Shown: one piece after another, positions 1-64,000 of the stretch | Layout of the letters: each line of letters begins with the position of its first letter | How positions within the stretch are numbered: the stretch's first letter is position 1 | Source of the DNA: Betaproteobacteria bacterium Ga0077540 | GTDB taxonomy: Bacteria; Pseudomonadota; Gammaproteobacteria; Burkholderiales; Methylophilaceae | Direction of reading: 5' to 3' | DNA: 64,000 nt | Assembly: GCA_001464125.1 (NCBI GenBank) | Contig: LNEP01000001.1 | Coordinates: 186,001-250,000 of the forward strand | Position numbers and translations under genes: made by a program | Notes under the pieces: generated by a model | Seen by the model: only the letters and a program-made list of their open reading frames with translations | What the model was told of the DNA's origin: nothing | Database searches by the model: none

Positions 1-457
1 CATAGACCCATTGATTAGATTCATAGGTTTCACTTAAATGCATTCCAAGCCAGTAAATTGAGCCAGCATTTACTGGAATTTGCGACTCAAAATCGAATGC
101 TAGACTTTTGACTGTACCCCAATAGTAAAAACTCAAATCAGTATCTGTGAGATTGATGTTTTTTCCATAACCACGAGTTATTACCTGTCCAGGTTTACCC
201 CCATCGTCACTGTATAGATAGTATTCTGCAATCCCATCCCATGATGAAAAGTTTCCCTTACCCATGACCTGGAGCGTAGCCCCGGTAAGATCGAAATTTG
301 AAGGCAACGAAAAGTCATCAGCCATTAATCGATAAGTTGCGTAATTTGCGATACCTTCATTCGTCATAGGTCCAGTGTCGAAAATTGTATCGGCATGCGA
401 TAAATTCGACATGAAAGCAACAGTAGAGGCTAGCATCACTAAAAGCAGATTTTTCAT
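1..457 (-). CDS. Exported protein of unknown function, 3' end cut by window edge
   Basis: The frame is open from an ATG at 457 down to base 1, giving 152 codons without a stop, so the C-terminus lies outside the window. The N-terminus (MKNLLLVMLASTVAFMSNLSHA, then DTIFDTG) is a clear Sec signal peptide with cleavage after A-x-A-like SHA. The mature part is rich in Gly, Tyr and Trp and looks like an all-beta extracellular domain (for example WDGIAEYYLYSDDGGKPG). A purine-rich GAGAAG lies just upstream of the ATG. The next gene is an exported PEP-CTERM protein on the same strand, so this one may also end in a sorting signal, but that part is not visible. Function is unknown; the reading frame itself is well supported. 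Confidence 0.7.
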   Translation of the reverse strand, partial: MKNLLLVMLASTVAFMSNLSHADTIFDTGPMTNEGIANYATYRLMADDFSLPSNFDLTGATLQVMGKGNFSSWDGIAEYYLYSDDGGKPGQVITRGYGKNINLTDTDLSFYYWGTVKSLAFDFESQIPVNAGSIYWLGMHLSETYESNQWVY

Positions 458-523
458 AACTTCTCACTCATTTCTAGTTGTTTTAATCGGATATTTTTTT
501 AATATGGTTGTGTAATCTATAAA

Positions 524-1237
524 TTATTTAAGCTTTTTGCGGAGTGATAAACTTGAAAATAAACCTATTCCAATCAGCATCATTAAGGAGCTATCTGGTT
601 CTGGGACAGGGGCAGGCGTAGTGTAATTACTTACAAGCAACCAAGACCTTGTTTCTTGTGAACCGTATTGAGCAAACCTGTTAAAGTAAAATGGGTCATA
701 AGTACCAAAGATTTCACTAAAATAAACTTGGTCAAGATGAGGATGTAAATACAAAATACCAACCATCTTTTCAGCTGGATCTGAAAAGAAAATAAAACTG
801 TCAAAACTGCCGTTATAGTTAAATCCTAGAACCCCATCATCAAAAGCATTTTTTGTATCAGCAGTAAACGAGTCAATATTTGACGCAAGATTGTTCTTAA
901 ACTCAACTTTAGAGATAGCGTTTGCAAATTCATAAGCCTCATCAATTGTTGCTAAATGGAAATCAGACCACTTTCCTCTAGTTGATATCGCATCAAGAGT
1001 TTGTTGATAGGTGTAGTTTTTAAGTAAACCAAGTTGTAAGTAACTCTTACCACTCTCTGCATTCTCGATGAAGGGGCTACTTCCATCCCAGCTTAAGCTG
1101 CCAATTGAGCCCCCGGGACTCGGGGCTATTGGAGTGCTTGGAAACGTAATTACAGGCATACCTCCACCACCAACAGCAGCGAATGCACTTGCTGATAATA
1201 TTAACGACATCATGAATAGAACTATTGATTTAGACAT
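524..1237 (-). CDS. PEP-CTERM sorting domain protein
   Basis: This 237-residue exported protein has an N-terminal signal peptide (MSKSIVLFMMSLILSASAFA) and a textbook PEP-CTERM tail: VPEP, a hydrophobic stretch (LMMLIGIGLF) and a basic end (RKKLK). PEP-CTERM proteins are processed by exosortase and go to the cell surface or extracellular matrix. The middle region has no domain I recognise. I chose the ATG at 1237 rather than the upstream one at 1285 because GAGGAAC sits at ribosome-binding distance and the signal peptide starts directly after it. The neighbouring gene at 1-457 is also exported and on the same strand. No exosortase gene is in the window. Confidence 0.85.
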   Translation of the reverse strand: MSKSIVLFMMSLILSASAFAAVGGGGMPVITFPSTPIAPSPGGSIGSLSWDGSSPFIENAESGKSYLQLGLLKNYTYQQTLDAISTRGKWSDFHLATIDEAYEFANAISKVEFKNNLASNIDSFTADTKNAFDDGVLGFNYNGSFDSFIFFSDPAEKMVGILYLHPHLDQVYFSEIFGTYDPFYFNRFAQYGSQETRSWLLVSNYTTPAPVPEPDSSLMMLIGIGLFSSLSLRKKLK

Positions 1238-1579
1238 TGAATGTTCCTCAACACGTTTATAGTTTTTATTAAAACATTCAAACATTTAATGTTATTTTGA
1301 TGACAAGCTACCAAATGAAAGTAGGCTGAATGGACTAGAACAGTGGCATTTAGTTAACTATTCAATCATCTGAAAATGCAGATGGGGATTGTTAATTTAT
1401 TTTTGGTAACTCTTGAGCTGATTAGAGGTACTTGGCATCCCCATAGCAGACACTTGCAAATCAAAATTTTCACATAAATCAATTTCGTCTAGAATACATT
1501 GTAAAGATGGTTCTACTTCTACATACTTGGATTACTACAAATTGAACTAATTTGCCTTAGTTAGTTTTTGGAGAAAAAA
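1238..1579. other. Intergenic region between divergent genes
   Basis: About 340 bases with no convincing gene. It holds an 8-bp inverted repeat (ATGGGGAT near 1382, ATCCCCAT near 1437) and, from about 1434 to 1506, the first copy of a degenerate repeat that recurs before and after the next small gene. Promoters for both flanking genes must lie here, but none matches consensus well. Confidence 0.4.
1434..1506 (+). repeat. Degenerate repeat, copy A
   Basis: This stretch aligns with 1864-1935 (copy B) by eye at roughly two thirds identity. Shared blocks are ATCCCC at the left, a central AAAATT/ATTTTC part and TTCGTCTA(G/A)AAT at the right. Its left part (ATCCCC then AGCAGACA) also matches a short copy C at 2449-2472. 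The copies lie between small genes. The identity figure is a visual estimate, not a computed alignment. Confidence 0.45.
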
Positions 1580-1789
1580 ATGCAAAAATGGGAATATAAA
1601 GTTTTAATTCGCACATACAACTCTAGAACAAAAAAATTTGACTGGGGCGATAATTCACTCAAAGGCAAAAGTGGTCCAGAGGTCCTTAACGACCTTGGGC
1701 AACAAGGCTGGGAGTTAATATCAACTCCTGTTTATCGTGAGTCAATCGAAGAAGAAAATGTTCAATACATGTTTAAACGGCCATGCTAG
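1580..1789 (+). CDS. DUF4177-like small protein
   Basis: A 69-residue cytosolic protein. The opening QKWEYKVL, the central LNDLGQQGWELIS and the closing YMFKR match the usual DUF4177 layout of an N-terminal WEY strand, a short helix with GWEL and a final aromatic-basic strand. The role of this family is unknown. I prefer the ATG at 1580 to an upstream TTG at 1568 because GGAG at 1570-1573 sits at ideal distance from the ATG. It has no operon partner and is bracketed by degenerate repeats, which suggests an accessory gene. Confidence 0.65.
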   Translation: MQKWEYKVLIRTYNSRTKKFDWGDNSLKGKSGPEVLNDLGQQGWELISTPVYRESIEEENVQYMFKRPC

Positions 1790-1863
1790 AAATTATGCCT
1801 AATTTATTAGTCTTTGTTGTGTTAATTTAATCGTTGAAAATCCCATTTGTTAGTAACAATAAA

Positions 1864-1935
1864 TATCCCCAAAACTGCCTTTTCAAAATTAATATTTTCT
1901 GGACAAACCAACTTCGTCTAAAATCATTTTGCGGT
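1864..1935 (+). repeat. Degenerate repeat, copy B
   Basis: Second copy of the element at 1434-1506. The best conserved part is TTCGTCTAAAAT at the right end. It lies between the DUF4177-like gene and the SRPBCC gene, about 60 bases before the latter's start, so it may carry that gene's promoter. Confidence 0.45.
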
Positions 1936-1995
1936 TATTAACTGACTATTTAATTTCTGCTAGCTTACACAGAGAAACGCCACTTGGAGAGTAAG

Positions 1996-2442
1996 ATGCC
2001 ACCAACGAAACGAATTCAGTTCACTGTAAATATCAAAGCTCCTGTGAGCGTGGTTTGGCAACACGTCACTAATCCTGAAAGTTACAGACAGTGGACATCG
2101 CCATTCGCCGAAGGCTCACATTTTAAGGGCGCTTGGGAGTCAGGGGCAAAGATTTTCTTCTTGGGCCCAAATGGCGACGGAATGGTTTCCGAGATTGCCG
2201 AGAGTCGCGTAAATGAATTCATCTCAATTCGTCACCTTGGATTCATTGCAAACGGAGTTGAAGACACCGTAAGCGAAGCAGTCCGAGCTTGGGCACCGGC
2301 ATATGAGAACTATACGTTCTTATCCACAAAGGAAGGTACAAGCATGATTGTCGATCAAGACGTCAGCGCAGAGTGGGAAGAGTACATTTCTCAGGCGTGG
2401 CCTAAGGCGCTTGATATACTCAAAAAGCTCGGTGAATCCTAA
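1996..2442 (+). CDS. SRPBCC (START-like) domain protein
   Basis: A 148-residue soluble protein with the SRPBCC/AHSA1 pattern: an opening strand (IQFTVNIKAPVSVVWQHVT), the helix with NPESYRQW, and a C-terminal amphipathic helix (WPKALDILKKLGES). Such proteins form a helix-grip fold with a hydrophobic pocket, and the ligand cannot be predicted here. The ATG at 1996 is preferred over an in-frame TTG at 1984 because GGAGAG precedes it at normal distance. There is no signal peptide, unlike the other SRPBCC protein in this window at 11945. Confidence 0.75.
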   Translation: MPPTKRIQFTVNIKAPVSVVWQHVTNPESYRQWTSPFAEGSHFKGAWESGAKIFFLGPNGDGMVSEIAESRVNEFISIRHLGFIANGVEDTVSEAVRAWAPAYENYTFLSTKEGTSMIVDQDVSAEWEEYISQAWPKALDILKKLGES

Positions 2443-2469
2443 CTTTCAAAATATCCCCTAAGCAGACAT

Positions 2470-4251
2470 TTAAATAGCTTGCAGTTGAATATGTTGGGAT
2501 TCACGTTTGGTTTCATATTCATTCCGCCAAAGCAAAAAATCATCGGAAGACAATGGTTTTGAGAATTTATACCCCTGCATAAAATCGCAGCCACAGTCAC
2601 CCACAGTGTTCATTTCATCTGCAGTCTCGACCCCTTCAGCAACTAGTTCAAGAGACATTGTTTTGGCCAAATTTGAGATTGTTCGAACAATCTCCATGTT
2701 GGTTGTCTCGCTCTCAATGCCTCTCACAAACGACTGGTCTATTTTTAGTCGGTCTATTGGGAAACGTTTTAGATAGCTGAGGTTTGAGTAGCCAGTTCCA
2801 AAATCATCAATAGCCAACAACACACCTAAATCATGAAGTTCGTTTAACACTTTGACTACATTATCAATGTTATGCATGAACATGCCTTCTGTAAGCTCTA
2901 GCTCTAAGTGAGAAGGTTCCATACCGGTCTCGGCTAACACCGAGCGAATATCTTCGCAAAAGCTGGTTTGGTAAAACTGTAAAGGCGAGATATTGACTGA
3001 GATGCGTAGGGGGTTGTTTCCAGCCCAAATCCATCGTTGATGTTGCTGGCAAGCTTCCTTTACCACCCACTTACCAATAGCAATAATCAAACCGGTTTTT
3101 TCTGCAATCTCAATAAAATGTATTGGTGTTAGCAAGCCACGCTCAGGATGATTCCAGCGGATGAGTGCTTCCATTCCAATTATGCTGCCGTTGTCGACCG
3201 ATACTTGTGGCTGATAAAATAATTGAAATTCGTTACGTTCTATGGCCAAGCGCAAATCATTTTCTAGTGTCATCTTATCCATTGAATACAGCCGCATACC
3301 TTCGACGTAATGCATATAGGCATTGCGGCCACCTCTTTTTGCCTCGTACATGGCGGCATCGGCTTTTAAAATCAATTCACTGGGTTCAGATGCGTCTTTA
3401 GGGAACATGGAAGTGCCAATGCTTGCTGTAAGAAATACGTTACGACCCATCACTTCCCAAGGTGATTTCATGCTGTCGAGTATCCGCTCGCACAAAGTTT
3501 CTAAAGCATTCTGATTCTCTATATCTTCAATAATCATAATAAACTCATCCCCTGAGAGTCGGGCAACGGTATCAATCTCTCTGGCGCAACCAGTTAGGCG
3601 ATTCGCAACTGCAATCAGTATTTGATCCCCAAAGCCGTGACCCATGGAGTCATTAAAATTCTTGAAGTTATCCAGATCAATAAAAAGAAGGCCAACCGAG
3701 GACTTTTTTCTGAGTGCATCGCCCAATGCTCTAGTGAGTCTATCCATGAACAGCAGTCTGTTTGGCAGATTGGTCAGTTGATCATAATGGGCAAGATAAA
3801 ACAGACCTTCCTGTTTACGTTGCATAATTTCGTTAAGCAAATCATGACCATTGGCAAGGCCAACATATAGCCCGTTTTGAGTGATAATGAATCCAATCAC
3901 CATGTGTTGCATGCCAGCATCTATGATGATTTTAGATACATCATCAATGGTGGTACCCATATCTACCACAATAGGATTTTCAACCATAAACTCAGAGATC
4001 TTACGTTTCGCATATAGCTCTCGGGTGTAGGGTTTAATAAAGGTCTCAACAAACAGATGTCGGTCTACGATTCCTACTGGAGTACCTGCTGAATTCACTA
4101 CCGGTATGGCAAATAAATTTGGATTTTCTTGAAAAATTTCCAGCACTGATAAGCAGGCATCATTTTCGTGAGAGGGTTGTACATGCCTCATCAAGAGCTT
4201 CACAGTGGGGCTTTGATTCATGTTAGATATTTGTGCGGTTGGCAAGGTCAT
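2470..4251 (-). CDS. CBS-GGDEF-EAL cyclic-di-GMP signalling protein
   Basis: A 593-residue cytosolic protein. Two CBS motifs fill about residues 15-140, followed by a GGDEF domain (about 160-320) and an EAL domain (about 335-575). The GGDEF signature reads SGDEF, a tolerated variant, with an inhibitory I-site RxxD (REID) five residues before it. The EAL domain keeps the expected phosphodiesterase residues: EAL in MEALIRW, N in NISPLQ, E in ELTEG, DDFGTG, K in LKIDQSF, and VAEGVET. It is therefore probably an active c-di-GMP phosphodiesterase and possibly also a cyclase, with the CBS pair sensing an adenine nucleotide. It is divergent from a chemoreceptor with a flagellar-type promoter, which fits a motility-to-biofilm switch. 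The start codon is uncertain because no clear ribosome site precedes it. Confidence 0.9.
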   Translation of the reverse strand: MTLPTAQISNMNQSPTVKLLMRHVQPSHENDACLSVLEIFQENPNLFAIPVVNSAGTPVGIVDRHLFVETFIKPYTRELYAKRKISEFMVENPIVVDMGTTIDDVSKIIIDAGMQHMVIGFIITQNGLYVGLANGHDLLNEIMQRKQEGLFYLAHYDQLTNLPNRLLFMDRLTRALGDALRKKSSVGLLFIDLDNFKNFNDSMGHGFGDQILIAVANRLTGCAREIDTVARLSGDEFIMIIEDIENQNALETLCERILDSMKSPWEVMGRNVFLTASIGTSMFPKDASEPSELILKADAAMYEAKRGGRNAYMHYVEGMRLYSMDKMTLENDLRLAIERNEFQLFYQPQVSVDNGSIIGMEALIRWNHPERGLLTPIHFIEIAEKTGLIIAIGKWVVKEACQQHQRWIWAGNNPLRISVNISPLQFYQTSFCEDIRSVLAETGMEPSHLELELTEGMFMHNIDNVVKVLNELHDLGVLLAIDDFGTGYSNLSYLKRFPIDRLKIDQSFVRGIESETTNMEIVRTISNLAKTMSLELVAEGVETADEMNTVGDCGCDFMQGYKFSKPLSSDDFLLWRNEYETKRESQHIQLQAI

Positions 4252-4406
4252 AGACAGTCGTTATTGAAAATAAAATAATCACATTGATTTGGTATTAACT
4301 TCTCGTTAACGACAAACTCAGAAGATCACTTTAGGATACTTATATGAAGTTTATGTGACAGCTGTAATCACATTTGACTAAATTGATAAGTATCTTTTCA
4401 ATTCAT

Positions 4407-4435
4407 TCAACATGCGGCTGCGGAACGCATGTTGA
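4407..4435. repeat. 10-bp perfect inverted repeat
   Basis: TCAACATGCG and CGCATGTTGA flank a 9-base spacer. No T-run follows on either strand, so it does not look like a rho-independent terminator. It could be an operator or an RNA hairpin in the leader of either divergent gene. Confidence 0.5.
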
Positions 4436-4601
4436 TAAGTGAAATACTACATTCAATATATGGCTTATGCCCTAACTTGGACTAATACTACTAGAGGCTA
4501 ATCTATACGTTTATAACCTACCGATATGCGCATTAACTTCTGTTTCAACCTTCCAAAAAATAAGACGAAATATTAAATTTTTGTGACAAACGCATTATTG
4601 C

Positions 4602-4628
4602 TAAATACCCAACTGATTTAACCGATAA
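4602..4628 (+). promoter_or_regulatory. Sigma-28 (FliA) promoter for the chemoreceptor
   Basis: TAAA at 4602-4605, 15 bases, then ACCGATAA at 4621-4628. The flagellar sigma-28 consensus is TAAA-N15-GCCGATAA, so all but one position of the core match with exact spacing. It faces the chemoreceptor gene and lies about 147 bases before its ATG. Confidence 0.7.
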
Positions 4629-4774
4629 ACACCTATCACTTCGATTAATGAAGTCTTTAGGCATCGCATTAAACTTATGCTCAGTAGCTTCTCAAGCCAA
4701 TTGATGTATTGGCTAGCAATTGATGTGTGCGCCAACCCTGAAAGTTTTCAGAGTTTTTTTACAAAGGTTATTTC

Positions 4775-7396
4775 ATGTTTTCTTATTTTATGAATTTAAG
4801 TGTTCGATCAAGATTGAGCATCAGTTATTTAATTGTGATTGGTCTGACAATCGTCATTTCTATACTCTCATATCAAGGGTTTAAAAATGTGCAATCTACA
4901 TGGACTGATTTTGAACAGGTGACATTACAAAAACGTAATTACATTGAAGACGCATCCAATGCACTTGGTGGCGGTATCCACTATTTTAAAAACTACATCC
5001 TTCGTGGTGGCGATTATAAAGTGAAGTTTAATCAACACATGGATGCCATTGTTGATGCTGCAAATAAGTACAAATCCACTGGCAATATCACCAAAGAAGA
5101 ATTGATTGAAATCAACAATATTTTGGATGGTGTAAAAGTATACAAACAGTCTATGGAGTCTGCCGTTCAGCTTAAAGAGAACAAAAAATCAATTGCTGAA
5201 ATTGATGCTTCAATCAAAGGGGCAGATAAGCCATTGAATGAGGCGCTTAAAAAGTTGATGAAACTCAACAATGAAAGCACGCATTTATCATCGCTAGCGT
5301 TGACTGATATTGTTAAAAAGACCGTTTTGGAAATTGAAATTTTTGCAGTGATTGCAGTGCTACTAGGCATAGCAACAGCTGTATTAATCACTTATTCGAT
5401 TACTGAACCACTAAGAAAAGCATTAAAAATATCGCAAAATATTTCAAAAGGTAATTTAGAAACAACGAATGATCACTTTTACGATGATGAAACAGGAAAG
5501 CTGCTAAAAGAAATGCAGCACATGAGCATTGTCATTAAGACGATTGTAAATGAGTTAAATCAGATGTCTCAAAAACATGATGAGGGCGATATTGACCATA
5601 CATTAAAATCAGAACAGTTTGAGGGTGCATACAACACATTGGTCATTGGTATTAACAAGATGGTCAGCGGCCATATTGAGATGAACAATAAGGCGATGGC
5701 TGTGGTAAAAGCGTTTGGACAGGGTAACTTTAATGCACCGCTTGACGCCTTTCCAGGTAAAAAAGTATTTATTAATCACACCATAGAAGAGGTCAGAGCC
5801 CATTTAAAAAGTTTGATGTCAGACGTCAACTTATTATCAGAGGCCGCGATTGCTGGCAATCTATCTGTGCGTGCAGATAACGCAAAACATCAAGGCGATT
5901 TCCGCAACATTGTAGAAGGCTTTAACTCAACTTTAGATGCTGTTGTTGGTCCTCTTGGGGTAGCTGCTGAATACATTAAACATATCGCGGCTGGCAATAT
6001 TCCAGAGCCAATCAATGACAAATTTAGTGGTGACTTTGATATTCTTAAGCAAAATATCAATGCATGTGTCCGCGCATTAAAAGCGTTGGTAGACGATGCA
6101 CAAATGCTTTCTGGTGCGGCTTCCAATGGAGAACTGTCGGTGAGGGCGGACGATTCAAAACATTGGGGCGATTACAAAAAAATTGTGATGGGTGTAAATA
6201 ACACCTTAGATGCTGTGATTAAGCCGCTGAATATTGCTGCCGATTGTATGGATAGCATTGCAAGCGGCAATATACCATCCCCAATCACTGAGCAGTATCA
6301 AGGTGATTTTATTAAGATTAAGGACAATCTGAACACCTGCATTCATGCGATTAACTTCCTAATTAAAGACACCAAGCATTTAGCCGAATCAGCAAAAGAT
6401 GGAAAGATTTATGAGCGTGCAGATGTCCATATGCATCATGGTGATTTCAGAAAAATTGTAGAGGGCGTCAATCAAACTTTAGAACTGATAGCTGAACCAA
6501 TTATTACCATTAAACAAGCCGCTGAAACCATTAATACTGCCGCGCAAGAAATTGCATCGGGGAATAATGCGCTATCTCAAAGAACTGAGGAACAAGCATC
6601 CTCGCTAGAGGAAACCGCGTCAAGCATGGAAGAGCTTGCTTCTACCGTGAAACAAAACGCAGAACATGCAATACAAGCCAATCAGTTGGCAGTGGCTGCT
6701 TCAAGTATTGCAGTGAAGGGTGGTGATGTCGTGGCTGAAGTGATTAACAGCATGACGGCAATCAATCACAGTGCTAAAAAAATTGAAGACATCATTTCTG
6801 TGATTGATGGCATTGCTTTCCAAACCAATATACTTGCACTCAATGCCGCGGTTGAAGCAGCAAGAGCAGGGGAGCAAGGCCGTGGATTTGCAGTAGTCGC
6901 TGGTGAAGTTCGAAACTTAGCCCAACGTTCCGCGAGTGCAGCCAAAGAAATTAAAGAGCTTATTGTTGATTCAGTCAGTAAAACAGCTGAGGGCACCAAG
7001 CAAGTTGAAACAGCTGCGAGTACCATGGATGAAATCGTGGCATCCGTGAAGCGAGTATCGGACATTATTAGTGAAATCAGCGCAGCCTCACAAGAGCAAA
7101 GCACTGGGATTGATCAAGTGAATTCTGCAGTCGCTAGCATGGATGAAACAACGCAACAAAACGCAGCTTTGGTTGAGGAAGCTGCTGCAGCGGCTGAATC
7201 ACTCATGGAGCAAGCAGAACAAATGATGGAAGCCGTTAATGGGTTTAAAACTTCGGCTAATGAAGTGACTTCACCAGTATCAAAGATAGCCAAATTTAGC
7301 CCAAAAACTAAGCCTTTTAAGCAATTTAACGCTTCATCAAATAAATCAACCAGCCAAAAGACCGGTACGAATAATGAAGAATGGGAAGTATTTTGA
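4775..7396 (+). CDS. Methyl-accepting chemotaxis protein with three internal repeats
   Basis: This 873-residue receptor has a membrane helix at about 13-33, a periplasmic helical domain, a second membrane helix at about 187-210 and a HAMP domain. Three tandem repeats of about 92 residues follow, beginning near 362, 454 and 546; each opens with (V/E)RAD, then GD(F/Y) and (E/M)G(F/V)N. They resemble poly-HAMP-type linkers. The signalling hairpin tip lies near 678-713 ([20 protein letters not shown]). The last residues, EWEVF, fit the xWxxF pentapeptide that tethers CheR and CheB, after a Ser/Lys/Thr-rich flexible linker. A sigma-28-like promoter lies upstream and a strong terminator downstream, so it is probably a single-gene unit of the motility regulon. 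The ligand is unknown. Confidence 0.93.
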
Positions 7397-7504
7397 TAAA
7401 AGTGACTTAAGCAGACCTTATAAACGCAAGGTTTGTTAAGCCATGGCAATCTCAGAAAAAGTTTAGCCGCAGTAAATTATTAGCATAAAATCCGATAGTG
7501 TGAG

Positions 7505-7540
7505 AATAAAGCCAGCGAACAGCTGGCTTTATTGTTTTTA
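7505..7540 (+). terminator. Rho-independent terminator after chemoreceptor
   Basis: A perfect 12-bp stem (7505-7516 with 7522-7533, core AAAGCCAGC/GCTGGCTTT) has a 5-base loop and is followed by GTTTTTA. It lies between convergent genes. The T-run is on the plus strand, so it mainly serves the chemoreceptor. Confidence 0.85.
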
Positions 7541-7548
7541 AATTTAAC

Positions 7549-7830
7549 TTAATTGATTTTTGGTGCATCTACCATGGGTTGTATCGTGTTAATTGCTGAA
7601 CCCATTTCGGATACTTTCCCATTAATTACTTTGGGTGATTGCACCATCGGTTGAATAACACTCACTGGATTTGTAGAGGTGGAATTCATGCCAGTTAAGG
7701 TGGCTGTGGTGTTGGTGTTGGCATGGGTCATTGAAGTGAGCCCAGAACCACCTTGGCTAAGTGCGTTGGCTGTTAAAGATAAGGTTGACAATGATGCCAC
7801 AACTGATAAAGCTAAAACTAATTTTTTCAT
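7549..7830 (-). CDS. Small exported repeat peptide, function unknown
   Basis: A 93-residue precursor with a signal peptide (MKKLVLALSVVASLSTLSLTANA) and a mature part of about 70 residues, rich in Ser, Thr, Asn and Met, with no Cys. Two related copies of IQPMVxxPK(V/x)IN appear in the second half (VIQPMVQSPKVING and TIQPMVDAPKIN). The ribosome site AAGGAG precedes the ATG. It lies directly downstream of the bufferin operon on the same strand but has its own promoter at 7871-7899, whose motif matches the bufferin promoter. That suggests a shared stress regulon. I do not recognise a family. Confidence 0.6.
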   Translation of the reverse strand: MKKLVLALSVVASLSTLSLTANALSQGGSGLTSMTHANTNTTATLTGMNSTSTNPVSVIQPMVQSPKVINGKVSEMGSAINTIQPMVDAPKIN

Positions 7831-7870
7831 GATTAACTCCTTGAATGTATTAATAAATTTCCTACATAGA

Positions 7871-7899
7871 TTAGTCGGAGTGCTTAGGGATTCATTACA
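7871..7899 (-). promoter_or_regulatory. ECF-type promoter motif of the repeat peptide gene
   Basis: On the minus strand TGTAATGA (7899-7892) is followed after TGTAA by 16 bases and then CCGACTAA (7878-7871). The promoter region of the bufferin operon has TGTAAGGA and CCGACAAA with the same 16-base gap. It lies about 40 bases before the ATG. The motif is seen directly; assignment to an ECF sigma factor is inferred. Confidence 0.55.
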
Positions 7900-7925
7900 T
7901 AATTAATTAAAAAATTCTTATTTTT

Positions 7926-8723
7926 TTACAGATGGTCGCTATCGGTGTTGAGTGCTACGCTAATCAACATTTCTTCTTGTAACCATTCAGACAGCAATCC
8001 AGCTGCATACGGAAGCACATCCTCTTCATCCATATGCGCTGTTAAATATTCACATAATTCGCCAAATGTATGGCGTTGCATCATGTAAGCAATGGCCTCA
8101 GCCTCTAGTGCTGTCAGACTTTTGAATTGAGACACCATTTCTTTACGCCACACTAAAAACTGTGTGGGTTCTAATGCCATATCAAGATTTGCCTGATCGT
8201 TGTTTTCCAATGCCATCCATGCACGGATGACATTGGTTTGTGCTTGACCTAAATAAACCGATGGAAGCCATTGAAAAGATAAATCCCCCCATTGCTCTGG
8301 TGTAAAGGCTGATAAATCCTGAAGGGTCAGGCATGGTGTATCTAATGAATCAAAAGCAAGGCCTAAGCGCCATTCAAAATTTGCCATGTCAGCATACAAC
8401 GGTTTATCAGGTGCATATGCTTGCAAAAAATCACTTAGTTGATCGCCAAGCCAGCGCATATTTCGATGTGTGGATGGATGACGAGCGATGAAGGCATCCA
8501 TATGCTGATTAAAGACTTGGGCTCCCAGTAATTTTGCTAAATTGGGGAATTGACTAGAGAGCGCTTCGCGAATTCGCGACCGATAGGCATGGTGATAGAT
8601 GTTTAATCGCTCAGTAATATTGCCCTTTGCAATCGGTGTAATCTCTGCTGCGATGGTAGCGTCAACCTCGCTAGCCATTAAATATTGTTGAAGCGTATTT
8701 TGTAGCTCTTGTAAACGCATCAT
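7926..8723 (-). CDS. bufC: BufC-like partner protein (DUF2063 family)
   Basis: A 265-residue protein of the DUF2063 family (putative DNA-binding domain, HvfC/BufC). The N-terminal helical region has the typical LQxxLQQYL opening and NIYHHAYRSRIREALSSQFP; a mixed C-terminal domain follows. In bufferin and related RiPP systems this partner binds the precursor and works with the MNIO enzyme. The ATG overlaps the end of bufB by four bases (ATGA-type coupling), so the two proteins are probably made in matched amounts. No DoxX-type bufD follows. The symbol is by family and neighbourhood. Confidence 0.82.
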   Translation of the reverse strand: MMRLQELQNTLQQYLMASEVDATIAAEITPIAKGNITERLNIYHHAYRSRIREALSSQFPNLAKLLGAQVFNQHMDAFIARHPSTHRNMRWLGDQLSDFLQAYAPDKPLYADMANFEWRLGLAFDSLDTPCLTLQDLSAFTPEQWGDLSFQWLPSVYLGQAQTNVIRAWMALENNDQANLDMALEPTQFLVWRKEMVSQFKSLTALEAEAIAYMMQRHTFGELCEYLTAHMDEEDVLPYAAGLLSEWLQEEMLISVALNTDSDHL

Positions 8724-9571
8724 GCTGCCAATTCTAAGGCACTGAGTTTGCGGGCGTGGTCTAACTCTGCAATCAGTTCAGCAATGGGTGGAATATGGTC
8801 ATCGCGTTCAATCATGGTGGAGACAGGCCCAAATCGGCGAATCGCATGCGAATATAAATCCCAGACGCCATTTACGATGGGCGCATCGTGCGTGTCGATA
8901 ATGTAATCACCATGGTCTTCATGCCCAGCTAGATGGATTTGTTGAACTCGACTTGCATCGATTGCATTCATAAATTCAAATGCATCAAAACTGTGATTGA
9001 TGCTGCTGACATAAATATTGTTTACATCCAGCAACAGCAAACAGCCAGACCGCTTTGCAATCTGATTAATAAACTCCCATTCCGTCATCTCAGAATTTTT
9101 AAAGCTAACATAACTCGAGACGTTTTCAATCAATATCGGTCTGCCCAAAAAGTCTTGTACTTGCGAAATTCTGTCAACGACATGGTGAATCGTTTCTTCT
9201 GTGTACGATAACGGTAGTAGGTCATGCAGATTAACGCCATGCACGCCGGTCCAGCATAAGTGGTCTGAAATCCAAGCTGGTTCAATTCTTTCTGATAGTT
9301 GCTTAAGTTCAGACAGATAGTTTTTGTCCAAAGGGCTAGCAGAACCAATTGATAAAGAAACGCCATGCATCACCATGGGATAATCCGCTCTGATTTTATC
9401 TAAGTAGTAGAGAGGCTTACCGCCAGGAATCATGTAATTCTCTGAAATGATTTCAAACCAATCTACGTTAGGGCGGCTGTCCAGAATTTCTTGATAATGC
9501 TCAGTACGCAGGCCTAATCCAAACCCTAAGTTTGGTAAATGATGAGCTGTTTTTTGATGAATAGGTTTCAT
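8720..9571 (-). CDS. bufB: MNIO-family RiPP-modifying enzyme BufB (DUF692)
   Basis: A 283-residue TIM-barrel protein of the DUF692 family, the multinuclear iron-dependent oxidases. Family landmarks are NLGFGLGLRTEHY near the N-terminus, VMHGVSLSIG, AWISDHLCW, LIENVSSY, LLLDVNNIYVS, HLAGHEDHG and DTHDAP; the repeated His, Asp and Glu are the iron ligands. In bufferin systems this enzyme oxidises Cys residues of the precursor to thiooxazole-type groups that bind copper. It sits between the Cys-rich precursor gene and bufC, which is the canonical order. A hairpin separates it from the precursor gene. Function is assigned from family knowledge plus neighbourhood. Confidence 0.9.
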   Translation of the reverse strand: MKPIHQKTAHHLPNLGFGLGLRTEHYQEILDSRPNVDWFEIISENYMIPGGKPLYYLDKIRADYPMVMHGVSLSIGSASPLDKNYLSELKQLSERIEPAWISDHLCWTGVHGVNLHDLLPLSYTEETIHHVVDRISQVQDFLGRPILIENVSSYVSFKNSEMTEWEFINQIAKRSGCLLLLDVNNIYVSSINHSFDAFEFMNAIDASRVQQIHLAGHEDHGDYIIDTHDAPIVNGVWDLYSHAIRRFGPVSTMIERDDHIPPIAELIAELDHARKLSALELAA

Positions 9572-9581
9572 TGTTGGTTAT

Positions 9582-9616
9582 CAATCGATGCTGGTTTTAT
9601 CACTCAGCACCGATTG
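9582..9616 (-). promoter_or_regulatory. Hairpin between precursor and enzyme genes
   Basis: The arms at 9582-9593 and 9605-9616 pair over 12 positions with one mismatch (CAATCG-x-TGCTG) around an 11-base loop. There is no T-run, so full termination is unlikely. Such a hairpin after a RiPP precursor gene can slow transcription or protect the upstream message, giving more precursor than enzyme. That role is inferred. Confidence 0.45.
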
Positions 9617-9633
9617 TTCTAGTTCATGGTTGA

Positions 9634-9981
9634 TTATGACTCTACGTGACCACCAGCGGCATCACATTCAGCAGAAGACATGACTTTCATCCCATGTCCT
9701 TTGCATTCGCTTTGCCCTTTGCAGCTATTACCTGCGGTTTTACATGACGATGTGCCTTTGCAAGAGTTGTTGAGTGTTTTACATGCGTTTTGACCTTTGC
9801 ATGCATTGCCCGCAGTTTTACAATCACTGGTACCTTTGCATGCGTTCACACCAACGCAATGTACAGAAGCTGCGTTAGCTGTGTTGGTACCACCATTACT
9901 TGCACAACCCGATAAAATCAGTGCTGCTGCACCTGCCGCAATCAATGCGCCTGAACGCAATTTAGAACTTTGACCTGCCAT
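9634..9981 (-). CDS. bufA2: BufA2-like bufferin precursor with lipobox
   Basis: A 115-residue Cys-rich precursor. The export signal (KLRSGALIAAGAAALILSGCAS) ends in LSGC at residues 23-26, a clean lipobox, so the mature peptide may be a lipoprotein starting at Cys26. The mature part has ten further Cys, mostly in CKG or CKT units. A run of about 24 residues (CKGTSDCKTAGNACKGQ) recurs as CKGTSSCKTAGNSCKGQ. The end, SSAECDAAGGHVES, matches the usual tail of BufA2-type precursors. Known bufferins bind copper in the periplasm after MNIO modification. The ATG at 9981 is chosen over 10017 because GAGGAG lies six bases upstream. It is the first gene of bufA-bufB-bufC. Confidence 0.85.
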   Translation of the reverse strand: MAGQSSKLRSGALIAAGAAALILSGCASNGGTNTANAASVHCVGVNACKGTSDCKTAGNACKGQNACKTLNNSCKGTSSCKTAGNSCKGQSECKGHGMKVMSSAECDAAGGHVES

Positions 9982-10037
9982 GTTAATCTCCTCAAAAAAA
10001 GTCTGTAATGCGTACAACGCAAAGTTATACGTAAGCT

Positions 10038-10066
10038 TTTGTCGGAGGAGGGTTCATGTCCTTACA
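10038..10066 (-). promoter_or_regulatory. ECF-type promoter motif of the bufferin operon
   Basis: On the minus strand TGTAAGGA (10066-10059) and CCGACAAA (10045-10038) are separated so that 16 bases lie between TGTAA and CCGAC. This equals the arrangement at 7871-7899. It is about 57 bases before the bufA ATG. Bufferin-type operons in other proteobacteria are often under ECF sigma factors, which supports the reading. Confidence 0.6.
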
Positions 10067-10126
10067 ATTTGTTGAGGCAATTATTCAATGTCGTGAAAAT
10101 TTCATCTTAAAAAGTCTCATTACAAG

Positions 10127-10156
10127 TGTAAGTAAATTAAGTAACAAAGCGACTAA
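10127..10156 (+). promoter_or_regulatory. Possible ECF-type promoter of the thioredoxin-CcdA operon
   Basis: TGTAAGTA at 10127-10134 and CGACTAAA at 10150-10157 resemble the two motifs on the other strand, but with one extra base in the spacer. It precedes the thioredoxin ATG by about 30 bases. Weaker than the other two. Confidence 0.35.
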
Positions 10157-10187
10157 ACAACATCTTTAACTTTTTTTGGAAAATGAT

Positions 10188-10571
10188 ATGAAATACTTTT
10201 TTACACTCATCACAGTTGTTATTTCAATGTTTTTCAGTGTGGTTAGCTTCGCTGAATCTTCACCATTTAATGATGCCAAATTTGAAGCGGACCTTAAATC
10301 TGGCAAACCAATCGTGGTTGCTGTGCATGCTCCTTGGTGCTCAACATGTCGTGCGCAAGCGCCAGTACTTAAGGAAGAATTATCAAAAAAAGAGTTTCAA
10401 AATATCACTGCTTTATATGTGGACTTTGATAGCCAAAAAGAAGTATTGAAAAAACTTGGGGTAAGAAGACAGAGCACTTTGATTGTGTTTAAAGACGGAA
10501 AAGAAGTGGGCAGAAGCCTAGGTGATACCACGGCTTTCGGCATTGAATCTTTACTTCAAAAAGCACTCTAG
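10188..10571 (+). CDS. Exported thioredoxin-fold protein
   Basis: A 127-residue periplasmic protein. A signal peptide (MKYFFTLITVVISMFFSVVSFA) is followed by a thioredoxin fold with the active site PWCSTC near residue 47. Where thioredoxins have the cis-proline before TL (usually IPTL), this protein reads QSTL, so Ser replaces the usual Pro; this can alter substrate release and metal binding. The ATG at 10188 is preferred to an in-frame TTG at 10176. It is followed nine bases later by a CcdA-type electron carrier, its likely reductant, and divergent from the bufferin operon. A role in keeping periplasmic Cys, perhaps bufferin Cys, reduced is plausible but inferred. Confidence 0.82.
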   Translation: MKYFFTLITVVISMFFSVVSFAESSPFNDAKFEADLKSGKPIVVAVHAPWCSTCRAQAPVLKEELSKKEFQNITALYVDFDSQKEVLKKLGVRRQSTLIVFKDGKEVGRSLGDTTAFGIESLLQKAL

Positions 10572-10580
10572 GCCAAAGAG

Positions 10581-11309
10581 ATGCTAATTGATATCACCAC
10601 CTACGGACTCAGTTTTATTGCCGGGGTTTTATCGATACTCTCCCCATGTGTTTTGCCGTTAGTGCCCATCATCGTAGGCACTGCGCTCAATACACATCGT
10701 TTTGGTCCATACGCTCTGGCACTAGGGCTGGCCATTTCGTTTACAATGATAGGTGTTTTTCTGGCCACACTGGGTGATGCACTGGGCATTAATCAAGAAC
10801 TATTTCGACAAATTGCAGCTTGGTTATTGATGCTATTTGGAGTGGTGCTTTTGTCAATTAGGTTGCAGGCTGGTTTTGCAAATATTACTTCTGGGCTAGG
10901 CGGCTCTGGACAGCAACTTTTAGACAAGTTATCAACCGACTCCTTGCTTGGGCAATTTGGATTAGGCTTAGTACTGGGGATTATTTGGAGCCCATGTGTT
11001 GGGCCCATCTTAGGTGCAACGGTAACACTAGCCAGCCAAGGACAACAACTAGGTCAAGTGGTCATTGTCATGGCTATTTTTGGTCTAGGCGCTGGCTTGC
11101 CATTGATACTATTGGGCATGTTATCTCGACAAGTCATGATGAATATCCGTGGTAAGTTGTTTGCCGCAGGTAAACTAGGTAAACAAGTCTTAGGGGGTGT
11201 GATGCTGCTAATTGGAATAATGATTCTGACAGGCTTAGACAAACAGCTAGAGTCATTTTTAGTCGCAATATCTCCAGATTGGCTTATTACTCTGTCTACA
11301 CGCTTCTAA
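10581..11309 (+). CDS. CcdA/DsbD-type thiol electron transporter
   Basis: A 242-residue inner membrane protein with about six helices. The paired Cys of the family are present in SPCVLP (Cys23, first helix) and SPCVGP (Cys139, fourth helix). CcdA-type proteins pass electrons from cytosolic thioredoxin across the membrane to periplasmic thiol proteins. Here the obvious acceptor is the thioredoxin-like protein encoded directly before it. It lies in an operon with that gene and with an unknown membrane protein whose ATG follows the stop directly. I do not assign a symbol because CcdA in the strict sense serves cytochrome c maturation, which is not indicated here. Confidence 0.88.
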   Translation: MLIDITTYGLSFIAGVLSILSPCVLPLVPIIVGTALNTHRFGPYALALGLAISFTMIGVFLATLGDALGINQELFRQIAAWLLMLFGVVLLSIRLQAGFANITSGLGGSGQQLLDKLSTDSLLGQFGLGLVLGIIWSPCVGPILGATVTLASQGQQLGQVVIVMAIFGLGAGLPLILLGMLSRQVMMNIRGKLFAAGKLGKQVLGGVMLLIGIMILTGLDKQLESFLVAISPDWLITLSTRF

Positions 11310-11816
11310 ATGCTGCATTTAATAGCTAACCTTACTTTTCGATTATTGTTATGTGTTGTTATTGCATATCTAGCATGGCGACAAGCGGAAGTGATTGGCT
11401 TGGTATTCTCATCGCTTATTTTTGGGCTAGCACTTTCAAGCCCAATTTTAGAGTTAGTCTCCCATCTTAAACACGCCATAAAACACGGGGTCTTTTCAAA
11501 TATCAATGGAAGACACTATGTATTTCAAAATATATCTATCGATATTATTGAAGATGACAATTACGCATGCTGGCTCAACCTAAAAGATGTTAGGAAGGTC
11601 ATTGAGGGCTTCCCCAGAGATTCAGTGATAAATAAGATGTATCCAGACGATTTCATAATCGACAACAAATCTGGAGAATCAAGGTTACGTGCGAATGCGC
11701 TGGTAAATTATCTACAAGATTCCAGCAATGTTACCGCAATGAAATTCAAGCTATGGATAGAGCGTGAAGTAATATTTCCGAGAAACACAGCTCATGCTTG
11801 GCACAAAAGGAGCTAA
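11310..11816 (+). CDS. Unknown membrane-anchored protein
   Basis: A 168-residue protein with two hydrophobic segments in its first 50 residues (about 5-22 and 28-48) and a soluble, mixed-charge remainder of about 115 residues (WLNLKDVRKVIEGFPRDSVI, then WIEREVIFP). No family is recognised. Its ATG directly follows the CcdA-type gene's stop, so translation is coupled and it probably belongs to the same periplasmic thiol unit. The soluble part has a single Cys and no CxxC motif. Confidence 0.6.
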   Translation: MLHLIANLTFRLLLCVVIAYLAWRQAEVIGLVFSSLIFGLALSSPILELVSHLKHAIKHGVFSNINGRHYVFQNISIDIIEDDNYACWLNLKDVRKVIEGFPRDSVINKMYPDDFIIDNKSGESRLRANALVNYLQDSSNVTAMKFKLWIEREVIFPRNTAHAWHKRS

Positions 11817-11858
11817 TAATTAAATTGTTAAAGCGCGTAATCTAAAATATTTATCAAG

Positions 11859-11900
11859 GTATACCAATCTGTATAGTTCGGGAGTATACTAATCTGTATA
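11859..11900. promoter_or_regulatory. Two tandem TetR-like operators
   Basis: The 17-base unit GTATACYAATCTGTATA occurs at 11859-11875 and 11884-11900, 25 bases apart. Each contains the inverted repeat TATAC-N6-GTATA. Paired palindromes of this size directly before a gene are typical of TetR-family repressors. The second copy overlaps a possible -10 box (TATACT, 11885-11890) of the exported SRPBCC gene. No TetR gene is nearby. Confidence 0.6.
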
Positions 11901-11944
11901 TATCTGAAAGGATATATTCATTTTAATCACTCTTGGAGCACAAT

Positions 11945-12466
11945 ATGAAACATAGACTATTAATTTCCGCATTGCTATTGAGCGCTACTTTTAATGCATT
12001 TGCGGATAATGCAAAAATACTGACAGTGAATGAAGAAGTGGTGATTAATGCACCTGCGGATAAGGTGTGGGAAAAAGTAAGTCAATTTAACGATCTTGGC
12101 GCATGGCACCCTGCAGTAAAAAAGACTGAAATTATTAGGGGTGAAAACAATAAGGTTGGAGCAGAGCGTTTATTAACCCTTCAAGACGACGGCACCATCA
12201 AAGAAAAACTATTAAGTTATAACGCTAAAGCGAAATCATTCAAATATTCAATTATTGAAGGCGTTCTGCCAGTTTCAAATTACGTTTCGTCTGTAACAGT
12301 GAAAGCAACTGGTGAAAATACTTCATCAGTGATTTGGAAGGGTGATTTCAAACGCAAAGATTTGTCTGCTAACCCAGCAGAGGGCAAAGATGACGGGACT
12401 GCTGTTAAGGTCATTACCAGCGTGTATCAAGGTGGTTTGGAAAACTTAAAGAAAATTACTGAGTAA
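11945..12466 (+). CDS. Exported SRPBCC (polyketide cyclase-like) protein
   Basis: A 173-residue protein with a signal peptide (MKHRLLISALLLSATFNAFA) and one SRPBCC domain of the polyketide cyclase/dehydrase-like type: VVINAPADKVWEKVSQFNDLGAWHP at its start and a C-terminal helix (YQGGLENLKKI). It should be periplasmic and bind a small hydrophobic molecule; the ligand is unknown. The ATG at 11945 has GGAG upstream, and an in-frame TTG at 11933 is less likely. Two tandem TetR-like operators lie just upstream and a terminator just downstream, so it is a single regulated gene. Confidence 0.82.
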   Translation: MKHRLLISALLLSATFNAFADNAKILTVNEEVVINAPADKVWEKVSQFNDLGAWHPAVKKTEIIRGENNKVGAERLLTLQDDGTIKEKLLSYNAKAKSFKYSIIEGVLPVSNYVSSVTVKATGENTSSVIWKGDFKRKDLSANPAEGKDDGTAVKVITSVYQGGLENLKKITE

Positions 12467-12476
12467 TTTGATAGAG

Positions 12477-12511
12477 TCAAAGAAGGTGCTCAGCCGCCTT
12501 CTTTGAATTTT
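12477..12511 (+). terminator. Terminator after exported SRPBCC gene
   Basis: A 10-bp stem (TCAAAGAAGG with CCTTCTTTGA) and a 10-base loop, followed by ATTTTCT. The T-run is short but position and stem support termination. Confidence 0.7.
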
Positions 12512-12620
12512 CTAAGCCAATTCAGCAATATGCTAGTCAGTATCTTGTGACTTCTCAATTTCATCCTCTTAGAGTCCTGTTGGTAGTCGCACTAGTTTGT
12601 TAAATAAGCAAAAAAAGCAT

Positions 12621-13181
12621 TTAGCACTCACGGCAGAAACATTGTGTGGAGTGGTCATTCACAATACCTACTGCCTGCATCCAAGCGTAAACAATGGTTG
12701 GCCCAACAAATTTAAAGCCTCGGCGTTTCAACGCTTTAGAAATTTCTACAGATAGCGGTGTGAATACAGGCACGTGTTGACCATCGCCTTTTAATACTTT
12801 GTTTTGCGTGAATGACCAGCAAAAATCACTAAAGCTTTCACCTTGTGCCATCATTTCACAATAAATTCTAGCACCAGAGATGGTGGCTTCAATTTTTGCT
12901 CTTGATCTAATGATGCCCTCATCATCCATCAAACGTTGAATGTCCTCTTCATTAAACTGGGCGACGCTTACAGGGTCGAAACCAGCGAATACTTTACGAA
13001 ACTGCTCACGTTTACGTAGCACAGTGATCCAAGATAGGCCTGCTTGAAATCCTTCTAACATCAGCATTTCCCAAAGCATACGAGCGTCATGCTGAGGCTT
13101 GCCCCATTCTTTATCATGGTAGTGCTGCATCAATAAATTGTTTTGTGCCCATGCACAACGCTGTATGGCGATGTTTGTCAT
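12621..13181 (-). CDS. tag: DNA-3-methyladenine glycosylase I
   Basis: A 186-residue base-excision repair enzyme that removes 3-methyladenine from alkylated DNA. Landmarks are RCAW (Cys9) and YHDKEWG (His22), which with the C-terminal His-x(n)-Cys in NDHSTQCFC form the zinc snap, and LEGFQAGLSW with Glu43 corresponding to E. coli Glu38 in the base-binding pocket. RGFKFVGPTIVYAWMQA is the other strongly conserved stretch. Length matches the family. It stands alone, divergent from the OsmC-YcaO gene. Confidence 0.95.
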   Translation of the reverse strand: MTNIAIQRCAWAQNNLLMQHYHDKEWGKPQHDARMLWEMLMLEGFQAGLSWITVLRKREQFRKVFAGFDPVSVAQFNEEDIQRLMDDEGIIRSRAKIEATISGARIYCEMMAQGESFSDFCWSFTQNKVLKGDGQHVPVFTPLSVEISKALKRRGFKFVGPTIVYAWMQAVGIVNDHSTQCFCREC

Positions 13182-13447
13182 TTCATTACCCGTTTATCTG
13201 AGGATTAAAATAGTTTAGGTTAGCTACTTGAAATTAATAGCCTTAATTTCGAACTCTTGAATTAATTCGCCACCATTTTACTAATCTCTTCTCAACTTGT
13301 ATTAGTTAAATCTTCGTAGCCTTTACTCAGACCGTCACTCAAGCATCTCAGCAATCTAGAGCAAGATTTATGTATCACACGGCATCGACGTTGTGGGGGA
13401 TAATAGTGCCCTCAGCATTTTTTGCAGCACACTTGGAATAAGCTCCC

Positions 13448-15640
13448 ATGGAAATTAAGGTCAACTTTCTCGATAAACTACGTCTGGAAGCCAAGTTCGA
13501 TGACTTCACGGTAATTGCCGACCAGCCTATCCGCTATAAAGGCGATGGCTCGGCGCCTGGGCCATTCGATTACTTTTTGGCTTCATCGGCCTTGTGTGCG
13601 GCTTATTTTGTGAAGCTGTATTGCAGCACGCGCAATATCCCTACTGAAAATATCCGGCTGTCGCACAACAATATTGTGGACCCAGAAAACCGCTACAAGC
13701 AGATTTTCAAAATCCAAATCGAGTTACCTAACGATATCTCTGAAAAAGACCGCATTGGCATTTTGCGTTCGATTGATCGCTGTACCGTGAAAAAAGTAGT
13801 ACAAGAAGGGCCTGACTTTATCATTGAAGAAGTGGCTAACCTAGATGCCGATGCGCAGGCCCTGCTGACCGTAAATACCGCGGCAGAATCACAGACCTAT
13901 ATCACCGGCAAAGACTTACCGCTAGAGCAAACCATCGCTAATATGACCAGCGTGCTGGCTGGGCTGGGCATCAAGATCGAAATCGCTTCATGGCGCAATA
14001 TTGTGCCTAACGTGTGGTCGTTGCATATCCGCGATGCACATTCACCGATGTGCTTTACGAACGGCAAAGGATCAACCAAGGAAAGCGCGCTGGCGTCAGC
14101 ATTAGGCGAGTATATCGAGCGGCTGAGTAACAACCATTTTTACGCGGGTTCGTACTGGGGTGAGGAAATTGCCAATGCCAAGTTTGTGCATTATCCGAAC
14201 GAGCGCTGGTTCAAACCAGGCCGTAAAGATGCGCTGCCGAAAGAGATTCTGGACGATTACTGCCTGGAGATTTACAACCCCGATGGCGAGCTACGGGGTT
14301 CACACTTGATAGACACTAATTCCGGCAATGCTGAACGCGGTATTTGTTCGCTACCGTTTGTGCGGCAGTCAGATGGCGAGGTAGTGTACTTTCCGACTAA
14401 CTTGGTGGAAAACCTATTTGTCAGCAATGGCATGAGCGCGGGCAATACGCTGGTGGAAGCGCAGGTGCAGTGTTTATCTGAGATTTTTGAGCGTGCAGTG
14501 AAGCGCGAAATCATTGAAGGCGAAATTGCGCTGCCGGATGTGCCGCAGGAAGTGCTGGCGAAATATCCTGGCGTGGTGGCTGGCATCAAAGGGCTGGAAG
14601 AGCAGGGGTTTCCTGTGTTGGTGAAAGATGCATCGCTGGGCGGGCAGTACCCGGTGATGTGCGTCACCCTGATGAACCCGCGCACCGGTGGTGTGTTTGC
14701 CTCATTTGGCGCTCACCCGACACTGGAAGTCGCGCTAGAACGCAGCCTGACCGAATTGCTTCAAGGCCGCAGTTTTGAAGGTTTGAACGATTTGCCGCAA
14801 CCGACCTTTGCCAGCGAAGCGGTGACCGAGCCGAATAACTTTGTGGAACACTTTATTGATTCCAGCGGTGTGGTGTCGTGGCGCTTTTTCAGTGCTAAAG
14901 CCGATTATGAGTTTGTTGAATGGGATTTCTCCGGCCAAGGCGACAACGCCAACGCCGAGGAGGCAGCAACGATGTTTGGGATGTTGGCCGATATGGGCAA
15001 AGAAGCTTATGTGGCCGTGTATGACCAACTTGGGGCAACAGCCTGCCGAATCCTAGTACCGGGATATTCTGAGATTTATCCGGTAGAAGACCTAGTATGG
15101 GATAACACCAATAAAGCATTATTATTCCGCGAAGATATCCTCAACCTGCATCAACTGGATGAAGCCAGCCTAGAAGCACTGCTGGAACGTTTGGACAACA
15201 ATGAGCTGGATGATTATGGCGATATAGGTACCTTGATTGGCATTCAGTTTGACGAGAACACGGCTTGGGGCCAGCTTACGGTGCTGGAATTAAAGCTACT
15301 GATTCATCTGGCTTTACAGCAGTTTGAAGAAACACAGGATCTAGTTGGTGCCTTCTTGCAGTACAACGACAATACGTTAGAGCGCAGCTTGTTTTACCAA
15401 GCCTTGAATGTAGTACTTGAGGTGAAGCTGGATGATGATCTGGAGTTAGCCGACTACGATGTTAACTTCCGACGTATGTTTGGTAATGATAGGATGGATG
15501 CCGTGATGGGCTCTGTTGAGGGTAGCGTGCGCTTCTTTGGTTTGACACCCACTAGCATGAAACTTGAAGGGCTGGACAGGCACCACCGTCTGATTGACAG
15601 CTATAGAAAGATACATGCGGTTAGAGATAAGACCTGCTAA
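13448..15640 (+). CDS. OsmC-YcaO fusion protein
   Basis: A 730-residue protein with an N-terminal OsmC-like domain (about 1-135) and a YcaO domain (about 165-560), then a helical C-terminal region. The OsmC part has both expected Cys regions (ALCAAYFVKLYC and DRCTVKKV). The YcaO part has GKGSTKESALASALGEYIER and TLVEAQVQCLSEIFERAVKRE, stretches that carry ATP-binding Glu/Gln residues. E. coli YcaO, which lacks OsmC, assists RimO-dependent methylthiolation of ribosomal protein S12, and OsmC-YcaO fusions of this length are known in gammaproteobacteria. No precursor peptide lies beside it, so a RiPP role is not indicated. The gene looks clearly more GC-rich than its neighbours, which suggests transfer. 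Confidence 0.85.
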   Translation: MEIKVNFLDKLRLEAKFDDFTVIADQPIRYKGDGSAPGPFDYFLASSALCAAYFVKLYCSTRNIPTENIRLSHNNIVDPENRYKQIFKIQIELPNDISEKDRIGILRSIDRCTVKKVVQEGPDFIIEEVANLDADAQALLTVNTAAESQTYITGKDLPLEQTIANMTSVLAGLGIKIEIASWRNIVPNVWSLHIRDAHSPMCFTNGKGSTKESALASALGEYIERLSNNHFYAGSYWGEEIANAKFVHYPNERWFKPGRKDALPKEILDDYCLEIYNPDGELRGSHLIDTNSGNAERGICSLPFVRQSDGEVVYFPTNLVENLFVSNGMSAGNTLVEAQVQCLSEIFERAVKREIIEGEIALPDVPQEVLAKYPGVVAGIKGLEEQGFPVLVKDASLGGQYPVMCVTLMNPRTGGVFASFGAHPTLEVALERSLTELLQGRSFEGLNDLPQPTFASEAVTEPNNFVEHFIDSSGVVSWRFFSAKADYEFVEWDFSGQGDNANAEEAATMFGMLADMGKEAYVAVYDQLGATACRILVPGYSEIYPVEDLVWDNTNKALLFREDILNLHQLDEASLEALLERLDNNELDDYGDIGTLIGIQFDENTAWGQLTVLELKLLIHLALQQFEETQDLVGAFLQYNDNTLERSLFYQALNVVLEVKLDDDLELADYDVNFRRMFGNDRMDAVMGSVEGSVRFFGLTPTSMKLEGLDRHHRLIDSYRKIHAVRDKTC

Positions 15641-15830
15641 GTCGGTTTTATTGCATTTATGCAGGCGAGAAACCAAACGGCTGCTTTATCCTGTGAGTTC
15701 AATCGGTCACTTCAATATGTCAACTGATATTTGAACAACTATTATTTAATTGTTTCGTAATCACCCGAACCGCCCAAAACTAGAACAGAGCGTTCAGCGC
15801 TAGCCACCCAAGCCAGAACAAATCTATTAA

Positions 15831-16034
15831 GTTCCATTAGAGCAAACGTATGAGGTATCAACAGTCACTGCAGAAGCATCTCATCAAAAGCCGCAAACAA
15901 TTAATACTCCAACGCAACAACATGTGCTGAATGAAGAGGCGATGAGAGCGATTAAGAAAGCCATAGAGCAGGTGGACTTACATGCCAATTTAGAGCGTAA
16001 GACTTTTACGGTGACTGTGCCTGTGGGGGTTTAA
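15831..16034 (+). pseudogene. Possible gene remnant ending EAMRAIKKAIEQVD
   Basis: An open frame of 67 codons without a clear start; a GTG at 15924 would give 36 residues. It ends in a natural-looking helix and strand (EAMRAIKKAIEQVDLHANLE, then KTFTVTVPVGV). It could be the 3' remnant of a lost gene or a very small gene. No family is recognised. Confidence 0.3.
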
Positions 16035-16060
16035 GTGTGAGTAGTAAGTTAAATAACCGG

Positions 16061-16089
16061 TTGACACAACTTGTATTAACTTGCAAAGT
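16061..16089 (+). promoter_or_regulatory. Sigma-70 promoter of hupB
   Basis: A perfect TTGACA at 16061-16066 is followed after 17 bases by a weak -10 (CAAAGT). It lies about 45 bases upstream of the HU ATG. The -10 assignment is uncertain. Confidence 0.45.
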
Positions 16090-16131
16090 AAAGCCCCGTA
16101 GTCATTCAACAACTAACTAGAAGGAGCATAA

Positions 16132-16404
16132 ATGAATAAAACAGAATTGATTGCTGAAATTGCAACCCAAGCAGGTATTACTAAAGCAGAGGCAGGGCGA
16201 GTGATTGATGCCACTACAGCCGCAATTACAGACTCACTGAAAAAAGGTGATGCCGTTACTTTAATTGGCTTTGGTACTTTTAAAGTAAGCAAACGCGCTG
16301 CGCGTACAGGCCGTAATCCACGCACAGGTGCAGAACTTAAAGTGGCTGCACGCAATGCACCTGCGTTTACAGCAGGTAAAGCACTTAAAGACGCAGTGAA
16401 TTAA
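16132..16404 (+). CDS. hupB: HU family DNA-binding protein
   Basis: A 90-residue nucleoid protein. The sequence [11 protein letters not shown], then [12 protein letters not shown] and the DNA-binding arm [14 protein letters not shown] are the classic HU pattern. It forms dimers that bend DNA and shape the nucleoid. AAGGAG lies at ideal distance before the ATG and a TTGACA box further upstream. It stands alone between two gene-poor stretches. HU-beta rather than IHF is indicated by length and arm sequence. Confidence 0.95.
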
Positions 16405-16885
16405 CCTTTAAAATCGCTTCAAAATCGGGTTGCTAATTACACGTTAGTGACCCTATCTCTCTTCACAGGCTCCGATGGACTAAAATAATTGTACTTAAAT
16501 GTACATGAGTCGAATGTCCGCTCTGTGTGGATTGTCGAGTGTTTGCATGACGAAGTATATAGAGCCCTCAAAAGGGGAAATTGCTAGGCTAAAAATTTTC
16601 AACAACTCAAATTAAACTCTCAATCAAACTGACGAGATGCATTATTCTTACAATGAAGGTGCTTGTTCTTTAGGTGTAATTAAACTTGTGAGTACACCTG
16701 ATGGTGTAAAAGCTGAGCCAGAAAAAACTTTAAGGCAAAGAGAAGTTGTTGTTGGGATCACTAATTCAGGCTCCGTTTGCAAGTGATCTACCTAATCACT
16801 CATTCAAACGAGACGCCTAACTGAGCCCCTTAATTGAAACGTTCTTAGGTCTACTTTTTCCCATTCTAGACGCGTAGCTTTAACG
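16405..16885. other. Gene-poor region after hupB
   Basis: About 480 bases. There is no clear terminator behind hupB. A short inverted repeat (GTAC-N6-GTAC) lies near 16490-16503. A 49-codon open frame at 16637-16786 is noted separately. Confidence 0.45.
16637..16786 (+). CDS. Possible 49-residue protein or remnant
   Basis: An ATG-started frame (MHYSYNEGACSLGVIKLVS, ending GSVCK) with only a weak ribosome site. The composition looks protein-like, but nothing is recognised and the frame is short. It may be a remnant. Confidence 0.22.
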   Translation: MHYSYNEGACSLGVIKLVSTPDGVKAEPEKTLRQREVVVGITNSGSVCK

Positions 16886-17440
16886 CTAGGCCTTCAACAA
16901 CACAATCACTGCGCCGCTGCCACCATCGTTAGCTTTGGCTTGTGCGTAGGCAATTACTTCATCTTTTTGCATCAACCAGCTACGTAATTTATGTTTGAGC
17001 ACTGGCTCACGGTTTTTAGAGCCTAAGCCTTTACCATGTACAATCCGCACGCAGCGGATATTACGCTTTTTGCAATCTGCAATAAATTCAGAGACATACA
17101 TGCGTGCTTCGTCTGCAATCAGGCCATGTAAATCAATGCTTGCTTGCACAACCCAATGACCACGCCGGAGTTTGCTGAGCACCAATGGGGATTGACCATC
17201 GCGCAAGTACAGTAATTCTTCGCCACTTTCTAGTTCGTCGGCAGGGTAGTAATGATCGCTGAGTGAATCCGCCAATGCTTGGCGTTCATCTTTAAGCAAT
17301 TGTCTAGGAATGGGTTTTGGTTTTTTAACCGGAGGCAATAGTCGGTTAACTTTAACCGGGCGTGCGCCTTTCACTGCTTCGTAAAACAGCGCAATATCCT
17401 CTAACAGAGGTTCTGCAGGTTTATCATCTTGCGCAGCCAC
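16886..17440 (-). CDS. Smr domain protein
   Basis: A 184-residue protein with a basic, Pro-rich N-terminal half and a C-terminal Smr domain (about 95-184). The domain signatures are IDLHG, followed by EARMYVSEFI, and VRIVHGKGLGSKN; the end, GGSGAVIVLLKA, is also typical. Stand-alone Smr proteins are nucleases acting on DNA or on RNA at collided ribosomes; which applies here cannot be told. It lies downstream of trxB on the same strand, separated by a terminator. Confidence 0.88.
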   Translation of the reverse strand: MAAQDDKPAEPLLEDIALFYEAVKGARPVKVNRLLPPVKKPKPIPRQLLKDERQALADSLSDHYYPADELESGEELLYLRDGQSPLVLSKLRRGHWVVQASIDLHGLIADEARMYVSEFIADCKKRNIRCVRIVHGKGLGSKNREPVLKHKLRSWLMQKDEVIAYAQAKANDGGSGAVIVLLKA

Positions 17441-17462
17441 TTGGGGTCGCCCTCACTTAAAG

Positions 17463-17505
17463 TAAAAAACGCACAAACAAGCCATATTAGCCTGCATTGT
17501 GCGTT
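17463..17505 (-). terminator. Terminator after trxB
   Basis: Read on the minus strand, AACGCACAA pairs with TTGTGCGTT around a 20-base loop, and TTTTTACT follows. It ends the trxB message. Confidence 0.65.
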
Positions 17506-17520
17506 CTTGTGCGCTATGCG

Positions 17521-18492
<972 letters not shown>

Positions 18493-18568
18493 TTAACTTT
18501 AAAGATGGGGCCTTAAATCCCTATTTAAAGGGGGTAGGAAACAAGGCTTGGTTTTGTGCTTGCTACGA

Positions 18569-19030
18569 TTATTCCAACAAGCTACGCAACATCCATGCGG
18601 TTTTCTCGTGCAACTGCAAGCGTTGAGTGAGTAAATCGGCAGTGGCTTCATCCGCAGCAGCATCTGCAGCTGGGAATACACTGCGTGCAGTTCGGCAAAC
18701 CGCTTCATGACCAGCCACCAACTCTTTAATCATATCGTTGGCTTTAGGCACGCCATCAGCCTCTTTTATAGAGGTGAGTTTGGCAAACTGGCTATACGTA
18801 CCAGGCGCATACACATCTAATGCTCGAATGCGTTCGGCGACTAAGTCTACTGCCAGTGCTAGTTCCGTGTATTGTGTCTCAAACATCAAGTGTAGCGTGT
18901 TGAACATTGGGCCAGTCACGTTCCAATGAAAATAATGTGTTTTGAGATATAAGGTGTATGTATCGGCGAGTAATTTGGACAAACCTTCAGCGATTACTTT
19001 TCTATCTTTTGCTTTAATTCCAGTATCCAT
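18569..19030 (-). CDS. dps: Dps-family DNA protection/ferritin-like protein
   Basis: A 153-residue mini-ferritin that stores iron and protects DNA under starvation and peroxide stress. The intersubunit ferroxidase ligands are present with E. coli spacing: His35, His47, Asp62 and Glu66, within [25 protein letters not shown] and [21 protein letters not shown] precedes the ATG. It is divergent from ftsK. Confidence 0.95.
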
Positions 19031-19092
19031 ATCGATTCCTTATGATTAAGTTTACATTTTAAGGATTAGACTCACTGAGTGCAATTTGATTT

Positions 19093-19101
19093 TGCTATAA
19101 T
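19093..19101 (+). promoter_or_regulatory. Extended -10 promoter for ftsK
   Basis: TGCTATAAT is an extended -10 element with perfect TATAAT (19096-19101), about 50 bases before the ftsK start. The -35 is poor, as is usual for extended -10 promoters. Confidence 0.5.
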
Positions 19102-19152
19102 TATTCAATAAATTGCTTTCCCACATAAATTTAACATAGGGTTTATAACACA

Positions 19153-21462
19153 TTGTTTTTTAATAAAAAATCCTCCCCATCCAACGGTCGTATTCAAGTT
19201 GAGCCCAGTGAAAAAGCATTACATGGTGCTAGTTTAGTCAGAGAAGCTTGGTGGCTGGGCTTGGTATTGGTGGGTGCGTATCTGGCTGTCATTTTGATGA
19301 CCTATTCACCGCAAGACCCGTCCTGGTCACACATGGCTAGTGAAGGAGCATCCGTAGATAACGCAGGTGGGGCAGTGGGTGCTTGGGTGTCCGACATGTT
19401 GTTGTATCTATTTGGATTTTCAGCATGGTGGTGGGTGGTATTGGCTTTTTATGGCATGTGGTTAGTGTATAAACGCTTGGGTAGCACCATCAGTGAGCGC
19501 CCATTTTTACTCTTCAATCTAGTGGGTTTCGTACTGTTAATTCTAGCTTCTTCAGCCTTTGAGTCAGGGCATTTGCTGGCTTTGCCGGCGCAGTTTCCGC
19601 TGACCCAAGGTGGCATGATTGGTAATGCGTTAGATAGCATGCTACGTAGCATGTTTGGCTTTGCCGGGTCTACCATGTGTTTGATTATTCTCATGGCGAT
19701 AGGCTTTAGTTTATTCACAGGCTGGTCATGGATCATGATGACAGAAAAGCTCGGCGCCTGGGTATTAGCTACACACGCATGGGCCATGGATAAATATTAC
19801 GACTGGCAAGACAGAAAAGCTGGTAAACAAGTTGAAATCAAACGTGATGAGTTTATTGAGGCAGAGCGTAAACGCACAGAAGACAGGGCGCCTATCGAGA
19901 TTAAAGTGCCTGAGTTGGAGATTCCTAAAAGCGAGCGTGTGCAAAAAGAGCGCCAAACTGTTTTGTTTGAGAGTATGCCGGATAGCGCATTGCCGCCTTT
20001 GCATTTATTAGATGAAGTGACGGCCACGGTTGAGCTACAGTCTGCGGAAACGCTTGATTTCACCTCGCGTTTAATTGAACGCAAACTGGTAGATTTTGGT
20101 ATTGAAGTCAAAGTTATTTCTGCACAGCCTGGCCCTGTCATTACGCGTTACGAGTTTGAACCAGCACCAGGAGTAAAAGGCAGTCAAATCACTAATTTAG
20201 CCAAAGATTTAGCACGTGCATTGTCTGTGGTGAGCGTTCGTGTAGTGGAGACAATCCCAGGTAAAAGCTGTATGGGTTTGGAAATTCCTAATCCCAAGCG
20301 ACAAATTGTCTGTTTATCCGAAATTATGGGTAGCCAGGTCTATGCGGATATGCACTCGCCACTGGCCATTGCCATGGGTAAAGATATTGCAGGCAAGCCT
20401 GTGGTGGCGGATTTAGCCAAAATGCCGCACGTATTGGTTGCAGGTACGACTGGCTCAGGTAAATCAGTAGCGATTAATGCATTGATTCTAAGTTTGCTTT
20501 ACAAAGCAGAAGCCAGCAAAGTACGCATGATTTTGATTGACCCAAAAATGTTGGAGCTTTCCGTGTATGAAGGCATTCCGCATTTGTTGGCGCCCGTAGT
20601 GACCGATATGCGTCAAGCGGCCAATGCCTTGAATTGGTGTGTGGCAGAGATGGAGCGCCGTTACAAGCTGATGTCGATGTTGGGTGTGCGTAATTTGGCG
20701 GGTTACAACCAAAAAATTAATGACGCGAAAAAAGCCGATACCACCATTCCGCATCCATTTAGTTTGACACCGGATGACCCTGAGCCTTTAGATGAAATGC
20801 CATTGATTGTGGTGGTGATTGATGAGTTGGCTGATTTAATGATGGTGGTGGGCAAGAAAGTTGAGGAACTGATTGCCCGCTTAGCGCAAAAAGCGCGAGC
20901 ATCCGGTATTCATTTAGTATTGGCGACACAACGTCCATCGGTCGATGTGATTACTGGCTTGATTAAAGCCAATATTCCCACCCGCGTAGCGTTCCAAGTG
21001 TCTAGCAAAATCGACTCCCGTACTATTTTAGACCAGATGGGTGCTGAGGCATTATTGGGCCAAGGGGATATGCTGTATATGCCACCCGGTACCGGCTTCC
21101 CGCAACGCATTCACGGTGCGTTCGTGTCTGACCAAGAAGTACATAAAGTGGTCAATCACCTAAAAGCGCAAGGTGAACCAAATTACATAGAAGGTATTCT
21201 CACTAATGAAACAGAGGATAGCAGCGAAGGCAGTGTGCTGAGCGATACCGGCGGTGAGAAAGACCCTTTATATGACGAAGCCGTGAATATCGTATTGACC
21301 AGCCGCCGCGCATCTATTTCTTCTGTACAGCGCCAGCTTCGCATTGGCTATAACCGTGCCGCACGCTTGATTGAAGAAATGGAGCGTGCAGGCTTGGTGT
21401 CTGCTATGCAAAGTAATGGTAACCGAGAGGTGTTAGTGAGCGGTTCTGGGAGTAATGAGTAG
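19153..21462 (+). CDS. ftsK: DNA translocase FtsK
   Basis: A 769-residue septal DNA pump that clears chromosome ends and activates XerCD at dif. It has four or five membrane helices in about residues 30-200, a short linker, and the RecA-like motor with Walker A GTTGSGKS and Walker [11 protein letters not shown]. The C-terminal winged helix (gamma) reads [20 protein letters not shown]. The start appears to be TTG at 19153, with a weak AGGG upstream and no good ATG before the membrane part. lolA begins at its last stop base, so the two are coupled. Confidence 0.95.
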
Positions 21463-22076
21463 TGACTAAATTCGTCTCAATAGTAGCATGTTGGCTGATT
21501 AGTGTCAGTGTTGCGCATGCCGATGGTGTAAGCAGCTTGAAAGATTTTTTCTTAAATACACAATCGATGCGCGCGGATTTCAAGCAAGAAGTCGTAGATA
21601 AACAAGGACGTAAGGTGCAAAAGGTAGAAGGCACCATGCAATTGCAACGTCCTAATAAGTTCCGCTGGGATTACCAAAAACCTTACGAGCAGCAAATTAT
21701 CAGCGATGGTAGGCAAGTATTTTTATACGATGTGGATTTACAACAGGTCACAGTCCGTGATTTAAGCAAAACGCTTGGATCTAGTCCGGCAGCTATGCTG
21801 GCTGGAGGCGAAGCGGTTGAAAAAAGTTTTACGCTTAAAAATGCGGTACGTAAAGATGATTTAACTTGGGTGTTGGCATTGCCTAAGGATAAAGAAAGCG
21901 GCTTCGACCGCGTTCTGCTTGGCTTTAAAGAAGGTCAGCTCAAAAAAATGGAGTTGTATGACAGCTTTAGCCATGTCACGCATATTGCGTTTAATCAAAT
22001 TGAACGTAACCCTGCATTAACCACCCAAACTTTCTTGTTCACCACGCCTAAAGGGGTGGATGTGGTGGGCGAATAA
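21462..22076 (+). CDS. lolA: Outer membrane lipoprotein carrier LolA
   Basis: A 204-residue periplasmic chaperone that carries lipoproteins from LolCDE to LolB. It has a signal peptide (VSIVACWLISVSVAHA) and family landmarks: MRADFKQEVVDKQGR, GTMQLQRPNKFRWDY, QIISDGRQVFLYD and FTLKN. The start is GTG overlapping the ftsK stop by one base. It is followed by a Slam-like outer membrane protein, so two genes for lipoprotein traffic may be neighbours. Confidence 0.95.
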   Translation: MTKFVSIVACWLISVSVAHADGVSSLKDFFLNTQSMRADFKQEVVDKQGRKVQKVEGTMQLQRPNKFRWDYQKPYEQQIISDGRQVFLYDVDLQQVTVRDLSKTLGSSPAAMLAGGEAVEKSFTLKNAVRKDDLTWVLALPKDKESGFDRVLLGFKEGQLKKMELYDSFSHVTHIAFNQIERNPALTTQTFLFTTPKGVDVVGE

Positions 22077-22082
22077 CTTACC

Positions 22083-23426
22083 ATGCAACGTCTGCATGCA
22101 ATCTGGCTGATTGGTTGTGTGCTTGTTTTTACCAAACCAGCACAGGTGCTGGCACAAGAAGCCACTGCTCATCCAAGTGTCAAACATGCTGAAGTACTCA
22201 TGCAATCTGGTGATTATGAGTCTGCCTATCAAACACTTTTGCCTTTAGAGCAACAATACGCGGGCAATTTAGACTTTGATGTATTGTTGGGTAGCGTCGC
22301 TGTCGAGAGCGGACATTACACCCAAGGGATGTTCGCGCTCGAGCGTGTGCTTGCTATCGAACCCAATCATCAAGCTGCACGTGCCAAAATTGCGAAAGCC
22401 CACTTTTTTTTGGGTGAAGTTGCATCCTCTAAAACAGAATTCAGCTACCTGTTAAATCAAAACCCCTCGGCAGAAGCTGCTAGGGCTATTGAGAAATATT
22501 TATCAGCCATTGATAAGGCGATGGGCCTAAGCACCACTTATCATGGGTTTTTAGAAGCGGGGCTAGGCTGGGACAGTAATGTGAATAGCGCTACTGGAGC
22601 AAACACTATCTCTGTCCCAGTGTTTGGCGGACTAAACTTTGAATTGGCAGATGAGGCCAAAAAGAAGTCTGACGGCTTTTTCAGTGCGGCAGGCGGGGCG
22701 GGCTTTCGTATTCCTGCTACAGAGAATCTTGCATACGTTGGCAATGTGCAGTTTGCCAAAAGAGTTAACCAAACTTATCACGACTTTGAAACAGCAGCTA
22801 TAGATTTGAATCTGGGCGTGCAGATGAAGTACGACGATGATACTTATACATTCGCGCTACAAGATGGTCACTTTTATGTCGATGACGCCAGATTTCGCCA
22901 CGCTTTCGGTGCCACAGCACAGTGGCAAAAAAATATAGATCAGGTGAATCAAGCAAGCATTTATGGGCAATATGCCAAATTAGAGTATGAAGACAGTCCG
23001 ATTCGTGATGCAAATCGCTATCTCTTAGGTGTTAACTATGCGCATGCGTTTGAAGCATCTACTAACCCGGTGGTATTTTTAGGCGCCTATGTTGCTAAAG
23101 AAGATACTGTGCGTGCCAATGTACGCTTCTTGGATCAGGATATTTATGGTGTGCGCGCTGGCGGGCAATTAACTGTGGCGCCTAGCTGGTTAGCTTATGT
23201 ATCAGCAGGTTATGAGTCTCGTGATTATCAAGCAGAAGATTTAGCGTTTTTGCGTAAGCGTAGAGACGATCAATACGATATTACGCTGGGTGTGAATTAT
23301 GTGCCGGCACGTTACTGGACGGTGAAACCACAAATCAGTCTGATAAAGAACGACTCAAATATCGAATTAAACGGATTTGAGCGCGCTACCATGAGTATCA
23401 ATATTCGCCGTGATTTTAATTGGTAA
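22083..23426 (+). CDS. TPR plus beta-barrel outer membrane protein, Slam-like
   Basis: A 447-residue protein with a signal peptide ending VLAQ, an N-terminal TPR-like helical region (about 30-150: AEVLMQSGDYESAYQTLLP, ALERVLAIEPNHQAARAKIA), then about 290 residues of alternating beta strands that end in Trp (RRDFNW), the usual signal for BAM insertion. The barrel opens with FLEAGLGWDSNVNSA. TPR followed by such a barrel is the layout of surface lipoprotein assembly modifiers (Slam, DUF560), which move lipoproteins to the cell surface. The fit is by architecture; another TPR-barrel exporter is possible. It sits between lolA and rarA, six bases after lolA. Confidence 0.62.
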   Translation: MQRLHAIWLIGCVLVFTKPAQVLAQEATAHPSVKHAEVLMQSGDYESAYQTLLPLEQQYAGNLDFDVLLGSVAVESGHYTQGMFALERVLAIEPNHQAARAKIAKAHFFLGEVASSKTEFSYLLNQNPSAEAARAIEKYLSAIDKAMGLSTTYHGFLEAGLGWDSNVNSATGANTISVPVFGGLNFELADEAKKKSDGFFSAAGGAGFRIPATENLAYVGNVQFAKRVNQTYHDFETAAIDLNLGVQMKYDDDTYTFALQDGHFYVDDARFRHAFGATAQWQKNIDQVNQASIYGQYAKLEYEDSPIRDANRYLLGVNYAHAFEASTNPVVFLGAYVAKEDTVRANVRFLDQDIYGVRAGGQLTVAPSWLAYVSAGYESRDYQAEDLAFLRKRRDDQYDITLGVNYVPARYWTVKPQISLIKNDSNIELNGFERATMSINIRRDFNW

Positions 23427-23459
23427 ATACCGCGCTAAATCGCTGCATAATAACAATCT

Positions 23460-26039
<2,580 letters not shown>

Positions 26040-26102
26040 ATCAGGAGCATATGCTCAGTTGCTTGCTTGTGTTGCAAAGATAGCGATTGCGCAGTCAAAT
26101 TG

Positions 26103-26138
26103 GCTGGAAATTAGGGGGTAGTTGTTTTAATTTCCAGC
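26103..26138. repeat. 11-bp inverted repeat between convergent serS and mltF
   Basis: GCTGGAAATTA and TAATTTCCAGC pair perfectly around a 14-base loop that includes the end of mltF. No T-run follows, so its role as a shared terminator is uncertain. Confidence 0.4.
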
Positions 26139-27536
26139 AATCTTAAATGGTTCTAAATCCGGGCTGTGGCTGGGCAGATGTTTCAATAAAATCTGATAGT
26201 AACTGCGGATTGATTCGGTATAAATAATTGGTCCGCCACAGCTACAGTAGCCATATTTGGCTTTGGTATAGTATTGCGGGTCGTTCAATTTAAGCAAGGT
26301 GGTTTTGACATCAGCCCAGCTATCAGGGTTAAGCCCAAGTTTTTGCGCAAGCACTCTTGCGTCTTCAATATGCCCCACGCCATTGTTGTAGGCCGCTAAG
26401 GCAAAGTAGGTGCGGTCTGGTTCTGGTATGCGCTCGGGGAAGCGGTCTTTCATCCACAAAAAGAATTTTGCACCGGCAGGAATACTCTGTTTAGGGTCAA
26501 GACGATCTTGCACATTCATCATGTCCGACGTTTGCTCAGTGAGCATCATCAAACCACGCACATTGGTGGGAGAGGTGCTGTAAGTATCCCAGTGTGACTC
26601 TTGATAACTAATGGCAGCGATGAGTCGCCAATCTACATCGGTAATGTCTTGCGCTTCTTTGAACAAGCGCGTGTATTTTGGCAATAAGGTTTGCATACGC
26701 GCCAAAAAGGTTTTCACATCAATGGTCTTTAAACGTTTGGTGTTGCCGTGATAACGATCCACCAAGTTGCGTAACGTCCCGTCTTGCTTAACTTGCTTGA
26801 AAAATGCATTAATCTTTTTGAGCAATTCCGGGTTTTTGCCTCTGGCCATGGCCCATGCAATTTTCTCCGGTTCGCCCAAGGTAAATGCTGAATTAATACT
26901 TGGATAGTAATATTGCATTACTGCTAGCAAATGGCTATCAGCTACGGTGTATTCAATTTCCCCATTTGCCAGTGCTTCAAGTAGTTGCTCAGAGCTGGTA
27001 TTTTCAATTTCATCCCAAACTAGACCAGATTGTTGTTTGCCTAGCTTGCGCATGCGTTCAGCAAAACTGGTGCCAGCTGGCACTGCAATGATGTGTCCAT
27101 CCAATACGTCTAGTTTTTTAGGTTTAGGGTTGTGGTCTCGGTTATAAACAACGTGCTGCTGTACATCATGGAATGGTTCTGAAAAGTCCACGATATTTCT
27201 GCGTTCAACCGTCACAGTAATGTCTGCAGCTGCAATATCTGCTCGATTCGAGAGTAGTGCTGGAATGATTTTAGAAAAGCTGTCTACCACTATGACTTCT
27301 AGCACGTATTCAGGACCAAGACTTTCTACAAACCGCTTGGCAAGGTCGTACTCTAAGCCCGCTTTTTCGTCTAACTCATTGATGAAGTAAGTGTTAGGAC
27401 TGTTGATTGTGACGAACCGGATAGTATGCTTATCGCGCGCTTGCTGCGCTTTTTTTTGCGCAGATAAAGAAGCCTCATCGCTGCAACCAAGTAGCATCAG
27501 CATCATCAATCCAAGGGTTAGCTGGATAAGGCGCAC
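26127..27536 (-). CDS. mltF: Membrane-bound lytic transglycosylase F
   Basis: About 469 residues. A lipoprotein signal ends LMLLGC, then an SBP_bac_3-like domain (about 45-265; FVESLGPEYVLEVIVVDSF) is followed by a lytic transglycosylase domain with the catalytic Glu in SYQESHWD, then RGLMMLT and YNNGVGHIEDAR. It cleaves peptidoglycan at the outer membrane. An in-frame TTG at 27608 would overlap rpiA by 38 bases and put 24 polar residues before the signal. I prefer the GTG at 27536, which has AGGA six bases upstream and starts a compact lipoprotein signal (VRLIQLTLGLMMLMLLGC). Confidence 0.92.
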   Translation of the reverse strand: MRLIQLTLGLMMLMLLGCSDEASLSAQKKAQQARDKHTIRFVTINSPNTYFINELDEKAGLEYDLAKRFVESLGPEYVLEVIVVDSFSKIIPALLSNRADIAAADITVTVERRNIVDFSEPFHDVQQHVVYNRDHNPKPKKLDVLDGHIIAVPAGTSFAERMRKLGKQQSGLVWDEIENTSSEQLLEALANGEIEYTVADSHLLAVMQYYYPSINSAFTLGEPEKIAWAMARGKNPELLKKINAFFKQVKQDGTLRNLVDRYHGNTKRLKTIDVKTFLARMQTLLPKYTRLFKEAQDITDVDWRLIAAISYQESHWDTYSTSPTNVRGLMMLTEQTSDMMNVQDRLDPKQSIPAGAKFFLWMKDRFPERIPEPDRTYFALAAYNNGVGHIEDARVLAQKLGLNPDSWADVKTTLLKLNDPQYYTKAKYGYCSCGGPIIYTESIRSYYQILLKHLPSHSPDLEPFKIAGN

Positions 27537-27570
27537 ATTCAATCCTAAGCGTATCGACAGTGAGTGTCGA

Positions 27571-28248
27571 TTACCTCCAGCGCTCTTCCACTTGTTCTTG
27601 GTCTGCAATTAAAATGCCGTGCGCCAGCCCACTGAAAATGCCATGTTCTACTACGCCGGGAATGTTATTCAGGCTCTGGTTAAGCGTTACTTCATTCATT
27701 TCGGCTGGGAATCGCATATCCAACACCAAGCTACCATAGCTAGTAATACTTAGTCCGTCTTTTGCAACATTCGGGCGTAAATCACCAACACCGCCCAACG
27801 CTTCAATACTCTTTTTGGCGGCTTGCCATGCAAATGGCATGACTTCGATGGGAATAGGAAAGTTAGTGCCAATCCGATCCACCAGTTTGGATTTGTCGGC
27901 CACCACCAAAAACTGTTTGGCCGCTTTGGCCAGCAGTTTTTCCATCACCAAATCGTAGCCGCGGCCTTTTAATAAAGCCATGTTGGGGGTTATTTCATCT
28001 GCGCCATCCACGTATAAATCAATCGATGAAACTTGTTGCAGACCAATCACAGTGAGTCCGAGACTTTGCGCTTTAATCATGCTGATATTAGAGCTGGCAA
28101 TGGTGGTGACTTTCAGACCATCTTCACGCTGTTTTCGTGCTAGCTCTTCAATAAAAAAGTTTGCGGTGGAGCCAGTGCCTAGACCAACCAGCATGCCCGA
28201 TTGCACATGGCTTGCGGCATGAATGGCAACAAGTTGTTTTTCGTTCAT
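27571..28248 (-). CDS. rpiA: Ribose-5-phosphate isomerase A
   Basis: A 225-residue enzyme that interconverts ribose-5-phosphate and ribulose-5-phosphate, linking the pentose phosphate and, in methylotrophs, ribulose monophosphate pathways. It has LGTGSTANFFIEEL, the active site DGADEI, KGRGYDLVMEKLLA and ADKSKLV. A GGAGG within its last codons may serve the next gene, mltF. Divergent from mfd. Confidence 0.97.
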   Translation of the reverse strand: MNEKQLVAIHAASHVQSGMLVGLGTGSTANFFIEELARKQREDGLKVTTIASSNISMIKAQSLGLTVIGLQQVSSIDLYVDGADEITPNMALLKGRGYDLVMEKLLAKAAKQFLVVADKSKLVDRIGTNFPIPIEVMPFAWQAAKKSIEALGGVGDLRPNVAKDGLSITSYGSLVLDMRFPAEMNEVTLNQSLNNIPGVVEHGIFSGLAHGILIADQEQVEERWR

Positions 28249-28464
28249 TTTTGGTATTCCCCCTATTGAAACTGCAATGCGTGTGTGCTTTGATTTTTGA
28301 TGTGCAAGCTTGGTTCATGAGTGATACGTTAAGGCAAGTGTGTCGCCGAAGAGTGTCGATATGAAATCGCATTATCTACCCACGCGCTTACAGTTATAAT
28401 AGGCAATGTTTGGTGTTAATCCAAGTTTTTCTTCATTATCTTAAGCTATTTGTAATACTCATTT

Positions 28465-31400
28465 ATGGTCTTATCACAACCTCCGGTTGGTCATCCTGTA
28501 CGTTTTTCTTATGCTGCCAATGGCTTAGATAGCGTTGCTTTATCCACGCTAGCTTGTCGCTTAAAAACAACACAAGCGCCTTTGGTCATCATCACCTCTA
28601 ACGCGTTTGAAGCACAACGCTTGCTAGAGGAGATGCCATTTTTTGCGCCCGATTTAAAAGTCAACTTACTGCCAGATTGGGAGACGTTGCCGTATGACGT
28701 GTTCTCACCGCATCCAGACCTCATTTCAGAGCGCTTGGCGACGCTGTATCAAATCAGCCAAAACCAGAGTGATGTGATTATTGTGCCGATGGCTACAGCC
28801 TTATTGCGCTTGCCACCGGTAGCGTTTTTATCTGCTCACACCTTTATGCTTAAAAAAGGCCAGCAGCTAGATTTAGAAGCGTTGCGTAACCAATGTGCGC
28901 ACGCAGGCTACCATCATGTAAGTCAAGTCATGAGCCCAGGCGAGTTTAGCGTTCGTGGCGGCTTGGTCGATTTGTTCCCCATGGGCAGTGTGTTGCCTTA
29001 CCGTATTGATTTATTTGATGCAGAAATTGAGACGATACGTACGTTTGATATTGATACCCAACGTAGCTTGTACCCCGTGCCAGAAATCCGCTTGTTACCG
29101 GCGCGTGAATTTCCGTTAGATGAAGCGGGTATTGCCAAATTTAGAAGTCAGTTCCGTGAGTATTTTGAAGGCGATCCGCAACGCGCCAAAATTTATAAAG
29201 ATGTGAGCAAAGGCACCGCCAGTGGTGGTATTGAGTGGTATTTGCCTTTGTTTTTTGATCAAACAGCGACCATTTTTGATTACTTGCCCAAGCAATCGGT
29301 ACTGTGCTTGCACGGTGCTTTGGATAAAGCAGCACAAAGTTTTTGGTTTGATGCCAGCTCCCGTTATCGCTTGATGGCGCATGATCCGGAAAAACCAATA
29401 TTACAGCCGGAAACTTTGTTGATTAAAGCGGATGCTTTTTTTAGCCAGACGCATGACTTCGGCATTGTACAAGCACAGTTAGAGCCAAAAAATGCATTGG
29501 TGCCCGTCGATGTAGACCGACGCGCTGAACATCCTTTGCATAAGCTGCAATCGTTTTTGGCGCAAACCACACAGCGCGTGCTGATTACCGCAGAAAGCCT
29601 AGGGCGTCGTGAAACCATGCTGCAATTATTCAATGAGCATGGTTTAACGCTGCAGACTTGCGAGACTTGGGCAGAGTTTACGCAGACCACAGCGCCTGTG
29701 ATGTTGGGCGTATCAGCATTGCATACAGGCTTTATTGATGATGATTATGTTGTTATTACCGAAGCCGAGCTATATGCCTCTACCGTGCGTCAGCAACGTC
29801 GCCGTGATAAAGAAAAAGCGCGCAATACCGAGGGCATGCTCAAAGACTTATCCGAGTTGCGTTTGGATGACCCAGTGGTGCATGAGCAACATGGGGTAGG
29901 GCGCTACAAAGGCTTGGTAAGCATTGATTTTGGTGAAGGCGAGACCGAGTTATTGCTGTTGGAATACTTTGGCGAAGACAAGCTTTATGTGCCGGTGTCA
30001 CAATTGTTCCTCATTTCACGCTACTCTGGTGGTCCACCCGAAAGTGCACCATTGCACCGATTGGGCAGCGGTCAATGGGAAAAAGCCAAGAAAAAAGCGC
30101 TTAAACAAATCCGCGATACTGCTGCTGAGTTGTTGAATTTGTATGCGCAACGCGCCTCGCGCAAAGGCCACGCATTTACCTTGGGTTTGCATGATTATGA
30201 AGCCTTCTGTGAAGGCTTTCCGTTTGAAGAGACACCAGACCAGCTAGAAGCCATCGAAAACGTCATCAAAGATATGCAATCTGGTCGCCCCATGGATAGG
30301 CTGGTCTGTGGCGATGTGGGCTTTGGCAAAACCGAAGTAGCGTTGCGCGCAGCCTTTGTCGCCGTAATGGGCGGCAGACAAGTGGCTGTCTTGGTGCCCA
30401 CCACATTGTTGGCAGAGCAACACTACCAAAACTTCTGCGACCGCTTTGCCGATTGGCCGATTAAGATTGCTGAGATTTCACGCTTTAGAACCGCTAAGGA
30501 GCAGACAGAGGCGCTACGTGGTTTAGCCGAAGGCAAAATCGACATCATTATTGGTACGCACCGTCTGATTCAAAAAGATGTGAAGTTTAAAAATCTAGGC
30601 TTGGCTATTTTGGATGAAGAGCATCGTTTTGGCGTGCGTCAAAAGGAGCAAATGAAAGCCTTGCGCGCAGAAGTGGATGTGCTGACGCTGACTGCAACGC
30701 CTATTCCGCGTACTTTGAGTATGGCGATGGAAGGGTTGCGTGAGTTCTCAGTGATTTCCACACCACCGCAGAAACGGTTGGCGATTAAAACATTCCATAC
30801 GGATTATTCTGATGGCATTATCCGCGAAGCCGTGATGCGGGAATTTAAACGTGGTGGTCAGGTGTACTTTCTGCATAATGAAGTGGATACCATCTTTGTG
30901 CAAAAAGAAAAACTGGAAAAAATATTGCCAGAAGCGCGTATTGCGATTGCACATGGCCAGTTGCGTGAGCGCGAGCTGGAATATGTGATGCGCGATTTTT
31001 ATCAACAGCGTTCAAACTTACTGTTGTGCACCACCATTATTGAGACTGGCATTGATGTGCCTACCGCCAATACCATCATCATGAATAAAGCGGATATGTT
31101 TGGCTTAGCACAATTGCACCAACTGCGCGGCCGTGTTGGCCGTAGCCATCACCAAGCCTATGCCTATTTGCTGACCGACCCGCACCGAAAAATTACACCG
31201 CAAGCGCAAAAACGCTTGGATGCGATTCAATTACTAGAAGACTTAGGTGCAGGCTTCCATTTGGCCATGCACGATTTGGAAATCCGTGGGGCAGGAGAGT
31301 TGCTAGGCGATAGTCAAAGCGGTGAGATGCAAGAAATTGGCTTCACGCTTTATTCGGATATGCTGAATCATGCCGTGAAGCAACTTAAAGCGGGTAAAGA

Positions 31401-31857
31401 ACCTGACTTGGATGCGCCGTTAGGCGTAACGACAGAAATCAACCTGCATACGCCAGCCTTGCTGCCTAATAATTATTGCCCAGATGTGCATGAGCGTTTG
31501 GTGATTTATAAGCGTTTGGCTAACTGTGAAGATGATGATGCGCTGGATGCGATGCAAGAAGAGCTGATAGACCGCTTTGGCCTCTTGCCAGAACCAGGCG
31601 AGGCCTTGATGGCATGTCATCGCTTACGCATTGCGGCCAAACCGTTGGGCATTATTAAAATCGATGCGTCCGATGCGGCCATTCAGTTGCAGTTTAATAT
31701 CAAAGCCGATATTGACCCGATGAAGTTAGTAAATTTACTGCAGCGTGATAGGCGATGCCGTATGAATGGGCCCGACAAGTTGCGCGTGACGGTGCAGTTG
31801 GGTAACGTTAATCATCGTGCAGAACTGGTAAAGACTTTGCTAAAAGAGTTTGCGTAA
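28465..31857 (+). CDS. mfd: Transcription-repair coupling factor Mfd
   Basis: A 1130-residue ATPase that displaces stalled RNA polymerase and recruits UvrA. The UvrB-like N-terminal part (LPDWETLPYDVFSPH), the polymerase-interaction domain (DDPVVHEQHGVGRYKGL), the translocase with Walker A GDVGFGKTE and DEEHRFG, the RG motif (QLRGRVGRSHHQAYAY) and the C-terminal TRCF domain are all in place. Length matches the family. No clear ribosome site precedes the ATG. Confidence 0.98.
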   Translation: MVLSQPPVGHPVRFSYAANGLDSVALSTLACRLKTTQAPLVIITSNAFEAQRLLEEMPFFAPDLKVNLLPDWETLPYDVFSPHPDLISERLATLYQISQNQSDVIIVPMATALLRLPPVAFLSAHTFMLKKGQQLDLEALRNQCAHAGYHHVSQVMSPGEFSVRGGLVDLFPMGSVLPYRIDLFDAEIETIRTFDIDTQRSLYPVPEIRLLPAREFPLDEAGIAKFRSQFREYFEGDPQRAKIYKDVSKGTASGGIEWYLPLFFDQTATIFDYLPKQSVLCLHGALDKAAQSFWFDASSRYRLMAHDPEKPILQPETLLIKADAFFSQTHDFGIVQAQLEPKNALVPVDVDRRAEHPLHKLQSFLAQTTQRVLITAESLGRRETMLQLFNEHGLTLQTCETWAEFTQTTAPVMLGVSALHTGFIDDDYVVITEAELYASTVRQQRRRDKEKARNTEGMLKDLSELRLDDPVVHEQHGVGRYKGLVSIDFGEGETELLLLEYFGEDKLYVPVSQLFLISRYSGGPPESAPLHRLGSGQWEKAKKKALKQIRDTAAELLNLYAQRASRKGHAFTLGLHDYEAFCEGFPFEETPDQLEAIENVIKDMQSGRPMDRLVCGDVGFGKTEVALRAAFVAVMGGRQVAVLVPTTLLAEQHYQNFCDRFADWPIKIAEISRFRTAKEQTEALRGLAEGKIDIIIGTHRLIQKDVKFKNLGLAILDEEHRFGVRQKEQMKALRAEVDVLTLTATPIPRTLSMAMEGLREFSVISTPPQKRLAIKTFHTDYSDGIIREAVMREFKRGGQVYFLHNEVDTIFVQKEKLEKILPEARIAIAHGQLRERELEYVMRDFYQQRSNLLLCTTIIETGIDVPTANTIIMNKADMFGLAQLHQLRGRVGRSHHQAYAYLLTDPHRKITPQAQKRLDAIQLLEDLGAGFHLAMHDLEIRGAGELLGDSQSGEMQEIGFTLYSDMLNHAVKQLKAGKEPDLDAPLGVTTEINLHTPALLPNNYCPDVHERLVIYKRLANCEDDDALDAMQEELIDRFGLLPEPGEALMACHRLRIAAKPLGIIKIDASDAAIQLQFNIKADIDPMKLVNLLQRDRRCRMNGPDKLRVTVQLGNVNHRAELVKTLLKEFA

Positions 31858-31966
31858 TTTATAGCCCAGTTCCACGCTTCGGCATAGCCTAGTTGGGTAG
31901 TCGAGCGTGTATCTTGGCAAAACAATGATATATTCGACCGTATTCAACTTTCAAGGATAGTGCACG

Positions 31967-32581
31967 ATGTTAGAAAAAGCGCTCGCTGCAGTAGCGGCAT
32001 GGATCATGATGGTGATTTCAAGCATGGGGTATGGCGGTATTGTGCTGCTGATGGCGATTGAGTCTGCATGTATTCCATTACCCTCCGAAATCATCATGCC
32101 GTTCGCTGGTTTTTTAGTGAGTAAAGGCGAGATGACTTTGTGGGGTATTGCCTTAGCCGGCGCAGTGGGCTGTGTGGTGGGGTCTATTCCTGCTTATTAT
32201 GTGGGGATGTTTGGTGGCAGGCCACTCGCAGAAAAATACGGCAAATATGTGTTGATTAGCAAAAGAGACTTAGACATGGCAGACCGTTGGTTTGCGCAGC
32301 ACGGCGAGATTATTATTTTTATTGCGCGCTTACTGCCGGCTGTCCGTACATTTATTGCTTTTCCAGCCGGTGTAGCACGCATGAATATGACTAAGTTTGT
32401 GAGTTATACCTTTGTTGGTTCGCTGATTTGGTGCTATGCCCTAGGTTATATAGGCATGAAAGCAGGTGAGCATTGGGAAGACCTTAAAGTGTATTTCCAT
32501 GAATCACACTACGTGATTGCTGCTTTAGGTGTGATATTTGTGGCTTGGTACATTCACCGTCACTTTAAAAATGAGCATTAA
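31967..32581 (+). CDS. DedA family membrane protein
   Basis: A 204-residue inner membrane protein of the DedA (SNARE-associated/VTT) family. Landmarks are PLPSEIIMPFAGFL, GCVVGSIPAYYVGMFGGR, and the pair FIARLLPAVRTFIAFPAG. Family members are lipid flippases or scramblases, including undecaprenyl phosphate recyclers. AAGGA precedes the ATG. It stands alone after mfd. Confidence 0.92.
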   Translation: MLEKALAAVAAWIMMVISSMGYGGIVLLMAIESACIPLPSEIIMPFAGFLVSKGEMTLWGIALAGAVGCVVGSIPAYYVGMFGGRPLAEKYGKYVLISKRDLDMADRWFAQHGEIIIFIARLLPAVRTFIAFPAGVARMNMTKFVSYTFVGSLIWCYALGYIGMKAGEHWEDLKVYFHESHYVIAALGVIFVAWYIHRHFKNEH

Positions 32582-32610
32582 TCCAAGTATTCATATTGGT
32601 AAAGTTTATT

Positions 32611-33170
32611 TTAGTAAGCGCAAGTGGCGGAAGGGCTAAGTCCTTCTCGCGCTAGCGTTAGTTCCGGCCTTTGATGCCGGTAGCTTATTACCCAGATGGA
32701 ATCAAAATCACCATCTTCCCAATCCGCAGGTTTCTTTACACCTAGCGCCTTGGCAAGCTTGGGTATGGAGTTGTGCGACCATACCATCAATACCGTGCCA
32801 CGCTTTTTCAATACACTGCTGGCAACTCCAGCGTAGTCATCATCCTGATACTTGCTGTTAATAGATAAATTGTATTTGATCGCAAATGGCGTAATGGTTT
32901 GAAACATACGGCTATGCGATGTTTCTTTATCTGCATCCAGTGATGGTACGTAAATGTAATCAGGCAGTTGAAATTGCTGATACAACACTTGCGCCAATTG
33001 CAACGCACGGTTTTGTCCTTGGCAAGATAAGTTATCGCCTTTTCAGGTTTTTCAGCGTGCCGTACAATCACCACTCTTAACTCTTTGCTAGTCTCATCAT
33101 GGCTAGTTTGATTGCAAGCATTAAGTGATAGCAGCACTAAAATCGACGTTAAACATTGCGTCCATTTCAT
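32611..33170 (-). pseudogene. Histidine phosphatase lipoprotein with frameshift
   Basis: The first frame starts at 33170 with a lipoprotein signal (LVLLSLNAC) and the phosphatase signature VIVRHAEKPEK, then runs off frame. Shifting by one base after EKPEK restores GDNLSCQGQNRALQLAQVLYQQF, and the second frame continues to 32611 (MVWSHNSIPKLAKALG). One A appears lost from the A-run at 33040-33043 on the complementary strand. It belongs to the histidine phosphatase (phosphoglycerate mutase-like) superfamily. The start overlaps the stop of the upstream helicase gene by four bases. Either a recent mutation or a homopolymer sequencing error. Confidence 0.82.
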
Positions 33171-36100
33171 ACTATTTTTACTAGCTTTCCTAAACTTAGA
33201 AAGAGCACTGCTTTTTGTACAGCCAAGCCTTCATCTTTAAACATCTGCGCATAAGCTTCCAATTGTGCACGGTATTGCTCGGCAATAGCCTGCAAGGCAG
33301 GAGCTGGTGATAATTGATCCAAAGGGATGGATTTGTAATCAATAATCCAACGCGCGCCATCTTCAACAAAGGTGCGGTCGATTACTTTTTTCTGAATCTC
33401 TTGCTGATTGAGCGATTCAATAGCTAGTTCGTTCGCTTCGTTATCTCGTGCTTTCAGTACCCATTGTCCGTCTTCACTCATCAGCGTGGTCTGTAGCATC
33501 TTAATAATTTCATCTGCCGTTGTGACGCAAAGCGGCTGTGCATGTCCTTGTTGCAATAGCCAGCCTATCATGGCTGGTTTGCAACTTTCTAACCGAGATG
33601 CCGGCCAATATGAAAGGCCGCTATTGCTTATTAATTGCATATACAAATGCGCTAATGTGCCTTTGTCAGTTGCTAACGTAGCGGTTGTAGCTTCATCCGG
33701 TATTGCAGTCTGCGTAAAAGCGGAGGTGCTTGGTCTGTTAGCATGATGTGTGATTAGCACTGCTGGGATTTGCGCTATGGCTATACGTTTTAACTGTGGC
33801 GTGAATTCAGCTAGTGAAGTTGTTTCTTCTGCCAAGCGTATAGGCTCAGCTTGCATGAATTCTGCGGCTACACTAGGCCAAAGTAGTTCCAGTAGTGAGT
33901 GTTTTACTGGGGTAATCGTATCGGTCTTAGATTTTACTGCTGCCACCAAATGCAGTTTGCGTATGGCACGCGTGGCTGCAACATACAGCAGTCGAGCTGT
34001 TTCATTGTTAGCTCGAGTGGCTTCCAGCTGTTTAATGTAATCGTAAATACTTGGTGTGCTATTTTTTTTCTTTTTGCTGTAGGGTGCTGCTAGCAATTGG
34101 GTATGTGTGTCAGTCGCTACTTCTTCCCACAACATTAGTGGGGAGTCGGCATGCCGTGGCTTGCGATTCAATGCAGGTAGGATGACGCAGTCAAACTCTA
34201 GGCCTTTGGATTTATGAATGGTCAGGAATTGTAGGTGGTCACTGCCAGTAATATCCGGTTCGGCATAAAGCTTTTCCATGGCCGATTCCAGTTGCGAGAA
34301 ATCAAGCGTATGGCCTTGTGCTAGTTTTTCTACCAAATCAAAAAAAGCTTGAATGTCACGGTTGTCACCAGCACTGATTAAGGTATGGCCACCGCCCAAT
34401 TGCAGCCAAGTGCTTTCTAGCCAGCGCCGCAAAGGGACACGGCCTTGCTGTGCAAATGCATCACTTAACACAGACCGCACATGGTTTAGCCGCGCTTGGC
34501 CATCCTCACTTAATGTTGCTTGTTGCATTAATTGCCAGACAGTAGCGCGGTGGTCGTATGCGCAAAGCGTATGCAAATCTGCTAGCGTCAACCCACACCA
34601 TGGTGCGCGCAATACATTCAGCCAGTGCACACGATCTGCCCGATGCAGCATGGCGCGTGTCAAGGAGAGTGCATCTTGTACAGTCTGGCGCTGACTTAAG
34701 CCTTCAATTTCTACTGCCTGGAATTTCAGATGGTTAAAGTGGCGCCGAATCTCAGAAACTAGGGCATGTAAATGCGAACGTGAGCGTACCAGTACGGCAA
34801 TTTTTTGTGATGGATTTTCTTGCTGTGCTTGGTCTATCAGTGCGGCGACATAATGCGCTTCATGCGTATAGACTGCGGCACTTTCTTCATCCCCATCAAC
34901 TGCCAGCGCATGTATTTCCACCCCTTCATCTTGCACGCTAGGGCGCGTTGCAATAAATTGGCGATAACTAATCGCGGCTTCCAACATGTTGTCTGTCGCC
35001 GGAAAAATAGATTTAAATTTCTGGTTAATCCATTCCACGATTTTGGGGTGCGAGCGATTGTTGCGCGTTAACTTCAGTGGCGCTAACTTTACTTGACCAA
35101 TGCCATGCGTAGCGGCTTGCAGAAACAAACTGACATCTGCTTTGCGGAAACGGTAAATGGACTGCATAGGATCACCCACGCAAAACAGGGTTCTACCATC
35201 ATTGGGCTGCCAACCTGCAGTCAATAATTCCAGCAATTCTTTCTGTGTCGCGTTGGTGTCTTGAAACTCATCTACCAGTAGATGTGAGATTTTATAATCC
35301 AGCTTTAAGGCTAAATCGGTTACACCGTCTTCGTCGCGCAGAGCATTAATAGCTAAGCGTGAAATAGCCACAAAATCTACTTCACCGGCGGTCTGAAACA
35401 CTTGCCACAGATGGGCGGCCGCCAATTGCAGCACTTGGCTAAAGGCTTGCACAATTACGCTGTTGTGATGCAGTTCATCTACACTTAACAACGGGAGAGT
35501 GCGCAAATGATGCAAAGGCGCTGGGTCATCAATCAAGCCAGTAATTTGCTCAAATGTCTCAATGTGCGTGGCTTTATCCGGATGGTCTTTAGGAAAACCA
35601 GCCTTTACATTCAGTCCACCGGCTTTACGCAATGTGCCTTTGTCAGTGAGTAAAAAGTCGGTCAAGCTCAGCCAATTAGCTAACTCATCTACTTGTGTGG
35701 TGAAAGGCAGTTGCCAATCCAGCAGTGCGCTTAGTGGATGTGCTTGATCTATATTGCCTGAAGCAAGTAAATTGCTAACCGCAAATCGCACCACAGGCAT
35801 CAGGGTAGCTTGGCGGTTGGCAGGTAGCACTTTGGCGGCAAGGGATAGTTGATCTTCAATCACCGCACGAATAATCTCCGCACAATGACGGGAGATGGTA
35901 TCGACATCTGCCGTTTGCTGATGTGAGGTCAACGGTAGCCATTGTTCACGTTTAGCCAGCATATCGCTTAATAGCAGTGCTAACTTTTGCGCATCATTTT
36001 GCATAAAGGCCAGTACCGTGCTCACCGGTGCATCCATACTAGACTCATCCGCAACCATGGCCAGAGTACGTTTGGCAGCCTCTAGATAATGTATGTCGGT

Positions 36101-36580
36101 GTCTTCTGCCACACGGGGTTGACCACCTAAACGACTCAGTAGCGGCATTTGCGCAGCCAAACTACTACATAAAGCATCAATGGTGAGAATCCGCAGGCGG
36201 GAAGGCTGGGTAAGTAATTGCCAGTGGTGCTGTTGGGATTGCTCCAATGCAGCTAACGCCAGTGCACGTGTTTGCTGTTTGTGCGGGGCGTCTATCGGCG
36301 TATTTTTTTCGGCATCTTCTAAGCTAAGCAAAATGCGGTTGCGCATTTCCGCCGCTGCTTTATTGGTAAAGGTGAGGGCTATAATCTCTTCCGGTGATTG
36401 CACGGTGCCAAGTAATTTAAGATAACGTTGCGTTAGCAGCTCAGTTTTACCGGCACCGGCCGGCGCTTCCACAATAAAAGACTCACGCTCGTTCAAAGCA
36501 GTCAGGCGGTTGCTGGCATCTAATGCTATTAACGCTTGCGGCGTAGAGTCGTTTATTAGGTCGTTCATCAAATCGCTCAC
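33167..36580 (-). CDS. AddA-like helicase-nuclease
   Basis: A 1137-residue UvrD-type helicase with a C-terminal nuclease. Walker A is EAPAGAGKTELLTQRY (about 38-53), LLVDEFQDTN is the Walker B, and later come GDPMQSIYRFRKA, FLTIHKSKGLEFD and LLYVAATRA. The PD-(D/E)XK nuclease shows as GARWIIDYKS near residue 1090. With the nuclease encoded directly upstream it forms a two-gene AddAB-like complex for resecting double-strand breaks, in place of RecBCD. Its start overlaps that gene by four bases. Confidence 0.93.
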   Translation of the reverse strand: MSDLMNDLINDSTPQALIALDASNRLTALNERESFIVEAPAGAGKTELLTQRYLKLLGTVQSPEEIIALTFTNKAAAEMRNRILLSLEDAEKNTPIDAPHKQQTRALALAALEQSQQHHWQLLTQPSRLRILTIDALCSSLAAQMPLLSRLGGQPRVAEDTDIHYLEAAKRTLAMVADESSMDAPVSTVLAFMQNDAQKLALLLSDMLAKREQWLPLTSHQQTADVDTISRHCAEIIRAVIEDQLSLAAKVLPANRQATLMPVVRFAVSNLLASGNIDQAHPLSALLDWQLPFTTQVDELANWLSLTDFLLTDKGTLRKAGGLNVKAGFPKDHPDKATHIETFEQITGLIDDPAPLHHLRTLPLLSVDELHHNSVIVQAFSQVLQLAAAHLWQVFQTAGEVDFVAISRLAINALRDEDGVTDLALKLDYKISHLLVDEFQDTNATQKELLELLTAGWQPNDGRTLFCVGDPMQSIYRFRKADVSLFLQAATHGIGQVKLAPLKLTRNNRSHPKIVEWINQKFKSIFPATDNMLEAAISYRQFIATRPSVQDEGVEIHALAVDGDEESAAVYTHEAHYVAALIDQAQQENPSQKIAVLVRSRSHLHALVSEIRRHFNHLKFQAVEIEGLSQRQTVQDALSLTRAMLHRADRVHWLNVLRAPWCGLTLADLHTLCAYDHRATVWQLMQQATLSEDGQARLNHVRSVLSDAFAQQGRVPLRRWLESTWLQLGGGHTLISAGDNRDIQAFFDLVEKLAQGHTLDFSQLESAMEKLYAEPDITGSDHLQFLTIHKSKGLEFDCVILPALNRKPRHADSPLMLWEEVATDTHTQLLAAPYSKKKKNSTPSIYDYIKQLEATRANNETARLLYVAATRAIRKLHLVAAVKSKTDTITPVKHSLLELLWPSVAAEFMQAEPIRLAEETTSLAEFTPQLKRIAIAQIPAVLITHHANRPSTSAFTQTAIPDEATTATLATDKGTLAHLYMQLISNSGLSYWPASRLESCKPAMIGWLLQQGHAQPLCVTTADEIIKMLQTTLMSEDGQWVLKARDNEANELAIESLNQQEIQKKVIDRTFVEDGARWIIDYKSIPLDQLSPAPALQAIAEQYRAQLEAYAQMFKDEGLAVQKAVLFLSLGKLVKIV

Positions 36581-39288
36581 GATTGCACATCCTTATTGGA
36601 GCTTGCAATACGTTGCATTTCAAACTGCAATTGTCTTTCTGGTAGTCGCAACAATGGCTTCACATCGCAATACATCAAATCAATTTCGTCTTCAAACACT
36701 ACAGCAGCCTTGCCGGTACAGATCTCGTTTGCAATGCTTTCAAGACGGTTACGCCAATGGGCAATCAAGGTGGGAAAAGTCTCAAATGCTTTAAACGCAG
36801 AGTTACTTTTGAGTTGTGCAAGTGGCGTAATGTTGGGCATGCCTTCGTCTTGTGCCAGCCCATTGAATTTGCACTCATCGGCATGTACTTTGGCAAAACA
36901 TACGGCAACCACGGTATGATCTTTTAACGCAACCGAGGCATACAAAGGTAGCTGCGGTTCTTTAATTCTATCTTGCGCCCAGCTGTTGGTCTTAGGGTCA
37001 CTGCTGCCGGTCTTGTAATCAATAATAACCAGCGTATCGTCGTCTAGTCTATCAATTCTGTCGATACGGCATTCAATCGCCAAACCGGCAATCTCGATAG
37101 GGTACACGGCCTCGCAGGCTTCTACGCGGAAATTATTGCGCTGCATTTCAACAGCCAGCCATGCTTGCATTAATTGATGCAGACGCTTCTGCTCAATACT
37201 TACTAATTGAGGCGGTAGTGTCTGTGCAATCTCTGCTATTGCGCTATAAATCGCCTGTTGAATTTTGCCTTCAAGCACATCATTAGTCAGCTGCTGGAGT
37301 GTGGGTAAGTCGCCACAATTCTGCCAAAAATGCTGTAACACGGCATGCACTAAGTTGCCCCGCGTCATGTTGTCTAAGCCGTCGCTGGGTTCTTCCATTG
37401 CTGTTGCACCTAAACGGTATTGGTAAAACGTCCATGCTGGGCATGCGGCTTGAGCGGCTAATAGTTTGGAGCCACCACGTATCTTTTCATCAGCGTGTAA
37501 TGGCGGTGCTAATGTGTCATCCAATAGCTGCATGGGCAAAGGCTGCGCTAGCGCTTCGGCCATGGTGTTGGCTTTTGCTATGTTTGCTATTGCTGGAATA
37601 TCGGCTAGCAATGGGGAGACACGCAGCTCACGTTCGCCGGATTTGTGCGACCACGAGAATGTGACTTGCTGCGCACTGTTGCATAAGCGTGCGTGTATGG
37701 TTTGCGCAAACAGGCTTTGGGCACTGGGGCTGGCCCCTGGCGTCAGCAAGTCACGCTGTAGTGTGGCTGGCAATAGCGGATTCAAATCAGTAGGGGGCGG
37801 CCATATGTGGTCGTTCATGCCCATTACCCAAATCGCATCAATAGGCTGGCTTAAGTTTTCTAGCATACCTAACATTTGAATACGAATATCGCCAGTGGCT
37901 TCTGGCATAAACATTTTACTGCGCGCCAATTGGTATAGCTTTTGTACGGCATTGCTTGCCCGAATTGTCCCAGTCAGTGTATCGAGTGCAGCAAATGCAT
38001 TGAGTACGCTATCCCATGATTGCTTTGCTTGATATTCATGGCTGCTCAGTGGCCGTGTTTGTGCCCAGTTTAAATCTTGTAACAAGGCGGTGAATAACTG
38101 TGCCCAAGCTGATGGCAGTAATGGCTTAGTCCATTGTGTTTGCGCGGCATGCAAGCGTTGCAGATGTGCTGTGCAATGCGGTAGTTGAGCGCTTTGCTCC
38201 ACCAAAACTATCAATTGCGGTAAATGCAAACTGCGCATCAACTTTTTACGCATACTTGCATCGGCAAGGCTGCGAGCATCTAATTCGTTGATGTCACTCC
38301 AATATACATCTAGCAAAAGCGGCGTAATATCTGCTTGCGTGAGTGCATGATGGTTGCTGGCTAAGCGCAGTAGGTGAAGTGCGGTGCGACATAAAGCGTG
38401 GTCGCTAAGGGCAATCCCTACAGAAAAATCGTATATTCGAGGTGTTTCGTATTGCTGTGCATGTAAGGTTTCAGGATGAAACGTATCATCTAATAAATCA
38501 CTCAATATGCGTCGAACTTCACTTTGGATGGGCGAGATTATTGCAAGATTAGATTGCGGATTTTCGCTGAGATGTTGCTTTGCCCAAGCCACTGCCGCGC
38601 GACATTCTGATTGTAAATCAGGTAGTTGCACTTTTAACAATTGAGGACTAGCTACGGTTAATTTGCGTACTTCGACCACAACCTGTTTGCTTTGTAATAT
38701 GGCAATTAAGCGTTGCTCTAATGGTGTAATGCGATCAAAACCCACCAATTGAATATGGCTAGGTAGTGTGCTTTGGCATTGTGAGAGCGCCTCTATTTCT
38801 TGCCGAAGTCGCCAAGCAGGCGTAACGGTTTGATGCTGTGCACATAACTTAAAGAACGTATTGCGCCAATGCAAAAACTGGCGAGTCTCAGTGCTGGCAA
38901 AATAATCGCCAAGTTGCGATTCCTCAATTTGCCAGTGAATCAGCAACTGGTTGGCTGTAATCGCAGATTGCGCTAGATTAGGGACGTCAAATAACTCGGA
39001 AAACGCATGTTTGCTCAGGCAACTTTCAATCGCCTGCTGCCAAAGCATAGCTTCAGTAAAGCTATCCAGCGTATTCGGTGAAAAGTAATCTGCAGCAATA
39101 TCACCTGCCAACAGGGCAAAGTTGGTATGGCGGTGCAGCCATTGCGTCAAGGTTTCAATAAGCGGAGAAACCCACTGTTGTGCGCCACTTGCTGCTTGTT
39201 TGCGTTGTGCGTCTTGGTACAAGCTGCGTGCAAGACGCGAGGTAGAGCATAAAATGAGGGGGCTTGTGGCTTGTGATTGCATGGCCAC
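36577..39288 (-). CDS. AddB-like PD-(D/E)XK nuclease
   Basis: A 903-residue protein with an inactive-helicase-like N-terminal two thirds (opening LILCSTSRLARSLYQDAQRK) and a C-terminal PD-(D/E)XK nuclease (DDTLVIIDYKTGSSDPKT near residue 750). It matches the betaproteobacterial 'probable DNA repair protein' type that pairs with an AddA-like helicase. The four-base overlap with the next gene shows the two are made together. No Chi-recognition residues can be assigned by eye. Confidence 0.88.
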   Translation of the reverse strand: MAMQSQATSPLILCSTSRLARSLYQDAQRKQAASGAQQWVSPLIETLTQWLHRHTNFALLAGDIAADYFSPNTLDSFTEAMLWQQAIESCLSKHAFSELFDVPNLAQSAITANQLLIHWQIEESQLGDYFASTETRQFLHWRNTFFKLCAQHQTVTPAWRLRQEIEALSQCQSTLPSHIQLVGFDRITPLEQRLIAILQSKQVVVEVRKLTVASPQLLKVQLPDLQSECRAAVAWAKQHLSENPQSNLAIISPIQSEVRRILSDLLDDTFHPETLHAQQYETPRIYDFSVGIALSDHALCRTALHLLRLASNHHALTQADITPLLLDVYWSDINELDARSLADASMRKKLMRSLHLPQLIVLVEQSAQLPHCTAHLQRLHAAQTQWTKPLLPSAWAQLFTALLQDLNWAQTRPLSSHEYQAKQSWDSVLNAFAALDTLTGTIRASNAVQKLYQLARSKMFMPEATGDIRIQMLGMLENLSQPIDAIWVMGMNDHIWPPPTDLNPLLPATLQRDLLTPGASPSAQSLFAQTIHARLCNSAQQVTFSWSHKSGERELRVSPLLADIPAIANIAKANTMAEALAQPLPMQLLDDTLAPPLHADEKIRGGSKLLAAQAACPAWTFYQYRLGATAMEEPSDGLDNMTRGNLVHAVLQHFWQNCGDLPTLQQLTNDVLEGKIQQAIYSAIAEIAQTLPPQLVSIEQKRLHQLMQAWLAVEMQRNNFRVEACEAVYPIEIAGLAIECRIDRIDRLDDDTLVIIDYKTGSSDPKTNSWAQDRIKEPQLPLYASVALKDHTVVAVCFAKVHADECKFNGLAQDEGMPNITPLAQLKSNSAFKAFETFPTLIAHWRNRLESIANEICTGKAAVVFEDEIDLMYCDVKPLLRLPERQLQFEMQRIASSNKDVQS

Positions 39289-39402
39289 ATTCTAACCGAC
39301 CCTAATGAAGCATGCGCATAGCTCACTATTAAAAATTAACAATTAAATGGGTGGTTTGTTGGATAATAGGTGTTATTCGACAGTAAGTTTGAAAGGGCAA
39401 AT

Positions 39403-39816
39403 ATGCTAGGCGGTTTGGCAAAATTTTTAAAGTACAGCATTGGGCTAATCCTAATTCCTATTGGTTTACTGGCGCTCTATACATGGGCGACGCTAACTTG
39501 GGTGTATTCGTCTGGTGAACGTGCCGGCTATGTACAAAAACTCTCACTTAAAGGGTGGGTGTGCAAAACCTATGAGGGCGAATTGGTATTGGTTTCTATG
39601 CCGGGCACACAAGCAGAAAAATTTTATTTCTCAGTGCGAGATAAAGCGGTAGCCAAACGCATTAACGAGACGGTAGGCAAGCGTGTACGTTTGATTTACG
39701 AGGAGCACGTGGGCGTACCGACCACCTGTTTTGGTGAAACACGTCATTTTATTACTGGGGTGGAACTACTGGATAACCCAAAGATTGAAATGATACAAAA
39801 GGACGAGCTTGAATAA
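39403..39816 (+). CDS. Small membrane protein of unknown function
   Basis: A 137-residue protein with one strong hydrophobic helix (about 10-30, IGLILIPIGLLALYTWATL) and a soluble domain of about 100 residues that looks beta-rich (KGWVCKTYEGELVLVSMPG, KFYFSVRDKAVAKRIN, KRVRLIYEEHVGVPTTCFG). It contains two Cys. I prefer the ATG at 39403, which has AAAGGG upstream, to earlier in-frame starts. greB follows two bases after its stop, so the genes are co-transcribed. No family is recognised. Confidence 0.65.
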   Translation: MLGGLAKFLKYSIGLILIPIGLLALYTWATLTWVYSSGERAGYVQKLSLKGWVCKTYEGELVLVSMPGTQAEKFYFSVRDKAVAKRINETVGKRVRLIYEEHVGVPTTCFGETRHFITGVELLDNPKIEMIQKDELE

Positions 39817-39818
39817 CG

Positions 39819-40328
39819 ATGGCTGCCAGCGACGAAAAAAATTACATTACGCCGGAAGGATTTGCCGCATTGCAAGCTGAGTTTCATCAGTTATACAAAG
39901 TGGAACGACCTGAGGTAGTGAGAACCGTGTCATGGGCTGCAGGTAACGGTGATCGCAGTGAAAACGGTGATTATATCTACGGTAAACGCAGATTACGTCA
40001 AATAGATAGTCGTTGCCGACACTTGATGCGGCGCATGGATTTGGCCGAAATTGTCGATAGCAGTTTGCAGCAGCATCTGGAAAAAGTGTTTTTTGGTGCA
40101 TGGGTAACTTTGTTTAATTTGGATGACGATACGGAACACACCTACCGCATTGTTGGTAAAGATGAGATTGAGCCCAGCAAAGGCTACATTAGTTGGATTT
40201 CACCCCTTGCAAAAGCGATGTTAGGAAAAAGCATTGGTGATACCGTGCGTGTGGTAACACCAAAAGGTGAGGAAACCTATGAAGTGGTTGATATTCGTTA
40301 CTCAGCAATGGCAACTGCTACATCGTAA
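39819..40328 (+). CDS. greB: Transcription elongation factor GreB
   Basis: A 169-residue factor that enters the RNA polymerase secondary channel and stimulates cleavage of backtracked RNA. The coiled-coil tip with its acidic residues is GDRSENGDYIYGKRRLRQID. The C-terminal FKBP-like domain contains YRIVGKDEIEP and SPLAKAMLGKSIGDTVRV. The pattern ENGDYIYGK marks GreB rather than GreA. It follows a small membrane protein gene closely. Confidence 0.95.
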   Translation: MAASDEKNYITPEGFAALQAEFHQLYKVERPEVVRTVSWAAGNGDRSENGDYIYGKRRLRQIDSRCRHLMRRMDLAEIVDSSLQQHLEKVFFGAWVTLFNLDDDTEHTYRIVGKDEIEPSKGYISWISPLAKAMLGKSIGDTVRVVTPKGEETYEVVDIRYSAMATATS

Positions 40329-40374
40329 GGTATTGTTTGAACTAATAGATTAGGAAGCATCTCTTAAAGTTAAC

Positions 40375-40794
40375 ATGCTTAAACGTTACAGACAAATTGT
40401 TGCTTATTTGCTATTGGTGTTTTTGCCAATGCAGGCATTTGCAGCTGCCAATATGCTGGTATGCCATGGCATGATGCAAGCAAAAAAAGCGATACATTCT
40501 CTGCAAGTCGAAACCCAAATGCAAGTTGAAGCTGTGGTAGACGTTGACACTAATGCGATGCCATGCCATTCACACCAAACCACCAAACACACTCAGCATG
40601 ACCATAGTCATCAATCTGCATGTCAATCCGGTTGCGCCAGCGCCTGTGTCAGTATGTGCTCTTTGGTGGCGTTCCCAAGCAGTATCGCTTCAGTCACTTT
40701 GTTTGAAGCAAGTCAATTGCCCACTACCGCATATTTCAATTACGCTTCTATCACACTACCAAACCCGCATCGCCCACCCATCTTCCTAATCTGA
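40375..40794 (+). CDS. Exported His/Cys-rich protein, likely metal related
   Basis: A 139-residue protein with a signal peptide (IVAYLLLVFLPMQAFA). The centre is full of possible metal ligands: LVCHGMM, AMPCHSHQTTKHTQHDHSHQ and ACQSGCASACVSMCS. Its length and layout resemble DUF2946-like proteins found in metal resistance operons. It is the first gene of a four-gene run with an outer membrane barrel, an HMA protein and a MerT-like membrane protein. Binding of copper or another soft metal is inferred. Confidence 0.65.
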   Translation: MLKRYRQIVAYLLLVFLPMQAFAAANMLVCHGMMQAKKAIHSLQVETQMQVEAVVDVDTNAMPCHSHQTTKHTQHDHSHQSACQSGCASACVSMCSLVAFPSSIASVTLFEASQLPTTAYFNYASITLPNPHRPPIFLI

Positions 40795-40805
40795 CACCCT
40801 CATTG

Positions 40806-40822
40806 CGTCCAAAATTTGGACG
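40806..40822. promoter_or_regulatory. 17-base palindrome in metal cluster
   Basis: CGTCCAAA-A-TTTGGACG has perfect 8-base arms around one base. It lies between the His/Cys-rich gene and the barrel gene, about 60 bases before the latter's ATG. An operator is likelier than a terminator, since no T-run follows and the arms have no loop. Confidence 0.45.
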
Positions 40823-40881
40823 TGTAAATAACGCTGGTCAACTTTGCGCAGTTGTCTGGTCTGTCAGGTAAAGGAATCAAA

Positions 40882-41550
40882 ATGCCTTATTTAAAATTTA
40901 ACGACGCATGGCTATTCATGGCCATGCTAATCAGCCCATTTGCCACGGCGGCACCCATGGGATTCAGCGAATCATTCATGGTGATGGGCGATTTCAATAA
41001 CAATTGGCGCGAGCTCAATATGAATTACGCCACAACACCACGCGATGCATTTGGTATAGGTGCGACCTACATGCGTGCGGATGATAAAAGCAAATCCCGC
41101 ACATTGGAAGAGTTCACCTATACGCGTCTAATTCATCGTTGGAATCTGCCCCATGCACAAGCCAATTTTTGGTTTCAAGGGGGTGTGGGCGCATTGCAAG
41201 GTGAGAATAGAAGGCTTGGAGAGAACGATCGCTTTGATAAAGTGATGGTGACACCCGGTGTGCAGTTTGACTATGAAACCACACGACTTTACTTTCAAGC
41301 AGCGCATAGACTTTATCGCGCCTCTGATATCAACCATGACTTTACCAGTGTGCGGGCTGGCTTTTCGTTCTATGAGACCGATTACGACAAGACCCAGCCT
41401 TGGTTCATTTTAGAAGCACGCAATATGAATGGGTTATCTGAAAATGTTGAAGTTACCCCAATGTTGCGGCTAATTAACAAAAACTATTTTGTCGAAGCCG
41501 GCGTGAATAACTCACGCGAACCGCGCTTTAACTTTATGTATATTTTTTAA
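40882..41550 (+). CDS. Outer membrane beta-barrel protein of metal cluster
   Basis: A 222-residue protein with a signal peptide (WLFMAMLISPFATAA) and alternating hydrophobic strands of a small barrel, ending FNFMYIF with a terminal Phe for BAM insertion. Typical strand pairs are AFGIGATYMRAD, TRLYFQAAHRLYRA and VEVTPMLRLINKNYFVEAG. The ATG at 40882 has AAGGAATC upstream and is preferred over 40852. It lies ten bases before an HMA-domain gene. A role as metal porin or sensor barrel is a guess from neighbours. Confidence 0.72.
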   Translation: MPYLKFNDAWLFMAMLISPFATAAPMGFSESFMVMGDFNNNWRELNMNYATTPRDAFGIGATYMRADDKSKSRTLEEFTYTRLIHRWNLPHAQANFWFQGGVGALQGENRRLGENDRFDKVMVTPGVQFDYETTRLYFQAAHRLYRASDINHDFTSVRAGFSFYETDYDKTQPWFILEARNMNGLSENVEVTPMLRLINKNYFVEAGVNNSREPRFNFMYIF

Positions 41551-41560
41551 GGAATTCATC

Positions 41561-41905
41561 ATGAAAAAATTAGTATGCGTTTCACTCGTTTCATTGTCAC
41601 TCTTCAGCCAACTTGCACTGGCGGCTACACAAACCATTCAAGCCAAAGTGAATGGCATGGTATGTGCATTTTGTGCGCAGGGTATTGAGAAAAAAATACG
41701 TAGTTTGTCGCAAACCAAAGAGGTCTACGTCAATTTAAAACAGCGTATTGTGGCGGTGGAGTTAAAAGAAGGACAAACGTTATCGGAAAATACGGTGAAG
41801 GATTTAATCAAAGACGCTGGGTATGATGTGACTGCAATTGAAGTGACCGATCACCCAGTTGCACACATTAAAGCTGAGATTGAAGCTAAACAGGGAGCCA
41901 AATAA
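41561..41905 (+). CDS. Periplasmic heavy-metal-associated domain protein
   Basis: A 114-residue protein with a signal peptide (MKKLVCVSLVSLSLFSQLALA) and one HMA domain. The metal site is VNGMVCAFCAQGIEKKI, the usual MxCxxC motif, and the domain closes with LKEGQTLSENTVKDLIKDAGYDV. HMA proteins carry copper or, in MerP, mercury. It is directly followed, with no gap, by a MerT-like membrane protein, the same pairing as merP and merT though in the other order. Which metal is carried cannot be told from sequence. Confidence 0.85.
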   Translation: MKKLVCVSLVSLSLFSQLALAATQTIQAKVNGMVCAFCAQGIEKKIRSLSQTKEVYVNLKQRIVAVELKEGQTLSENTVKDLIKDAGYDVTAIEVTDHPVAHIKAEIEAKQGAK

Positions 41906-42307
41906 ATGACCAGCCATCACCATGTCGAGATGACGCAGCTCAAACATACAAAGCTGGCGTCTATATTTTCATTATTGACCAGCGGTGGCACGCTGATTTG
42001 CTGCGCATTGCCGGCATTACTCGTTGGCATTGGGGCTGGGGCCGCAATGTCGAGTTTGGTGACCAATGTACCGCAGCTTGTCTGGTTCTCAGAGCATAAA
42101 GTGGAGGTATTTCTGTTTGCTGCACTCATGTTGCTGCTCTCAGGCGGGTTACAATGGCGGGCAAGGCGACTACCATGCCCAGCTGACCCGCTGTTAGCCG
42201 CAGCTTGTATGGCAACACGCAAAGTCTCTTGGCGCGTTTATTTGTTTTCGGTGTTGATATTCTTGATTGGCGGCTTTTTTGCCTTTATCGCGCCCATTAT
42301 TTTGTAA
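41906..42307 (+). CDS. MerT-like inner membrane metal transporter
   Basis: A 133-residue protein with three membrane helices. The first contains LICCALPALLVGIGAG, with a vicinal Cys pair as in MerT. A further Cys (RLPCPADP) and another (AACMATRK) lie in the loop before the third helix (VYLFSVLIFLIGGFFAFI). A His-rich N-terminus (TSHHHVEM) may also bind metal. It starts right at the HMA gene stop. Uptake or transfer of a soft metal is inferred. Confidence 0.7.
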   Translation: MTSHHHVEMTQLKHTKLASIFSLLTSGGTLICCALPALLVGIGAGAAMSSLVTNVPQLVWFSEHKVEVFLFAALMLLLSGGLQWRARRLPCPADPLLAAACMATRKVSWRVYLFSVLIFLIGGFFAFIAPIIL

Positions 42308-42322
42308 AGCGTAATCATTCGC

Positions 42323-42343
42323 CCGACCGCCCTTAGCGGTCGG
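42323..42343 (+). promoter_or_regulatory. Strong GC hairpin before DUF3147 gene
   Basis: CCGACCGC and GCGGTCGG pair perfectly around a 5-base loop, 20 bases before the next ATG. There is no T-run, so it may be a weak terminator of the metal cluster or a translation-control hairpin. Confidence 0.5.
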
Positions 42344-42362
42344 TGTGATATCAGGGGGATAT

Positions 42363-42710
42363 ATGTATTTGCTGATGAAATACTGCGTCACAGCTGGACT
42401 GATTCTGGTTGTGTCTGAAGCGGCCAAACAAAATGACAAACTGGGTGGATTAATTGCTGCCTTACCTTTGGTGACCTTGTTTACGCTGATTTGGCTCAAT
42501 TATGAACAGCAACCTGTCGCCAAAATCTCAAACCATGCCTATTACACTTTTTGGTATGTGATTCCCACCTTGCCGATGTTTTTACTGATGCCGTATTTTT
42601 TAAGTAAATTTGGTTTTTGGCCCAGTCTGTTGTTGAGTCTGCTGATTTCAATCGCTATCTTTGTACTCTATGCCATGATGCTAAAACGGTTTGGCATTGA
42701 ATTAATGTAG
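42363..42710 (+). CDS. DUF3147 family membrane protein
   Basis: A 115-residue inner membrane protein with three or four helices: MKYCVTAGLILVVSEAA, LGGLIAALPLVTLFTLIWL, YVIPTLPMFLLMPYFL and LLLSLLISIAIFVLYAM. The K-L-G-G-L-I-A-A-L-P stretch is typical of DUF3147. Its function is unknown. The ATG at 42363 has AGGGGG close upstream. earP follows two bases after its stop, so they share a message. Confidence 0.8.
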   Translation: MYLLMKYCVTAGLILVVSEAAKQNDKLGGLIAALPLVTLFTLIWLNYEQQPVAKISNHAYYTFWYVIPTLPMFLLMPYFLSKFGFWPSLLLSLLISIAIFVLYAMMLKRFGIELM

Positions 42711-42712
42711 AC

Positions 42713-43789
42713 ATGAAAAAACGCTGGGATATTTTTTGTAAAGTTGTCGATAACTTTGGCGATATTGGCGTATGTTGGCGCTTGGCACGCCAACTGAAAA
42801 CAGAGCATGCGCTTGACGTACGGTTATGGATAGACGATCTACAAGTAGCGCAGCGTTTGATACCCACATTAGATTTAGCCGCAACAACACAGCAAATAGA
42901 TGGTGTGAATATCAAGTATTGGCATGCACAAGCGGATTTTTCCGATGCGGCAGAGGTTGTGGTTGAAGCCTTTGCCTGTGGCTTACCGGAAGCCTATGTT
43001 TCTGCTATGCAATTACAGCAAGCCAAGTGGGTGAACCTTGAATATCTTAGCGCCGAGTCTTGGGTGAAGGGGTTTCATGCCAAATCCTCCCCACAACCCA
43101 GTGGGTTAGTGCGTCACTTTTACTTTCCTGGCTTTACAGCAGCCACCGGTGGCTTGATTCGTGAACGTGATCTGCCTCTGCCAGTCACCAACAGCACAGG
43201 TGCAAATCACACCTACCAAGTTTCATTGTTTTGCTATCCGCATGCACCCGTTGATCGATTATTGGAATCGATGGCTATAGGAACGCAGCCGATTCATTGT
43301 TATGTGCCGGACACCACAATTTTAACGAAAGTAGAAGATTTTTTTGGTCAAGGTAATTTGAAAATTGGTCAAACAATACGGCGCGGTTCACTCACGGTTG
43401 AGGTTTTACCATTTTTATCACAAACCGATTATGACCACCTGCTCACACGCTGCGATATTAATTTTGTGCGCGGTGAAGATAGTTGGGTGCGTGCTATTTG
43501 GGCAGGTAAGCCATTTATTTGGCAGCCTTATCAACAAGAAGGCGCTGCACATATACCCAAACTAAATGCTTTTTTGGCGCAGTATTATCAAGCCATGCCG
43601 TTCGCACAACGAGAAGCTGTATCAGCCATGCATCTGGCTTGGTTGGATATAACATTCCAGACGGAGGTCTGGCAGCGTTACCTCTCGGCATTGCCTAGCA
43701 TTGCGCTTGCTACTCAGCAGGCTAGTCATGCACTGTACAGCCAACCCAGTTTGGCTTCTAAGTTGGTGATTTTTTGCAACAATTTGTAA
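42713..43789 (+). CDS. earP: EF-P arginine-32 rhamnosyltransferase EarP
   Basis: A 358-residue GT-B glycosyltransferase that attaches rhamnose from dTDP-rhamnose to Arg32 of elongation factor P. The catalytic Asp residues Asp13 and Asp17 are in CKVVDNFGDIGVCWRLA. The donor-site region reads FVRGEDSWVRAIWAGKPFIWQPY. It lies directly before efp, whose residue 32 is Arg, as expected for this pathway, which relieves ribosome stalling at polyproline. Confidence 0.96.
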   Translation: MKKRWDIFCKVVDNFGDIGVCWRLARQLKTEHALDVRLWIDDLQVAQRLIPTLDLAATTQQIDGVNIKYWHAQADFSDAAEVVVEAFACGLPEAYVSAMQLQQAKWVNLEYLSAESWVKGFHAKSSPQPSGLVRHFYFPGFTAATGGLIRERDLPLPVTNSTGANHTYQVSLFCYPHAPVDRLLESMAIGTQPIHCYVPDTTILTKVEDFFGQGNLKIGQTIRRGSLTVEVLPFLSQTDYDHLLTRCDINFVRGEDSWVRAIWAGKPFIWQPYQQEGAAHIPKLNAFLAQYYQAMPFAQREAVSAMHLAWLDITFQTEVWQRYLSALPSIALATQQASHALYSQPSLASKLVIFCNNL

Positions 43790-43803
43790 AAATTGCGTAT
43801 AAT
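43774..43803 (+). promoter_or_regulatory. Sigma-70 promoter of efp
   Basis: TTGCAA at 43774-43779, an 18-base spacer, and perfect TATAAT at 43798-43803. It overlaps the last codons of earP and would let efp be made in excess of its modifying enzyme. Confidence 0.7.
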
Positions 43804-43841
43804 GCGCGCTTCTAAAATTATATTTCCTTCACTCAAATATT

Positions 43842-44402
43842 ATGAAAATCGCACAAGACCTTCGCGTTGGCAACGTGGTAATGATTGGTAATGACCCAAT
43901 GGTCATTGTTAAAGCAGAATACAACAAATCTGGCCGTAACTCTGCAGTGGTTAAAATGAAAATGAAAAACCTATTGACGGATGCGCCAAGCGAAAACGTG
44001 TACGCTGCACAAGATAAGTTTGATGTGATTGTGTTAGAGAAAAAGGAAGTGACTTACTCATACTTTGCTGATCCTACTTATGTATTCATGGATGCTGAAT
44101 ACAACCAGTACGATGTAGATGCGGAGTTTATGGAAGACGCATTGCCATACCTAGAAGATGGTATGCCATGCGAAGTACGCTTCTATGACGGTAAGGCGAT
44201 TTCTATTGAGCTACCAACTACTGTTGTACGCGAAGTCACTTACACTGAGCCAGCTGTCAAAGGCGATACCTCTGGCAAGGTAATGAAACCAGCCAAAATT
44301 GCAACTGGCTTTGAAATTCCTGTACCACTGTTTGTGAGCCAAGGCGACAAAATCGAAATCGATACGCGTACTGGTGAGTACCGTAACCGAGTGATGAAAT
44401 AA
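43842..44402 (+). CDS. efp: Elongation factor P, Arg32 type
   Basis: A 186-residue tRNA-shaped factor that speeds peptide bond formation at proline runs. The modified loop reads [11 protein letters not shown] with Arg at residue 32, the target of EarP encoded just upstream. The three OB-like domains are intact, ending [15 protein letters not shown] strong promoter lies before it and a perfect terminator after it. Confidence 0.98.
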
Positions 44403-44417
44403 TAGTGAAACAGTTTC

Positions 44418-44450
44418 AATAAAAAAGGCGCTCAAGGCGCCTTTTTTATT
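44418..44450. terminator. Bidirectional terminator between efp and DUF2934 gene
   Basis: A 14-bp perfect stem (AATAAAAAAGGCGC with GCGCCTTTTTTATT) and a 5-base loop give a T-run on both strands. It serves the convergent genes on either side. Confidence 0.9.
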
Positions 44451-44727
44451 TTGGGTATTTTGCGTTGATTTCCATCTCAGCCTGCACCCAGTAGTCCGAA
44501 GCGTTACCAGCGAAACCATTTTTTTCCGCAATGTAGTAAGCCGCTACCTCTATCATCCTGTAACGCTCTGGCGCACCGGCTTTTGGGGTTTTAGCTGAAG
44601 TGGTTTTTTTGGTGGAAGTGCTGGCTTTGGGTTTGACCGCAGCCACTTTTTTCACTTTATCTACTGGTTTTGCTGCTGCTTTTTTTGGTTTTTCTTGTTT
44701 TTCAGATGCTTTTTTTGCTGTTGCCAT
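44446..44727 (-). CDS. DUF2934 protein with Lys/Ala-rich tail
   Basis: A 93-residue protein. The first 55 residues are rich in Lys, Ala, Pro and Thr, much like a histone H1-type tail (KKAAAKPVDKVKKVAAVKPK). The last 35 form a DUF2934 domain (RYRMIEVAAYYIAEKNGF then YWVQAEMEI). It may bind DNA through the tail; function is not established. The ATG at 44727 has AAGGAGACACC before it and is preferred to 44754. Confidence 0.75.
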   Translation of the reverse strand: MATAKKASEKQEKPKKAAAKPVDKVKKVAAVKPKASTSTKKTTSAKTPKAGAPERYRMIEVAAYYIAEKNGFAGNASDYWVQAEMEINAKYPK

Positions 44728-44792
44728 CGGTGTCTCCTTTTGCAAAGTAATCAAGAAATCTGTGATGAGTGTGTAGGTGAAAGTAAAAACAC

Positions 44793-46244
44793 TTACACGG
44801 TTCCACCTACCGTTAACCCATCAATCTTTAGCGTGGGCTGGCCAACACCTACTGGTACGCTTTGACCTTCCTTGCCACAAGTGCCCACGCCGGAATCTAA
44901 TGCCATATCATTGCCTATCATGCTGACACGTGTCAGTACATCTGGGCCGTTGCCAATGAGTGTAGCACCTTTCACTGGGTAGGTGATTTTGCCATCTTCA
45001 ATCATATAAGCTTCAGCAGCACTAAATACAAATTTGCCACTGGTAATATCTACTTGGCCACCACCAAAATTAGCAGCATACAGACCTTTTTTGACAGATT
45101 TAATAATCTCTTGCGGGTCTTTGTCGCCATTCATCATGTAAGTATTGGTCATGCGCGGCATGGGGATATGCGCATAACTTTCGCGTCTGGCGTTGCCTGT
45201 CATTGGCATGCCCATCAGTCTTGCATTTAAACTGTCTTGAATGTAACCACGCAATATCCCATCCTCAATTAATACGGTACGGTTAGTTGGGTTGCCTTCA
45301 TCATCGATGCTAAGCGAGCCACGGCGGTCAGCAATCGTTCCATCGTCCACAATGGTGATGCCTTTGGCGGCTACTTGCTGGCCTATCATATTAGCAAATG
45401 CAGAGCTGCCTTTACGGTTAAAGTCACCTTCTAAGCCATGTCCAATCGCTTCATGCAGTAAAATGCCTGGCCAACCGGCGCCCAATACTACTGTCATGCT
45501 ACCAGCAGGAGCAGGGCGTGCATCTAAGTTAACTAGTGCTTGATGTACTGCTTTTTGTGCATAATCATGCAGCACTTCGTCAGTAAAATAGCTGTAATCA
45601 AAGCGTCCGCCACCACCGCTGGAGCCTTGCTCGCGGCGACCATTATGTTCCGCAATCACTTGCACTGAGATGCGCACCAGTGGACGGACATCTGCAGCCA
45701 TGAGGCCATCGCTACGGGCCACCATAATCACTTCATACTCCCCGGCAATGGAAGCCATGACTTGTGAAATGCGTGGATCGATTTGCTTTGCAAACTGTTC
45801 TAAGCGCTCAAGCAGTTTTACCTTAGCGTCAGCACTTAAGCTGGCAATCGGATCTTGCGGTAGATATAGTGTAGGGCTTTGACGCGTCAGGATGGTTTTA
45901 CCTGTTTGCTCCGCCCCTATGGCAGCAATTGCCTTAGTGGCATTAGCTGCTTCTCTTAGTGCGGGTAAATTGATGTCATCCGAATACGCAAAAGCAGTTT
46001 TCTCGCCGCTGACAGCGCGTACGCCAACCCCTTGGTCTATACTGAAATTGCCTGATTTAACCTGACCCTCTTCTAGGCCCCAAGACTCACTGCGGCTATA
46101 TTGAAAATAAAGGTCGGCATAGTCTACTTGATGCGACATCATTTGCCCGAGCACGCTTTGCAGCGCGGAGGTATCAATCCCGGTAGGCCTAAGCAATAAT
46201 TGCTGGGCGGTTTCCAGATGACTATGGTTTGCGAGTGTACTCAT
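44793..46244 (-). CDS. tldD: Metalloprotease TldD
   Basis: A 483-residue metalloprotease subunit of the TldD/TldE (PmbA) pair, which trims peptides such as microcin B17 and acts on unfolded peptides threaded into its chamber. The zinc motif HEAIGHGLEGDF is intact, as are NARRESYAHIPMPRMTNTY and the C-terminal GTCGKEGQSVPVGVGQP. The ATG at 46244 (MSTLANHS) is the likely start. The partner pmbA is not in the window. It lies downstream of a nitrilase-type gene and yhdP on the same strand, a common order in proteobacteria. Confidence 0.95.
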   Translation of the reverse strand: MSTLANHSHLETAQQLLLRPTGIDTSALQSVLGQMMSHQVDYADLYFQYSRSESWGLEEGQVKSGNFSIDQGVGVRAVSGEKTAFAYSDDINLPALREAANATKAIAAIGAEQTGKTILTRQSPTLYLPQDPIASLSADAKVKLLERLEQFAKQIDPRISQVMASIAGEYEVIMVARSDGLMAADVRPLVRISVQVIAEHNGRREQGSSGGGGRFDYSYFTDEVLHDYAQKAVHQALVNLDARPAPAGSMTVVLGAGWPGILLHEAIGHGLEGDFNRKGSSAFANMIGQQVAAKGITIVDDGTIADRRGSLSIDDEGNPTNRTVLIEDGILRGYIQDSLNARLMGMPMTGNARRESYAHIPMPRMTNTYMMNGDKDPQEIIKSVKKGLYAANFGGGQVDITSGKFVFSAAEAYMIEDGKITYPVKGATLIGNGPDVLTRVSMIGNDMALDSGVGTCGKEGQSVPVGVGQPTLKIDGLTVGGTV

Positions 46245-46338
46245 GGCTCGTTTCAAAATTTCAAATTATTATTGTATGGTAACAACAACACAAGTGGGGT
46301 GCGCGGGGCAATTGCTTGAGGTGTTATCATGGAAGTCA

Positions 46339-47187
46339 TTAAATCGCTCTAATGGTTTTGTGTTTGAGTGCCGGCAGGCTTTGGCGTAGGCTGCTCAAAT
46401 ACTCTCGATTAATGTTAGCAATCACCACGCCGGATCCTCTCGGTAAGCGATCCAGTACCACGCCCCATGGATCTACAATCATGCTGTTGCCGTGGGTTTC
46501 GCGGCCAGACAAATGGTAGCCACCTTGCGCTGATGCAACTACATAACATTGATTTTCAATCGCACGCGCGCGTATCAGGCTTTCCCAGTGCGCTTTGCCA
46601 GTAGTTTCGGTAAAAGCAGAGGGTACCATAATCATATCCACCTCACCCATGGCACGATACAACTCAGGAAAGCGTAAGTCATAGCAAATAGATAAGCCGA
46701 TTTTGCCGTAAGGGGTCTCGACGGTAACAATTTGGTCACCAGATTCAATGGTATTTTCTTCGTGATAATGCTCAGTGCCCAAGTCCAAGCCAAACAAATG
46801 AATCTTGTCATAGCGCGCCACTTGCTCGCCTTTATCGTTATATACCAAACAGCTGTTTCTTACTTTGTTGGGAAAGTTGCTGACGAGGGGAATAGAGCCA
46901 GCGACAATCCATACCTTGTATTGCTTGGCGGTTTTGGATAAAAAAGTTTGAATCGGACCTTCGTTCGGTTTTTCACGCACGGTGACTTTATCAAAATCTT
47001 TTGTTCCCATGATGCAAAAATACTCAGGTAGAGCAACAATCTTAGCGCCTTGTTTGGCCGCTAACTCTATCAGCCGCTTTGCTTCTACTAAATTGGAAGA
47101 AACATGCGGGCTAGACGCCATTTGTACGGCGGCAACTTTAAAAATACTGTCTTTCTTAGCGGATTTAACTTTTTGCTTGCTTTCCAT
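46339..47187 (-). CDS. Nitrilase-family amidase (Nit1/NitB-like)
   Basis: A 282-residue carbon-nitrogen hydrolase. The catalytic triad is Glu in ALPEYFCIMG, Lys in RYDKIHLFG and Cys in SICYDLRFPELYR. The pattern DKIHLFG and ETTGKAHWESLIRARAIEN are those of Nit1-type deaminated glutathione amidases, a metabolite repair activity. It sits between yhdP and tldD, a widespread arrangement. Confidence 0.9.
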   Translation of the reverse strand: MESKQKVKSAKKDSIFKVAAVQMASSPHVSSNLVEAKRLIELAAKQGAKIVALPEYFCIMGTKDFDKVTVREKPNEGPIQTFLSKTAKQYKVWIVAGSIPLVSNFPNKVRNSCLVYNDKGEQVARYDKIHLFGLDLGTEHYHEENTIESGDQIVTVETPYGKIGLSICYDLRFPELYRAMGEVDMIMVPSAFTETTGKAHWESLIRARAIENQCYVVASAQGGYHLSGRETHGNSMIVDPWGVVLDRLPRGSGVVIANINREYLSSLRQSLPALKHKTIRAI

Positions 47188-47233
47188 GGTGTCTTCTTTA
47201 TTTGACTTGGTCTTTGCTTGTCGAAAAATGATG

Positions 47234-50200
47234 TTATTGCTTATCTAAAGATTCTTTCTTTTTTTCCTGAGACTCTTTTTTTGATTCTACCTCTTGTGGA
47301 TTATCCCAAGTACCTGTAATCACATAATCTGTAGATGCGATTTTATTAAATGGATCCTTTAGTATCTTCTGCGCAACAAAGGCTGCTGCACCTACAATTG
47401 GCCCACCAGCAAGTGCAGCAAGGGATAAAGAATCACTTACATGCGGTATTACGGATACCTTAAGGTTTTGTGTCTCTGTTTTTAAATTAGTTTCACCTTG
47501 AATTTTAGCTTCAGCTGCAGGGCCGGTCATGTAGAAATCATTGCTGCGCAAAATACCGTTATTTGCGGTAGCTGTTGCGCTAATCTTGTCAAAAGCAAAG
47601 CCCTCGCTAAATAAATCTCTAAAATCCAAGCTGAGCCTTCTAGGTAAGCTTTGCAAGCTGAGTAGTCCAAGTAAGCGACCAACCCCAGGCTGTACTTTTA
47701 CAATTTGACCTTTTTCTGCGTCCAACTTGATGTTGCCACTGAGTCTTGATGTATCAAACTCATGTGGGCTACCGGGCCAGCGTAAAAGGCCAGAGATAGT
47801 GGCTTTGCCGCCTTTCACTGCATCTGGCTGACCAAAACGCTTAAGAGACTTGCCTATGCTTTCTGCCTGAAAATTAAATTTAAGTGCGGTATTAGGATTA
47901 CGTGTCCAGTTTTGCCATGTGCCTTCACCGTTTAATACAAAGTCTGGGTTGCTAATCTTGAGCTTTTGTATTTCCCAGTTATCACCATCTTCAAAGGCAT
48001 TCACTGCGAGTGCACCTAATTTTTTGTCACCTATTTCAAAGTTTTCTACTTCAAGGTCTAGCGCAGGATATTCCTTACTTAAACGTTTGATTTCGTTTTT
48101 ATTGGTCGCATCGGCTTTCTCTGATGATTTTGGAATAATCAAGTTTTTAAGTTTCGCGCTGATTTTCCCATTGCCCTCACTTTGCCAAATAGCATCGCCG
48201 GTAAGCTCTTGGCTTTGAATAGAGAGTGTCAGGCCAGCAGGCGAGGGCCTAGCAGTTGCTTTTAATTGATGCACTTCTCGACTCAGGATTTTTAATGTAC
48301 TTGCAGACACTTCAGCCTGACTTACCCAGCTTGGTAGTGTGCTATTAGCTTGTTGGGTTGAAGTTGATTCGGTATTTTGTTTGAAAAAAGTAAGCCATTG
48401 GTCTACGTCCAATGTGTCGAACTTAGCTCTAAGCGCCAAGCCTTTGTTAAGCGGTATGTTTGCTGAAGTGTTAATCCCAATCTCGCCACGATCAATGACG
48501 CGTTGACCTTCTACATCACTACGCATAATTTTGCCTGAGATTAGGTCAGCGTATTGCAGGTTAATTTCATCGCTGTTCGCTTCTTGCTGATTTTTCTCTA
48601 TGCGTAGCGCCATAATTTGACCCATATCTTTGTTAAATGGGCTTGGCAGATTGATAGACATGCCTACAAGGTTAGAAGTGAAAGTAAAGTCCGCGAGTGG
48701 TTTTTTGATGAGAATGTCACCTTTCCAGTCGGTAGTCCCTTGAAAGGCATTGGCAATTGGGTGTGAGACCAGTTTTTTTATACCAGCATCATTGATTCTG
48801 CCGCTGGCATTGATTTGGATAGTTTTGTCTTTACCAGTATTCAGCGTTAAGCGAGAAGCACCCCCCATGATTTCTGTGCTGATACTCTGCGCAGACAGGC
48901 CATTCTCATTAAAATTCAAGGTGCCATTGATTTTGCTTAGCTCAGGAATACCCACCTCATCATTGGCATACAAAGTCCCATTTTTAATTTGATATGCACC
49001 TGCGTAAGTGGCAGCCTCTAGGTCTTGTAGAGGGATTTTGAGCTCTAGATGTAAATGTGCATCACCCGCAGTTTTAAGCGGCTCTGTAAAGCCCATGGTA
49101 ACTTCTTTTACCGGACTTTCATTTACAAATTTAATACCTTCGCGTATGGGGCCATCTACCTCGCTGGTGATGTTAAGCATCGGCCAATCAGCATCTAATT
49201 GCGGGATTTCTACGACACTGCTCACAATTTTATTGCCAAATACATAGCCTTTATTTGCATTCAGCAACATGCGCTTACCTTCAAACAACATCTGTGTATT
49301 AAGGCCGCGAATCACTGGCCAGCCTGTACCGTACTCAATCAGCGCATCTTGAATTTTTGCGGTGACTTTAAATTGACCTAGCGCAGGGTCAGGTTGATTC
49401 TTTTGATTTACAAATGGGAAATCTGCCAAGCGACCTTTAATAATGACATTAACGTCATCGGCACGTCCTGCTAGGATAGAGGTATCTAGCCAATGTAGTG
49501 TGTCCTCTCCTAATACGATAGGGTAGTAATAGGGTGCAAACTTAGCATTGCCTTGGTTGAATTTTGCATTCAAATCCAAATGTCCGCCCTTGGTGGGGGT
49601 GTGTTCATATTGTGCTTTGATTACGCCACCGATATGCTGATTCTTAACCTGCAGTTTATCCACAAAAATTTTGGTTGTTTGCTGATTTATTTCCCATGTA
49701 ACGTCGCCTTGCATCGTATCTATGGGTACTGGCCAACGTAAAATGTCCTTCAAATCTAACGATGCATCATGCGTATCAAGTTGAATCTCGCCTTTACGCT
49801 CATTCATATCAACATTGCCAGACATGTTGCTAAAGCCAGGCAGCTCTCTAAATGCTTGCACTCCCAATTGGGAGAACTCTGCTGATGCCGAATAATGTTG
49901 TAAGTGATCTAGGTGACCAGAGATCGCGGTTTTTAGTGTATGAATATTACCACTGGGCGATACACCCTCAATCCACTGTAACCACGTAGGTGGTAATGAC
50001 AAATAGGCTGCTGACTCAGCAACTTTGTCTAATTGTATTGATTGTATGGATAAGTAAGCATCCACCCACGGCTTATTGTTTTTGCTACTGGTAACCCATT
50101 CACCATTTGCCGCTTCAACAAGTAATCCTGTATCTAAAGCAAGATTAAATGATTTAACGGTGAGAGTTTGGGTGTTTTTGGATTTTTTTTTCCAGCCCAA

Positions 50201-51127
50201 TAAGCCATCTAGTTTTTTCGCAACTAAGGGTTTGTTATTTGAAGAGTGTTCAATGCTTACGTTTTTTAAATGCACATTTGCATCTACTGCATCTATCTCC
50301 AGCTTTGAAAAGTGTAGGTCTGCCTCAGCATCACCCATGCCACTTTGTAATGGAATGGGGTAATCCACCCATGGACGCCACACCGCGACATCTGTCTTTT
50401 GCAGGGAGGCATGTATATTGCCACGCCAGTTTTGCAAATTAGACATATCACGGCCAATAAAGTAGCCAGACAGATGGATAGGATTGGTCGTACCAATCGA
50501 AGGACGCGCGCTCAGTTGAAATTCATGGCGTCCAAAAAGACTTTTCCAAGCGGAATTGCTGAGCGTTAGATTGAGTGCTTGTAACGAGAGTGGTGGTGCA
50601 TTTCTCATTTCGTCGATATAAGTGACATTTGCATCGCGGATACTCACTTTAGACTGTGCGAGCAGCCAGTTAGCAAAGTCAGGGTTGCCTCTCCCACTTA
50701 AATTGACCCCCGCTAAATAAAATACGCCATCTTTAGAGCGGCGAACAATGAGCTTAGGCGAATATGCCGTGAGTTCTGAGAGCCTGAGGTCGAGTAAGCC
50801 TATACTGAGCCATGACAGCTGCGTGTCAATCTTTTTCAGTGTGAGCGCAGGTCTGTTTTGCTCATCATAAATACTTACTTCTTCCAGGGTGACGCGTGGT
50901 GAAATATGATGCCAACCAGTCTGGATATCGCCGATAGTAATTTTGCGTTGAATGGTTTCACTCGCATAAGCGGCAATGTCATCCTTATATTGTTCAATGT
51001 TTGGAAATACAAAGAAGCGAATAGCCAATATGGCAATCAACACTATCGCAGCGATGAAAATTAAGAGGTAGGAGACCCAGCGAGATAACGTACGGATGGT
51101 CATGAGTGAGAGGCGGGCGTAAGGCAT
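47234..51127 (-). CDS. yhdP: YhdP-type AsmA-like lipid transport protein
   Basis: A 1297-residue protein with one N-terminal membrane helix (WVSYLLIFIAAIVLIAILAI) and a very long beta-rich periplasmic part, then AsmA-like C-terminal strands (SLQSLPRRLSLDFRDLFSEGFAFD). YhdP, with TamB and YdbH, bridges the periplasm and moves phospholipids to the outer membrane. The C-terminal 30 residues are charged (VESKKESQEKKKESLDKQ), which is unusual. The first ATG is at 51127; another at 51103 is possible. Confidence 0.92.
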   Translation of the reverse strand: MPYARLSLMTIRTLSRWVSYLLIFIAAIVLIAILAIRFFVFPNIEQYKDDIAAYASETIQRKITIGDIQTGWHHISPRVTLEEVSIYDEQNRPALTLKKIDTQLSWLSIGLLDLRLSELTAYSPKLIVRRSKDGVFYLAGVNLSGRGNPDFANWLLAQSKVSIRDANVTYIDEMRNAPPLSLQALNLTLSNSAWKSLFGRHEFQLSARPSIGTTNPIHLSGYFIGRDMSNLQNWRGNIHASLQKTDVAVWRPWVDYPIPLQSGMGDAEADLHFSKLEIDAVDANVHLKNVSIEHSSNNKPLVAKKLDGLLGWKKKSKNTQTLTVKSFNLALDTGLLVEAANGEWVTSSKNNKPWVDAYLSIQSIQLDKVAESAAYLSLPPTWLQWIEGVSPSGNIHTLKTAISGHLDHLQHYSASAEFSQLGVQAFRELPGFSNMSGNVDMNERKGEIQLDTHDASLDLKDILRWPVPIDTMQGDVTWEINQQTTKIFVDKLQVKNQHIGGVIKAQYEHTPTKGGHLDLNAKFNQGNAKFAPYYYPIVLGEDTLHWLDTSILAGRADDVNVIIKGRLADFPFVNQKNQPDPALGQFKVTAKIQDALIEYGTGWPVIRGLNTQMLFEGKRMLLNANKGYVFGNKIVSSVVEIPQLDADWPMLNITSEVDGPIREGIKFVNESPVKEVTMGFTEPLKTAGDAHLHLELKIPLQDLEAATYAGAYQIKNGTLYANDEVGIPELSKINGTLNFNENGLSAQSISTEIMGGASRLTLNTGKDKTIQINASGRINDAGIKKLVSHPIANAFQGTTDWKGDILIKKPLADFTFTSNLVGMSINLPSPFNKDMGQIMALRIEKNQQEANSDEINLQYADLISGKIMRSDVEGQRVIDRGEIGINTSANIPLNKGLALRAKFDTLDVDQWLTFFKQNTESTSTQQANSTLPSWVSQAEVSASTLKILSREVHQLKATARPSPAGLTLSIQSQELTGDAIWQSEGNGKISAKLKNLIIPKSSEKADATNKNEIKRLSKEYPALDLEVENFEIGDKKLGALAVNAFEDGDNWEIQKLKISNPDFVLNGEGTWQNWTRNPNTALKFNFQAESIGKSLKRFGQPDAVKGGKATISGLLRWPGSPHEFDTSRLSGNIKLDAEKGQIVKVQPGVGRLLGLLSLQSLPRRLSLDFRDLFSEGFAFDKISATATANNGILRSNDFYMTGPAAEAKIQGETNLKTETQNLKVSVIPHVSDSLSLAALAGGPIVGAAAFVAQKILKDPFNKIASTDYVITGTWDNPQEVESKKESQEKKKESLDKQ

Positions 51128-51257
51128 AGATTTAGAGGCCTATTTTACTGTATTTTCTTACCAGAAATGAAAAGAAAACGTAAAGTTCAGTTAAGGAAGT
51201 CATGCTTTGCTTTAAAATAATGCCTTTTGCCAACTTTGGCTGACTAACGGGTAAATT

Positions 51258-53156
51258 TTGATTCAATTTAAACAGTTAACGCTGACGCGAGGCCCAAAAA
51301 TATTGGTTGAAGAGGCTTCTTTTCAGTTGCATCCTGGGCATAAGGTGGGTCTAACTGGTGCCAACGGTGCTGGTAAATCTTCTTTATTTGCATTGCTACG
51401 TGGAGAACTGCATCCAGAAGTCGGTGATTTGGATATTCCACCGAATTGGACGGTAGCGCATGTGGCGCAAGAAACGCCAGCATTGTCCCAGTCAGCAATC
51501 GATTTCACCTTAGATGGCGATGTGGAATTGCGTGAGATTGAACAAGCGTTATTACATGCAGAAACCGCTCATGCCGGTGAAAAGATTGCAGAGTTACATC
51601 AACGCTTAAGCGATATTGATGGCTACAGTGCTAAAGCACGAGCGGCATCACTGCTGGACGGCTTGGGCTTTACGCAAATGGATTTGGCTCGGCCAGTCAG
51701 TGATTTTTCTGGTGGATGGCGTGTGCGTCTAAATCTAGCACGTGCATTGATGTGTCGTTCAGATTTGCTATTGCTGGATGAACCCACTAACCATTTGGAT
51801 TTGGATGCGGTGATTTGGCTGGAAGGATGGTTGCGTGATTATCGCGGTACTTTATTACTGATTTCGCATGACCGCGACTTTTTGGACAGTGTAGTCAACA
51901 ATATCCTGCATATCGAACAGCAACGATTGACGCTGTACCGTGGCGGCTATAGTGATTTTGAGCGTCAGCGTGCGGAAAAATTAGCATTACAACAAGCGAT
52001 GTTTGAAAAGCAGCAACGCAAAGTCGCGCATTTACATAGCTATATTGATCGCTTCCGTGTACAGGCCACCAAAGCGCGCCAAGCGCAAAGCCGTATCAAA
52101 GCGTTGGAGCGCATGGAAATGATTTCTGCTGCGCATGTGGATTCGCAATTCAACTTTGAATTCCGGCCGCCAGTAAGTGCCCCAGACCCGCTGCTGGTAT
52201 TGGACAACATGGCCATCGGTTATGCGGATAAGCCGATACTCAACAAAGTGCAATTCACTATTCGTCCCGGCGAACGCGTTGGCCTGTTAGGTAAGAACGG
52301 TGCGGGTAAATCTACACTCATTAAAGCGCTAGCAGCTGAACTGCAGCCACTATCTGGTAAACGAGTAGAGGGCAAAGACCTCAATATCGGATATTTTGCG
52401 CAACACCAGTTGGAGCAGTTGCGCCCTAATGAATCACCGTTACAGCACATGCTACGTTTAGACCCTTTAACACGTGAGCAAGAGCATTTGAATTTTTTGG
52501 GGGGCTTTGACTTTAGAGGCGATATGGCACGCGCACCTTGCGCCAACTTTTCAGGCGGAGAGAAATCGCGGCTGGCGCTAGCTTTGCTGATTTGGACACG
52601 TCCTAATCTACTGTTACTAGATGAACCAACCAATCATTTGGATTTGGAAATGCGCCATGCCTTGACCTTGGCGCTACAAGACTATGTCGGCGGTGTGATT
52701 TTGGTTTCGCATGACCGTGCATTATTGCGTGCCAGTTGCGACCGTTTTGTGCTGGTGGCAGAAGGTAAAGCCGACGTGTTTGATGGCGATTTGGACGATT
52801 ATAAAAACTGGTTGGCAACACAAAAGGTACAAGAAGTTGCTGCGAATGTTGTCGAAAAGCCTGCTAAAAAGAATGAGTACGCACAGAATAAAGCAGATCG
52901 CCAAGCACGTATTTTGGCACGCAGACCTCTTTTGAAATCATTAACGCTGGTAGATGAAAACTTGTTAAAGTACCAAACCGAAAAGCAAGGATTGGATGCT
53001 AGCGCGTTAGACGCTACATTGTATGAGCCAAGCCGTAAAGCCGAGTTGCAACAGCATTTGAAACGCCAAGCCGAGCTAGCCGCATTGATTGAGTCCGCTG
53101 AGCTAGAGTGGCTGGCGTTACATGAAGCATTAGAAGCACTTCCCGAAATTCAATAA
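51258..53156 (+). CDS. ABC-F ATPase, YheS/Uup-like
   Basis: A 632-residue cytosolic protein with two ABC cassettes. Walker A motifs are GANGAGKSSL and GKNGAGKSTL; signatures are DFSGGWRVRL and FSGGEKSRLAL; both Walker B boxes read LLLDEPTNHLDL. The linker between them is the ABC-F type (RVQATKARQAQSRIKALERM). There are no membrane helices, so it acts on the ribosome rather than in transport. The start is TTG at 51258, fitting family N-termini (MIQFKQLTLTRG). The C-terminal extension is coiled coil. Confidence 0.93.
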   Translation: MIQFKQLTLTRGPKILVEEASFQLHPGHKVGLTGANGAGKSSLFALLRGELHPEVGDLDIPPNWTVAHVAQETPALSQSAIDFTLDGDVELREIEQALLHAETAHAGEKIAELHQRLSDIDGYSAKARAASLLDGLGFTQMDLARPVSDFSGGWRVRLNLARALMCRSDLLLLDEPTNHLDLDAVIWLEGWLRDYRGTLLLISHDRDFLDSVVNNILHIEQQRLTLYRGGYSDFERQRAEKLALQQAMFEKQQRKVAHLHSYIDRFRVQATKARQAQSRIKALERMEMISAAHVDSQFNFEFRPPVSAPDPLLVLDNMAIGYADKPILNKVQFTIRPGERVGLLGKNGAGKSTLIKALAAELQPLSGKRVEGKDLNIGYFAQHQLEQLRPNESPLQHMLRLDPLTREQEHLNFLGGFDFRGDMARAPCANFSGGEKSRLALALLIWTRPNLLLLDEPTNHLDLEMRHALTLALQDYVGGVILVSHDRALLRASCDRFVLVAEGKADVFDGDLDDYKNWLATQKVQEVAANVVEKPAKKNEYAQNKADRQARILARRPLLKSLTLVDENLLKYQTEKQGLDASALDATLYEPSRKAELQQHLKRQAELAALIESAELEWLALHEALEALPEIQ

Positions 53157-53174
53157 TTTTTAATAGGTATTTGT

Positions 53175-53741
53175 ATGAATGAAATGACGTATTCCCAACG
53201 CTTAAAACTATTACATGCTATTTGTTTGGCAGAAACCTATGACGATGGCGCAAAATCCACCATTGATTTGAACGACTTTGATGCTGTCGATGCAGCACAT
53301 TATTTGTCGAGTTTCCTCACGTTTAAGGCGATTCAAGAGGCAGGGCGTCAGCCAGGGCATGAGTTGCAAGAAAATTTTGATATGTTAAGCGTGTATCAAG
53401 CATATGGTTTATTGCTGTTTGCATTTTTAACCATGCCGCTCACGCAAGAGGACATTACGCCAGATTATCAAACTGCACAAATCACCATTGCAAAGACATT
53501 GTTTGCTGGTATCAGCGATGCACAACTAGTTGAGATTATTGAATCCGGCTTGAATAAATTCAAGCTGATTGGCGATGCAGATGTTGAACACTGGGCGGAG
53601 TTTAGAGAGAACGTGGATAAAGTTACGGTGAGTTATGTGATTGCTGGAACCGATGATGACAGTCCACATGATAAAGATGAGGTATTGCCGATTTTTGGCC
53701 AGTTGCTTAGCCAGTTGTGTGAGGCTTTTGAGCAAGTCTAA
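53175..53741 (+). CDS. Unknown acidic cytosolic protein
   Basis: A 188-residue, mostly helical acidic protein with no signal peptide or membrane helix. No family is recognised. Stretches such as YSQRLKLLHAICLAETY and AHYLSSFLTFKAIQEAGRQP look well folded. It starts 18 bases after the ABC-F gene and is followed by a strong terminator, so it is co-transcribed with it. Confidence 0.65.
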   Translation: MNEMTYSQRLKLLHAICLAETYDDGAKSTIDLNDFDAVDAAHYLSSFLTFKAIQEAGRQPGHELQENFDMLSVYQAYGLLLFAFLTMPLTQEDITPDYQTAQITIAKTLFAGISDAQLVEIIESGLNKFKLIGDADVEHWAEFRENVDKVTVSYVIAGTDDDSPHDKDEVLPIFGQLLSQLCEAFEQV

Positions 53742-53759
53742 CGAGTAATGGATAAACAT

Positions 53760-53790
53760 AAAAAGACCACAGTAATGTGGTCTTTTTTTT
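53760..53790 (+). terminator. Terminator after ABC-F operon
   Basis: AAAAAGACCACA pairs with TGTGGTCTTTTT around GTAA, with a long T-run. It ends the unknown gene and ABC-F message. Confidence 0.9.
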
Positions 53791-53816
53791 TACTAGTATG
53801 GATTTGAGACGTTAGA

Positions 53817-54356
53817 TTAGCTTTTTACATCCGGACGCTGTTTAGGATGACCTCTAAAGCCAGCTGGACGGTGTTCACCACGATGTTTGCTAAATTGCTC
53901 TTTATTTTTTAACGCTTGCTCACGTTGCTCAGGCGTTAAAACAGCCAACACTTTACTTTCTGTTCTGGCGCGATTTAATGCACTATCTTTTTCCAAAGTA
54001 GCTAATTTATCGGCAATCGCTTTAGCTTTGCTTTCATCAAATTGCGCAGCTTGACTCACTTGTCTCAGTTCTAGATGCAATGCGTGACGTTGTTTCATTA
54101 GATCACGTACTTTTGGTGCTTCAGCATAATTCAGCGCAAATATTTTATCTTCTTGCTCTGAACTTAAAGCAATACCATGTAAGTAACGTGGTTGACCAAA
54201 TTCTGGACCGCCCACATGGTGGCGTTTACCATGATGTCCTTTTGTGCAGTAGCCAGATTTTTCGCCATGACTACCTTGTTCTGCAACTGCAATGCCTGTC
54301 GCCGCCAAAGTAATACATGCTGTCGCCAATAATGTTTTGAATGTTGTTCTCATCAT
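53817..54356 (-). CDS. Spy/CpxP family periplasmic chaperone-like protein
   Basis: A 179-residue protein with a signal peptide (TFKTLLATACITLAATGIAVA) and a helical core containing the LTxxQ-type motifs LSSEQEDKIF and LTPEQREQAL. A His/Gly-rich section (CTKGHHGKRHHVGG) after the signal could bind metal. CpxP/Spy proteins bind unfolded proteins and damp the CpxA sensor. It is divergent from a CpxR/CpxA-like pair, with three CpxR-like boxes between, so it fits a Cpx target. AAAGG precedes the paired ATGs at 54356 and 54353. Confidence 0.85.
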   Translation of the reverse strand: MMRTTFKTLLATACITLAATGIAVAEQGSHGEKSGYCTKGHHGKRHHVGGPEFGQPRYLHGIALSSEQEDKIFALNYAEAPKVRDLMKQRHALHLELRQVSQAAQFDESKAKAIADKLATLEKDSALNRARTESKVLAVLTPEQREQALKNKEQFSKHRGEHRPAGFRGHPKQRPDVKS

Positions 54357-54412
54357 TTTACCTTTCAAGAATATGTCTCAATGAAGACGATTGCATTTTG
54401 CGGAAACTACTT

Positions 54413-54494
54413 GTTAAGTGCTGTTAAGGTGGCGTAAAAACATGTAAATATATGGCATCTTTGCAAAAGTATTAGAGGTGTAAAGTTGCGTAAA
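54413..54494. promoter_or_regulatory. Three CpxR-like binding boxes
   Basis: GTTAA-GTGCT-GTTAA at 54413-54427, GTAAA-AACAT-GTAAA at 54434-54448 and GTAAA-GTTGC-GTAAA at 54480-54494. The last two match the CpxR consensus GTAAA-N5-GTAAA exactly; the first is a close variant. The first two are 21 bases apart, about two helical turns. They lie between the Spy/CpxP gene and the regulator genes, so autoregulation and control of Spy are likely. Confidence 0.75.
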
Positions 54495-54556
54495 ACAAGG
54501 ACTTAACACTTGTTAATATAGTGGCTTCATCGCTATGATGGCCATGATGTAACGCT

Positions 54557-54568
54557 CACCTTAAGGTG
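54557..54568. promoter_or_regulatory. 12-base palindrome in regulator leader
   Basis: CACCTTAAGGTG is a perfect palindrome 18 bases before the response regulator ATG. It could be an operator; nothing else supports this. Confidence 0.3.
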
Positions 54569-54586
54569 TTGATATAGAGATTAAAA

Positions 54587-55267
54587 ATGAATAAATTGTT
54601 ATTAACGGATGATGATGTTGAGTTGGTTGGCATGCTCAAAGAGTATTTGCAGCAAGAAGGCTTTGATGTGACAGTTGCACATGATGGCGTGACGGCAGAG
54701 CAATATGTGTTGGCTGGCCATTTTGATTTGATGATATTGGACGTGATGATGCCAGTACAAGATGGCATTCAAACCTTACGAAATATTCGTGCTAATAGCA
54801 CTATTCCCGTGATAATGCTGACGGCCAAAGGGGATAACAATGACAAAATCACCGGGCTAGAACTCGGGGCGGACGATTATGTACCTAAGCCATGTACGCC
54901 AAGAGAGTTGGTAGCAAGGGTGCGCGCGATATTAAGAAGAATACAATCAAATACTTCTCGCACTTATGTGATTGCGGTGGGTGATTTAAAAGTGTGGTCT
55001 TCACAACGACGTGCGGAATGGCAAAATCATGTGCTCGATTTGACCAGCACCGAGTTTAATTTGCTGGAAATCCTTGCGCGGCATGCTGGGGCGGTGGTGA
55101 CAAAAGATGAACTATCATTACAAGCACTTGGTAGGCCGTTAGCCAAATTCGATCGCAGTATTGACGTGCATCTCAGCAGTATCCGCCAAAAAATTGCGCA
55201 ATATTCAGATAACCCTAATGTGATACAAACGGTATATCGCATGGGTTACCAGTTGTTAAAAGACTAA
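54587..55267 (+). CDS. CpxR-like OmpR-family response regulator
   Basis: A 226-residue regulator. The receiver has the phosphorylated Asp52 in LMILDVMMP, the acidic pair Asp9-Asp10 (TDDD) and Lys in MLTAKGD. The DNA-binding part is a winged helix (LDLTSTEFNLLEILARHAGAVV, then DVHLSSIRQKIA). The sensor kinase gene starts four bases after its stop. The neighbouring Spy gene and CpxR boxes make it CpxR-like. Confidence 0.93.
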   Translation: MNKLLLTDDDVELVGMLKEYLQQEGFDVTVAHDGVTAEQYVLAGHFDLMILDVMMPVQDGIQTLRNIRANSTIPVIMLTAKGDNNDKITGLELGADDYVPKPCTPRELVARVRAILRRIQSNTSRTYVIAVGDLKVWSSQRRAEWQNHVLDLTSTEFNLLEILARHAGAVVTKDELSLQALGRPLAKFDRSIDVHLSSIRQKIAQYSDNPNVIQTVYRMGYQLLKD

Positions 55268-55270
55268 CAG

Positions 55271-56680
55271 ATGGGTCGCTTATTCTGGAAGTTCTTTCTT
55301 TTTCTCTTTTTAGCGCAACTTACCACTGCTCTTGGCGTGAGTGCGTTTGTGCTTTTCAATATCACTAACCAAAATCCAAGTATCGACCAGTCACCTATCA
55401 GTCAGGCATTGATAGATGCAGCACAATCCACGTTGCAATTAGGCGGTATACCAGCAACTAAGAAGTTGCTAGAGCAATGGGAGTCGCAACGTTTAGCACA
55501 CCGTGTGTATGTCGTGGATCGCAATGCGCAGGATGTGCTGCACCGTAAGGTAGACGCTACTTGGCTCAATGCAGCGCGTGACTCTATTAAATCGAAGGTG
55601 CAAGACAGTGTTGCGCAAGTGACATTAAGCAATCAACAATCATATTTAATGTTTGTTGTCTCTACCCGGGCCAATAGAGCACGTGCTGGTATACCGCCAC
55701 CACCACCTGGGCTTGAGCATGAACGGCCTTCAGACTTCAAGCGATTTGAGCGCTCCAATACACTGTTTAAAATCATTGCTAAATTCCCCGTCAAAGGTTT
55801 GTTGATAGGTACTTTGGCCAGTGCATTGTTTGCGGCAATTCTAGCTTGGTATTTCTCCAAACCAATCAATACCTTACGGTTGGCGTTTGAACGCGCTGCT
55901 AGTGGTGACTTGAATACTGCGGTGGCCGACAAAATGGGTGCGCGTAAAGACGAACTATCAGATTTGGGTCGTCATTTTGATCATATGGCCAGCCGACTCA
56001 GTGCGCTGCTGCAAGGGCAAACACGTCTATTGCATCACGTATCGCACGAATTACGCTCACCCCTGGCGAGAATGCAAATGGCGCTGGGTTTGGCATTGCA
56101 AAATCCGCAGCGTGCCGAGAGTTCTTTGCACCGCATTGAGTTGGAAGCCGAGCGGATGGATAAGATGATAGGTGAGTTATTAGAGTTATCACGCTTCGAA
56201 TCTGGCATGGTAGAGCTTAAGAGGGAACCTTTTATCCTTAACGAATTACTGGATATGATTGTAGAAGATGCAGCGTTTGAGGCATCACATAAGCGTATCC
56301 GCATCGCGTTGAACGCACAGCAAACCATGCAAGTTTCTGGGCAGCAAGATTTAATGCACAGAGCCATTGAAAATGTGGTTCGCAACGCTGTGAAATATGC
56401 GCCAAACGACTCAATTGTTAATATTGATTGTAAGGTCATTGCAGCAACTAAATCGATTGAGATAATCATTACCGATCAGGGTGCAGGTGTGCTTGAAACA
56501 GAGTTAGAAGATATTTTTAAACCTTTTGTTAGAGGTCACTCTGGTAGCCAAGTTGTCGGTCATGGTGTGGGTTTGGCGATTACCAAACAAGTGATTGAGG
56601 CGCATGGCGGTAAAGTCTGGGCTGCCAACCTAAAACCATACGGATTTAGCGTCACCATGACTATTCCACAATGGTTCTAG
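55271..56680 (+). CDS. CpxA-like sensor histidine kinase
   Basis: A 469-residue membrane kinase. The first helix (about 4-30) is followed by a periplasmic domain of about 145 residues, a second helix (about 176-198, GLLIGTLASALFAAILAWYF), HAMP, and the phosphorylated His in HHVSHELRSPLARMQ near residue 260. The ATPase domain has NVVRNAVKYAP, DQGAGV and GHGVGLAITKQ. The periplasmic end is Pro-rich (AGIPPPPPGLEHE). It should sense envelope stress and phosphorylate the regulator encoded just before it. Confidence 0.93.
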   Translation: MGRLFWKFFLFLFLAQLTTALGVSAFVLFNITNQNPSIDQSPISQALIDAAQSTLQLGGIPATKKLLEQWESQRLAHRVYVVDRNAQDVLHRKVDATWLNAARDSIKSKVQDSVAQVTLSNQQSYLMFVVSTRANRARAGIPPPPPGLEHERPSDFKRFERSNTLFKIIAKFPVKGLLIGTLASALFAAILAWYFSKPINTLRLAFERAASGDLNTAVADKMGARKDELSDLGRHFDHMASRLSALLQGQTRLLHHVSHELRSPLARMQMALGLALQNPQRAESSLHRIELEAERMDKMIGELLELSRFESGMVELKREPFILNELLDMIVEDAAFEASHKRIRIALNAQQTMQVSGQQDLMHRAIENVVRNAVKYAPNDSIVNIDCKVIAATKSIEIIITDQGAGVLETELEDIFKPFVRGHSGSQVVGHGVGLAITKQVIEAHGGKVWAANLKPYGFSVTMTIPQWF

Positions 56681-56687
56681 ATATCAC

Positions 56688-57077
56688 TTAATCAGTTTTA
56701 CCCACAACATAATACCAAGCGTCGGTATACACAAACTCACTGATTTCATGCAAACGTTCAGCTCGCATACCGCCTATTTTATAGCGTGCAATAAACTCCA
56801 CAATCGCAGTAGTTGGACTAGTGGTCTCTGCACGTATCACCTTTAGTCCCAGCCACTTCATATTATCTTGCGATAAATCTAAAGTGTCTGGGCGGGTATC
56901 AGGATGCCAAGTCGCTAAAAGATAGGGCTCAAGACGCAGCATATACGCAGAGTAGCGTGACCGCATTAAGGCTTCAGCAGTGGTGGCTAGATGTCCTTGG
57001 TGTAGAGGTTTGCAGCAGCTGGCATAGCAAAGACCTGAACCACACGGGCATTCGCTAGACGTTGCACTTGCCTTCAT
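56688..57077 (-). CDS. YchJ family protein with SEC-C zinc motif
   Basis: A 129-residue protein. The N-terminal SEC-C-like zinc motif is ECPCGSGLCYASCC, followed by PLHQGHLATTAEALMRSRYSAY, the typical YchJ signature, and an NTF2-like fold. YchJ's role is unknown. The gene start overlaps the preceding glycosyltransferase by four bases, so it is the last gene of that operon. Confidence 0.9.
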   Translation of the reverse strand: MKASATSSECPCGSGLCYASCCKPLHQGHLATTAEALMRSRYSAYMLRLEPYLLATWHPDTRPDTLDLSQDNMKWLGLKVIRAETTSPTTAIVEFIARYKIGGMRAERLHEISEFVYTDAWYYVVGKTD

Positions 57078-58078
57078 AGCGGCTGATGTTGAATGAGATA
57101 GTTGGAAAAGTAGCTGACTATATTTTTTTCGGAACAGTGTGTTTGCGCAAATGCGTAACCAGTGGTTGCCAGTTGTTGTGTTAACGTGCGGTCATCCCAC
57201 AATTCTTGGATTTTTTCAGCTAAATCACGCGTTTCTTTAGGAGCAAAGAACAATCCGGTTGCGCGGTCTTGAATATAGTCATGCACACCTTCCGAGTTAG
57301 TCACGAGCATGGCTTTTTGGAAGAACATGCCGGATACGATAGTGACATGCCCGCATGGTACTTGGCTATCGCGCAACGGCACTACCATAAAGCGGCTATG
57401 CGTCAAAATATTATGGGCATGTGCAAGTGGAATATGCGTATGCACCGTCACGTTTTCTGGCACAGATAATTGCTTAACGCTGTCTGCCGTGGCGACTACA
57501 ACAAGGCGGATATGTGGTAATGCACGCATTGCCGCAAATAAAGTCTCATAATCACGTCCTTGGCTGCCTAACGCGCAGATGTAATCCCCTTGCTCTATTG
57601 GCGCCTCGTCGCATGGCACGCTAGGCGCGTGCACTGACCAATGCAGCATATCAATACGTTCAGGCGCAATACTAAAATAATCAGCGTATAGTTTTTTTTC
57701 TAGGTTGGAGTACACCACAAAACGGTCAGGCTGTTGATACGCCTTTGCCATGGCTTTGTGCTGATAACCAGTGGGTAAATTGGTGAAGTTAAACGAATAG
57801 ACTAAATGTGGCAAACTTGGCTGCAACAGCCGTGCCATGCGGGCGCCATAATAAGCAGGGCGTGGGCCATGTGACACGAGAAGGCTAGGCTGTTGTTTGG
57901 CATGATGCACGGCTCGAAACGCTTTTATCACACGTTCAATCGATTGCTTTTTAGGTAGCCAGTTTGGCAATGAAGATTCAGCACTACTAAAATGATGCCA
58001 TTGATGAGAGCTGTGCTTAAACTCATCTCTAAGCCAACACCAGTTTGGATCCAATTCGCTAAGATTTACAATATCCAT
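57074..58078 (-). CDS. Glycosyltransferase, GT-B type
   Basis: A 334-residue protein with the look of a GT4-like transferase: SLLVSHGPRPAYYGARMARL in the N-terminal domain and a C-terminal donor domain with GDYICALGSQGRDYETLF, VVPLRDSQVPCGHVTIV and VTNSEGVHDYI. The typical EX7E is not clearly present. It works in a polysaccharide or glycolipid cluster with two GT2 genes upstream and a GT32 gene further on. Sugar and acceptor are unknown. Confidence 0.8.
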   Translation of the reverse strand: MDIVNLSELDPNWCWLRDEFKHSSHQWHHFSSAESSLPNWLPKKQSIERVIKAFRAVHHAKQQPSLLVSHGPRPAYYGARMARLLQPSLPHLVYSFNFTNLPTGYQHKAMAKAYQQPDRFVVYSNLEKKLYADYFSIAPERIDMLHWSVHAPSVPCDEAPIEQGDYICALGSQGRDYETLFAAMRALPHIRLVVVATADSVKQLSVPENVTVHTHIPLAHAHNILTHSRFMVVPLRDSQVPCGHVTIVSGMFFQKAMLVTNSEGVHDYIQDRATGLFFAPKETRDLAEKIQELWDDRTLTQQLATTGYAFAQTHCSEKNIVSYFSNYLIQHQPL

Positions 58079-58095
58079 ATAGGATTACACTTGGA

Positions 58096-59118
58096 TTACC
58101 AACTTGAAGGATCAAGCAGGTTGCGGCCTGTAATAATCAACATCAAAAAAATAATACGGTCCTTTTTACTACCAAAGCCATACTTGTTTTTAAGAAAAAG
58201 ATAGATTTTTTTGATGGTGCTGTGGCCCTCAAAAATATAAAAGTATTCGTCTAACGCTTTTTTTTGACTTGCAACAATCAACCCATGTGCGTAGTTATCT
58301 TTAATCAAATGATAGGCATTGAGACTGTGATGTATCGTTGGATTTAATTTCTGATAATCCAAGCTCGCCATTAGATTTGCAGCAATTTGTTTGAATTGCC
58401 TAACGTAATGCTGCATGTTGAGTTGAGTATCTGCTTGCATCCCACCGATTGCGTTATTTGAATGCTGTCTATAGAGAAGCAACGACTCTTGAATGAAATA
58501 ACGCTTTCCTTTTAGCACAGACAATAGCGCTAAATGATAATCGTATGGGGCCAGTAATGGCGTGGCAACGGCAAGCTCTTTCAGCGCTCGATTAAACATT
58601 AATGACGCGCCCTGAACAGCGTTTGCAAACGCAATTCCATTTAACCCCTCGATTGCGCCTCGCTTACCAATCCATTTCTCAGCAATCGGTTTTAGTTGGC
58701 TATCCACAATCAATGCATCTGAATGCACTAAGGCTGGCATGTCAGAAGATTTTTCAATGGCTTGTATGGCATTAAGTGAAGTCATTAATTTATTGGGCAG
58801 CCACACGTCGTCTTGGTCACAAACGCTAATATAAGGGCTACCTGTTTGCTCAATCAGGGTCATGAAGTTTCGGTTGAACCCAACATTACCAAGCGTATCT
58901 TCTAGCAGAAAAATATTAGGATGGTTCTGTGTATATGCCCGAATAATGGCCACTGTTCCATCGGTAGAGCCATCGTCACGCACCAATAAGCACCAATCTC
59001 GATACGTTTGTTGGATAATCGAGTCAATTTGTTCTGCAATATACTTTTCACCATTATAGGTGCCCATCACGATCGTGATCGTGTAGTGATGGTCAGTGTT
59101 GGTTTTTCCAAATTTCAT
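58096..59118 (-). CDS. GT2 family glycosyltransferase (copy 2)
   Basis: A 340-residue GT-A enzyme. The opening TIVMGTYNGEKYIAEQIDSI, VRDDGSTDGTVAIIRAYTQ, and the metal-binding CDQDDVWLP are the classic GT2 set. It is a paralogue of the gene directly upstream, sharing VHSDALIVDSQLKPI, GKRGAIEGLNGI and YRQHSNNAIGG, so the pair arose by tandem duplication. Overlap of four bases with that gene shows coupling. Confidence 0.9.
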   Translation of the reverse strand: MKFGKTNTDHHYTITIVMGTYNGEKYIAEQIDSIIQQTYRDWCLLVRDDGSTDGTVAIIRAYTQNHPNIFLLEDTLGNVGFNRNFMTLIEQTGSPYISVCDQDDVWLPNKLMTSLNAIQAIEKSSDMPALVHSDALIVDSQLKPIAEKWIGKRGAIEGLNGIAFANAVQGASLMFNRALKELAVATPLLAPYDYHLALLSVLKGKRYFIQESLLLYRQHSNNAIGGMQADTQLNMQHYVRQFKQIAANLMASLDYQKLNPTIHHSLNAYHLIKDNYAHGLIVASQKKALDEYFYIFEGHSTIKKIYLFLKNKYGFGSKKDRIIFLMLIITGRNLLDPSSW

Positions 59119-60101
59119 TCAGAATATGCGCGCTTTACAGTCATCAGTTGACGTAGGTCTTGATTGCAGAGCAAAAGCCAAAGCAATACTAAATAATCTT
59201 TTTTTCGTGTCAGCCCATAGCCATTTTTGAGAAAAATAAACAACTTTTTGAATCGATTATTCCCCTCAAACAAATAAAAATACTCGTTTAATTGTTGCTT
59301 AATGTGTGTTGCAAGATTCAGCTTGGTATATTCATGTTTAAACAAAGGGTATTGGTTGAAGGCATTCGTCAAACTTAAGGTGTATTTTGTATCCTGATTG
59401 GTTTTACGCGTGCCGACTGTTCCAACAGCATTGTTTTCATGCTGTCGGTATTTAAGCAAGGGTTCTGGAATAAATGCACGCACGCCAATTAACTCACTTA
59501 AGATAGCAATATGATAGTCAAGCAAGTCAAATTGAATCTTAGATAAGCTATCAAGCACGATTTTTTTTAGGCTGTCATTGATCATCATTGATGAGCCAGA
59601 CACACAATTTGCAAGAATAATACCGTTCAAGCCTTTAATTTTGCCATGCTCACCAATAAAAGTGGGTTTGATAGGATTGAGTTGGCTATCCACAACAATG
59701 GCTTCCGTGTGCACCAGTGCCGGTAATTTTGCGCTCGTTTCAATTTCTTTGATTTTTTGGAGCGAAAGACTGGTCTTCTGAGGTAAAAATACGTCGTCTT
59801 GATCGCAAAAAATAATATAGGGTTCAGTCACATGTGACATTAAAAACGCTTGGCTTTTGGTATAGCCTAAATTAACCCCATGCTCATCAATAAGATGAAT
59901 ACGTGCATCTTTTTTTACGTAATCTTTGATAATCTCTAAACTGTTATCTTTAGAACCATCATTTCTGATGTAAAGCTGCCAATTGCGGTGGGTTTGTTGC
60001 AAGATGGCATTGAGTTGTTCTTCCAGAAACTTTGCACCGTTATAGACACTCATTAAAAACGCTACATTGTCTTCACTGGAACTAGAGTTTACGTGGTTCA
60101 T
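59115..60101 (-). CDS. GT2 family glycosyltransferase (copy 1)
   Basis: A 328-residue GT-A enzyme with VAFLMSVYNGAKFLEEQLNA, IRNDGSKDNSLEIIKDY and the DxD-type CDQDDVFLP. It matches the downstream copy closely (VHTEAIVVDSQLNPI, GEHGKIKGLNGI, YRQHENNAVG). Rhamnosyl- or glucosyltransferases of O-antigen clusters look like this, but the sugar is not predictable. It is the first gene of the four-gene minus-strand operon that ends with ychJ. Confidence 0.9.
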   Translation of the reverse strand: MNHVNSSSSEDNVAFLMSVYNGAKFLEEQLNAILQQTHRNWQLYIRNDGSKDNSLEIIKDYVKKDARIHLIDEHGVNLGYTKSQAFLMSHVTEPYIIFCDQDDVFLPQKTSLSLQKIKEIETSAKLPALVHTEAIVVDSQLNPIKPTFIGEHGKIKGLNGIILANCVSGSSMMINDSLKKIVLDSLSKIQFDLLDYHIAILSELIGVRAFIPEPLLKYRQHENNAVGTVGTRKTNQDTKYTLSLTNAFNQYPLFKHEYTKLNLATHIKQQLNEYFYLFEGNNRFKKLFIFLKNGYGLTRKKDYLVLLWLLLCNQDLRQLMTVKRAYSE

Positions 60102-60181
60102 GACTAGCTTTCTTAATTTTAAATATTTATTTTGCTAGGGTGAAATGCACGCACAATGCGCATTTCATTGCCAGATTATAA

Positions 60182-61762
60182 CTAACTTATCTCTCTTGTT
60201 TCTGCAAATTGAATATCAGGGTATCTTTCTTGTGCCATTTGTAAATTAACACGATTGGGCGCCAGGTAAACATAATCATCAGCGCTATCCAAGCCAACGT
60301 TAAAGCCGTATTTATCGGCAATCGCTTTTAAATCAGCATCACTGCCTTTTAGCCAGCGAGCAGTGTAGCAATCATAAGGCTCAAATATCATGTCCACGCC
60401 ATACTCGTGCTCCAAACGGTGGGCGACTACCTCAAACTGCAGCATACCCACTGCGCCTAAAATTAAATCATTGGAGAGCAACGGACGGAACAGCTGAGCA
60501 GCACCTTCCTCTGAGAGTTGTTTGAGCCCAATCTGTAACTGTTTCATTTTCATTGGGTTTTTAATGCGTGCTCGGCGGAAAAATTCTGGTGCAAATGAGG
60601 GGATGCCAATGAACTTAAGGTTTTCGCCTTCGGTAAACGTGTCGCCCAGCTTAATGGTGCCGTGGTTGGGAATACCAATAATATCGCCAGAATATGCTTC
60701 ATCCATCGTAGTACGGTCTTGCGCCATGAAGGTAATGGCATTATTGACGCTCAGCATCTTGCTGGTGGAAACCTGCTTAATCTTCATACCACGCTCAAAA
60801 CGCCCAGAGCAGACACGTAAAAACGCAATGCGGTCACGGTGCTTTGGGTCCATATTCGCCTGAATTTTAAACACAAAGCCTGAAAATTTGGCTTCATCCG
60901 CAGCAATTTCACGAGTGGCGGTTTTACGGGCTTGGGGAGGTGGCGATAAGTCTACAACGGCATCCAAGAGTGATTGCACGCCAAAATTGTTAATCGCTGA
61001 CCCAAAAAACACCGGGGTTTGTTTGCCGTTCAAATAGCGCTCTTTATCAAAGCTATGCGATGCACCACGAACCAACTCAATATCAACACGCAACTCTTCG
61101 GCTTGGCGACCAATTACTTCGTCCAAGCGCGGGTTATCCAAGCCTTTAATAGTCTCCGAAGTGCCTTTTTCCGCACGTGGGTCAAAAAACGAGATTTCAT
61201 CGTTATAGAGGTGATACACCCCGCGAAACGTCTTGCCCATGCCAATTGGCCAAGTCATCGGTGCGCACTCCATGCCCAAGGTAGATTCGATTTCATCCAG
61301 CAACTCAATCGGCGCGCGGCTTTCACGGTCGAGTTTGTTGATAAATGTAATAATGGGCGTGTCGCGCATCCGGCACACGTTCAGTAATTTAATGGTTTGC
61401 GCCTCAACGCCATTCACCGAGTCAATCACCATTACGGCGGAATCCACGGCTGTGAGTGTGCGGTAGGTGTCTTCAGAGAAGTCATCATGTCCAGGCGTAT
61501 CTAGCAGATTAATCATGTGCTCGCGATATGGAAACTGCATGACGGATGAAGTCACCGAAATGCCACGTTGCTTTTCCAGCTCCATCCAGTCAGAGGTGGC
61601 ATGACGCGCAGCTTTGCGTCCACGCACTTCACCTGCAACCTGAATGGCACCACCAAACCACAATAGTTTTTCGGTGAGGGTGGTTTTACCCGCATCCGGG
61701 TGGGAAATGATCGCAAAGGTACGGCGTTGATTGATGTCTTGTAATAATGAGCTCATTAACAA
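60182..61762 (-). CDS. prfC: Peptide chain release factor 3
   Basis: A 526-residue GTPase that removes RF1 and RF2 from the ribosome. G1 is [14 protein letters not shown]3 [11 protein letters not shown]4 FINKLDRE. The C-terminal part, [19 protein letters not shown] and [23 protein letters not shown], is RF3-specific. It separates two glycosyltransferase loci and has no functional link to them. Confidence 0.97.
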
Positions 61763-61843
61763 TCTTTAAATAATATTTTTACAGTTGTATTCCAAATAAA
61801 GCTAAATGTATTGTGTTTAAAAGATTTATTTGAATATATAGGA

Positions 61844-62740
61844 TTAGTTTTTTAGGCTACGTAAGAAGTTTTTAGCAAAAATGTATATTGGCTGACATAG
61901 GTTAAAAATAAAACCACTAACATAATTTAATTTGACTATAGATTCGTTAGACAAAGTGTAATGTTTTTTTGAGAGTTGTATATGTCCCAAACGCGCGCCT
62001 TTTGACTCATAAATGCTATAAATAAAGCCATATCTTGAATTGTCACGTTCTAATCTATGCGGATGTTTTTGTAGAAGAGGCAAAATAGTGGATGTATAAG
62101 CAATAGGACCAGTCAAATTTAATGTACCCCATTGGCCAGTGTCGTGTATAAACGGATTATATTTTTCTATGTTATTGCAAACATTTTCTATCACGGCTTT
62201 CAGGAATGGATGTCCCTCTGCGGCGGCTATATACCATTGCTGAAATTCACCATGAACATGATCCACTCCATTTTGGTGGCCTAAATTTTCATGTATTTGC
62301 CCTGGCTCGTTTTGCCAATGGGATAGTAAATAGCGGTCTGATGGTAGCAAAACCTCATCTAAAGGGTTTTGCAGGCTACTTTTAATATCTAGATATAAAC
62401 CACCCTCGTTATAGATCAGAATATATCTAAAAAAATCAGCTTTTGCAGCTCCGTAAGTAGGATTAATTTTATTATAAATCTTCAGTAATTGAGGGTAATG
62501 CTTTGCAATATATGCCTCGATATCATTATCATCGTATAGCCTATATTCCCAATCTGGATTTAATGATTTTAAATAGTTAACATTTTGTTGAATCTCGACG
62601 GGTAAATTTCTGTGATAATAAGTTTGATGAATGACTTTTGGAATGTGGTTGCCCATGGCTTTCGCGGAAATATAACCATAATCTCCACCTTGGTTTAGAC
62701 TGCCCCTAAGTTTCAAAGCTAAGTTGGCCAAAAAATTCAT
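61844..62740 (-). CDS. GT32-type glycosyltransferase (capsular/OCH1-like)
   Basis: A 298-residue enzyme with the family opening IPKVIHQTYYHRNLP and the donor-site block KADFFRYILIYNEGGLYLDIKSS. The DxD motif common in GT32 reads DIK, a variant that also occurs in bacterial capsular members. Later comes NLTGPIAYTSTILPLL. A C-terminal hydrophobic stretch (VSGFIFNLCQPIYIFAKNFL) may anchor it to the membrane. It is AT-rich compared with prfC, consistent with exchange of surface-polysaccharide genes. Confidence 0.85.
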   Translation of the reverse strand: MNFLANLALKLRGSLNQGGDYGYISAKAMGNHIPKVIHQTYYHRNLPVEIQQNVNYLKSLNPDWEYRLYDDNDIEAYIAKHYPQLLKIYNKINPTYGAAKADFFRYILIYNEGGLYLDIKSSLQNPLDEVLLPSDRYLLSHWQNEPGQIHENLGHQNGVDHVHGEFQQWYIAAAEGHPFLKAVIENVCNNIEKYNPFIHDTGQWGTLNLTGPIAYTSTILPLLQKHPHRLERDNSRYGFIYSIYESKGARLGHIQLSKKHYTLSNESIVKLNYVSGFIFNLCQPIYIFAKNFLRSLKN

Positions 62741-62889
62741 AATGCTTTATACATTTAAACGATGAATTCAATATTAACATCGTTTAAATGTTACAAACGT
62801 AGTAATCACTTTAAAAATATATCAGATATTCACCTCATCAAAAAAACGGCAGCCAGAATCAACGCTGCCATCACCAGTAAACCTTCCAA

Positions 62890-64000
62890 TTATTTCACCA
62901 CTTCTTTAAGTTGGTCCAAAATGGCTGGGTTGTCCAATGTGGAAATATCCGAAGTGATTTCTTCGCCTTTCGCAAGGCTACGCAACAGTCTGCGCATGAT
63001 TTTGCCAGAACGCGTTTTTGGTAAATTATCCCCAAAGCGGATTTCATCGGGTTTGGCAATTGGGCCAATTTCTTTACCCACCCATTCGCGTAGTTCAGAG
63101 ACTATTTTCTTGGCATCATCGCCTTGTGGACGCGAACCTTTGAGCACCACATAAGCCACCACAGACTCACCCTTGATATCGTGCGGTTTACCCACCACAG
63201 CAGCCTCGGCAACTAAATGGTTTGCCACCAATGCAGATTCAATTTCCATGGTGCCAAGGCGGTGACCAGACACGTTGAGCACATCATCAATGCGACCCAT
63301 GATAGTAAAATTGCCGGTTTTGGCATCTCGTATTGCACCGTCACCTGCCAGATAAGTTTTACCACCCAAATCGGCAGGGTAGTAGCTGGCTATGAATCGC
63401 TCAGGGTCGTTATAGATGGTGCGTATCATGGATGGCCAAGGTTTTTTAATCACTAACAAGCCACCGGTGCCCCATGGTACATCTTTGCCAGTTTCATCCA
63501 CCACATCAATGTCAATACCGGGGAAGGGGAGTGTGCAAGAACCAGGTACCAACGCTGTAGCGCCGGGCAAAGGCGTAATCACATGCCCGCCGGTTTCGGT
63601 TTGCCAGAAGGTATCCACAATTGGGCAACGGCTACTGCCTACTTGCTCGTAGTACCACATCCATGCTTCTGGGTTAATGGGTTCGCCTACCGTACCTAAC
63701 AAGCGCAAGCTGGATAAATTGTAGTGGCTTGGATGGGTGCTAGGATCGGTTTCTCCTGCTTTGATGAGGGAGCGAATCGCTGTCGGCGCGGTGTAGAAAA
63801 TTGAAACTTTATGTTTCTCTATCATTTGCCAGAAGCGGCCAGCGTTAGGGTAGGTGGGGATGCCTTCAAACACAATTTGCGTAGCACCCATGGCGAGTGG
63901 GCCGTAGGCTACATAACTATGGCCAGTAATCCAACCCACATCGGCAGTACACCAATAGATATCATCTGGTTTTACGTCGAAGGTCCAGCGCATGGTGTTC
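62890..64000 (-). CDS. acsA: Acetyl-CoA synthetase, C-terminal part (cut by window edge)
   Basis: About 370 residues of an enzyme that is normally about 650 long and makes acetyl-CoA from acetate, ATP and CoA. Visible motifs are [47 protein letters not shown], the hinge region [17 protein letters not shown] and the acetylatable Lys in [12 protein letters not shown]. The frame is open to the window edge, so the start lies beyond base 64000. The stop is at 62890. Confidence 0.96.

Follow-up and report, generated by a model that had tools for sequence, protein, structure and literature searches.

The window, the whole 64,000-nucleotide stretch of the Methylophilaceae genome analysed here, carries a bufferin operon and a secreted repeat peptide gene on the minus strand, and thioredoxin and CcdA genes on the plus strand. 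The genes and promoter-like sites are listed below, with the rank of each site in the window according to a weight matrix built from relatives.

7549..7830, minus strand: secreted repeat peptide, Cys-free, five Met in about 70 mature residues
7871..7899, minus strand: promoter-like site of the repeat peptide gene, TGTAATGAATCCCTAAGCACTCCGACTAA; rank 3
7926..8723, minus strand: BufB partner protein (DUF2063); PF09836, 71 bits (cut-off 27.2)
8720..9571, minus strand: BufB maturase (MNIO, formerly DUF692); NF050167, 400.4 bits (cut-off 310); PF05114
9634..9981, minus strand: BufA2-type bufferin precursor; NCBIfam NF050166, 113.1 bits (cut-off 60)
10038..10066, minus strand: promoter-like site of the bufferin operon, TGTAAGGACATGAACCCTCCTCCGACAAA; exact motif; rank 2
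10127..10156, plus strand: promoter-like site of the thioredoxin–CcdA genes, TGTAAG-N17-CGACTAA, spacer 17; rank 1
10188..10571, plus strand: secreted thioredoxin-like protein; PF00085, 59.3 bits
10581..11309, plus strand: CcdA/DsbD-type membrane protein; PF02683, 59.1 bits

The operon is of the BufA2 bufferin type, with both the BufA2 precursor and the BufB MNIO above their curated cut-offs, and the bufferin peptide is predicted to bind copper, with modified Cys as the presumed ligands. The BufB partner falls under the cut-off of the HvfC model (57.3 vs. 142). Pfam and NCBIfam give no family for the repeat peptide, and its homologues were found only in G005 and G016 among 61 genomes searched. 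Peptides of the MrpX type are Met-rich secreted scavengers that are paired and co-regulated with MsrP. Compared with that type, the repeat peptide retains all five Met in 3/3 genomes, while the only PF00174 gene found in its own genome has no motif site at up to two mismatches and was dropped as a candidate regulon member.

The sequence-only reading had described two minus-strand sites in which TGTAA and CCGAC stand 16 bases apart, and a weaker third one, with one extra base, facing the thioredoxin–CcdA genes. Both minus-strand sites were found exactly, with the 16-base gap (TGTAATGA...CCGAC at 7874–7899 and TGTAAGGA...CCGAC at 10041–10066), and the third is also present, with a spacer of 17 and GCGAC in place of CCGAC. 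The motif itself stands, but conservation in relatives corrects its letters to TGTAAG-N16-CGACTAA; CCGAC was abandoned as the −10 element, since its first C varies among relatives while the TAA after CGAC is mostly kept. Counting alone gives little. With up to one mismatch, the original pattern has four matches in the window against 2.5 expected, a number reached in 24 of 100 shuffles. Across the 2.33-Mb genome it has five exact matches against three for the reversed control, and the looser GTAAG-N16-CGACNAA with one mismatch has 34 against 70. This near-random frequency is the outcome that the sequence-only reading had itself named as refuting, and the pattern was dropped as a predictor within one genome. 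The motif is nonetheless judged real because of its position before secreted-protein genes (three of the five exact matches are intergenic and directly upstream of such genes) and its conservation in relatives. A matrix of 44 sites, all from other genomes and selected by pattern, which makes its invariant letters a matter of construction, ranks the three window sites first to third at 21.9, 18.6, and 18.1 bits, with the next at 11.9; the thioredoxin–CcdA site leads even with a 3-bit spacer penalty. Two of the five exact matches in the genome were set aside: C4:156494, which falls where a 166-codon frame ends and is 28 nt away from the frame that follows, and C6:94647, antisense within a 523-codon frame. 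A match at C12:283694 falls inside a 223-codon frame.

In relatives, the repeat peptide gene is preceded by the motif in 3/3 genomes that have it, with the core exact and the spacer letters different in both other genomes. Among the best 30 of 37 BufB matches in the family, the motif lies upstream of BufA within 800 nt of BufB at 20 loci (reversed, 0/30) and is missing within that distance at ten, some of which are longer or cut; in a further set of 80 loci it is missing in 72. Two relatives with the same thioredoxin layout (G175 and G185) carry GTAAG-N16-CGAC 56 nt upstream of the start, and G006 (L354) has an exact site before a thioredoxin 48% identical to that of the window. Genes for a secreted DUF1223 protein have the motif upstream at 26 of 30 loci, sampled from 54 genomes with a match (reversed, 0). 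The 187 family genomes together contain 200 exact matches against 21 for the control, confirming by sequence conservation a promoter-like motif shared across the Methylophilaceae. Downstream of 30 of these 200 matches (L328–L357), sorted by eye from the N-termini, are genes for ten MsrP-like proteins, five DUF1223 proteins, four bufferin-like precursors, three DoxX and two CutA proteins, and one each of an anti-sigma factor, a thioredoxin, an EF-hand protein, and SelR, with two unclear; Pfam was run on one MsrP-like, one DoxX, the SelR, and the EF-hand protein, and on the DUF1223 and CutA proteins of the own genome. The own genome's secreted DUF1223 protein is likely a regulon member, as are, judging from the sites, the MsrP-like, DoxX, SelR, and EF-hand genes of relatives. 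The small bufferin regulon proposed earlier is supported as a grouping but is too narrow. Two patterns did not find the motif at Legionella bufferin loci.

An ECF sigma/anti-sigma pair, which the sequence-only reading had expected elsewhere in the genome, was found on another contig:

C12:167949-168509: ECF sigma gene; PF04542, 57.5 bits; TIGR02943, 197 bits (cut-off 162.2)
L005:2051-2302, just downstream of the sigma gene: zinc-type anti-sigma factor of 83 residues; C4-X25-H-X3-C-X2-C by reading, in line with the C/H-X23-26-H-X3-C-X2-C pattern of such anti-sigmas; NF052368, 76.3 bits (cut-off 50)

Alongside this pair lies an HvfA-type bufferin operon. In the sigma operon of L013, a KCG-repeat precursor (NF050137, 47.4 bits, cut-off 19.5; NF050188 below its cut-off) is followed by the MNIO and DUF2063 genes, a gene order unlike that of Neisseria. 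A C12-type sigma, counted with distant matches of 42–48% identity, is present in 100 of the 187 family genomes, and these hold 185 of the 200 motif matches, although 24 of them have no exact match. The motif occurs in four of the 87 genomes without such a sigma; three of these are 72–89% complete and hold 14 matches (G093, G188, and G193), and the fourth is 99% complete and holds one (G017). In G094, 1.7 kb separates the C12-type sigma from a BufB of the window type. Conservation supports the earlier suggestion that the bufferin, repeat peptide, and thioredoxin–CcdA genes would answer to one ECF sigma factor encoded elsewhere. No GTAAG-CGAC motif was found directly upstream of the sigma gene and HvfA in the own genome, or in the 400 nt upstream of family sigma genes. 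At one family locus (L141), GTAAC...CCGAC lies 105 nt upstream of the sigma gene.

The motif is instead found within the codons for region 4.2 of the sigma factor. Of 89 family sigma genes, 87 carry it there; the set comprises the best 90 of 113 matches less L156, which has an in-frame stop and was omitted when codons were counted, although the motif is visible in it too. The codons involved are TGT in 89/89, AAG in 88/88, and NCG in 88/88, which makes the sigma gene itself the holder of the most strictly conserved copy in the sequences compared. Elsewhere in the order, the internal motif is present in 25 of 40 sigma genes, the best 40 of 85 matches. It is the only visible self-control site, given the lack of GTAAG-CGAC in the 400 nt before the sigma gene, and likely represents a hidden promoter for the anti-sigma and bufferin genes.

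That the window motifs are chance matches is extremely improbable: counts in the window and own genome are near the controls, but orthologous promoters in relatives retain the motif and its family-wide excess is tied to one sigma factor. It is also quite unlikely that this sigma is a bystander and that another ECF sigma, one of the DUF3106-neighbour type on contig C6 or C3, reads the motif. The own genome does have three ECF-like sigma genes, and 127 of the 187 genomes have the C6 type, among them the three incomplete ones that bear the motif without a C12-type match. However, 24 of 28 genomes with the C6 type and without the C12 type have no exact motif, G187, with C12 and without C6, has three, and the motif lies within the C12 gene while a pattern search near the C6 and C3 sigmas finds none.

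The internal motif could also merely reflect amino acid conservation or codon bias, as the surrounding residues (ICKEL-I-TN) are strongly conserved and the third bases adjoining the motif are rather conserved too (82, 81, and 78 of 89). This reading is unlikely, because the three third bases that are free to vary stay constant even though the NCG residue may be Ala, Thr, Pro, or Ser, and because 1000 synonymous shuffles preserving protein and codon pool keep the motif in a mean of 7.2 and a maximum of 19 of the 89 family genes (mean 2.8, maximum 9 of the 40 outside the family); the sequences are related, and the Fisher and shuffle figures overstate independence. In addition, TGT is used in 38 of 40 genes outside the family, whereas the other Cys codons there are more often TGC (81/128). 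Very unlikely is a site that titrates the sigma holoenzyme or acts by interference without being a productive promoter. It does sit inside a gene, and binding and transcription look the same at the sequence level, but 89/89 genes have a frame with the anti-sigma-like HxxxCxxC in the next 420 nt, 50 of the 89 also show a double KCG repeat in the sequence retrieved, and a Corynebacterium glutamicum promoter of the same layout is described as productive in the accessible text of its report (PMC3489674).

It is highly probable, as far as sequence comparison goes, that the three window sites and the sigma-internal motif are read by the C12 sigma, with release from an anti-sigma factor, a regulon in trans, and induction of its own brake. 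From the conserved sites, their co-occurrence with the C12-type sigma, and the frozen synonymous codons, we infer the following course. The small zinc-finger anti-sigma (Cys4-X25-His-X3-Cys-X2-Cys) would hold the sigma until modified by an oxidant or a thiol-binding metal, and the freed sigma would drive, in trans, transcription of the BufA2 operon and of the genes for the Met-enriched peptide, thioredoxin–CcdA, and the secreted DUF1223 protein. The promoter hidden in the region 4.2 codons would serve the anti-sigma gene and the HvfA-type bufferin operon and not the sigma gene, so that brake and effectors would rise without self-induction. More broadly, and with somewhat less assurance, region 4.2 has probably been selected as DNA and protein together in many families of the order, so that the inhibitor and a metal-binding peptide are induced and the sigma is not, with a trans regulon for periplasmic metal, methionine, and thiol protection that includes BufA2 and DUF1223.

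This kind of regulon is already known. By profile matches, the C12 operon belongs with Neisseria sigma-E and Haemophilus RpoE2 in combining an ECF sigma, a ZAS anti-sigma, and HvfABC-type genes. According to the accessible parts of the reports, Neisseria meningitidis sigma-E/MseR likewise governs a small regulon, an autoregulated polycistronic operon (NMB2140–NMB2145) and msrA/msrB, with the anti-sigma gene directly downstream and functional Cys4, Cys34, and Cys37 at positions identical in the C12 anti-sigma (PMC2893595, PMC3240639). Its promoters (GTMAGBWTT, spacer 12–13, CGTCTAAH; PMC2893595) resemble the family motif in the −35 GTMAG against GTAAG and in spacing, and the −10 CGTCTAA is one letter from CGACTAA; in contrast, the Neisseria promoter precedes the operon with the sigma inside, whereas here the sigma comes first with the motif in its codons, and BufA2, thioredoxin–CcdA, and DUF1223 are added (PMC2893595, PMC3240639). 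In Caulobacter crescentus, two DUF2282-DUF692-DUF2063 bufferin operons at unlinked loci and the gene of the MsrP-like YedY are likewise under one ECF sigma, sigma-F; according to the available text, the promoter has different −35 and −10 letters (GTAACC-N16-CGAA), one precedes sigF, and the role of the small zinc-finger anti-sigma falls to a membrane regulator (CC3252, DUF1109) (PMC3511200). Haemophilus influenzae RpoE2/HrsE is similarly an ECF sigma whose ZAS-type anti-sigma has 67 residues; msrAB and a DoxX/COG3220/DUF2063 cluster are under its control, and the system is tied to hypochlorite. Unlike here, its sigma and metallophore genes lie at separate places, and the rpoE2 upstream region is only weakly self-activated, with no internal promoter mentioned in the accessible text (PMC7907618). 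The circuit proposed here corresponds to C. glutamicum sigH-rshA, in which the anti-sigma gene is expressed from a SigH-dependent promoter lying within the reading frame of sigH, and sigH is transcribed from SigH-independent promoters. That system belongs to a different phylum and involves rshA only, without metallophore genes, and codon-level conservation is not mentioned in the available text (PMC3489674).

In the open-access literature searched, this was the precedent for a codon-internal ECF promoter among the papers listed, and no link of DUF1223 to a sigma factor and no paper on a Methylophilaceae ECF sigma were found. The codon-frozen internal promoter and the trans control of a BufA2 operon, both read from sequence comparisons, look new. 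The earlier statement that bufferin operons are often under ECF sigma factors agrees with print for Buf1, but for Buf2 clusters, the kind in the window, the accessible part of a survey reports none with sigma genes (PMC12452194); a likely regulator can now be named for BufA2 bufferins. The motif offers a sequence test for regulon members within the family, the uncharacterised secreted DUF1223 family becomes tied to bufferins and MsrP-like proteins, and the sigma gene offers a clear example of a promoter that likely keeps synonymous codons constant within the gene of its presumed reader. In the own genome, a one-mismatch site at C1:123171 (EF-hand protein) and a site at C15:42382, before cutA and within antisense fxsA, mark possible further regulon members.

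A regulon for periplasmic protection, governed by an ECF sigma factor and its small zinc-finger (ZAS) anti-sigma factor, is the most likely reading of the sequence comparisons. In the Ga0077540 genome, its members would be BufA2 (bufferin precursor), HvfA (KCG-repeat bufferin type), Trx-CcdA, a DUF1223 protein, and a Met-enriched, Cys-free secreted repeat peptide (window 7549..7830, minus strand), and in relatives they may include MsrP-like, DoxX, SelR, and EF-hand genes. The anti-sigma factor and HvfA would be driven from a promoter inside the sigma gene, which would place the sigma factor outside its own loop. Sigma binding at these sites, initiation of transcription from them, and oxidants or copper as the inducing signal are inferences.

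Re-reading the sequence located two minus-strand sites, before the BufA operon and the repeat peptide, and a weaker plus-strand site before Trx-CcdA, all where the sequence-only reading had placed them. With a matrix from 44 pattern-selected sites of relatives, these three ranked first in the window at 21.9, 18.6, and 18.1 bits (next, 11.9). Genome-wide frequency, proposed there as a check, was unremarkable by count alone: TGTAA-N16-CCGAC had five exact matches in 2.33 Mb vs three for the reversed pattern, and GTAAG-N16-CGACNAA at one mismatch had 34 vs 70 for the control. Three of the five are intergenic and directly upstream of secreted-protein genes, namely BufA, the repeat peptide, and the DUF1223 protein on contig C11; the remaining two are within coding frames, and for one of these the next frame begins 28 nt downstream.

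Among seven sigma-70 region 2 matches in this genome, three are ECF-like by size and neighbours. A likely candidate for the sigma/anti-sigma pair that had been predicted elsewhere in the genome was found on contig C12, where the sigma gene (C12:167949-168509; TIGR02943 by profile search) is followed by genes for a ZAS anti-sigma factor, an HvfA-type precursor with KCG repeats, an MNIO, and a DUF2063 protein. Across 187 family genomes, TGTAAG-N16-CGACTAA occurs 200 times (reversed, 21), with 185 matches in the 100 genomes carrying a C12-type sigma, 76 of which hold at least one. The other 15 fall in the 87 genomes without it, 14 of them in three assemblies 72–89% complete and one in the nearly complete G017. 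The C12-type sigma is present in 34/36 genomes with BufB (MNIO maturase) at the threshold used and 53/54 with DUF1223, and in G094 it is 1.7 kb from a window-type BufB. The C6-type sigma was rejected as an account of the motif distribution, as 24 of the 28 genomes with C6 and without C12 have no match. A secreted protein built of GDRIDNRLDNK-like repeats lies beside the C3 sigma (L006:974-1414), and what we take to be a secreted DUF3106-like protein follows both the C3 and C6 sigmas.

The region 4.2 codons of the C12 sigma themselves contain the motif (TGT AAG GAA CTG GAA ATT ACC ACG ACC AAT), which recurs without mismatch in 87 of the 89 sigma genes compared within the family (best 90 of 113, L156 being left out of the codon count for an in-frame stop). 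The Cys codon is TGT in 89/89 (107/191 at other Cys codons), the Lys codon is AAG in 88/88 (239/857 elsewhere), and the third base after xC is G in 88/88 (651/2949 elsewhere) while the residue varies among Ala, Thr, Pro, and Ser. Synonymous shuffling within each gene retained the motif in a mean of 7.2 and a maximum of 19 genes (1000 trials). Over 88 codon columns, no other degenerate column is as fixed as the motif's three (89, 88, and 89 of 89); the next (82/89) is also adjacent to the motif. Outside the family (43–50% identity; best 40 of 85), it is exact in 25/40 genes (shuffles: mean 2.8, maximum 9), with TGT in 38/40, AAG in 28/28, and NCG in 36/38. Ten of the 15 exceptions carry Gln for Lys, giving GTCAG and keeping NCG in 10/10, which is compatible with the GTMAG of Neisseria sigma-E in the part of that report consulted (PMC2893595). 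No GTAAG-CGAC motif precedes the sigma gene within the fetched 400 nt in any of the 89, an anti-sigma-like HxxxCxxC frame lies ≤420 nt downstream in all 89, and a double KCG repeat is on the fetched stretch in 50. In L156 (G165:C401), TAG replaces a conserved Trp codon just past the retained motif.

With the Ga0077540 genome included, 20 of 30 family loci (best 30 of 37) have GTAAG-N16-CGAC ahead of BufA and no more than 800 nt from BufB (reversed 0/30, letter-shuffled mean 0.05), as do 8/80 loci of a second set, in which the motif is slightly further away in two more Methylotenera loci. It lies upstream of DUF1223 in 26 of 30 sampled family loci (54 genomes had a match; reversed 0/30), and DUF1223 adjoins BufB in several genomes, e.g., G011 and G194. 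The repeat peptide is present in 3/61 genomes searched, own counted; the other two have no window-type maturase at the threshold used and keep TGTAATGA-N13-CCGAC upstream of the gene with different spacer letters. G175 and G185 likewise have Trx-CcdA next to their bufferin operon, with GTAAG-N16-CGAC beginning 56 nt before the Trx start, and G006 has an exact site upstream of a Trx 48% identical to that of the window. The weak third site thus corresponds to good sites in relatives, plus one base. The motif is absent in two Rhodanobacter loci with another gene preceding Trx. Sequence shared identically by L106 and L026, and by L121 and L060, suggests that the window's family is Methylophilaceae.

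In the portions of the literature consulted, the closest kinds of regulon are Neisseria sigma-E/MseR, Haemophilus RpoE2/HrsE, and Caulobacter sigma-F, and the proposed circuit resembles C. glutamicum SigH/RshA, with a SigH-dependent promoter within sigH (PMC3489674). Those portions held no precedent for a BufA2 operon under trans control of an HvfA-operon sigma, for DUF1223 and Trx-CcdA as members of such a regulon, or for a codon-frozen internal promoter across an order.

Further sites were noted. An exact GTAAG-N16-CGACTAA lies antisense within fxsA, 101 nt before the longest cutA (CutA1) frame (L168:1501-1528; own C15:42383); closely alike sites recur in relatives, a likeness that fxsA coding constraint could also cause. 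A one-mismatch site is 61 nt upstream of a secreted EF-hand protein (L170:1501-1528; own C1:123171), and a similar protein in G010 (L351) has an exact site. In five relatives (L359, L360, L361, L362, and L366), paired exact same-strand sites ~1.7–1.9 kb apart precede MsrP-like and DoxX-like genes, suggesting a conserved two-promoter cluster. Another exact site (L363:5526, minus strand; G005:C228:3447-3475), 3.3 kb from the repeat peptide, lies 93 nt upstream of a 641-residue frame for a putative HD-GYP signalling protein. In the window, a 730-residue frame (13448-15640, plus strand) resembles a fusion of an OsmC domain with a YcaO-like protein.
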